In this document: positions 1 to 33,945 of the stretch, one piece after another
Numbering within the stretch: position 1 is the stretch's first letter
How the letters are laid out: every line of letters begins with the position of its first letter
Origin: Candidatus Zixiibacteriota bacterium
GTDB lineage: Bacteria > Zixibacteria > MSB-5A5 > GN15 > FEB-12
DNA: 33,945 bases
Reading direction: 5' to 3'
NCBI GenBank assembly: GCA_034439475.1
Contig: JAWXAN010000045.1
Location: 1-33,945 of the forward strand
Program-made: the position numbers and the translations under genes
Notes under the pieces: generated by a model
Database searches by the model: none
What the model was told of the DNA's origin: nothing
What the model saw: the letters and a program-made list of their open reading frames with translations, nothing else

Positions 1-5
1 AATGG

Positions 6-45
6 ATAGAATAGAATAGAATAGAATAGAATAGAATAGAATAGA
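6..45. repeat. Pentanucleotide tandem repeat, 8 x ATAGA
   Basis: Eight perfect head-to-tail copies of the 5-bp unit ATAGA run from 6 to 45; the array may continue beyond the left edge in degenerate form (AATGG precedes it). A 5-bp unit is not a codon multiple, so copy-number change would shift any frame crossing it. No gene is recognised across it. It is probably a simple slippage tract. Confidence 0.9.
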
Positions 46-59
46 GACCCAGAAGTAGT

Positions 60-194
60 GTGAGCATTGATAATACGATTCATAGATTTCCAGCCTTTCC
101 TAAAGATTTAACAGAGCGTGTGTGCGACTATCTGCAGAAAGGTAATCGATTTTGGAGGTATGTCAAGAGGGATTATGGTAGCAGAGGGAACTGA
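60..194 (+). CDS. Possible small or truncated ORF, 44 aa, unknown
   Basis: A GTG-initiated frame encodes 44 residues containing TERVCDYLQKGNRFWRYVK, an ordinary globular-looking composition rich in aromatic and charged residues. No Shine-Dalgarno is visible before the GTG, and an in-frame stop at 42-44 lies in the tandem repeat. The stop codon TGA at 192-194 is the first part of a dispersed repeat unit, so the frame could be a gene fragment cut off by that repeat rather than a complete gene. I do not recognise a family. It may also be chance. Confidence 0.2.
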   Translation: MSIDNTIHRFPAFPKDLTERVCDYLQKGNRFWRYVKRDYGSRGN

Positions 195-253
195 GATTGC
201 CGCGTCTGCCCGCCGTGGAGGGTCGTTCCTCAGAAGCCTCTCCTCGCAACGAC
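191..253 (+). repeat. Dispersed repeat, GATTGCCGCG...CGCAACGAC unit, copy A
   Basis: This intergenic unit starts TGAGATTGCCGCGTC and ends CTCCTCGCAACGAC. Related copies lie at 5929-5973, 17945-17988, 18271-18314 and 25651-25712, all on the plus strand. Copies A and 25651 carry an additional internal block with CCGCC...GAGGGTCG. The short open frames that cross it are by-products of the repeat, not genes. Confidence 0.85.
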
Positions 254-281
254 GGGGTCGCAATGTTGGCTTTGATTCTTA

Positions 282-308
282 TACCACACTGCTTGCGATG
301 TGATCTTT
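282..308 (+). repeat. Palindromic TACCACACT...TGTGATC element, short-loop copy
   Basis: TACCACACT, then the loop GCTTGCGA, then TGTGATCTT. It forms a CACAC/GTGTG-type stem. The same framing arms recur at 6193-6224 (inverted), 18059-18085, 25809-25836 and 33741-33773 with different loop contents. In this copy the right arm has one mismatch (GATGTG instead of GGTGTG). Confidence 0.8.
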
Positions 309-475
309 ATCTTGGCGAATATCGGACGTCAGGATCACAAGGATCACTGACCTACCAAATATCAGAGAAGATGGATTCTCCGCCGCGGCGGGCTGCCCCG
401 CACCAAGGGACTGTCGCTCAGAGACGTCCCGCGCGAAGATGTACTAACGTGCCGAATAGGGTCGCCCAAATCCCG

Positions 476-568
476 TTAGTCCAGCTCTTTGTCGATTTCG
501 TATTTTTTGATTTTATCGAAGAGGGTCGTGTAGTCTATCTTTAGAATTTCGGCGCATTTCTGTTTGTT
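476..568 (-). pseudogene. 3' remnant of an NtrC-family sigma-54 response regulator (Fis-type HTH)
   Basis: Read on the minus strand, 30 codons before a TAA give NKQKCAEILKIDYTTLFDKI followed by KKYEIDKELD. This matches the C-terminal Fis-type helix-turn-helix of NtrC-type sigma-54 activators, which usually read N-K-x-x-A-A-E-I-L-G-I-x-x-x-T-L-Y-x-K-I-K-x-Y. The coding sequence stops abruptly at its 5' side at 566-568, where the GTGTCGGGCG hairpin repeat begins. Nothing of the AAA+ or receiver domains is present between here and enolase. The gene was therefore lost, leaving only its last 90 nt. It could only be functional if the rest had been moved elsewhere, which is unlikely. Confidence 0.75.
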
Positions 569-598
569 GTGGTGTCGGGCGCCCTCGCCCGACACAAA
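566..598. repeat. GTGTCGGGCG hairpin repeat, left copy
   Basis: GTGTCGGGCG (572-581), loop CCCT, CGCCCGACAC (586-595): a perfect 10-bp stem. The 33 nt from 566 to 598 are identical to 33796-33828 at the other end of the window. Its left edge coincides with the breakpoint of the NtrC remnant. Confidence 0.9.
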
Positions 599-603
599 GA
601 AGA

Positions 604-712
604 CAGTCAGGCGGGGGCTTTCAAGTCCGCCGAAGGAGGACGCCTGACTGCACTTCTGTAAATCTGTACAGGCCAGAGATTTTCGAATCCGCCAATGGAG
701 GACGCCTGACTA
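604..712. repeat. CAGTCAGGCG inverted repeat plus half copy
   Basis: CAGTCAGGCG (604-613) and CGCCTGACTG (641-650) are perfect 10-bp inverted arms around a 27-nt loop. The right half (GGAGGACGCCTGACT) is repeated about 60 nt downstream, ending near 712, without its left arm. A weaker relative, CAGTCA...TGACTG, lies at 6283-6305. The rest of the 1-781 gap holds no recognisable gene. Confidence 0.75.
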
Positions 713-781
713 CACTCGCTTAATCGCTGAACCACAGGGGTTCATAGCTACGAGAGAATAAAATCGAATTGCCTAAGCTAT

Positions 782-2098
<1,317 letters not shown>

Positions 2099-2219
2099 TC
2101 AGTTTGTTCAATACACCAGAATGTGGGCAAACATATTGTGTTCAGTGCAACTGGAGCAAGGAGTAATTTGAGATGGTTAGTGACCAGTTGTAAGAAATTT
2201 CTGCACCCGTTGGCGCTAT

Positions 2220-2250
2220 CTTTAAGTTTTTGCGCTACAAAAACTTAAAG
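2220..2250. other. Perfect 13-bp AT-rich inverted repeat in the eno/RRM divergent region
   Basis: CTTTAAGTTTTTG (2220-2232), loop CGCTA, CAAAAACTTAAAG (2238-2250). The arms are perfectly complementary. It lies 134 nt upstream of the eno start and about 330 nt upstream of the RRM gene. It has no T-run on either side, so it is not a standard terminator. It could be an operator, an RNA hairpin in a leader, or a leftover of a mobile repeat. The 2087-2579 gap contains no other gene I can support. Confidence 0.7.
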
Positions 2251-2393
2251 TAAAATCTCACAGACTAAAAATATTAACAAAGATTGAGCAGGCGATGCCC
2301 CGTGTTTGATCGTGGGTATGTTAACTAAGGTCAAATCGGTGGATAGTGTAAACAAAGCGGCGGAAAATTCATATATTTCTCACAATCCCCCTA

Positions 2394-2421
2394 TTGACCT
2401 TTTGAAAATATCCGATATGTT
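2394..2421 (+). promoter_or_regulatory. Putative sigma70-type promoter for the RRM protein gene
   Basis: TTGACC (2394-2399), a 16-nt spacer and TATGTT (2416-2421). Transcription would start near 2428 and leave a 5' leader of about 150 nt, long for such a small gene. Long leaders are common in cold-regulated RNA-binding genes, but no known thermosensor motif was recognised. The -10 match is only 4 of 6. Confidence 0.35.
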
Positions 2422-2579
2422 TAGTGTGTTATCATGGTCCCAGTAGCTCTTCATTATGGGCATCAGTATGCTCAGTCGAACGTTTCGTGTTCTAGATTTT
2501 CTATGACAGACGGACTTCTGAATATCTTCGCTCCCCATGGCGCAGACGCTGGAGAATGTAAGAACCCTCAGGAGGTAGA

Positions 2580-2888
2580 ATGAACATCTACGTCGGCAAC
2601 CTGTCATATCAGGTAAGCGAAGAAGATCTTCGAACGGCTTTCGGCGAATTCGGCGAAGTGACCAAGGTTATTATCATCAAAGACAAGCTGAGCGGCGAAT
2701 CCCGCGGTTTTGCCTTCGTCGAGATGGGAAGCAGCGAGTCCGGACAATCGGCAATTTCCGGGATGAATGACGCCGAGCTCAAAGGACGTCGTTTGAAAGT
2801 CAATGAAGCCCAGGCCCGTACCGATGCCCCGCGAGGCGGTGGCGGAGGAGGCGGAAGCCGCGATGGCGGCGGCGGCGGACGTCGCTAA
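2580..2888 (+). CDS. RRM-domain RNA-binding protein with glycine-rich tail
   Basis: This is a single RNA recognition motif with RNP2 IYVGNL (residues 3-8) and RNP1 RGFAFVEM (residues 42-49), followed by a short linker and a glycine/arginine-rich tail from about residue 85 to 102. Such small bacterial RRM proteins bind single-stranded RNA; in cyanobacteria the Rbp proteins are often cold-induced. The Gly/Arg tail probably adds non-specific RNA contacts. A strong AGGAGGT (2570-2576) close to the ATG fixes the start and predicts high expression. The gene is monocistronic, with a clear terminator about 75 nt downstream. The aromatic Y and F residues on the RNP motifs that stack with bases are retained. 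Confidence 0.95.
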   Translation: MNIYVGNLSYQVSEEDLRTAFGEFGEVTKVIIIKDKLSGESRGFAFVEMGSSESGQSAISGMNDAELKGRRLKVNEAQARTDAPRGGGGGGGSRDGGGGGRR

Positions 2889-2964
2889 GCCCGGCACAAT
2901 AGCCACTGGGTGTAATCATCGATAAATCCTCATAGATTTTCCGATAGATTTTCCGAGCAGTTAA

Positions 2965-2994
2965 AAACAGGCCGACTCAATAGTCGGCCTGTTT
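2965..2994 (+). terminator. Rho-independent terminator after the RRM gene
   Basis: AAACAGGCCGACT (2965-2977), loop CAAT, AGTCGGCCTGTTT (2982-2994): a perfect 13-bp stem flanked by A's and ending in TTT. Symmetry means it could work in both directions. Just upstream, ATAGATTTTCCG is directly duplicated (about 2932-2955). Confidence 0.85.
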
Positions 2995-3084
2995 ATGTTG
3001 ATGCACAGACTTTCTTTCGCGCTCTCCCCAAAGATTACGTTACGGTTATGGACTTTCGTCGGTGGAGATACATATATTAGAGTT

Positions 3085-3273
3085 ATGGAGCAATATTATC
3101 TCTGTGCCTGTTGCGGCGAGGAAAACGAGATTCTGATAGATCCCACAAGCGGCAATCGTCAGGAATTCGTCGAAGATTGCCGGGTGTGTTGCCGTCCGAA
3201 TGTTATCAAGGCATCGTTTAACAGTTATCTCAATGAATACGACCTTGAGGTTTATCAAGAAGATGTTGGTTGA
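3085..3273 (+). CDS. CPXCG-motif cysteine-rich small protein
   Basis: A 62-residue protein with two cysteine clusters: C7-A-C-C10-G near the N-terminus and DCRVCCRP (C32, C35, C36) in the middle. This is the pattern of the small CPXCG/Cys_rich_CPXG family, probably a zinc-ribbon fold; the function of the family is unknown. The usual first motif is CPxCG, here CACCG, so the proline is replaced while the C-x2-C spacing is kept. The ATG at 3085 is chosen because the family starts just before the first motif; an upstream in-frame ATG at 2995 lies on the terminator. The Shine-Dalgarno is weak. The next gene begins 6 nt after the stop. Confidence 0.85.
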   Translation: MEQYYLCACCGEENEILIDPTSGNRQEFVEDCRVCCRPNVIKASFNSYLNEYDLEVYQEDVG

Positions 3274-3279
3274 GGGCGA

Positions 3280-4686
3280 GTGACTTCGTCTGCGCTTTCA
3301 GCATTTGGATTTTTTTTTCTGGCCGTTATAACGCGGTCTGTCTTTTTTACTATAACCCAATTTACGGCCGATGACGCATATATCACCTTCCGCTATGCGG
3401 AAAACCTGGCAGCCGGACAAGGTTTTGTCTATAATGTGGGCGAACGGGTGTTGGGGACAACGACACCGCTGTTTACTTTTCTGCTCTCCTTCTTCTCTCT
3501 TGTCGGACTCCCGACTCCCTCAAGCGCGCTTGTGTTATCGCTCATATTTTCAGGACTGACCGCCGCCTTTCTCTATCGGTTTGCGCAGTCACTTGGTTTC
3601 ACCAGACTTGCATTCCTGCCGCCATTGGTTTATTCCTTTTGGCCAAGATCTTTAGTCGCTGAGACAAGCGGAATGGAGACTGCTCTTTTTACGCTTCTTG
3701 TAACTGCGGCTTTCTATTATCAGCATAAACGGCTTGATATGTACGCCATAGGTATGGCCACACTGGCAACAGTGACCCGCCCAGAAGGAATGGGTCTTTT
3801 ATTGTTGATTTTATTCGTCAACGTCTGGCAACACAGGGAACGAATCAGGAAATATCTTCGTATTGCCGGGGGGATTCTTATCCCTTGGATAATTTTTGCG
3901 ACATTTTATTTTGGTTCTCCGATTCCGAACTCCATACGCGGCAAGCTCGCATTGTATAGTCAATTTGGTCAGATGCCGCTCTGGGATACGGTCGTCTATC
4001 TCATGGGCTGGCATTCTATCTTCGGCTGGGTCATATTTGTCTTTGCTCTCATCGGAGCGCGATGGCTTTGGCATAAGCAGGGTTATGGGCGGCTTGAGGT
4101 TGTCTGGCTCTTCGGAATGATTGCTTTTTATAGCCTCAGCAGTTCCAAAGTGTTCTTTTGGTATATCACACCGATTTATCCGGTCTATATTCTTTTTATC
4201 AGCGCATCGTGTGTCCAGCTGGCCGACGCTATGAAGTTACGGGAGAGGGCATTTTCATACGCGCGTATTGCGGGCGGCGCGGTTTTGATTGCGGGGTTGA
4301 TCTGGATAAGTCTACCGACAGTACGATATTATGCTGCCTATCAAGAAACATTGGAGCGTGTGCATAAACAGATCGGATTATATTTATTCACACAAGGCAA
4401 GGCCGGTGACAGGGTGGCGGCTGAGGATATTGGGTATATGGGCTATTATTCACAGCTCAGCATTCTTGATCGTGACGGGCTGATTTCACCCGAATTCCAT
4501 ATATATAATCGTCAGGCTCGCTATCTCGATGCTGTACTGGATCATACTCCGCGATGGGTTGTCGCGGCCCGCTCCAGTCCCACAAGCGCCTTTATAGATT
4601 CAGCTCGATTTACGGACAGCTATATATGGGATACATCATTTTCCGACCAAAAGTATGAGTATGTATTGTTCCAACGGAGAGAATAA
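3280..4686 (+). CDS. GT-C-fold integral membrane glycosyltransferase (AftB/ArnT-like superfamily)
   Basis: A 468-residue multi-pass membrane protein with roughly 10-12 hydrophobic segments. After the first segment comes the extracytoplasmic loop TADDAYITFRYAENLAAGQG with acidic pair D31-D32, then VYNVGERVLGTTTPLF. This resembles polyprenyl-phosphate-sugar-dependent GT-C enzymes, where the aspartates act in catalysis or metal binding. The C-terminal ~110 residues, with GDRVAAEDIGYMGYYSQ and ILDRDGLISPE, look like a periplasmic domain. The acceptor is unknown; a cell-envelope glycan or lipid is plausible, with the epimerase downstream supplying a sugar nucleotide. Translation starts at a GTG 6 nt after the previous stop, with GAGGG immediately ahead, so coupling is likely. 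Confidence 0.8.
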   Translation: MTSSALSAFGFFFLAVITRSVFFTITQFTADDAYITFRYAENLAAGQGFVYNVGERVLGTTTPLFTFLLSFFSLVGLPTPSSALVLSLIFSGLTAAFLYRFAQSLGFTRLAFLPPLVYSFWPRSLVAETSGMETALFTLLVTAAFYYQHKRLDMYAIGMATLATVTRPEGMGLLLLILFVNVWQHRERIRKYLRIAGGILIPWIIFATFYFGSPIPNSIRGKLALYSQFGQMPLWDTVVYLMGWHSIFGWVIFVFALIGARWLWHKQGYGRLEVVWLFGMIAFYSLSSSKVFFWYITPIYPVYILFISASCVQLADAMKLRERAFSYARIAGGAVLIAGLIWISLPTVRYYAAYQETLERVHKQIGLYLFTQGKAGDRVAAEDIGYMGYYSQLSILDRDGLISPEFHIYNRQARYLDAVLDHTPRWVVAARSSPTSAFIDSARFTDSYIWDTSFSDQKYEYVLFQRRE

Positions 4687-4895
4687 AGCAGGCCGGGTCA
4701 ACCATTGGAGCTTTTTGTAGGCGAATCTAAGCTCCGCGCTAACTTTGGCTGGACTTCATCCGATAAATTTAGTACAATTAAGAGAAGGCTGTTTTTCGGA
4801 TTTACCGCAGAAAATGGATGGATTACCGAGTTATTTTGAGTTTACGCCTTCACATGACAAGAAATTATTAACGGAGTGTAAGTAGACAAAAATAT

Positions 4896-5849
4896 ATGAA
4901 ATATTTGATAACTGGCGGGGCCGGATTTATCGGCTCCAATATTGCTCGAAAATTAATCGAAGATGGTGAGCACGTCCGCGTCCTTGATAATTTTTCGTCA
5001 GGGAAAGAAGAAAATCTTGTCGAAATCATCAATGATATTGAGTTGATCGAGGGAGATATCCGCGATTACTGGACGGTTAGCTCGACGGTAAAAGGAATGG
5101 ATTATGTGCTGCACCAAGCGGCATTGCCCTCGGTCCCCAAATCCATTCTCAACCCGCTCAGTGCGAACGCGGTCAATATTGACGGCACGCTCAATGTGTT
5201 GGAAGCATCGCGGCTTGCCGGAGTGAAACGATTTGTGATGGCCTCGTCAAGCGCGGTTTATGGTGAATCAGTGGAACTGCCCAAACATGAAGGCATAATC
5301 CCATCACCTCTTTCTCCCTATGCCGTGGCAAAGCTGACAAACGAATATTACTGCAAAGTATATAACGACCTGTATAAACTCCCCACAGTGGCGCTGAGAT
5401 ATTTCAATATCTTTGGCCCGCGGCAGGATCCGAAGAGCGAATATGCGCCGGTCATCCCGCGTTTTATCACGCTTCTTCACAGCGGACAGAAACCGACAAT
5501 CTATGGTGACGGCGAGCAATCCAGAGATTTTATATACATAGACAACGCGGTTGAAGCAAATCTCCTTGCCGCCCGTAACCCGGCCTTGTCCGGACAGGTC
5601 TTCAACGTCGCCAATGGTTTCCAATGCACCCTCAATCAATTGCTGGAGCGGTTGCGACAGATTCTCGGTGTCAATTTACCGGCTGAGTATGCGCCAGCGC
5701 GCGAGGGGGATATTCGCCACTCGTATGCTTCAATCGAAAAACTCAAAAGTTACGGCTTCAATGGATCGGTCGGGCTCGACGAGGGGCTGCAAAGAACTGT
5801 TGCCTTTTTCACCGCTCCGTCGACGACTCGGACTCATATAAGCCGATAG
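4896..5849 (+). CDS. NAD-dependent UDP-sugar 4-epimerase/dehydratase (extended SDR)
   Basis: A 317-residue extended short-chain dehydrogenase. The NAD-binding GGAGFIG is at residues 7-13, the D-N-F-S-S-G segment after beta-2 favours NAD, the catalytic serine lies in MASSSAVYGE, and the Tyr-Lys pair is in PYAVAK. The C-terminal half contains LRYFNIFGPRQDP and GDGEQSRDFIYIDN, typical of GalE/WbpP-like UDP-hexose or UDP-N-acetylhexosamine epimerases. The R-Q-D-P element is common in the WbpP/VipB group, so UDP-GlcNAc/GalNAc epimerisation is a reasonable guess. The ribosome site is poor (GGAG about 20 nt upstream). It follows the GT-C gene by 209 nt of non-coding DNA. Confidence 0.88.
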   Translation: MKYLITGGAGFIGSNIARKLIEDGEHVRVLDNFSSGKEENLVEIINDIELIEGDIRDYWTVSSTVKGMDYVLHQAALPSVPKSILNPLSANAVNIDGTLNVLEASRLAGVKRFVMASSSAVYGESVELPKHEGIIPSPLSPYAVAKLTNEYYCKVYNDLYKLPTVALRYFNIFGPRQDPKSEYAPVIPRFITLLHSGQKPTIYGDGEQSRDFIYIDNAVEANLLAARNPALSGQVFNVANGFQCTLNQLLERLRQILGVNLPAEYAPAREGDIRHSYASIEKLKSYGFNGSVGLDEGLQRTVAFFTAPSTTRTHISR

Positions 5850-5870
5850 GTCTGTAGCTCTCTGGCGAGT

Positions 5871-5894
5871 AAAAACCCACCCGTTGGGTGGGTT
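5871..5894 (-). terminator. Hairpin with T-run on the minus strand, left member of an inverted pair
   Basis: AACCCACCC (5874-5882), loop GTT, GGGTGGGTT (5886-5894). On the minus strand the stem is followed by TTTTT (5875-5871), so it would end transcripts coming from tsaD. It is the near-exact reverse complement of 6049-6072. Confidence 0.6.
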
Positions 5895-5928
5895 ATAAGG
5901 ATTACCCCGCATCAAAAAGAAGATGAAT

Positions 5929-5973
5929 TGAGATTGCCGCGTCACTCCTCGGAAGTCGCTCCTCGCAACGACG
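5929..5973 (+). repeat. Dispersed repeat, GATTGCCGCG...CGCAACGAC unit, copy B
   Basis: A 45-bp short-form copy, beginning TGAGATTGCCGCGTCACTCC and ending CGCTCCTCGCAACGACG. It sits between the two inverted hairpins at 5871-5894 and 6049-6072. It differs from the 17945 copy at few positions. Confidence 0.85.
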
Positions 5974-6048
5974 TGATGGGGGGGCCGGCTTTGAATCTTG
6001 CGTCACAATCCCGATATTCGCCGGGTTGATGTGATTTTTTTCCCCCGT

Positions 6049-6072
6049 AGCCCAGCCAACGGCTGGGTTTTT
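6049..6072 (+). terminator. Hairpin with T-run on the plus strand, right member of an inverted pair
   Basis: CCCAGCC (6051-6057), loop AAC, GGCTGGG (6061-6067), then TTTTT (6068-6072). It suits termination of transcripts from the epimerase gene. Compared with 5871-5894 in reverse, 21 of 24 bases match, and two of the three differences are a compensating C/G swap that keeps the stem. Confidence 0.65.
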
Positions 6073-6310
6073 CCTGCCCAGTGTGAGATTAATCAGGTTG
6101 CTGAAATTTGGTGCGGGGCAGTCCGCCGGGGCGGACCGCACGAAGAAAATAAAACGTGCGCGACAGCGACGTCCCGCACGAAGAATAAGTAAGATCACAC
6201 CGTCCGCCACGGCGGAGTGTGGTACAAGGGCTGGTACACGGGGGCGTACACCAAGCACGGATAAAGTGTGCACCTATGACAGTCAAGGCAGAGACGTCTG
6301 ACTGCACGTC
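6073..6310. repeat. Repeat cluster between epimerase and tsaD
   Basis: No gene is supported here. Contents in order: a GTGCGGGGCAGTCCGCC palindromic block near 6112-6143, whose reverse complement is found near 380-403; a GACGTCCCGCACGAAG block (about 6168-6183), also seen near 431; an inverted TACCACACT...GTGTGATC element at 6193-6224, with CCGCC/GGCGG in its loop; a GGTACACGGGGGCGTACACC block (about 6233-6252), related to 18005-18024; and a CAGTCA/TGACTG pair at 6283-6305. Confidence 0.7.
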
Positions 6311-7309
6311 TTATTTTAGCTCGAGATATGGAATAGCGTTCGCCACAAATTCTCCCGGGCCGAGGATTTCATATCGAAAAAAACCGGCCGCGGCGATCAT
6401 CGCCGCATTGTCAGTGCACAATTCAAGCGAGGGATAGAATAGCCGTTTGCCTTCGGATGCCAGACGCTCCTGCATGAGTGCGCGAAGTCGGCTGTTTGCA
6501 GCCACTCCGCCAGTGATTGTGACATCGGTAATCGAGTATTGCTGAGCCGCGCGGACTGTCTTTTCGACAAGAACATCGACAACGGCTTCCTGAAACGAGG
6601 CCGCGATATCGGCCTTATGTTTCTCATAGATATCTTTTTCAAGCTTTTCGAGATAGAGCGCGACGGACGTCTTGAGGCCGGAAAACGAAAAGGCATATTC
6701 TTCGTTTTTTAATCCACGCGGGAATCGAACAAACTGCGGATTTCCTTGCTTCGCCAGTTTATTGAGCGCCGCTCCTCCGGGATATCCGAGCCCCATTAAC
6801 TTGGCTACTTTATCGAAGGCCTCGCCTGCGGCATCGTCGCGGGTTTTTCCCAGAATCTCATATTCTCCAAACTGTTTTACTAACACAAGCATTGTGTGTC
6901 CACCCGAAACTACGAGACTAAGGTGTCTTTGGGAGATATGTGGAAATTGAAGGAGCGGAGCGGCCAGATGTCCTTCGAGATGATTGACCGGCACAAACGG
7001 AATCTGCCTGGCAAATGAAAGTCCTTTGGCGAATGTCAACCCGACGAGCAGCGGTCCGACAAGCCCTGGTCCCTGTGTGGCGGCAATAAGTTCTATGTCA
7101 TCAAGCCGCATACCGGCCTCGCGGAGCGCCTGATTATATATGGGCACTATGGTTTTGAGATGCTCGCGGCTTGCAACTTCGGGAATGACCCCGCCAAATT
7201 TTGAGTGGATCGCCTGTGACAGAATAATATTCGATAGGATCCGCTGTCCGTTTTCGACAACAGCGACCGATGTTTCATCACATGATGTTTCAATTCCCAG
7301 AGTACGCAT
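6311..7309 (-). CDS. tsaD: tRNA N6-adenosine threonylcarbamoyltransferase TsaD
   Basis: TsaD transfers the threonylcarbamoyl group from TC-AMP to A37 of ANN-decoding tRNAs to make t6A, working with TsaB, TsaE and TsaC in bacteria. The 332-residue length is typical. The N-terminus MRTLGIETSCDETSVAVV is canonical, the metal-binding histidines are H110 and H114 in NHLEGH, and SGGHT and GYPGG belong to the ASKHA nucleotide site; the second nucleotide element is TGGVAANSRLR. The start overlaps the 3' end of the YbbR gene by 20 nt, so the two are probably translationally coupled. It is the last gene of a minus-strand operon. The partners tsaB, tsaE and tsaC are not in this window. Confidence 0.98.
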   Translation of the reverse strand: MRTLGIETSCDETSVAVVENGQRILSNIILSQAIHSKFGGVIPEVASREHLKTIVPIYNQALREAGMRLDDIELIAATQGPGLVGPLLVGLTFAKGLSFARQIPFVPVNHLEGHLAAPLLQFPHISQRHLSLVVSGGHTMLVLVKQFGEYEILGKTRDDAAGEAFDKVAKLMGLGYPGGAALNKLAKQGNPQFVRFPRGLKNEEYAFSFSGLKTSVALYLEKLEKDIYEKHKADIAASFQEAVVDVLVEKTVRAAQQYSITDVTITGGVAANSRLRALMQERLASEGKRLFYPSLELCTDNAAMIAAAGFFRYEILGPGEFVANAIPYLELK

Positions 7310-8228
7310 TGGGTGGGGGAGATATCTGCACAGAATCGGCGGAAAATGATTTTAGCTTGAATATTTTCGGGTAGTCAAATTTAAGTTCGGCGCGTCCGGC
7401 GGGATCGGCCCGGCGATAATCAGCCGAAACGGTAATTGCGGATGCCGAGAGCGAATCAATCTCATCCTGCGGCCCTGACACCACCAAGTCGATTGAGCGG
7501 GGGGTCGTCGTTATTTCTGCGTCAGGCGGGGCATTGAAAACAACTATTGGAATCGACGAGAGGGTTTTTGTTTTAACAGGTACCACTTCAAGTGTGACAT
7601 TCACTGTGTCGAACTTAGTCGAGAAACCTAAGAGAGACTGTTTGTTCAGAGGGGTATTTAGGGTTACTTTATCACGCAAGCCCCTGAGATCGATGGGAAG
7701 CGTGGAAACAGAAGTAAGAATGTTCATTTTCGATCGAGGTCCGGAGACACTGATATGGGAAGGTACAACGGTTATCAAACACCCAAGCGCGAAACCATCA
7801 TCTGGTTCAGAACTTATTTCGGGATTGACTGGCACAGAGAACTGTGCCTGGGTGTCTATATCAAGCTTTATATAGTTTGGAGAGATAATGTCTTCGATTG
7901 ACAAGTCATCAGAGGGAGCCACAAGCGAGGTGTTGAGCGGGGTCAGTTCAATAACCTGCTCACCGGCTGGATATTGAGCGGCATTGATGCGGATCCCATC
8001 TCTCTTCCATTGTTTGCGAAGAAGTTGTTTGCCCGATGCGCTGACCGCCAGAGTTACCGAATCCGGAGCAGGAGCGGACAAAGTCAATGTATCGCGAAGC
8101 GAGATTTCGGTCACTGGCAGGGACACGACATAGGTATAGTTTTTCTCGGTGGCGACATGAAGCCAAATGAGAAGAGCCAGAACAACTGCGAGCAGTTTCA
8201 GCCAAATATTTTCAAAAAAAGTCACCAT
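7290..8228 (-). CDS. YbbR-domain membrane-anchored protein (CdaR-like)
   Basis: A 312-residue protein with one N-terminal membrane anchor (NIWLKLLAVVLALLIWLHV, about residues 7-25) and an extracytoplasmic part made of YbbR-type beta repeats with the familiar P-V-x-x-x-x-x-P and DLRG patterns. In Firmicutes the homologue CdaR binds and modulates the diadenylate cyclase CdaA, usually encoded immediately upstream. Here no cdaA is adjacent; upstream lies a propeller protein gene 101 nt away. It overlaps tsaD by 20 nt. A link to c-di-AMP is an inference from the family only. Confidence 0.85.
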   Translation of the reverse strand: MVTFFENIWLKLLAVVLALLIWLHVATEKNYTYVVSLPVTEISLRDTLTLSAPAPDSVTLAVSASGKQLLRKQWKRDGIRINAAQYPAGEQVIELTPLNTSLVAPSDDLSIEDIISPNYIKLDIDTQAQFSVPVNPEISSEPDDGFALGCLITVVPSHISVSGPRSKMNILTSVSTLPIDLRGLRDKVTLNTPLNKQSLLGFSTKFDTVNVTLEVVPVKTKTLSSIPIVVFNAPPDAEITTTPRSIDLVVSGPQDEIDSLSASAITVSADYRRADPAGRAELKFDYPKIFKLKSFSADSVQISPPPNAYSGN

Positions 8229-8329
8229 AAAATGTCAACGAAGCGGGGTTTTGAGCGCTGTCTGTTGCCTCAGTATAACACATCCAACACACGGAGTAAA
8301 CTATTTCGACTGATCGCGCTCACTGTTTT

Positions 8330-9817
8330 TCAGCGGTTGCTGATATACTTCGGGTCATTCCAATGAAATCGGGTAACGCCCTGGTCTGTCGCTACCCAGA
8401 TATAATCTCCGTCGATATACAGGTCAAAAACATAATTAGAGGCAAGCCCATCGTCGGTGGTGAACTCCCAGGTTCTTGGATTTTTCCCCTCAAGAACAAA
8501 AACCGTAAGCCCTCGGTCGGATGCGACTGCGGCGATTTTGTCGTTTACCGCAAGCGCTCGCACACTGGTGCGGGTGGATAAATCCTGGAATGATGTCACC
8601 ACACCCGTTCGAGCATTGACTTTAACTAGACCGTTAGTCGCCGCAAGCCAAATATTTTCGCCGGATTGTTCTATGTCAAAGACCCGGCTAAAAATAAGCT
8701 GGGTGGTATCGATAAATTCATGTAATTCTCCCGATATTAGGGATAGGCGAAAAGCGCCGGCATCGGTCGCAAGCCAGAGAAAGTCTCCAATTCTTTCGAG
8801 GTCGTATACGGCGCGGTTTGAGAACTGGTTTGGATAGACTTGCCTGATGGAATCCAAGTTGTGATGAATGAGCGTAAGTCCTCCAGCCGTTCCGACAAAC
8901 AGAGAATCACCGATTTTCTTCAGTGAAAGGACATTATCATCGCCAAGACCGTGACGCCGATCGACACTTCGTATCTGCCTCCAGAACTGACGCTCTAAAA
9001 TTGTCAGCCCGGTCGATGTACCTACATAGAGGGATTTGGCATCGCCTGCGAGACAGTTGACATCGACAGGCGGTAGATCGGAACTGACGCCGGATTCGAT
9101 ATGAAAAAACTGACTTGCGTCCCGCGTCATTGCTGTAATTCCGGTTCTCGGCTGTCCCAAGGTGGAGCCTGCAAACCAGATCAGGGTGTCCTCGACATAA
9201 ATCGCATCGGTTCGGTTTTGAATAAGACCGAAAGGAAGGAGTTCCATCACCCAGGACGAGGCGCTGGCTTTTGCCGGGCCATATCCCCATGTTCCAATCC
9301 AGAGTGTGCCGCTGTTGTCATCGATAGCATCCCTGATCGAATATCTGCGGCCGTGGAGGTCAACGAAGTTACCATCGCCGAAATAATTTGACCCGACAGG
9401 AGGAATAAGCGTCTGTGATGGAGCTATATGCTCGTAATTTTTTTCAAGTTTGGGAAGCTCGGTAATCGGGAACCAACTCTCAAAGAGCAGATCGTACTCG
9501 TATAAACCGAGTTCAGTTTCTGCGTAGAGCTTATCGCCGAATGTGCCTGCCCAGATACGTTTGACCTCCTCGCCGTTGAGGCTGTTGGTGCCATTGGTCC
9601 CGGTGAGCGGCGGCTCCCACTCATTTGTCTGCTTGTTAAATCGAAGGATACCATTGGTTGTCGCGTAGAAGATATGGGTGAGTGAACTTGCGACGTGGTT
9701 GACATAACTAAACGACGCATAAGTTACGGCTTGCTTCTTCTTCCAATCTGCGGATTCGGACGAGGATTTACCCATCGCAAGAAAAGGAAAGAAGAAAGAA
9801 AACACGAAGTGAAGCAT
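8330..9817 (-). CDS. Secreted beta-propeller protein (two-component regulator propeller-like)
   Basis: A 495-residue protein with a hydrophobic N-terminal signal (MLHFVFSFFFPFLA), then repeated blades of about 40-50 residues with the pattern LWIGTWGYG, LYVGTSTGLTIL, LFVGTAGGLTLI, LWLATDAGAFRL, IWLAATNGLVKV and IWVATDQGVTRF. These are Reg_prop-type blades as in the sensor part of hybrid two-component systems, but no membrane segment, kinase or output domain follows, so it is a free periplasmic or surface propeller. Ligand unknown. The start ATG overlaps the stop of the upstream amidohydrolase as TAATG, showing tight coupling. The 101-nt gap to the next gene is the only spacer in this operon. 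Confidence 0.8.
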   Translation of the reverse strand: MLHFVFSFFFPFLAMGKSSSESADWKKKQAVTYASFSYVNHVASSLTHIFYATTNGILRFNKQTNEWEPPLTGTNGTNSLNGEEVKRIWAGTFGDKLYAETELGLYEYDLLFESWFPITELPKLEKNYEHIAPSQTLIPPVGSNYFGDGNFVDLHGRRYSIRDAIDDNSGTLWIGTWGYGPAKASASSWVMELLPFGLIQNRTDAIYVEDTLIWFAGSTLGQPRTGITAMTRDASQFFHIESGVSSDLPPVDVNCLAGDAKSLYVGTSTGLTILERQFWRQIRSVDRRHGLGDDNVLSLKKIGDSLFVGTAGGLTLIHHNLDSIRQVYPNQFSNRAVYDLERIGDFLWLATDAGAFRLSLISGELHEFIDTTQLIFSRVFDIEQSGENIWLAATNGLVKVNARTGVVTSFQDLSTRTSVRALAVNDKIAAVASDRGLTVFVLEGKNPRTWEFTTDDGLASNYVFDLYIDGDYIWVATDQGVTRFHWNDPKYISNR

Positions 9818-11022
9818 TACCGACCGTTATTTTCCATATAGTCGAGAACCGATGAGACAAGAGGCGAAGTGCCATACGCAAGTGCGGCCTCATCACAGAT
9901 AAATTGAGGAGAGTGCCAGGACTTGTCAGCTTTGATTTTTTTATTCATCACACCAAGCCGAAACATCGCCCCGGGAACCTGTTCGAGGTAACAGGCGAAA
10001 TCTTCGCCGCCAAGAGTCGGTTCAGTTTGAAGGACTTTGCCTTTGCCATAGAGGGAATTAAAGTTTTTCTCAAACAAGCGGTTAGTCTGCGGGTGGTTTT
10101 TCAGCAGCGGGTAGTTAGCGATTTCACGAATTTCGAAATCTGCTCCACGGGCTTTGCATATTCCTGCCAAGGTGCGTTTTATATGTAGGGGTATTTTTTT
10201 GAAGGCGTCTTCAGAGAGGGTGCGGGCTGTACCGATAATGCTGACTTGGTCGGCGATAACATTTCTCGCCGTGCCGCCTTGAATCTGCCCGAAAGTAATC
10301 GCGGCCGGCTGAACCGGATCCATTTCACGAGAAATGACTTTTTGCAAGGACTCGATGACTTCGGCGGCAACCACAATCGAATCGACCGCCAGATGCGGTC
10401 GGGCGGCATGGCCGCTTTGGCCCTTTATAATGATATCAAAGTCATAGACCGAGGCCATTGTCACGCCATCGCGCAGGCCAATTTTTCCGGTCGGGACATG
10501 GGGGTCAACATGGAGGCCGAAAATCATCTCGACATCTTTGAGCGCCCCATTGGCAATCATTGGCCGCGCTCCGCCGGGAGGAACTTCTTCGGCTGGCTGG
10601 AAGATAAATCGCACTGTTCCAGAGAAATCCTTTTTGAGCGATGCCAAAGCCGTGGCGGTCCCAAGAATTGTCGCCATATGCATATCATGTCCGCAGGCAT
10701 GCATCCGGCCGTCGATTTTGGAGGAGAATGGCAGCCCTGTCGCTTCAAGAATAGGCAGGGCATCGATATCAGTTCGCACAGCAACAGTTGGACCGGGTTT
10801 ATTGCCCTTCAATTCAGCCAAAAGCCCGGTTTCCATTGAAAGGGGAAGCAATTTCAAACCAAGAGCCTGAACCTGTTTTTTCAGGAAAGCTGTGGTCTGA
10901 TGCTCCTCATAGGCGACTTCGGGATATTGATGAAGATGACGCCGCCATTTTATCTGATTAGCGGCAAGTGAATCGACGTTTTTCAGAATTTTTGAGGCGG
11001 TGTGTTTGTTTTCGTTTTTCAT
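9817..11022 (-). CDS. M20-family metal-dependent amidohydrolase (N-acyl-amino-acid/hippurate hydrolase type)
   Basis: A 401-residue M20D peptidase/amidohydrolase. The N-terminus has RRHLHQYPEVAYEE; the metal-binding motif is HACGHDMHMA (C110, H112); the general-base pair is in FQPAEE (E145-E146); a further ligand is H171 in GLHVDP. The C-terminal GGEDFACYLEQVPGAMFRLG is characteristic of amidohydrolases that cleave N-acyl or N-benzoyl amino acids or IAA conjugates. Exact substrate cannot be told. No signal peptide is visible, so it is cytoplasmic. It is the first gene of the minus-strand operon and lies divergent to the metal operon across 219 nt. The Shine-Dalgarno is weak (AAAGAAA directly before ATG). 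Confidence 0.93.
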   Translation of the reverse strand: MKNENKHTASKILKNVDSLAANQIKWRRHLHQYPEVAYEEHQTTAFLKKQVQALGLKLLPLSMETGLLAELKGNKPGPTVAVRTDIDALPILEATGLPFSSKIDGRMHACGHDMHMATILGTATALASLKKDFSGTVRFIFQPAEEVPPGGARPMIANGALKDVEMIFGLHVDPHVPTGKIGLRDGVTMASVYDFDIIIKGQSGHAARPHLAVDSIVVAAEVIESLQKVISREMDPVQPAAITFGQIQGGTARNVIADQVSIIGTARTLSEDAFKKIPLHIKRTLAGICKARGADFEIREIANYPLLKNHPQTNRLFEKNFNSLYGKGKVLQTEPTLGGEDFACYLEQVPGAMFRLGVMNKKIKADKSWHSPQFICDEAALAYGTSPLVSSVLDYMENNGR

Positions 11023-11153
11023 TTTCTTTATACCCTGCTTTGCCTGTAAGTGTCTGTATTTTTATAACATAGCCGACTTTGAGAGAAAGTCAACAATTGC
11101 CGAACTGGTCACATAGCCCATTTGCAGCACGAAAAATAACATTAATTTTATTA

Positions 11154-11183
11154 TTGCTCTTTTATCGCCTCCTTGTGTATAAT
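11154..11183 (+). promoter_or_regulatory. Promoter of the metal-uptake operon
   Basis: TTGCTC (11154-11159), 18-nt spacer, perfect TATAAT (11178-11183). The predicted start is near 11190, so the palindromic operator at 11195-11212 would begin at about +5. The -35 matches consensus in only three positions. The 11023-11153 part of the divergent gap holds no other clear site. Confidence 0.6.
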
Positions 11184-11194
11184 TATTCGCAGGT

Positions 11195-11212
11195 AATTAC
11201 CTTAAGGTAATT
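11195..11212. promoter_or_regulatory. DtxR/MntR-type operator, 18-bp perfect palindrome
   Basis: AATTACCTTAAGGTAATT is a perfect 18-bp palindrome centred on CCTTAAGG, the core found in operators of Mn/Fe-responsive DtxR-family repressors such as Bacillus MntR. Its place just downstream of the TATAAT box suits repression by blocking RNA polymerase. The operon encodes two candidate proteins that could bind it: the free regulator at 12178 and the domain fused to the permease at 14438. A second, imperfect repeat, CGTAATTTACG, follows at 11221-11231. Confidence 0.75.
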
Positions 11213-11241
11213 TAAGTGAACGTAATTTACGGAGGGATAAT

Positions 11242-12165
11242 ATGAATGAATACGGAAGCAAACAGAATGATAACTCGAAGACAAAAGAAATCAAAATAGC
11301 TGGCAGGATTACCTTGGCGCTGATTATCTGTGTTTTGGGGGGCGGTGTTGGGCTGCCTCACACTCTACTCGGAGCGGACCGAACAGCCTATACAATAAAA
11401 GCCCCAACGCCTGATTCTCTGCTGAGAGACCTCAGTACTGACCGGCCGGACAAGACGGAGAGCCCCTATACTGTCGATGCCGGCCGGATGCAACTCGAAG
11501 TCGACCTGCTGAGCTACAGCCATGACCGGCCATCCGAAGGAGCCGACCAAACGCGGGTGACGAGTATCGGCCTCGGTATAATGAATCTCAAACTTGGATT
11601 GCGGCATAATCTTGATATTCAGTTGATCCTGCAAACGTACCAGAGGCAAAGTGTGAAAACTCCGAGCCTTGGCGTAAATGAGCAACTCTCTGGATTTGGC
11701 GACATAGTGATTAGGGTGAAGCGAAATCTGTGGGGGAACGACGGCGGACGGGTTGCATTTGGGGTCATGCCATTCATTTCCCTTCCCACGAGCGGCTCAG
11801 AACGCGGGAGTGGGAATGTCGAAGGAGGCGTGATTTTCCCACTAGCTGTTGGACTGAGTGACAAGTGGGGAATGGGACTTATGGCCGAAACCGATTTGGT
11901 TCGTAACGGAGCCGACGACGGCTATGACCTCACTTTGATAACCTCGGCTACCATAAGTCATAGCCTTTCCGATGCCTTGGGCGCATACGCCGAACTTTTC
12001 AATAAATCAAATGCCGATGTTGCAACACCGCGAGTAACGACCGGCGATCTTGGACTGACCTATGGCGTCAGCGGCAATCTCCAGCTCGACGGCGGAGTCA
12101 ATATTGGCCTGACAAAGTCAGCGGAGAACATAAATCCATTTTTGGGATTCAGTAGTCGATTTTAA
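11242..12165 (+). CDS. Outer-membrane beta-barrel transporter (PF13557-like), first gene of metal operon
   Basis: A 307-residue protein with a cytoplasmic lead of about 20 residues, a hydrophobic signal segment (RITLALIICVLGGGVGLP), then STDRPDKTESPYTVDAGRMQLEVDL. That opening, followed by alternating beta strands with G-rich turns and a C-terminal phenylalanine (GFSSRF), marks the phenol_MetA_deg/transporter family of outer-membrane barrels. Family members are poorly characterised and are named after a presumed role in aromatic uptake. Here the gene has a strong GGAGGG 6 nt before ATG, stands directly behind a DtxR-type operator and 12 nt ahead of the regulator gene, which suggests an outer-membrane route for metal or metal complexes. 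That role is inferred from position only. No TonB box was recognised. Confidence 0.8.
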   Translation: MNEYGSKQNDNSKTKEIKIAGRITLALIICVLGGGVGLPHTLLGADRTAYTIKAPTPDSLLRDLSTDRPDKTESPYTVDAGRMQLEVDLLSYSHDRPSEGADQTRVTSIGLGIMNLKLGLRHNLDIQLILQTYQRQSVKTPSLGVNEQLSGFGDIVIRVKRNLWGNDGGRVAFGVMPFISLPTSGSERGSGNVEGGVIFPLAVGLSDKWGMGLMAETDLVRNGADDGYDLTLITSATISHSLSDALGAYAELFNKSNADVATPRVTTGDLGLTYGVSGNLQLDGGVNIGLTKSAENINPFLGFSSRF

Positions 12166-12177
12166 CATGAAAATTGT

Positions 12178-12681
12178 ATGAAAGAAATCGCAAGTACACT
12201 CACTGCGGCGCAGCAGGATTATCTTGAGACCATTTACCGGATGGAACGGGCCAACAATGTTGATAATGTTCGTGTGACCGATATCGCCGCCGAGCTCGGG
12301 ACGCGGCTACCGACTGTCACCCGCACAGTCACAAAACTTACCCAGTTGGGATTGCTTCGCCATGACCATAGACAGGAAGTAGACCTGACAGCGGCAGGGA
12401 GGAAAATCGCTCAGGATGTGGTACATAGACATGACGACCTTGTATGCTTTTTCACCGACATACTTGGACTATCTCCAAAGCTTGCTGAAATTGATGCCTG
12501 CCAGATTGAACATGGTATTTCCGCCAAGACCGCACAGCGACTGCATGAGTTCATTGAATATATGAGAACGCTCTCCGAAGAAGAGCGCACAATAATTACT
12601 GGTTTCCAGAAGACGGCTTCGCGGGGGGAATCGGATTTCAAAAATCTTCCGGCCAAAAAGGTCAGCGGCTGGCGAAGCTAA
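12178..12681 (+). CDS. DtxR/MntR-family metal-dependent repressor (two-domain)
   Basis: A 167-residue regulator with a winged helix (about residues 8-72, recognition region TRLPTVTRTVTKL) and the metal-binding/dimerisation domain; it lacks the SH3-like third domain of DtxR. Candidate metal ligands by alignment are D14 and E17 (AQQDYLETIY), H85 (VVHRHDDL), C108, E111 and H112 (DACQIEH). D14, E17 and H85 resemble MntR, while C108 falls where MntR has Glu99 and DtxR/IdeR has Cys102, so the metal, Mn or Fe, cannot be told from sequence. The gene lies between the barrel (12-nt gap) and the substrate-binding protein (31-nt gap) and very likely controls its own operon through 11195-11212. Confidence 0.93.
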   Translation: MKEIASTLTAAQQDYLETIYRMERANNVDNVRVTDIAAELGTRLPTVTRTVTKLTQLGLLRHDHRQEVDLTAAGRKIAQDVVHRHDDLVCFFTDILGLSPKLAEIDACQIEHGISAKTAQRLHEFIEYMRTLSEEERTIITGFQKTASRGESDFKNLPAKKVSGWRS

Positions 12682-12712
12682 ATAATAAAAAAAGAATGGA
12701 ATAGACAAACGA

Positions 12713-13648
12713 ATGAAACAGTATCACATACACAACACATTTCTGTCTCTGCTATTAATTTTGGCCGCTGTCACGGGAGGTTGCGCCAAAAATGATCAGA
12801 CCGCCGCGAAAGAAAAGCTTTCTATTGTTACGACAACGGGGATGATTGCCGATGCGGCCTCAATTATCGGCGGTGACAATATCCAAGTGACCGCGCTGAT
12901 GGGGCCGGGTGTGGACCCGCATCTTTACAAAGCGACAAAAGGAGACGTCGATCAGCTCGAGACGGCGGATTTGATACTGTACAATGGCCTCCATCTCGAA
13001 GGCAAAATGGTCGATGTCTTTGAGAACATGTCGAAATCAAAACCAACAGTCGCAGTGGCGGCCGTAATTCTGGATTCAGAACTCCGCCATCCGACCGAAT
13101 TTCAAGGACATCCCGACCCGCATGTCTGGTTCGATGTTTCACTCTGGCGGATGGCCGTCGGAGCGGTAGCTTTCGAAATTGCTCAGCTTGATTCTGTAAA
13201 TCGTCCCCTGTATCATGAACGCGCTACGGTCTATCTTGACTCCTTGACCCAGCTTCATCAGTGGGTGCAGGAACAGATGGCAACAATTCCCGAAGACCAG
13301 CGAATTTTAGTTACCGCGCATGATGCCTTCGGCTATTTTGGCCGCGCCTATAATATTGAAGTGCGGGGTCTGCAGGGGATTTCAACTGTCACCGAAGCGG
13401 GCCTCTACGATGTCACCGCTATGGTTGACCTGCTTGTATCACAGAAAATAAAGGCGGTCTTCGTCGAATCCTCAGTGCCTAAGAAAACGATCGAAGCCGT
13501 TGTCGAAGGCTGTACATCTCGCGGGCATAAGGTCATAATCGGCGGAGAGCTTTTTTCCGATGCGATGGGACAGTCAGGCACGCCCGAAGGAACATATCTC
13601 GGGATGGTGCGGCACAATGTCAACACAATTGTCGCGGCGTTGCGATAA
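12713..13648 (+). CDS. troA: Metal ABC transporter substrate-binding lipoprotein (TroA/YtgA/ZnuA cluster A-I)
   Basis: A 311-residue periplasmic binding protein. The signal peptide ends at a lipobox-like AAVTGGC with C24 as lipidation site (the -3 Thr is unusual). The four metal ligands are visible: H70 in VDPHLYK, H137 in PDPHVWFD, H203 in TAHDAFGYFGRAY and D283 in ELFSDAMG. His-His-His-Asp matches Treponema TroA, whereas strict Mn binders such as PsaA have Glu in the third position. The long His-rich loop of ZnuA is missing, so Mn/Zn/Fe selectivity is open. Gene order A-B-C-D matches tro and ytg operons, 14 nt before the ATPase. Confidence 0.95.
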   Translation: MKQYHIHNTFLSLLLILAAVTGGCAKNDQTAAKEKLSIVTTTGMIADAASIIGGDNIQVTALMGPGVDPHLYKATKGDVDQLETADLILYNGLHLEGKMVDVFENMSKSKPTVAVAAVILDSELRHPTEFQGHPDPHVWFDVSLWRMAVGAVAFEIAQLDSVNRPLYHERATVYLDSLTQLHQWVQEQMATIPEDQRILVTAHDAFGYFGRAYNIEVRGLQGISTVTEAGLYDVTAMVDLLVSQKIKAVFVESSVPKKTIEAVVEGCTSRGHKVIIGGELFSDAMGQSGTPEGTYLGMVRHNVNTIVAALR

Positions 13649-13662
13649 GGACACTTCTATCT

Positions 13663-14433
13663 ATGATAAAGAATGACCGTCCAGTTCCAATCGAAGTTCA
13701 TGACTTGACCGTGGCCTATCGCAAAAAACCGGTACTGTGGAATATTGATTTTTCGCTCCCTGAAGGACATTTGATTGGACTTGTAGGACCGAACGGCGCC
13801 GGCAAGTCCACTCTTATTCAGGCCATCATGGGTCTTCTTCCTGTTTTGTCGGGCTATGTTAAAGTCTACGGCCACCCGCTTGAGAAAAACCGTCAGTTGA
13901 TAGGCTATGTACCTCAGCGGGAATCTGTCGATTGGGATTTTCCAGTTGATGCCCTCGATGTTGTGACGATGGGTCGTTATGGTCACATGAACGCATTCGG
14001 AAAACTTTCAAAGCAGGATCGGGAGATTGCGCTGTCGGCGCTCGACAAAGTCGGCATGGCGGATTTTGCGAAACGCCAGATAAGCCAGCTCTCCGGTGGA
14101 CAGCAGCAGCGAGTATTTATCGCAAGGGCCCTTGCTCAGGAAGCATCGGTCTATCTGATGGATGAGCCGTTTGCCGGCGTCGACGCTAACACCGAAAAAG
14201 CGATAGTGGCACTACTCAAAGAACTTAAAGATCGCGGCAAAACCTGTCTGGTCGTTCATCATGATCTGCACACAGTGCGTGAGTATTTCGACTGGGTCAT
14301 GCTGCTCAATATGCGGCTTGTAAAATTTGGCCCGACAGCTGAGATATACAATGAGGAAAATCTCAGGGCGACATATGGCGGAAAACTTGTGTTGCTTGCC
14401 GAAGCCGCAGAGAAACTTATCACGAAATCATAA
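13663..14433 (+). CDS. troB: Metal ABC transporter ATP-binding protein (TroB/YtgB/MntB type)
   Basis: A 256-residue ABC ATPase that powers the permease pair encoded downstream. Walker A is GPNGAGKST (42-50), the Q-loop lies in YVPQRESVDWDFP, the signature is LSGGQQQ (143-149), Walker B is VYLMDEP (163-169), and the H-loop is VVHHDL (H199/H200). The PQRESVDWDFPV segment is diagnostic for the manganese/zinc/iron chelate family 3.A.1.15. The start ATG follows the troA stop by 14 nt, and the next gene's ATG is 4 nt after its stop. Confidence 0.97.
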   Translation: MIKNDRPVPIEVHDLTVAYRKKPVLWNIDFSLPEGHLIGLVGPNGAGKSTLIQAIMGLLPVLSGYVKVYGHPLEKNRQLIGYVPQRESVDWDFPVDALDVVTMGRYGHMNAFGKLSKQDREIALSALDKVGMADFAKRQISQLSGGQQQRVFIARALAQEASVYLMDEPFAGVDANTEKAIVALLKELKDRGKTCLVVHHDLHTVREYFDWVMLLNMRLVKFGPTAEIYNEENLRATYGGKLVLLAEAAEKLITKS

Positions 14434-14437
14434 CCGT

Positions 14438-15754
14438 ATGGATTTTTGGGAATTAACGGTTCGATTTTTTTCATTGGCCGATGCCAATGTTCGGCAGGTA
14501 ATCGCCGGCTCCATTCTTTTGGGCGGAGCCGCTGGAGCTTTGGGCTGTTTTGCCTATCTGCAAAGACGCTCGTTGCTTGGCGATGCACTGGCCCATGCCG
14601 CTCTGCCGGGTGTCGGACTTGCATTTTTAATCGTAGGCCAGAAAGAATTCGTGCCGCTATTACTTGGCGCGACTGCCACCGCGTGGCTTGGCGCGCTTTC
14701 CATTAATGCCATCGACCGCTACACGAAAATCAAGCTCGATGCCGCATTGGGAATTGTTCTGACTGTTTTTTTCGGTTTAGGAATAGTAATCCTGACCCAC
14801 ATTCAAAAAAGCGGGTCGGGATCCCAGGCCGGGCTTGGAAGTTTTATCTTTGGTCAAGCGGCGGCGATGAGCCGCCAGGATGTTGTAGCGCTTGCTGTTG
14901 TGACTGTGTGCATGTTGAGCGTGGTTACAATTGGTTATCGCCATTTCAAATTGGTTTCTTTTGACACAGGATTCGCATTCGCTGTCGGGCTTCCGGTCGG
15001 TAGGCTTCAATTTATTCTGACAACCATGATCGTGTTGGCCGTCACAGTCGGTCTGCAGGCTGTCGGTGTTGTGCTCATGGCCGCAATGTTAATTACCCCC
15101 GCCGCCGCCGCGCGACAGTGGACAGACAGATTGCCGCGAATGCTAATGCTGGCTTCGATATTCGGAATGTTGGCCGGACTTTTTGGTTCATACATATCGT
15201 TTCTTAAGCCGTCACTTCCTACCGGCCCTTGGATAGTTATTGTAGTGAGCGGAATTTTTGCGGTCTCAATTTTATTTTCGCCAAGACGGGGAGTCCTCAT
15301 CCGTATCCTTCGCCACTACCAACATCGCGGCAAAATAACGCGAGACCATTTGGTCAAATCACTCTATAGAGTAGGCATGGAGCGCGAAAATTGGTATGCC
15401 TACTATCCCGTTTCTGAAATAGCTCATATGTGGTCGTTTACTCCCACAGAATTGCGGTCGGGGCTTTCGCAGTTGACGGCGCAGGGATTTCTTGAGCGTG
15501 AAGTCGACATGTATAGGCTAACCCAAAATGGCGTGTCAGCGGGGGCCAGAGTGACGCGTCTTCATCGGCTGTGGGAGGTTTATCTTACTCGCTATCTTGA
15601 ATTGCCGGGCGATCATGTCCATCGCGATGCTGAGGATATGGAGCATATTATCACACCCGAAATGGAAGAGCAGCTAAGTCAGATGCTCGACCACCCTGTC
15701 TTTGACCCGCACCTTCAGCCTATTCCCTATCCTACAGAACAGAAGGGCGTATGA
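14438..15754 (+). CDS. Metal ABC permease fused to a DtxR-like repressor domain (YtgCR-like)
   Basis: A 438-residue fusion. Residues 1-283 are a complete TroC/MntB-type permease with about eight membrane segments and the motifs LLGDALAHAALPGV and MLITPAAAARQ. After a basic linker (SPRRGVLIRILRHYQHRGK), residues about 298-367 form a winged helix and 371-425 a DtxR-like metal/dimerisation domain. Ligand-type residues are intact: H376 and E380 (LHRLWE), H395, E399, E402 and H403 (VHRDAEDMEH). The ending VFDPHLQPIP is standard in DtxR proteins. The same architecture is known in Chlamydia YtgCR, where the repressor half is released by proteolysis. I start at ATG 14438 because an upstream in-frame start would lie 112 nt inside troB. 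It overlaps the next gene by ATGA. Confidence 0.93.
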   Translation: MDFWELTVRFFSLADANVRQVIAGSILLGGAAGALGCFAYLQRRSLLGDALAHAALPGVGLAFLIVGQKEFVPLLLGATATAWLGALSINAIDRYTKIKLDAALGIVLTVFFGLGIVILTHIQKSGSGSQAGLGSFIFGQAAAMSRQDVVALAVVTVCMLSVVTIGYRHFKLVSFDTGFAFAVGLPVGRLQFILTTMIVLAVTVGLQAVGVVLMAAMLITPAAAARQWTDRLPRMLMLASIFGMLAGLFGSYISFLKPSLPTGPWIVIVVSGIFAVSILFSPRRGVLIRILRHYQHRGKITRDHLVKSLYRVGMERENWYAYYPVSEIAHMWSFTPTELRSGLSQLTAQGFLEREVDMYRLTQNGVSAGARVTRLHRLWEVYLTRYLELPGDHVHRDAEDMEHIITPEMEEQLSQMLDHPVFDPHLQPIPYPTEQKGV

Positions 15755-16605
15755 CACCAGACTTATGGATTATCCTGACCGGTATTCTTGCGGCCTCGGC
15801 CTGCGGACTGATCGGATGTTTTTTAGTACTCAGGCAAAACGCCATGCTTGGCGATGCCATCTCCCATGCGGTACTGCCCGGTCTGGTGATAGCCTTTCTT
15901 GTGACATCGAGCAGGAATGTCTTGCCAATGGTGATTGGCGCGGGGGTTATGGGAATCGCGACCGCGTATCTCTCTGAACTGCTGAGCCGAACAGGGCGGC
16001 TCTATAAAGATGCCGCGCTCGGGATAGTTTTCACACTGCTCTTTGCTATCGGTGTCATTTTAGTTTCGATTTTCACTGGGCAAATAGATTTGGATCAAGA
16101 ATGCGTGCTCTATGGCGAGATCGCCTATACGCCATGGGATACATTTACACTGAATGGACAAAGCATCGGACCACGGGCGGTCTGGATTTTGGGCGGGGCC
16201 TTTTTGATCAACCTGATTTTCATTGGACTATTTTATAAGCAGTTAAAGATTTCTTCGTTTGATCCGCGCATGGCCAAAGCGATCGGCGTTTCGGAACGCG
16301 TATGGCACTACGCCCTTATGACAGTCGTATCGCTTACAGTCGTTGCGGCCTTCGAATCTGTTGGAGCCATTTTGGTGGTTGCCATGCTCATAATCCCGGG
16401 CGCGACTGCCTATCTGCTCACCTCGCGTCTGATTGTGATGCTGGCGCTTTCGGTTCTGGTCGGCATCATCTGCGCGGTTGGAGGATTTTTTGCGGCTTCG
16501 TATTTCGATGCCTCGATTGCAGGTTTCATGGCGGTTGTGGGCGGGATTGTTTTTGTGCTTGCGGCGTTCGGCGCAAAATTGGCCCGACGGTTTGCGCGGG
16601 CATAA
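15751..16605 (+). CDS. troD: Metal ABC transporter permease (TroD/YtgD type)
   Basis: A 284-residue permease of the ABC-3 family with about eight membrane segments. It shows GCFLVLRQNAMLGDAISHAV near the N-terminus, KDAALGIVFTLLFAIGV, and AMLIIPGATAYLLT near the C-terminus. It is homologous to the permease half of the preceding gene but has no repressor domain; the two would form the heterodimeric channel. The start codon lies in an ATGA overlap with the stop of the fusion gene. An insertion of about 35 residues after IFTGQIDLDQE (YGEIAYTPWDTF...) is typical of the D-type subunit. Confidence 0.95.
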   Translation: MTPDLWIILTGILAASACGLIGCFLVLRQNAMLGDAISHAVLPGLVIAFLVTSSRNVLPMVIGAGVMGIATAYLSELLSRTGRLYKDAALGIVFTLLFAIGVILVSIFTGQIDLDQECVLYGEIAYTPWDTFTLNGQSIGPRAVWILGGAFLINLIFIGLFYKQLKISSFDPRMAKAIGVSERVWHYALMTVVSLTVVAAFESVGAILVVAMLIIPGATAYLLTSRLIVMLALSVLVGIICAVGGFFAASYFDASIAGFMAVVGGIVFVLAAFGAKLARRFARA

Positions 16606-16615
16606 AAAAAGTTTT

Positions 16616-17710
16616 ATGCGCGTAGCAATTTTAAACTCACGCCAGTCACTCCGGCCATGCGGCGGCGATGCATGGATCAAAAAGACAATCGAAACCGTGC
16701 GGTGGATCAAGCAGAATAATTTCACGCTTATCAGTTCAACGGGAATGTCGACGTGGGAATTGGTGACGGCGCTGGCCTCGATAGAACAAGTCCCGCTTGA
16801 GTTGTACTTGGTTCAAGACCCAAAACAATCTCAGTCCGAACAAACGGAACACATTCTCTCACAGTTCGGCCTTGCAATGAGGATGGTTACTTGTATTCAA
16901 GTTTCTGCGACTGCATCGGATGGTAAATCCGAAATCCTTCACGCTCGTGACATGGCAATTTTGTCCGCGGCGGGGATTCTCGTTCCGATATCCATACGGC
17001 CAGAGGGGAATCTAAGTTCGTTAATCACCCAAGCCAAAGCTGGCGGCAAACAGATTGTGCAAGACTTTGAAACAACGCACAAAAAGCCGGATGAACAATA
17101 TTCGTACATGTTGGATCGTCAAACATTGACCTCATCAATATGCAATTGTAAGTATGATTATATAATTCATTGGACCCGCGCGACCCATGGCCGCTGGCCG
17201 AACGAGCGAAGCCTTGATTATTATAGAGATATCATCTCGTCGATAAAATACCCGCGTGGCGCATTCGACACGCTTTGCAGGATTTTGGAACAAAGGAAGA
17301 TACTTGGCTCTGCTTGGCGTATGCCCGGAAAAATTGCGACAGCCTCATTTTCTGATCTGGCTCCTTCAGAAGCCATTTCACTTATGCGATGGCGGGCGAG
17401 GTTTTCACAGATGTCATTTGAACCGTATGGAATAGGCATCAGGAAAGAGTATGCCCAGCGGCTCGGAATTGAACCAGTGGTTTATTATGATTCGTCAGAT
17501 AAGTCAAGTGTAGGCGGAATTGAACCATGGCAAACCCAATCAATCGGACAAGTGACCGACTGGCGGAATGAGCATGAGTATCGGATGCGCGGGGATTGTG
17601 ATTTGTCGACCGTACCTGCGGAGCAGATGTGCGTATTTACGAGATTTGCCAAGGAGGCGGTATCTGTGCGGAAGAAGTTCGGGTTTGAGGCGGTGTCGTT
17701 TCTTGATTGA
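16616..17710 (+). CDS. Uncharacterised two-domain protein: DprA/SLOG-like N-terminus plus EPYGIGI domain
   Basis: A 364-residue protein without membrane segments. The first ~150 residues look like a Rossmann fold of the SLOG/DprA kind: RVAILNSRQS, NNFTLISSTGMSTWELV, then RDMAILSAAGILVPISIRPE and AKAGGKQIVQDF, which mirror DprA's R-x-x-I-I-A-x-L-S-D and the GKPV stretch. Residues ~180-364 contain YIIHWTRATHGRWP, YPRGAFDTLCRIL, MRWRARFSQMSFEPYGIGIRKEYAQRLGIEPVVYYD and EHEYRMRGDCDLS in order; this conserved-looking set faintly recalls AbiGi-like proteins, but no function is known to me. Start ATG 16616 is 10 nt after troD; a longer in-frame start would overlap troD by 128 nt. The Shine-Dalgarno is poor. 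It could be cotranscribed with the metal operon or be an independent gene. Confidence 0.7.
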   Translation: MRVAILNSRQSLRPCGGDAWIKKTIETVRWIKQNNFTLISSTGMSTWELVTALASIEQVPLELYLVQDPKQSQSEQTEHILSQFGLAMRMVTCIQVSATASDGKSEILHARDMAILSAAGILVPISIRPEGNLSSLITQAKAGGKQIVQDFETTHKKPDEQYSYMLDRQTLTSSICNCKYDYIIHWTRATHGRWPNERSLDYYRDIISSIKYPRGAFDTLCRILEQRKILGSAWRMPGKIATASFSDLAPSEAISLMRWRARFSQMSFEPYGIGIRKEYAQRLGIEPVVYYDSSDKSSVGGIEPWQTQSIGQVTDWRNEHEYRMRGDCDLSTVPAEQMCVFTRFAKEAVSVRKKFGFEAVSFLD

Positions 17711-17944
17711 ATCGAAGATAGGAGGGCCAGCCACACCGGGCAGGCTTGGAGGGTCGAGTCTCAGAAGCCTGCAACGGATTCGCAACGAAACATTCACAAT
17801 GTCGTACCGGGAAGGCCGGTATCTATCATTAATTTTCTTTGCGCGGTCCGCCGCGGCGGACTGTCGCGCGCCAACTGACCGTCAGGTCACACCTATATTC
17901 TTGCTCACGCAACGATATAGTCAAGACCCGACGGAATATTTAAC

Positions 17945-17988
17945 TGAGATTGCCGCGTCACTCCTAGGAAGTCGCTCCTCGCAACGAC
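17945..17988 (+). repeat. Dispersed repeat, GATTGCCGCG...CGCAACGAC unit, copy C
   Basis: TGAGATTGCCGCGTCACTCC, then TAGGAAGTCGCTCCTCGCAACGAC in continuation. It is almost identical to copy B at 5929 (one base difference in the core, CTCCTAGG for CTCCTCGG). Confidence 0.85.
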
Positions 17989-18058
17989 ATATTGAGGATA
18001 AGCTGGTGCACGAGGACGCACACCACCCACGTAACATGGGGTTGCTTCTTAAATCGTG

Positions 18059-18085
18059 TAGCACACCGCTTGCGGTGTGATCTTT
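18059..18085 (+). repeat. Palindromic CACACC...GGTGTG element, short-loop copy
   Basis: CACACCGCTTGCGGTGTG is an uninterrupted inverted repeat with CACACCGC/GCGGTGTG arms, followed by ATCTTTA as in the 282-308 and 25809 copies. The usual TACCACACT lead is changed to TAGCACACC here, which makes the stem perfect. Confidence 0.8.
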
Positions 18086-18270
18086 ATGTAGGTACTGGCC
18101 AGAGACGGCCTGCACGCTTATTTACCCTGGATTCCGGCCTGCGCCGGAATGACATTGAGAGAGTGGGCCAGTCCCGACGGTCATCGGAACAGTGGTCCTA
18201 TACTTCCGTGAATAAAGAATCACTGAACCGCTGCCCGCCGCGGCGGAATCGCTACAGGAGGAAGAAAACA

Positions 18271-18314
18271 TGAGATTGCCATGCCTCGCCTAAGAAGTCT
18301 CTGCCCGCAATGAC
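18271..18314 (+). repeat. Dispersed repeat, GATTGCC unit, diverged copy D
   Basis: TGAGATTGCCATGCCTCGCC, then TAAGAAGTCTCTGCCCGCAATGAC. It is the most diverged of the five copies and lies only 31 nt from the 3' end of the subtilase gene. Confidence 0.7.
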
Positions 18315-18345
18315 GTGCTGCGAGATTCGATATTTCCCTCTTCAC

Positions 18346-21258
18346 CTATTTCAGCAGAAGCATCTTTCGACTCGCAGCGAAATCTCCCACATGCAATGTG
18401 TACAGGTAAAGCCCCGAAGCAAATGAACCGGCATTCCACTCAATATCAACTCGGCCGGCTTTGCCCTGCCCATCAAATTTTTTCACCGCTTGCCCGAGAG
18501 TGTTGTAAATAGTCAACTCGTAATCACTGGCCGATGGCATTTCAAATGAAATGGTCGTGGATGGATTAAATGGATTCGGATAGTTTTGGTGCAAGCTATA
18601 TGACCCGGGAAGTAATTCCTCGCCCGGCTCTTCGACATCGGTCGGCACCGAAGATGCCTTATTGGCCGCCGCCGTTATCTCTGCAAAAGTCTCTCCAGCC
18701 AGAAGCGCAAAGGCGACTGTATCAGATGCGCCTGCGGCGAGGCTCAGCGGCCCGACTGCCAGCACCTGACATAAATCAAACAATGACGCTTTAAATGTAT
18801 TGGCGGTGGCAACTCCATTTGTGAGTGAGGTATATTTTTCCGCCATCGTAAAGCCATCACCATTATTTGCTGGCGTGTAGACCAACAGATCGGCCCGGGC
18901 AGTAAAGGCCGAGGACAGTGTCGCATCAATCGCTTTCACACCTCGAAAATCTGAGAGTAAGCCGCCTGTGTTGTGTGCTGTCCATAGAAAATTGCTGGTG
19001 TCGTCGTATCCCCCGGCATTGTCTGCAAAGCCGACCGCATCCCAATCTAAAAAGAGTCCGACTCGAAGACCATTCAATACGGAGGCCGTTTTGTTTCTGA
19101 TGATAAAACGGATAATAACAAAATCATTATTGGGTCCGGAACGCACAAATGATTCCTGAGTAATTTCCAAGCCGATGGGAGTTTTGGCGCTGTCATCGGT
19201 GAATTTGGAATAGGTCTGCTGAAGGGCGGCATCGCCGGGACTTTCATAGACAATATTGCCGCCCGGTGCGACAACAAAATCCAGCTCCGGCTCAAAGATA
19301 AACTCGTGCACACCGCTTGAGACTTTTGTTGGGCCGGTGCCAATCATAAGTCCGGCTTCGTACAGGTGATTGCCGCTCCCATCAAATTTAAAACCAGACC
19401 CGCCAGCCGGAAAAAGTGATCCTGGGCCAAGACCATATACGCCGTAATTTGAAACTGTAAACTCGATTCGGCCCGGTGTGTGAGTCGCCATTGATCTCCG
19501 GCTTTTCGGCTCTACCAGAAAGAAAAGTTTGGCCGTTTGGGTAAAGCCCGTTCCGGTGATTAAGACATCGAGCGAAACCAAGGCCCCAACCGGAACGATT
19601 GGCGAGACTGTAACCTGGATATTATCTGATGACGTTACCGTATCATTACGGATAATCGTTCCAAAGGAAGCGCTGCCGTCCTGTACTGTCAGGAAGGGAT
19701 TGCTTCCGGTAATGGTAAGATTCACATTGGCGGCGTTGGCTCCAAGATTTTGCAAAATAACTTTGCCGGCAATAATATCACCCGGGTCAATCGGCTGGTG
19801 CGGGAAATCATAGACGCGGATGTTCGCGTCTATCCCCGTTGAAGAGAGAGCATTTAGGGCATTGACACAATCAATGGATCCCCAGCCGGCGATATTGTTG
19901 GGGATTGCCCCAAGACCGGTGCGTACCGTTGAATTGAGGATCGCCAGCTTTATCTCGCGCACTGTTGCATTCGGATTCTTCTGTCTGAGGAGCGCAACCA
20001 GTCCCGAGACGTGCGGAGCGGCCATCGATGTGCCAGTTCCCGGCTGGATTTGATTGGTTGGATATGTCGAACGAACACTTTGACCCGGCGCGACAACATT
20101 TGGCTTTATTCCTCCGCCAACACATTCCGATGGTCCGCGAGAGGAACTTCCGGAGACAACTGCTGGGCTGACGGTAGCATTGAGATTGCCGACAGCGAAC
20201 ATATCAAGGCTGTCAAGGGCGCGGGTGGCCGGATTTCTGATGGCATTCGGAGTCGATCCTTCATTTCCGGCGGCGAATATATTGACAATACCAAGCGCCT
20301 CGGTGTTTTCTACGGCCTCAAAAAAAGCATCAAGACAGCCAATATCGGCATAGCCCCAGCTATGGTTGATAACATCGGGAACATCATCGACAGTGTTCGG
20401 ATTCCCATCGGGATTAGCCGCCCATTCGAAAGCTTCCAAAATTGAAGCGCCGGGAATATCAATGACTGCCGCTGAAATCCATTTGGCGGCAGGAGCAACT
20501 CCGGTCGTCTCGGGGGCGATGCCGACCATAGTCCCCATCGTGTGAGTGCCATGCCAAAAGGAAACTCCTCCGGTCGAGAAGGTATGTGGAAACTTTGTGT
20601 CCTGAAGCGGGTCAAACCAAGCCGCAGTCGAGTCTCCGTCTTTACCCTTCCAGTTATTGGCAAGTCCTGTGTGCGAGCCCTGGACGCCGGTATCAAAGGA
20701 ACAGACCACCCGTCCGGCTCCGGTATAGCCCATGCCCCATGCTTGAGGAGCGCGGATATAGGTCAGGTTTGCAGTGACCGATGTCGACAACGCGGGTTGT
20801 TCGGCTAGGATTTCAGGTTCGATCAGCTCAACCCGTAGTTTATGACTTATTATCTCCACGTCGGAGCGGAGAGCAATCTTTTCGATTTCGGAGAGTGCGA
20901 TATCAGCCTCGATAATATTTGCAATCCATCGACCGTGAATGTTATCAGCGCGAAAGGTGGCCTTTAGTTCTTCCAAATAGTCAATTAGTGATTCTTGGGA
21001 AGCGGCGTTTTCGCTTTTGAGAACCCCGGCAGCCGATTGGTAGCGTTCGGCTCGATCGAGTGAAACATCAGCAACAGTGGCGGCGAGACGGGCTTGCTGT
21101 CGTTCACTGTGAAGCTTAATCCATACTGGGACAAGCGAGTCGGCGCGAGCAGTGGAAATCGATGATGCAAGCTCGGGGGTCAATTCACCAGCGTTGATTG
21201 AGAGTGTGGCAGAGAGAAAAAGGGCAGTAAGTAAAAGTAAAAATCGAGGCTGGTTCAT
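18346..21258 (-). CDS. Secreted subtilisin-like serine protease (S8) with C-terminal sorting domain
   Basis: A 970-residue exported protease. The signal peptide is residues 1-23 (FLLLLTALFLSATLSINAG). An I9-like propeptide region follows (about 40-145), then the S8 domain with the triad D189 (CSFDTGV), H236 (FWHGTHTMGT) and S411 (GTSMAAPHVSG), and N332 in FAAGNEG as oxyanion residue. A CARDB/DUF11-like beta domain (about 475-590) and a long beta-rich region of unknown role come next. The last ~85 residues, from HQNYPNPFNPSTTISFEM to FASGLYLYTLHVGD, form the FlgD-like/Por-type C-terminal domain used in FCB bacteria as a sorting or anchoring signal. GGAG 5 nt before ATG supports the start. Likely a secreted or surface protein-degrading enzyme. 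Confidence 0.95.
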   Translation of the reverse strand: MNQPRFLLLLTALFLSATLSINAGELTPELASSISTARADSLVPVWIKLHSERQQARLAATVADVSLDRAERYQSAAGVLKSENAASQESLIDYLEELKATFRADNIHGRWIANIIEADIALSEIEKIALRSDVEIISHKLRVELIEPEILAEQPALSTSVTANLTYIRAPQAWGMGYTGAGRVVCSFDTGVQGSHTGLANNWKGKDGDSTAAWFDPLQDTKFPHTFSTGGVSFWHGTHTMGTMVGIAPETTGVAPAAKWISAAVIDIPGASILEAFEWAANPDGNPNTVDDVPDVINHSWGYADIGCLDAFFEAVENTEALGIVNIFAAGNEGSTPNAIRNPATRALDSLDMFAVGNLNATVSPAVVSGSSSRGPSECVGGGIKPNVVAPGQSVRSTYPTNQIQPGTGTSMAAPHVSGLVALLRQKNPNATVREIKLAILNSTVRTGLGAIPNNIAGWGSIDCVNALNALSSTGIDANIRVYDFPHQPIDPGDIIAGKVILQNLGANAANVNLTITGSNPFLTVQDGSASFGTIIRNDTVTSSDNIQVTVSPIVPVGALVSLDVLITGTGFTQTAKLFFLVEPKSRRSMATHTPGRIEFTVSNYGVYGLGPGSLFPAGGSGFKFDGSGNHLYEAGLMIGTGPTKVSSGVHEFIFEPELDFVVAPGGNIVYESPGDAALQQTYSKFTDDSAKTPIGLEITQESFVRSGPNNDFVIIRFIIRNKTASVLNGLRVGLFLDWDAVGFADNAGGYDDTSNFLWTAHNTGGLLSDFRGVKAIDATLSSAFTARADLLVYTPANNGDGFTMAEKYTSLTNGVATANTFKASLFDLCQVLAVGPLSLAAGASDTVAFALLAGETFAEITAAANKASSVPTDVEEPGEELLPGSYSLHQNYPNPFNPSTTISFEMPSASDYELTIYNTLGQAVKKFDGQGKAGRVDIEWNAGSFASGLYLYTLHVGDFAASRKMLLLK

Positions 21259-21650
21259 AATGGCTCCAATGCAGAGGATAGAATCGGACGGTTTGTATTT
21301 AGAATCACTGTTGAAGATAGTGAAAAAAAGTGGTTTGGGCTGAAATTACTTATTGCCCAGAACTCCCGAAGGTCGATTCGTTCTAATGAGGGAACAATGA
21401 ATTATCAATGAAAGTGGGTTCCCTACGTGTAAGTCATTGTCTTGTAACACTATTTTTCACTTTGAGTCTCTAGCGATTTTGCAATGAGTTGCTATTCAAG
21501 CCAGTTAACTCATCTATGTTTGTTCGGTAACTCGCGAAAGAATAGTCCTAATGTGAGCAATTTTTCATCGTTGCGTGAATACTATCCAATTGTTATAATT
21601 GAGTCGTCCAGACTCGAATTGTTGAACCCGTAGCAATTTTGACTATATCT
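21259..21650. other. Divergent intergenic region, no gene
   Basis: These 392 nt separate the subtilase (minus) and the radical SAM-like gene (plus). They are AT-rich compared with the genes and lack the dispersed repeats that fill most other gaps. Apart from the promoter at 21571-21599 I see nothing recognisable. Confidence 0.6.
21571..21599 (+). promoter_or_regulatory. Putative promoter of the radical SAM-like/rsmB operon
   Basis: TTGCGT (21571-21576), 17-nt spacer, perfect TATAAT (21594-21599). Immediately after it GAGTC-GTCCA-GACTC (21601-21615) forms a short inverted repeat at the expected transcription start, possibly an operator or leader hairpin. The leader would be about 45 nt. Confidence 0.5.
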
Positions 21651-24164
21651 ATGAAAGAGCTTTTAGCAAGGCGTTTTTATCCTTTTGTCATAAAACCCGG
21701 CCGCTACGCAGGCGGCGAGCCCGGGCAATGTATCAAAGACCCGACAGGTCGGCTATCATATCTGCATGCCTATCCCGACCGCTACGAGGTCGGCCAGACG
21801 GCTCTCAGCGTCCAGACAATTTATCACCTTATCAACCGCGACGACCGTTTTCTATGTGAGCGGGTGTTTGCGCCGGATCATGACGCCCAAGCTCTTCTGA
21901 AAACCGAATCGATACCCCTGTTCGCCATTGAGAGCGGACGTCCCGCCAAAGACTTCGATCTGCTCGGTTTCACATTGGTGGACACAACGGTCTACACAAA
22001 TGTTTTGACAATGATCGAGCTGGCCGGAATCACACTCGATGCAGAGCGTCGGGGCGAGGATGAGCCATTGGTTCTTGCGGGAGGGCCGGCAACATCCAAT
22101 CCCGAGCCGATGGCTCGATTTATTGACCTTTTCTTTTTAGGCGATGCCGAAGAAGGCCTTCTTGAAATTTTAACTGTTGTCCATGAAAACAAGGGTCAAA
22201 AAAGAAAAAATGTGCTCGAACAGATTTGCCGAAACGTTCCATCGGTCTATGTACCAGCGTTTTATGATTCTGACCGTAAGCCTCTGTTTTCATTTGCACC
22301 GGCGGTAATTCGTAGCCGTGTTGTGGAAAAACTCAGATCCGAGTTCTATCCGAAATCCCCCCTTTTGCCGCTTGTGGAGACGCTGACCAATAATCTTCCG
22401 GTCGAGATAAGCCGCGGGAGCGGTTCAGGCTGTGAGAGGTGTCAGACTAATCCGGTTTCTGCGCCGGTACGGGTTCGTCCGTCGCGTGAAGTAGCCGAAC
22501 AAGTGCAGAGTCAGTTGGGAAGCACGGGGTATTCCGAAGTTTGCCTTTTGTCGCCGCCTGAGCCAGACAGGCCCGAGTTTGATTCGTTGATAAACAGTCT
22601 TGCAAAACAACTTGAGAGCCGAAGGGTCTCGGTCATCCTCCCGGCGCTTCGGCCCGGGACAGTGTCAGCGGCGACACTTGAGGCATTGACTCGCGTAAAG
22701 CGTCCCGGGCTGACCATTGCTCCAGAGGCTGGCACCGAAAGGCTCAGGCTTTTGATCCACCGGGATTTTCCTGATGCCGCAATTTATGACACCGCGCGGC
22801 TTGCATTCTCCAAAGGGTGGAATTCAATCAAGCTTGTGTTCATGCTTGGCTTGCCGACCGAAACGCATGACGACCTCAAAGGCATATCTGACATTTGCAA
22901 AGAGATTGTCCGGATCGGCGAAGATTATCGTGGCAAAAAGAATCTAACTGTCCTCTTTGCTCCGTTTCTCCCTAAACCTCACACGCCGTTTCAATGGGAT
23001 GGCTCGCTCAGCGAGGCCGAGTTGATGGAGCGGGTTGGCTATGTGAAACGCCTGACACGAATTAATTCAATCCAGTTCAAATTATTTGGTGTGAATCAAG
23101 GGCTTATCGCAGTCGCCCTTGGACGAGGCGGGAGAGAAATGGCCTCTGTTATCGAGACAGCCTATCGGTCAGGTTGCCGTTTTGATGGATGGCAGAGTGA
23201 TTTTTCATATGAACGCTGGATTGCCGCACTGGCAGCGCATGGCTTCGAACTTCCTTCGCTCTTGAGCCCGCTTCAACTTTCAACCTCGTTACCTTGGTCA
23301 CACATTCATTCCGGCGCCGATTGCGAGCAACTGAAGCAGGAGCGGCAGACCACCCCGTTTACTATAAGAGCCTTTACTCCGCTCTTCCATGACAAGCAAG
23401 ACATTTTTGGCGCAGTTCAGCCCGAAGAGAGTGTTTCGGAATTTGGGCGGAGCAAGAAAAAAGTGGCTTCAAAAAATGCTGCTGCCCCGACCAAAAATCG
23501 GGTTCGGGTCAAATGGAGCAAATCAGCCCGTTACAAATATATGTCCCATCTTGACAATATGCGCCTGTTGGAGAGAGTTATTCGCCGGGCTGAGCTTCCT
23601 GTGGCATATAGTCAGGGAATGACACCGACGATGAAACTCTCGTTCGGGCCGCCGCTTCCGCTCGGATTCACTTCTGAGGCCGAATATGTCGATATAACTC
23701 TCGAGACCAATTGTATGCCATATATGATAGACGATTTGAAAAAAGCTTTACCTGATGGAATTGAAATTGTTCAGGCATCTATTGCATGGGAGAAGAACAG
23801 TTCCCTCTCGGCTGCGCTCAACCGGGTTGAGTATGTTGTTCCGATCGATGAATGGAATGGGCTCGACACACTCGATTCTGCCATCGAGGCTGTTATGTCT
23901 GCATCGACGCTTCCCTATATCCGTAAGGACAAAGACAAAGAGGTCTCAGTGGATCTCAAACCGGGCATTTTCGCAATATCCAGGGACCAAAAAATGCTCA
24001 GCATGAGTTTGGGCATAGGCGATGGCGGCTATGTCCGGCCTGCCGAAGTTCTTTCTTTTCTCAGTCAGGGATTGATTCATTTGTCGCGGTCGATACCGTT
24101 TCACCGTAAGCGTATTTACAGGATGGAGCCTGATGGACGCATAACTGATCCGATGGATATTTGA
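21651..24164 (+). CDS. TIGR03960-type radical SAM-like protein fused to DUF2344, first cluster cysteine missing
   Basis: An 837-residue protein. The N-terminal part (KELLARRFYPFVIKPGRY, LVLAGGPATSNPEPMARF, FFLGDAEEGLLEI) is the B12-binding-like domain of the TIGR03960 family; the middle has the radical SAM barrel features (TIAPEAGTERLR, KLVFMLGLPTETHDD, PKPHTPFQW). The C-terminal ~200 residues (KYMSHLDNMRLLERVIRRAELPVAYSQG) are DUF2344/TIGR03936. The family's cluster motif reads R-G-C-x3-C-x2-C; here it is RGSGSGCERCQ, with S257 (codon AGC, 22419-22421) in place of the first Cys while C261 and C264 remain. A 4Fe-4S cluster with three Cys ligands cannot form normally. I start at ATG 21651; a TTG 12 nt upstream is in frame. 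The function of the family is unknown. Confidence 0.9.
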   Translation: MKELLARRFYPFVIKPGRYAGGEPGQCIKDPTGRLSYLHAYPDRYEVGQTALSVQTIYHLINRDDRFLCERVFAPDHDAQALLKTESIPLFAIESGRPAKDFDLLGFTLVDTTVYTNVLTMIELAGITLDAERRGEDEPLVLAGGPATSNPEPMARFIDLFFLGDAEEGLLEILTVVHENKGQKRKNVLEQICRNVPSVYVPAFYDSDRKPLFSFAPAVIRSRVVEKLRSEFYPKSPLLPLVETLTNNLPVEISRGSGSGCERCQTNPVSAPVRVRPSREVAEQVQSQLGSTGYSEVCLLSPPEPDRPEFDSLINSLAKQLESRRVSVILPALRPGTVSAATLEALTRVKRPGLTIAPEAGTERLRLLIHRDFPDAAIYDTARLAFSKGWNSIKLVFMLGLPTETHDDLKGISDICKEIVRIGEDYRGKKNLTVLFAPFLPKPHTPFQWDGSLSEAELMERVGYVKRLTRINSIQFKLFGVNQGLIAVALGRGGREMASVIETAYRSGCRFDGWQSDFSYERWIAALAAHGFELPSLLSPLQLSTSLPWSHIHSGADCEQLKQERQTTPFTIRAFTPLFHDKQDIFGAVQPEESVSEFGRSKKKVASKNAAAPTKNRVRVKWSKSARYKYMSHLDNMRLLERVIRRAELPVAYSQGMTPTMKLSFGPPLPLGFTSEAEYVDITLETNCMPYMIDDLKKALPDGIEIVQASIAWEKNSSLSAALNRVEYVVPIDEWNGLDTLDSAIEAVMSASTLPYIRKDKDKEVSVDLKPGIFAISRDQKMLSMSLGIGDGGYVRPAEVLSFLSQGLIHLSRSIPFHRKRIYRMEPDGRITDPMDI

Positions 24165-24167
24165 TGT

Positions 24168-25544
24168 ATGGCTGGCACCGAAACTGAGAGGCTGACGACT
24201 GACCGGGGACCATATGATTTGGTTCGCGCCGCTTCACTTGAGGCAATCGTACACATTCAGCAGGGTCAGCAGATAGAATACGCCATCGATGGCGTTCTCA
24301 GAGGTAAAATTTTTCGCCCGATAGATGTTCGATTTTTTCTCCAGCTGGTCAATGGCACAGTCAAAATGCGCCGGCGGCTTGATCACGAAATAAAATTCTT
24401 TCTCGCTAAACCATCAATTGAGTTATCTATAAAGCTTGCGAATATTCTCAGGCTCGGATTCTACCAATTACTTTTCACCGACCGTGTGCCTCAGGCGGCA
24501 GCGGTGTCCGAATCGGTCAATTTAGCCCGAAAGTTTCTGGATCAATCCCAGGCAAAATTGGTCAATGCCGTAATGCGTGCCAAAGTCAGAAATCCTGAAA
24601 AAGTAAAATTTGTATCAAAAGAAGACGATCCGGTCAAATTTCTGGGCGACTATTACAGCTATCCCGACTATTTTCTCAAGTATTGCCTCCAGGAATTTGG
24701 AGTGGAGCGCACCGAGCGGCTTTTGGTCGAATACAATAGACCGCCTAAGGTTACATATCGGGTGAACCATCTCAAGGCCAAAGAAGAAGAAGTAGGTGCA
24801 ATACTCCGCGAGAATGGGATAGAGTTTTCGACCGGAAGATTTTTGCCCGAGTTTCTTCACATGCATGCCAGCGGTTTGCCTCTCGAAAGTGAACTCATAA
24901 AGACCGGCAAAGTATTTGTACAGGACGAATCGGCGGGTCTTGCAGTTCGCCTCCTCAATCCGAAACCGGGGACCGAGGTTGTCGATTTAACCTCCGCTCC
25001 GGGTGGCAAAGCAACATATGCCGCAGTTCGGATGCGAAACAAGGGACGTGTGACGGCGGTAGATAAATCCCATCAGAGGTTGCAAGTAGTTGTCGAAAAT
25101 GCCAAACGACTCGGAATCAAAATCATTTCACCCGTTGCGGCCGATATGGCCGAATTTGAAGGCGGCCCCTTTGACCGGGTGTTGCTCGATCCGCCATGTT
25201 CGGGCTGGGGAACCGCCGGAAAACATGCCGATCTGCGATGGGCGAAATCGCCGGAAGACATTGAAAACCTTGTCCGCATTCAAACTAAGATGATTGACAG
25301 GGCGGCGCGGCTTGTCAAGCCGGGCGGGGTGATGGTTTATTCTACCTGCACAATTATTCGGGCCGAAAACGATCAAATTGTCGAAGAGTTTCTTTTGCGC
25401 AATCCGGAATTTGAAATTGAGTCAGCAGAACAGTATTTTGACTCATCGGTGGTCAATGTCCGCGGTTTTGTTAAAACCTATCCCGATTTTGAAGATTTTG
25501 ACGGGGCGTTCTGCGCAAGATTGCGCCGCCGCTCGGTTGTGTAA
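24168..25544 (+). CDS. rsmB: 16S rRNA m5C967 methyltransferase RsmB
   Basis: A 458-residue protein with an N-terminal NusB-like RNA-binding domain (about residues 18-145) and a C-terminal Rossmann-fold SAM methyltransferase. The SAM motif is VVDLTSAPGGKATY; motif IV is LDPPCSGWGT (C344); motif VI YSTCT contains C394, the catalytic nucleophile of m5C methyltransferases. It methylates C967 in 16S rRNA in E. coli. In many genomes rsmB stands next to fmt and def; here it follows the radical SAM-like gene by 3 nt and is certainly cotranscribed with it. The APGGKAT replaces the commoner APGGKTT, a mild change. Confidence 0.94.
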   Translation: MAGTETERLTTDRGPYDLVRAASLEAIVHIQQGQQIEYAIDGVLRGKIFRPIDVRFFLQLVNGTVKMRRRLDHEIKFFLAKPSIELSIKLANILRLGFYQLLFTDRVPQAAAVSESVNLARKFLDQSQAKLVNAVMRAKVRNPEKVKFVSKEDDPVKFLGDYYSYPDYFLKYCLQEFGVERTERLLVEYNRPPKVTYRVNHLKAKEEEVGAILRENGIEFSTGRFLPEFLHMHASGLPLESELIKTGKVFVQDESAGLAVRLLNPKPGTEVVDLTSAPGGKATYAAVRMRNKGRVTAVDKSHQRLQVVVENAKRLGIKIISPVAADMAEFEGGPFDRVLLDPPCSGWGTAGKHADLRWAKSPEDIENLVRIQTKMIDRAARLVKPGGVMVYSTCTIIRAENDQIVEEFLLRNPEFEIESAEQYFDSSVVNVRGFVKTYPDFEDFDGAFCARLRRRSVV

Positions 25545-25650
25545 GGACTGTTGAACCGGCGTTGCATAGGAGAGTTGGCGGGGATACAGATTTTTATTCA
25601 GTGAAGATATCGAAACCCGAGAAGGTTTTACCGGTGAATATCGGATGAAC

Positions 25651-25712
25651 TGAGATTACCGCGCCTACCCGCCTTAGAGGGTCGCGTCTGGGAAGCCGCT
25701 CCTCGCAACGAC
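25651..25712 (+). repeat. Dispersed repeat, GATTACCGCG...CGCAACGAC unit, long copy E
   Basis: This 62-bp long-form copy shares with copy A (191-253) the internal block CCCGCC...GAGGGTCG that the short copies B and C lack. It begins TGAGATTACCGCGCC and ends CGCTCCTCGCAACGAC. Confidence 0.85.
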
Positions 25713-25808
25713 AGACCGGGAATGTCCGCATTGATTTTTCGTGCGGGTCGGGCTGGCGCGCACAATGTGACCGTCAGGTCACACTCCTCCTCTTCTCTTT
25801 GATTCTTG

Positions 25809-25836
25809 TACCACACTGCTTGCGGTGTGATCTTTT
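25809..25836 (+). repeat. Palindromic TACCACACT...GTGTGATC element, short-loop copy
   Basis: TACCACACTGCTTGCGGTGT then GATCTTTT. It is preceded by TTTGATTCTTG, as in the copy at 282-308 (TTTGATTCTTA), so these two copies share flanks as well as core. Confidence 0.85.
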
Positions 25837-25905
25837 CTTTCTCTTGGGAGTGGGTATGCTGAGAATATATGATATGGAAGAAATGATGCCAGTCTGCGTG
25901 CCGAA

Positions 25906-26799
25906 TCACCCCGTCAACTTTGCGAGTCTCGCCCTCGCGTCTCGAATCTCTTTTATCTCTATATCAGCTTTGCCCCAATAAGAGAGAAGCAGTTTGAAGT
26001 TTTCAATCGCGTCTTTTTTATTGCCGAGGCCATCATTTGCCACGCCCACATAGTAGAGACCGAAACCGAAATTATTTCCTTCCGTTGATTCTTTCGGTCC
26101 AAAAATTATTGGTTCGAGCAGTTTTTTCCCGTCTGCGTATTGCCCAGTAAGGATTTTGAGGATGCCGAGTCTCAGTTTATTTTCGTCGCCACCCTGATTT
26201 CCTCGGTTCTCATCCAACTTTTGTAAAGCGTTGATAATAAGTGTCGTATCAGATTGCACGTATCCATTGTAGAGTTCCTGAAGATTATCTCCAATGGGCC
26301 AGATTTGCGACGGAACACGGGATTTGAACTCTGAGACAGCCTTTTCCATGAGAGGTCGGGCGACCTGAGGCAGGAGTGTCGAATTGAAGTGACCTGCCCA
26401 AATACCGAGTCCCTGTTGTCTGGCTCTGGTTTCGGCTATCAAATACTGGTCGGTTCGTGAGCATGGATATTTCAGGTAGACCAGCGCGTATCCGTCAGCA
26501 ACCATCCGCTCACAAACATCGGTTCCGTTTGGCAGGTGCAGGAAGGCGAGAGTCCGGCCGTATTTGTCAGTCCGGTTTTTGTCGTACCAGAGCGTTATAT
26601 CCTTGCCGTCGATTAGCCTCGTTAAATGTGCAGTAGAGTTCGGATCATTCTCCGGCGCGTCGATTCCAAGCAGACGAACCTTTTCTCCGGTTGTGGTGGT
26701 GAAAGTGTCACCGTCGGCGATGGATTTCACCTGAACGGTATCTTGGGATGAAACCGATACGCTCAGGGCTATACATAAGAGAATCGTTAAAGACTTCAT
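25906..26799 (-). CDS. Secreted thermonuclease-like (SNase) protein with helical-repeat tail
   Basis: A 297-residue protein with a signal peptide (residues 1-18) and an SNase domain (about 20-135). The catalytic set matches staphylococcal nuclease: R42 and E50 in VRLLGIDAPE and R82 in DKYGRTLAF, with acidic calcium-site residues around DGDTF. GLGIWAG closes the domain. The remaining ~150 residues look helical, with a TPR-like end (GLYYVGVANDGLGNKKDAIENFKLLLSYW). It probably degrades nucleic acid in the periplasm or outside the cell; the tail may bind a partner. It starts 3 nt after the membrane-protein gene and is the last gene of the phosphatase operon. Confidence 0.88.
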   Translation of the reverse strand: MKSLTILLCIALSVSVSSQDTVQVKSIADGDTFTTTTGEKVRLLGIDAPENDPNSTAHLTRLIDGKDITLWYDKNRTDKYGRTLAFLHLPNGTDVCERMVADGYALVYLKYPCSRTDQYLIAETRARQQGLGIWAGHFNSTLLPQVARPLMEKAVSEFKSRVPSQIWPIGDNLQELYNGYVQSDTTLIINALQKLDENRGNQGGDENKLRLGILKILTGQYADGKKLLEPIIFGPKESTEGNNFGFGLYYVGVANDGLGNKKDAIENFKLLLSYWGKADIEIKEIRDARARLAKLTG

Positions 26800-26802
26800 C
26801 TT

Positions 26803-27399
26803 CTAATTATCCTTGGACTTCATCTCGGCGGTGTTCCTGATATTGTCCTCATATGGTTCATCTCTTATTTTCTTGTGAATGGCGAGCACGGCGTAGCTCA
26901 TAGTAAGAGTCAGGATAAACAAAATGAACCCAACGACACAGGTGACGAGTCCGTACCAATTGAGCAGAAAACTCAGCAGGCCGGAACTGGAGCTGTATTT
27001 GACGTCTATGGTTACCATCTCCTCGTCCCACTCATAAATACCGCCGCCGCTGCCGTATACCTCACGCTCACTGTAATAGGCGGAGATATCCCCCCGATCG
27101 CAGAGAACCTTGAATGCTTTGTCCCCGGTGAAAAACAAAAGCACAACCCCCACCATGATGGTGATCGCGCTACCATTCGAGCATAGAAAGTCGAACTTCG
27201 ACGCAATCAGATGCGGCATCAGTAATTCATTCCACATAAATAGTGGAGGAAGGACTATCAGAAGTCCGCAGATGGACAACCAAAGAAGTGGGGAGTCGTG
27301 TGGAATATGTCCGATGCTCAAGACCAGTAGTAAGACAACAAGGGTAAGCAGGCCGATCCCCGCTATAAGGCTACTGACAAAGTTGATTATTCGCAGCAT
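26803..27399 (-). CDS. Small integral membrane protein, unknown
   Basis: A 198-residue protein with four predicted membrane segments at about residues 5-30, 38-58, 78-95 and 143-170, and a loop of about 45 residues between the third and fourth (DRGDISAYYSEREVYGSGGG...). The last ~25 residues are charged and cytoplasmic or periplasmic. I recognise no family. I take ATG 27399 rather than the in-frame ATG at 27417 because a perfect AAGGAGGG (27405-27412, minus) lies 5-6 nt before it, within the preceding frame. It is coupled to the SNase gene (3-nt gap). Confidence 0.7.
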   Translation of the reverse strand: MLRIINFVSSLIAGIGLLTLVVLLLVLSIGHIPHDSPLLWLSICGLLIVLPPLFMWNELLMPHLIASKFDFLCSNGSAITIMVGVVLLFFTGDKAFKVLCDRGDISAYYSEREVYGSGGGIYEWDEEMVTIDVKYSSSSGLLSFLLNWYGLVTCVVGFILFILTLTMSYAVLAIHKKIRDEPYEDNIRNTAEMKSKDN

Positions 27400-27400
27400 T

Positions 27401-27581
27401 TTAGCCCTCCTTATCAATTCCGAGTAATGTTTCGAGTGCCCTGCGTTTTTCAGGGCTTAGTTTATTGAAGTGTTCGAGTATCTTCTTCTGGTCTGGTGAG
27501 AGAGGCACTTCGCCGGTGGCGACCTTCGCCGAGGTTCTTAACGACCGTAAAATGCGCGAAGCGTTTGCCTATCTCGATCAT
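27401..27581 (-). pseudogene. Probable remnant of a Ser/Thr protein kinase gene with internal deletion
   Basis: Directly after the phosphatase stop (TAG then ATG) a frame opens with MIEIGKRFAHFTVVKNLGEG. This is how bacterial Hanks-type kinases begin: I-G-K-x-I-x-H-Y-x-I-x-x-x-L-G-E-G-G. After LGEG the kinase similarity stops, and this frame ends at 27462 after 39 codons. In another frame an open stretch ends LSPDQKKILEHFNKLSPEKR, plus 15 residues, at a TAA (27403-27401), one base before the next gene. Its composition looks truly coding and could be the old C-terminus; a GTG at 27508 could start a 35-aa peptide. The reading that fits best is a large internal deletion joining the two ends out of frame. 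Confidence 0.5.
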
Positions 27582-29240
27582 CTATTTTCCCCTTTTTATT
27601 ACGAGCATCGTAATATCATCCGAGCGAGGCGAATCACCAACAAAAGATTCTATCTCTTTCATGAGTCTTCCGGATATCTGTTCTGATTCAAAGTGGCGAA
27701 GATTATCAAGGTGCTGTTCCATGCGTTCCTCACCAAATTGCAGTTCGCCATGCTGGGCTTCGGTCACGCCGTCGCTGTAAATAAACAGAAGATCATCCTC
27801 CAAGAGGGTAATATTCTGCTCTGTCCAGGCGCTGAAATCAAAGGCGCCAATCATTGTGCCCGAGGGCTCCAGATATTCCCGCGCGCCGTTTTTCCTGATT
27901 ATCAATGGAGAATTATGCCCGGCATTGATAAAATCAATTTGATTTGTGGCCGGGTTTATCAAGCCAATGAATAGTGTCGCAAAATCCGACGGGTCGCTAT
28001 AGGCATAGAGCTGTAAAGAGACCTGACTGACCGCGCGTACGAGATCAAATTTCGGGTCCTGGTAGAGGATACGGAACGAGGCCAGAATATTTGACATCAG
28101 CAGGGCGGCTCCCATTCCTTTCCCTGAGACGTCGCCGACCAGAAAAAGCAGTCGGCCGTCCGGCAGAGAGGCCATATCATAGAGGTCCCCGCCGACAGTT
28201 AGACATGGCTCCTGAAAGGCGTGTACCTGATAGCCCACTATCAGCGGACTTTCTTTCACCAGTAATTTTTGCTGAATCGATGCCGCGCGTTTTAGTTCGG
28301 CATCGAGCACCTGTTTTTCCTGGCGTTCCTGGAGCAGACTATAATTCAGCAAACGCGAGGCGATAATATTGCCGAAAGTCGCAAGCAGGCGAAGATAATC
28401 GTTGCTGTAGCGGTGCATGGGATTTGTAGTATCGACATAGAGAATACCCAGCACTTTACCCTCGTCGAAAAGGGGAACGGCCATCGCGGATTTGAGCTCG
28501 AGTTGGACAATCGATTTTTGTTCGGCAAAGCGGTTGTCTTCGGTCGGATCTCCCATGAGTACCGCGCTTTTATTTGTTAGAATCTCATTGATAATAGTCC
28601 GCGAAAGCGTAAATGTTCCCGGGTCCTTGCCGCTTGGCAAAAGTGAAGCGGCGACATAAATGTTTGTGCCATCTTCCTGAGTGAACAGAACGGCAAGCCG
28701 TTCGGCGGGGATTACTTTGGCTACCAGTGCAAGCGAGCGCTGGAGCATGACTTCTTTCGGTTCAGGAAGAACCAGCATACGGGCCATCTCGGAGAGAGTC
28801 GGAAACAACTCCGGCAAATCAGTGACTTTTGTCGGCAACGGTTTAAGAACTTCGTTTAGCGAAAGTACAACCGATTTATCCAAATCAGTGTTGGAAAGCT
28901 TGGGCGTTGTCGATGACCCCATGCGTGTAGAGTCCTCACCGGACGACAGGCGAAACTCTGTCTGTCCAAACGAGAGGGTGTCACCAGCTTTTAACATGAC
29001 CCGGCTTGAAATCCGAGTACCGTTGACAGCTGTGCCATTGTGACTTTCCAAGTCCAGTACAGAACATCCACCGCCATTGCCTGATATATCCAGCTCGGCA
29101 TGGTTGCGGGACACAGTCTTATCGGGAATACAAATATCGGCTTCGGGTTTTCGTCCCACAAGCAACTTGCCCGGTTTCAGATCCCAGGCATAGTAGCGAC
29201 TGCCATCGGTTCCGATGAGCTTAAGCGGAGAGTCAGACAT
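27582..29240 (-). CDS. FHA-GAF-PP2C (SpoIIE/RsbU-type) serine phosphatase
   Basis: A 552-residue soluble signalling protein. Residues ~25-98 form an FHA phosphothreonine-binding domain with GR (29-30), SRNH (44-47) and NGT (68-70). Residues ~160-310 look like a GAF sensor domain (AMAVPLFDEGKVLGILYVD), followed by a short coiled coil (QERQEKQVLDAELKRAASIQ) and a PP2C/SpoIIE phosphatase with VGGDLYD, GDVSGKGMGAALLMS, AGHNSPL, YSDGVTEA and SDDITMLV. The metal-binding aspartates are all present. Such enzymes dephosphorylate anti-anti-sigma factors or reverse Ser/Thr kinases; the FHA domain normally reads kinase-made phosphothreonine. No STAS or anti-sigma gene lies nearby, and the adjoining kinase-like frame appears broken. 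Confidence 0.94.
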   Translation of the reverse strand: MSDSPLKLIGTDGSRYYAWDLKPGKLLVGRKPEADICIPDKTVSRNHAELDISGNGGGCSVLDLESHNGTAVNGTRISSRVMLKAGDTLSFGQTEFRLSSGEDSTRMGSSTTPKLSNTDLDKSVVLSLNEVLKPLPTKVTDLPELFPTLSEMARMLVLPEPKEVMLQRSLALVAKVIPAERLAVLFTQEDGTNIYVAASLLPSGKDPGTFTLSRTIINEILTNKSAVLMGDPTEDNRFAEQKSIVQLELKSAMAVPLFDEGKVLGILYVDTTNPMHRYSNDYLRLLATFGNIIASRLLNYSLLQERQEKQVLDAELKRAASIQQKLLVKESPLIVGYQVHAFQEPCLTVGGDLYDMASLPDGRLLFLVGDVSGKGMGAALLMSNILASFRILYQDPKFDLVRAVSQVSLQLYAYSDPSDFATLFIGLINPATNQIDFINAGHNSPLIIRKNGAREYLEPSGTMIGAFDFSAWTEQNITLLEDDLLFIYSDGVTEAQHGELQFGEERMEQHLDNLRHFESEQISGRLMKEIESFVGDSPRSDDITMLVIKRGK

Positions 29241-29422
29241 CTTATCGCCTATTTAGAATGAGTTCGGGTATTGCGCTGTTCATAGGCTTAGAATATGCAG
29301 ATGAGACATGAAATTATCAAGGGAATTGCGAGACAATCGGTTGGATTGATACCCAAACCTGTGCGATTAATCACGGCATATCCTTTTGTTGACACAACAC
29401 CAAAAGCCCTTCACTTTAGGGA

Positions 29423-30808
29423 ATGGTCTATTTTTGGGTAATCCTTGTCTATTTGATACTGCTGGTCTTTGTGGGGAGTTATCGAAGTAAAAAGATCAAA
29501 ACTCAGGAAGATTTCATGCTGGCCGGTCGAAAACTATCCGCGCCCGTGCTTGTGGGAACACTGCTCGCGACATGGATCGGTTCAGGATCCATAATCGCGG
29601 CCGCCGGGCTCGCCTATGAAAATGGATTCCCAGCACTGTGGTTCGATGCCGGAGTTTGGCTGGCTCTTATTGTACTCTATTTGGTGGCGGGCCGGGCTAG
29701 GAGGTTCGGGCAGTTTACTGTGCCGGATATTCTTGAGGTCCGCTACAATAAGTACGCCCGCCTTCTTGGCGCAGTCGTAATTATCGTAGCCTACACGGCT
29801 ATTGTGTCATACCAGTTCCGCGCCGGTGGCATGGTGTTGAATCTGGTTACCGGCATTTCAGAGAGCAACGGCATTCTCATCACTGCAATTTTTGTCATTG
29901 GCTACACCGCTTTGGCGGGGATGGTCTCAGTTGTCTATACCGATGTTGTCAACGGCATTATGATGACAGTTGGTCTGGTGCTCGCGCTTCCTTTTCTAAT
30001 TTCTCGCGCAGGCGGGTGGGAGACAATCGTCCAATCACTGCCTGAGACCAATTTTCAGATTCTTGGCACGCTCTCGATAACCGATGCCCTGGCCTTCGCC
30101 CTGCCCACGATGCTCCTTCTATTGGGCGAATCATGCATGTACCAGCGGTTCTTCTCTGCCAAAGATGAGAAGACAGCAAAACGCTCGGTGATCGGTTGGA
30201 TAATCGGCACGATCTTCATCGAAACAATAATAGTAATTCTTGCGGTTGTGGGCAGTTCGCTCTATCCAGATATCAAACCGGACATGGTAATTCTCCACTC
30301 GGTCAAAGAAGGTTTGCCTTTGATTGTGGGCTGTATCGCTCTGGCAGCGATCGTGGCAGTCATTGTTTCCACTGCCGATTCTTTCCTGCTTGCGCCGTCG
30401 ACAAACTTCATGCGGGATATTTACCAGCGCTTTATTGATCCCGAAGTTTCTCAGAAAAATATGGTGCTCTACTCCCGAATCACCGTCGTGATTTTGGGCA
30501 TAATCGCTTTTGCCCAAGTCAGATTTTTCGGGTCAGTGCTTGAAATGGCGCTCTATGCCTATACAATGTACGGTGTCGGAATAACCCCGGCAGTTTTGGC
30601 GGCATTCTTTTGGAAGCGAGCAACTGCGGCTGGCGGTGTTTCTTCGATAGCCGCCGGAATGATTGTCACTGTTCTATGGGAAACCTTGGGACAGGCGAGC
30701 GAAACCCCTACAATCTATCCCGCCCTTGCGGCCTCGCTTCTGTGTCTTGTTGTTGTGAGTCTGGCAGGCAAAGCGCCGGACAAAACCAAATGGCAGCCGT
30801 TCTTCTAA
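29423..30808 (+). CDS. Sodium:solute symporter (SSS/SLC5 family)
   Basis: A 461-residue membrane protein with about 13 hydrophobic segments of the LeuT-like fold. Typical SSS elements are QEDFMLAGRKLSAPVLVGTLLATWIGSGSI at the first pair of segments, GYTALAGMVSVVYTDVVNGIMM in the middle, and AAIVAVIVSTADSFLLAPSTNFMRDIYQR, whose STADS carries serine/threonine residues of the Na2 site. It imports an organic solute with Na+; the substrate (amino acid, sugar, carboxylate or nucleoside) cannot be told. AGGG lies just before ATG. It is a single gene convergent with the cupin gene across 49 nt. Confidence 0.92.
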   Translation: MVYFWVILVYLILLVFVGSYRSKKIKTQEDFMLAGRKLSAPVLVGTLLATWIGSGSIIAAAGLAYENGFPALWFDAGVWLALIVLYLVAGRARRFGQFTVPDILEVRYNKYARLLGAVVIIVAYTAIVSYQFRAGGMVLNLVTGISESNGILITAIFVIGYTALAGMVSVVYTDVVNGIMMTVGLVLALPFLISRAGGWETIVQSLPETNFQILGTLSITDALAFALPTMLLLLGESCMYQRFFSAKDEKTAKRSVIGWIIGTIFIETIIVILAVVGSSLYPDIKPDMVILHSVKEGLPLIVGCIALAAIVAVIVSTADSFLLAPSTNFMRDIYQRFIDPEVSQKNMVLYSRITVVILGIIAFAQVRFFGSVLEMALYAYTMYGVGITPAVLAAFFWKRATAAGGVSSIAAGMIVTVLWETLGQASETPTIYPALAASLLCLVVVSLAGKAPDKTKWQPFF

Positions 30809-30857
30809 CGAACTGTTCTTCTTATTCTAAATCAGTTGCAGAGAAAATAGAAATAGT

Positions 30858-31232
30858 TCAGACCGGGACATGCGGTCCGGTTGCTTTACCGTAGATAACA
30901 ACGAGCTTTAGCGTATCAGTGCCGGCATTGATAATGCCATGCGGTTCATTTGGCCCGGTCAGCATTGCTTCGCCGGCGCTAATTAGTTTGTTGCCGCCGG
31001 GCAATTGGACCTCGGCTGTGCCTTCAATGACATAATAAATCTCTTCAAGATTTTCCGCGCCTTCGTGGCTGTGCTCTCCTTCGGAGCCTCCGGGAGGGAT
31101 TGTCCAGATTTGAAATCGAATCGGAAGATTGCTTTTGCCGACAAAAAAATCTTTGTATGAAATTTCGCCGATACCTCCATAGAGGTCCTCGTATGCGGCC
31201 TGGTCGATCTGTTCCTTATCGAAAAATGGCAT
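30858..31232 (-). CDS. Small cupin-domain protein
   Basis: A 124-residue single-domain cupin. Motif 1 is GEHSHEGAENLEEIYYVIEG (two His and a Glu as metal ligands) and motif 2 is AGEAMLTGPNEPHGIINAG with the third His. The N-terminal 40 residues (AYEDLYGGIGEISYKDFF) are less conserved. Function unknown; such proteins may be isomerases, dioxygenases or sugar/ligand sensors. I take ATG 31232, preceded by AAAGGAGAG about 11 nt upstream; a longer in-frame start at 31274 would overlap queF. It begins one base after the queF stop, so the two are cotranscribed. Confidence 0.85.
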   Translation of the reverse strand: MPFFDKEQIDQAAYEDLYGGIGEISYKDFFVGKSNLPIRFQIWTIPPGGSEGEHSHEGAENLEEIYYVIEGTAEVQLPGGNKLISAGEAMLTGPNEPHGIINAGTDTLKLVVIYGKATGPHVPV

Positions 31233-31233
31233 C

Positions 31234-31641
31234 TCAGCTTTTCTCTCCTTTGGCTGTATTAAACTCACGCACAACTGTTGTTTGTATCCCGCCTCGTGAA
31301 TTAAACACCCCTTGAAGCCGCGCTCGTTCCGGCTTCACAGCAGCGACGATATCATCGAGCATCCGATTGACTACATTTTCGTGGAATATCCCCTTCTCCC
31401 GATAGGCCAACAGGTATTCTTTGAAACTCTTCAGTTCAAGGCAATTGGCTTTCGGTGTGTAAGTCAGCTCCAGTTGAGCAAAATCAGGAAGACCGGTTTT
31501 GGGACAGATGCAGGTGAACTCTGGAATACTCATAGTGATTTCGAAGACTCTATCCAAATAGACATTGTCGAATGTCTCAATTGCCGGCGTTTTCCATGTA
31601 CGGATATCCGATTGGAGACCTTCGTATGATGACTCTTTCAT
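31234..31641 (-). CDS. queF: NADPH-dependent 7-cyano-7-deazaguanine reductase QueF
   Basis: QueF reduces preQ0 to preQ1, the last step before insertion into tRNA as queuosine precursor. This 135-residue form is the short, unimodular type. CPKTG contains the catalytic cysteine C46 and D53 follows in LPDFA; LELKSFKEYL is the substrate-binding ELKS element, and FHENVVNRMLDDIV is the other family signature. I choose ATG 31641, where MKESSYEGLQ matches the family N-terminus, although no Shine-Dalgarno is visible; an extension to 31806 is open but would overlap queC and adds unrelated residues. The gene is divergent from queC, so 31642-31790 must hold both promoters. Confidence 0.92.
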   Translation of the reverse strand: MKESSYEGLQSDIRTWKTPAIETFDNVYLDRVFEITMSIPEFTCICPKTGLPDFAQLELTYTPKANCLELKSFKEYLLAYREKGIFHENVVNRMLDDIVAAVKPERARLQGVFNSRGGIQTTVVREFNTAKGEKS

Positions 31642-31790
31642 GGCGGGCAATGTACATAAGGGAATGTCAATTGGCAACCGGTTCGAGAAGCGGCAAGTTG
31701 GTGCAGTAGTTTCTTTTAAAACTTCCCCCTCCTCATCCTTTTGCCTTTTCTCCTGTATTGGTATATATTCCCACGCAGGTAAGATAATAG

Positions 31791-32501
31791 ATGACAAACA
31801 ATCCACAAAAACGAGGCGTGCTTCTCCTAAGCGGAGGAATTGATTCCGCTACAACAGGAGCGCTTGCCAAACGCGAAGGATATTCCCTCTGCGCATTAAC
31901 CATCGACTATGGCCAGCGTCATCGTTTTGAACTGACCGCCGCCAAGGCCGTGGCATCGAGCCTCGGCATCACAAACCATCTCATTCTCGATTTGGACCTT
32001 CGCGCTATCGGAGGCTCTGCGCTTACTGATACAATAGATGTCCCAAAAAACGCACTCTCGGAACCGACTTCGGGCGAGATACCGATTACTTACGTCCCGG
32101 CGCGGAACACGATTTTTCTCTCTCTCGCGCTTGGATGGGCCGAAGCGCTGTACGCCGACACTATTTTCATTGGAGCAAATGCGATTGATTTTTCGGGCTA
32201 CCCAGATTGCCGGCCTGAATTTCTTGCAGCCTTTGAACGCCTTGCCAATCTTGGGACTCGCAAAGGAATTGAAGAAAATTCCTTTGTCATAAAGGCTCCG
32301 CTCGTCAACATGTCGAAAGCGGACATAATCCGCGAAGGCATTCGACTGAAAGTTGATTATCGTCTTACCTCCTCCTGTTATGACCCGGACACGTCGGGAC
32401 ATGCCTGCGGTGAGTGCGATTCCTGTATTTTACGTCGCCGGGGATTTATAGACGCGGGCGTAGATGACCCGACACAATATATCTCCAAGGTTCGGGCATA
32501 A
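31791..32501 (+). CDS. queC: 7-cyano-7-deazaguanine synthase QueC
   Basis: QueC converts 7-carboxy-7-deazaguanine to preQ0 with ATP and ammonia. The 236-residue protein has the PP-loop SGGIDS (14-19), the substrate segment [33 protein letters not shown], and the C-terminal zinc site with C196, C206, C209 and C212 (CGECDSC). AGG about 10 nt before ATG. It is followed by queE after 3 nt, the start of a compact queC-queE-queD operon. Confidence 0.97.
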
Positions 32502-32504
32502 GCG

Positions 32505-33254
32505 ATGGCATATTCTCCAAAAATAGCCCAGTGGCCCGACGTCTTTGCCGATTCATTGCCGCTCAATGAAGCATTCTTGTCAATTCAAGGCGAGGGCCGG
32601 TTTGCAGGATATCCGGCGATATTTCTGCGGTTTAACTACTGTAATCTTGGATGCGCGTGGTGTGATACGCGATTTACCTGGGCCGAAGGAAAAATCGAGC
32701 AAGCCGAGCTTATGTCGGCCCCTCAAATTGCCAATAGAGCGAACGAACTCATCAGCAAAACTGCCTTGAATCCGTCACAAGTCCATATCGTGCTGACCGG
32801 CGGAGAACCAATGCTTCATCAGGATAGACTTCCTTCACTCATGGATGAACTTAAGGCGAAAGGGTTCACATTTTTTGAGGTAGAAACAAATGGGATGTTC
32901 GCCCCGTCAAAAGAAATGGCCTCACTTGTGTCGTGGTGGAACTGCTCTCCCAAACTCACAAATAATGGTCTCCCGACGCAGATAAATCGTGTTCCATCGG
33001 CAATCGAAGCCTTGATGGCAACACAAAAAGTTGATTTCAAATTTGTGGTCGGCTCGCCGCAAGATATCGCTGAGATTGAACTGGACTATCTTCCGCTCAT
33101 TCCTTCAGAGACGATAATGCTCATGGCCGAAGGGTGGACGCGAGAGAAACAAATAACGGCAATGCCATGGGTAATCGAAGAATGTCATCGACTGGGCTGG
33201 CGTTTCTCCCCGCGATTGCATATTCTCGCCTGGGGGGATGAACGCAAACGCTGA
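32505..33254 (+). CDS. queE: 7-carboxy-7-deazaguanine synthase QueE (radical SAM)
   Basis: QueE uses SAM and a 4Fe-4S cluster to contract 6-carboxytetrahydropterin to 7-carboxy-7-deazaguanine. The 249-residue protein has FLSIQGEGRFAGYPAIFLR, the cluster motif C46-x3-C50-x2-C53 in YCNLGCAWCDT, the SAM-binding VLTGGEPMLH, and SPKLTN. The WCDT threonine, which contributes to Mg2+ binding in QueE, is present. It is placed between queC (3 nt) and queD (28 nt). Confidence 0.97.
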   Translation: MAYSPKIAQWPDVFADSLPLNEAFLSIQGEGRFAGYPAIFLRFNYCNLGCAWCDTRFTWAEGKIEQAELMSAPQIANRANELISKTALNPSQVHIVLTGGEPMLHQDRLPSLMDELKAKGFTFFEVETNGMFAPSKEMASLVSWWNCSPKLTNNGLPTQINRVPSAIEALMATQKVDFKFVVGSPQDIAEIELDYLPLIPSETIMLMAEGWTREKQITAMPWVIEECHRLGWRFSPRLHILAWGDERKR

Positions 33255-33282
33255 AGCACATCTCTAAATAACTCGGAGAACA

Positions 33283-33645
33283 ATGAAAGTTACCCTCACA
33301 AAAGAATTCAGGTTCGAAGCCTCGCATAGACTTGACCATTTGCCGCCGTCCCATCCCTGTTATAATCTGCATGGTCATAGCTACCGAGTTTTGATTCAGG
33401 TGCATGGTAAAGTCGACGAAACAACCGGGTTCCTCATTGATTATGCCGACATCAAACGGATAGTGGATCCGATTGTGAGCCGGCTCGACCACACACATTT
33501 GAACAACGTCGATGGATTGTCTATCACCTCGACCGAATTTATTGCCCGCTGGCTTTGGGAGAGGATAAAACCCAATCTGGCTATTTTAAGTAAAATTATC
33601 ATAGAAGAGACCCAGTCGAGCAGTTGCGAATACAGCGGAGAATGA
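33283..33645 (+). CDS. queD: 6-carboxy-5,6,7,8-tetrahydropterin synthase QueD
   Basis: QueD makes 6-carboxytetrahydropterin from dihydroneopterin triphosphate. The 120-residue protein of the PTPS family has zinc-binding H15 (FEASHRL), H30 and H32 (LHGHSY), catalytic C26 (SHPCYNLHG), H70 in LDHTHLN and a Glu pair (E108/E109) near the C-terminus. GGAG lies before ATG. It ends the preQ1 operon; the GTP cyclohydrolase that starts the pathway is not in this window. Confidence 0.97.
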   Translation: MKVTLTKEFRFEASHRLDHLPPSHPCYNLHGHSYRVLIQVHGKVDETTGFLIDYADIKRIVDPIVSRLDHTHLNNVDGLSITSTEFIARWLWERIKPNLAILSKIIIEETQSSSCEYSGE

Positions 33646-33945
33646 GCGGTTGACTTGTCTGCCCGATACTATGGTTGCGGTGAGTCCCGTTTTGCTGGGT
33701 ACATCACGACGATACGCTGGCAATGCTTGCTTTATTCCTGTACCACACTCCCGACATTCGTCGGGACGGTGTGTTCTTCTATTTGGTCTGTATCCGTTGT
33801 GGTGTCGGGCGCCCTCGCCCGACACAAAAATTGAAAGGGGAGACACAGGGATCTGCCCCTACGGAATAGTCAGAATTAGAAGTGGTTTTTCTCGTAGGGG
33901 CAACCCCCCGTGGTTGCCCTCTTTAATTTCGCGCCCGACCGACCC
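33646..33945. repeat. Repeat cluster at the right end
   Basis: There is no gene here. Contents: the TACCACACT element with the CCCGACATTCGTCGGGA loop at 33741-33773; the GTGTCGGGCG hairpin at 33796-33828, identical over 33 nt to 566-598; TGCCCCTACG (33854-33863) with CGTAGGGGCA (33893-33902) as 10-bp inverted arms; and GGGCAACC (33898-33905) with GGTTGCCC (33912-33919), which shares bases with the former, so the two hairpins exclude each other. Confidence 0.75.
33741..33773 (+). repeat. Palindromic TACCACACT...GTGTG element with nested palindrome in the loop
   Basis: TACCACACT, then CCCGACATTCGTCGGGACGG, then TGTG. The loop is itself a hairpin (CCCGA/TCGGG). A degenerate relative with the same plan lies at about 6003-6033 (CACAATCCCGA...CGGG...GTGTGA-like). 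Confidence 0.8.

Follow-up and report, generated by a model that had tools for sequence, protein, structure and literature searches.

In this study, we analysed a window of 33,945 nucleotides from a Candidatus Zixiibacteriota genome (contig JAWXAN010000045.1), and found that a perfect palindrome is followed by a PF13557 protein, a stand-alone DtxR/MntR-type regulator, a TroA-like protein (A), an ABC ATPase (B), a permease fused to a DtxR-like domain (C, here CR) and a second permease (D) (Table 1). The order A-B-CR-D given in an earlier note on this DNA is correct, and the stand-alone regulator lies ahead of A, outside the stretch that the note described. In the whole genome, which is 98.7% complete, the DtxR metal domain is matched by two proteins of this operon alone, the fusion and the stand-alone regulator. 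The closest solved relatives of the stand-alone regulator are MntR proteins, and the top NCBIfam match of the ATPase, under its cut-off, is a Mn/Fe ABC ATPase model. The metal site of the stand-alone regulator is a hybrid, with the MntR-like Asp and Glu in helix 1 and a DtxR-like Cys at the position of MntR E99. This Cys is found in 9 of the 35 stand-alone regulators compared below. The PF13557 (Phenol_MetA_deg) protein, located between the operator and the regulator, may belong to the metal operon.

Table 1. Features of the metal-transport operon in the window, and loci elsewhere that encode a related membrane protein
Feature	Position	Strand	Evidence
Perfect palindrome AATTACCTTAAGGTAATT, probable operator of the stand-alone regulator	11195..11212	.	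Conservation and position
PF13557 family protein, first gene past the operator	11242..12165	+	Pfam
Stand-alone DtxR/MntR-type regulator, 167 aa, canonical recognition helix TRLPTVTRTV	12178..12681	+	PF01325 1e-11; PF02742 3.3e-16
TroA/ZnuA-type metal-binding protein (A)	12713..13648	+	PF01297 3.1e-76
ABC ATPase (B)	13663..14433	+	PF00005 3.9e-31
Fused gene, ABC-3 permease and DtxR-like domain	14438..15754	+	438 aa; translation and Pfam
Permease part, residues 1-283	14438..15286	+	PF00950 4.3e-67; PsaC of PsaBC (7kyp), TMt 0.89
Helix 286-316, from last TM segment to winged helix; P282-H304 spacing 22 residues	15293..15385	+	66/67 fusions; pLDDT about 90
Recognition-helix region, residues 335-346; E338 and R340 replace the Ser/Thr contact pair	15440..15475	+	
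Metal-binding/dimerisation domain, residues 362-430	15521..15727	+	Fe_dep_repr_C (PF02742) 2.2e-22; conservation
Second permease (D), unfused; 4-base overlap with the stop of the fused gene	15751..16605	+	PF00950 7.7e-50
TM-DtxR-like-FeoA loci	L210 1470-4771; L220-L225		22-residue spacer, as in the permease fusions

Translation of the fused gene met no internal stop, and Pfam placed the ABC-3 match at residues 17-280 and the DtxR metal domain after it, bearing out the claim that one frame encodes both parts. We located the ligand-type residues H376, E380, H395, E399, E402 and H403, all at the positions given before, and additionally H425 of a DPH motif. The description of the C-terminal part as a full winged helix stands in part: the fold is predicted by modelling, but the DtxR DNA-binding model (PF01325) had no Pfam match above threshold in the fused domain. 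A frameshift or assembly join within the fused gene is ruled out and is not needed, since other phyla, and about 10 relatives within the phylum, have the same single-ORF architecture. We also considered an internal start that would yield the domain alone. In-frame starts occur at residues 270 (GTG), 305 (TTG) and 314 (ATG); the 281-300 linker contains no in-frame start codon, and thus no separate domain product is obvious.

An AlphaFold2 model of the fused protein, built from 30 sequences, had a mean pLDDT of 85 and a pTM of 0.76; it describes a monomer without metal, with low confidence at residues 390-403. Residues 286-316 were modelled as one continuous helix. With Foldseek, the permease part matched PsaC, and the isolated C-terminal domain matched DR2539, IdeR, DtxR, ScaR and MntR. 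The last TM segment ends in a proline that 67 fusions retain, and in 66 of these the winged domain's first helix lies at a distance of 22 residues from it, although the winged domain itself varies in length from 54 to 80. A helical spacer of fixed length speaks against a loose linker open to cleavage, although the protein may still be cleaved. In an unrooted tree, the fused and the stand-alone domains were split by one branch (support 100/99), which is compatible with a single origin of the fused form.

The earlier note proposed a search for the fusion across FCB and PVC genomes, and we found it in Bacteroidota and Planctomycetota in addition to the genomes of the window's own phylum. A degenerate form is present in Bacillaceae, Chloroflexi and one proteobacterial MAG, and a search of plasmids returned mostly plain permeases. 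According to a review (PMC5599777), Thompson et al. 2012 reported orthologous permease-repressor fusions in 11 phyla. Since the fusion is this widespread, its architecture is already known and is not new. The order stand-alone DtxR-A-B-C::DtxR-like-D recurs in 10 clusters of the window's phylum, 17 of Bacteroidota and 8 of Planctomycetota, which form our matched set (n=35); many Planctomycetota fusions have no partner regulator within the cluster. We found no account of the pairing of a stand-alone and a fused domain in the open-access literature.

Two variants were seen among these fusions. The first is in Planctomycetota operons (L182, L183, L190, L191, L193-L199, L043, L069), where both permeases, C and D, bear the DtxR-like domain, so that one transporter could contain two sensor domains opposite each other. 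The other is in permeases of the Geomicrobium/Natribacillus type (L036-L040, L078), which keep the C-terminal domain and have lost its His/Glu metal ligands. As Bacillaceae versions keep the domain without ligands, metal sensing is not universal among the fusions.

For each of the 35 operons that encode both proteins, the stand-alone regulator was set against the operon's own fused domain, so that the same species are represented in both sets. Thr40 and Ser42 of IdeR contact the DNA backbone (PMC8464063). The equivalent positions are of the Ser/Thr type in all 35 stand-alone regulators (with one Ala at the first position), whereas the pair is found in 0/35 fused domains of the matched operons, and in none of a wider set of 78 fused domains, a set that does not include Chlamydia YtgCR. 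The window's fused protein carries E338 and R340 there, and two planctomycete fused domains are missing four residues of the recognition helix.

Pairwise identity showed opposite patterns for the two proteins. Over all 35 operons, the identity of the recognition helix was 0.46 in the stand-alone regulators versus 0.27 in the fused domains, while that of the metal domain was 0.44 versus 0.56. Within the window's phylum, the stand-alone regulators had 0.74 in the recognition helix versus 0.51 in the metal domain, and the fused domains had 0.41 versus 0.73. The equivalents of MntR H77, E102 and H103 and of the HRLWE glutamate are present in 35/35 fused domains, and the other ligand positions are kept in 30-33 of the 35 or replaced conservatively. 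Taken together, the comparison suggests that the fused domain has lost the DNA-reading surface of DtxR proteins. Its winged-helix region is mildly positive in charge (+2.0 against +3.0), and might bind DNA in some other way.

In 703 kb surrounding fused genes, we counted 9 copies of the motif TTACCN4GGTAA, each at the operon of a regulator with a T(R/K)LPTV(T/S)RTV helix; control motifs gave 0-1 matches. The motif was found just upstream of such a regulator in L034, L201, L204, L206, L207 and L208. L205 has a regulator of a different type (27% identity to the window's, helix VKPASVTGMV) and the palindrome TTTAGGTAAACCTAAA; the fused domain of this locus is 61% identical to the window's, despite the changed regulator and operator. 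Sites resembling TTTAGG-CCTAAA adjoin PASV-type regulators in Bacteroidota (L166, L211, L212). Neither site type was detected near the regulator within the stretch examined for L202 and L203, where the sites may fall outside that stretch, because the window's own site is one gene further upstream. The window's genome contains one perfect ATTACCN4GGTAAT site and three places with one mismatch. Across the relatives, the predicted operator type follows the stand-alone regulator and not the fused domain, and the palindrome upstream of the window's operon is probably the operator of its stand-alone regulator.

To explain these observations, we favour, with somewhat better than even confidence, the view that the fused domain, anchored to the membrane on its cytoplasmic side, senses metal for the transporter, with the stand-alone DtxR/MntR-type protein acting instead as the DNA-reading repressor of the operon. 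This reading is preferred because the ligands are kept, the DNA contacts are lost, the geometry is fixed and the adjoining regulator accounts for the operator. When cytoplasmic Mn(II) or Fe(II) is high, metal would bind at the conserved His/Glu site of the fused domain, and the resulting change would pass through the rigid 22-residue helix to the permease, so that import would be slowed or locked by a gating similar to trans-inhibition. Transcription would be controlled separately by the stand-alone regulator acting on the palindrome. We infer the binding of metal by the fused domain, the identity of that metal and the gating of transport by its binding. Sequence comparison shows that the regulators are paired, that the ligands are kept while the signature of DNA contact is lost, that the spacer is fixed, and that the operator tracks the stand-alone regulator.

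The main argument against a transport sensor is the precedent of Chlamydia, where YtgR is reported to be cleaved from YtgCR and to bind its own promoter. If the same applied here, the domain would be cut off the permease, dimerise with metal and repress at the palindrome, alone or with the stand-alone regulator. The architecture and gene order are those of YtgCR, and the fused domain retains the DtxR fold and the metal ligands. However, none of the fused domains keeps the Ser/Thr contact pair, the operator tracks the other regulator, and the spacer is constant in length and modelled as a continuous helix. Furthermore, the reported YtgR fragment of 28-30 kDa is larger than the roughly 17 kDa expected for a domain of this length. 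We thus regard release of a repressor from this permease as unlikely. The earlier note had taken the fused domain for a repressor domain and proposed a test of its binding to the palindrome. We retain from it the YtgCR-type architecture, the tethered domain with its ligands and a likely link to transport, but not the repressor role, since the same operon encodes a canonical DtxR/MntR-type regulator that accounts for the operator, the type of palindrome goes with that regulator, and the fused domain is without the DNA-contact residues of the family.

The fused domain could also form mixed dimers with the stand-alone regulator, or hold it at the membrane, so that the abundance or state of the transporter tunes repression, a logic comparable to the transporter-linked sequestration of a regulator. 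The two genes lie together in the 35 matched operons, their products have a dimerisation domain of the same family (PF02742), and a degenerate DNA surface would give an inactive half-dimer. However, the stand-alone regulator of L205 is of another type while the fused domain is unchanged, which disfavours a specific mixed dimer, and many Planctomycetota fusions lack a partner in the cluster. Such tethering appears a little less likely again than the release of a repressor. The least probable explanation is a structural remnant, or an assembly or stability element of the permease that senses no metal: Bacillaceae and Chloroflexi versions do keep the domain with the ligands lost, but the window's group conserves no other part as strongly as the ligands (35/35 at four positions), and a remnant would not keep them.

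A second protein has a similar layout. In six Bacteroidota genomes and one of the window's phylum, we identified a protein of 340-370 residues that combines a single N-terminal TM helix with a DtxR-like and a FeoA domain; the P..G spacer is the same as in the permease fusions, with 22 residues. The gene of this protein is directly upstream of FeoB (whole or split), with a canonical DtxR beside it or near. A quick tree groups these proteins and the fused domains together; its exact branching is unsure because four odd stand-alone rows fell on that side too. DNA binding has been shown for PgMntR (PMC4805248), a DtxR protein with twin FeoA domains, and therefore attachment to FeoA alone is no argument against DNA binding. 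No account of the TM-DtxR-FeoA protein was found in the open-access literature.

These loci raise the possibility, which we hold tentatively and at slightly less than even confidence, that a portable, repressor-derived membrane metal sensor has been placed on two unrelated importers as a direct gate of transport. The module would consist of a TM helix, the fixed 22-residue helix, a degenerate winged helix and the DtxR metal domain, with ABC-3 permeases and the FeoA protein beside FeoB as its hosts, and would usually be encoded next to a canonical DtxR that performs gene control. What is new here is the evidence that a true repressor accompanies the fused form, that the latter is without the signature of DNA reading, and that it is also found on an iron transporter of an unrelated kind.

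The Chlamydia model, in which a repressor releases itself from the permease, has so far guided the interpretation of permease-DtxR fusions. A fused domain that gates transport would mean that the fold of a transcription factor has been turned into an allosteric metal sensor, which would provide a fast shut-off of Mn/Fe import beside slower gene control, and the annotation of such fusions as repressors would be misleading across several phyla. If the portable module is real, many "permease-repressor fusions" would be regulators of transport and not repressors.

ABC importers with a fused cytoplasmic domain that binds substrate and regulates transport are known from MetNI and ModBC (reviewed in PMC10710835). 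The window's operon is similar in having a putative cytoplasmic regulatory domain, presumably metal-binding, on an importer subunit. In MetNI and ModBC, however, the domain is on the ATPase and has another fold, while here it is on the permease and its inhibitory role is presumed. Within the MntR/DtxR/IdeR/ScaR family, the nearest solved structure to the fused domain is DR2539 (8pvt/8pw0; 31% identity, TM-score about 0.7), and the winged helix followed by PF02742 is common to both. Unlike these proteins, the fused domain is membrane-anchored, has no detected PF01325, carries E338/R340 in place of Ser/Thr, and has no FeoA/SH3-like domain. Chlamydia YtgCR, compared through its reported description and not by alignment, has the same succession of ABC permease and DtxR-like domain in one ORF, the same order A-B-CR-D, and the ligands kept. 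The window differs from it in the second, canonical DtxR ahead of A, and in a fused domain without the DNA-contact signature of DtxR proteins; this signature offers a clear test of where YtgCR belongs.
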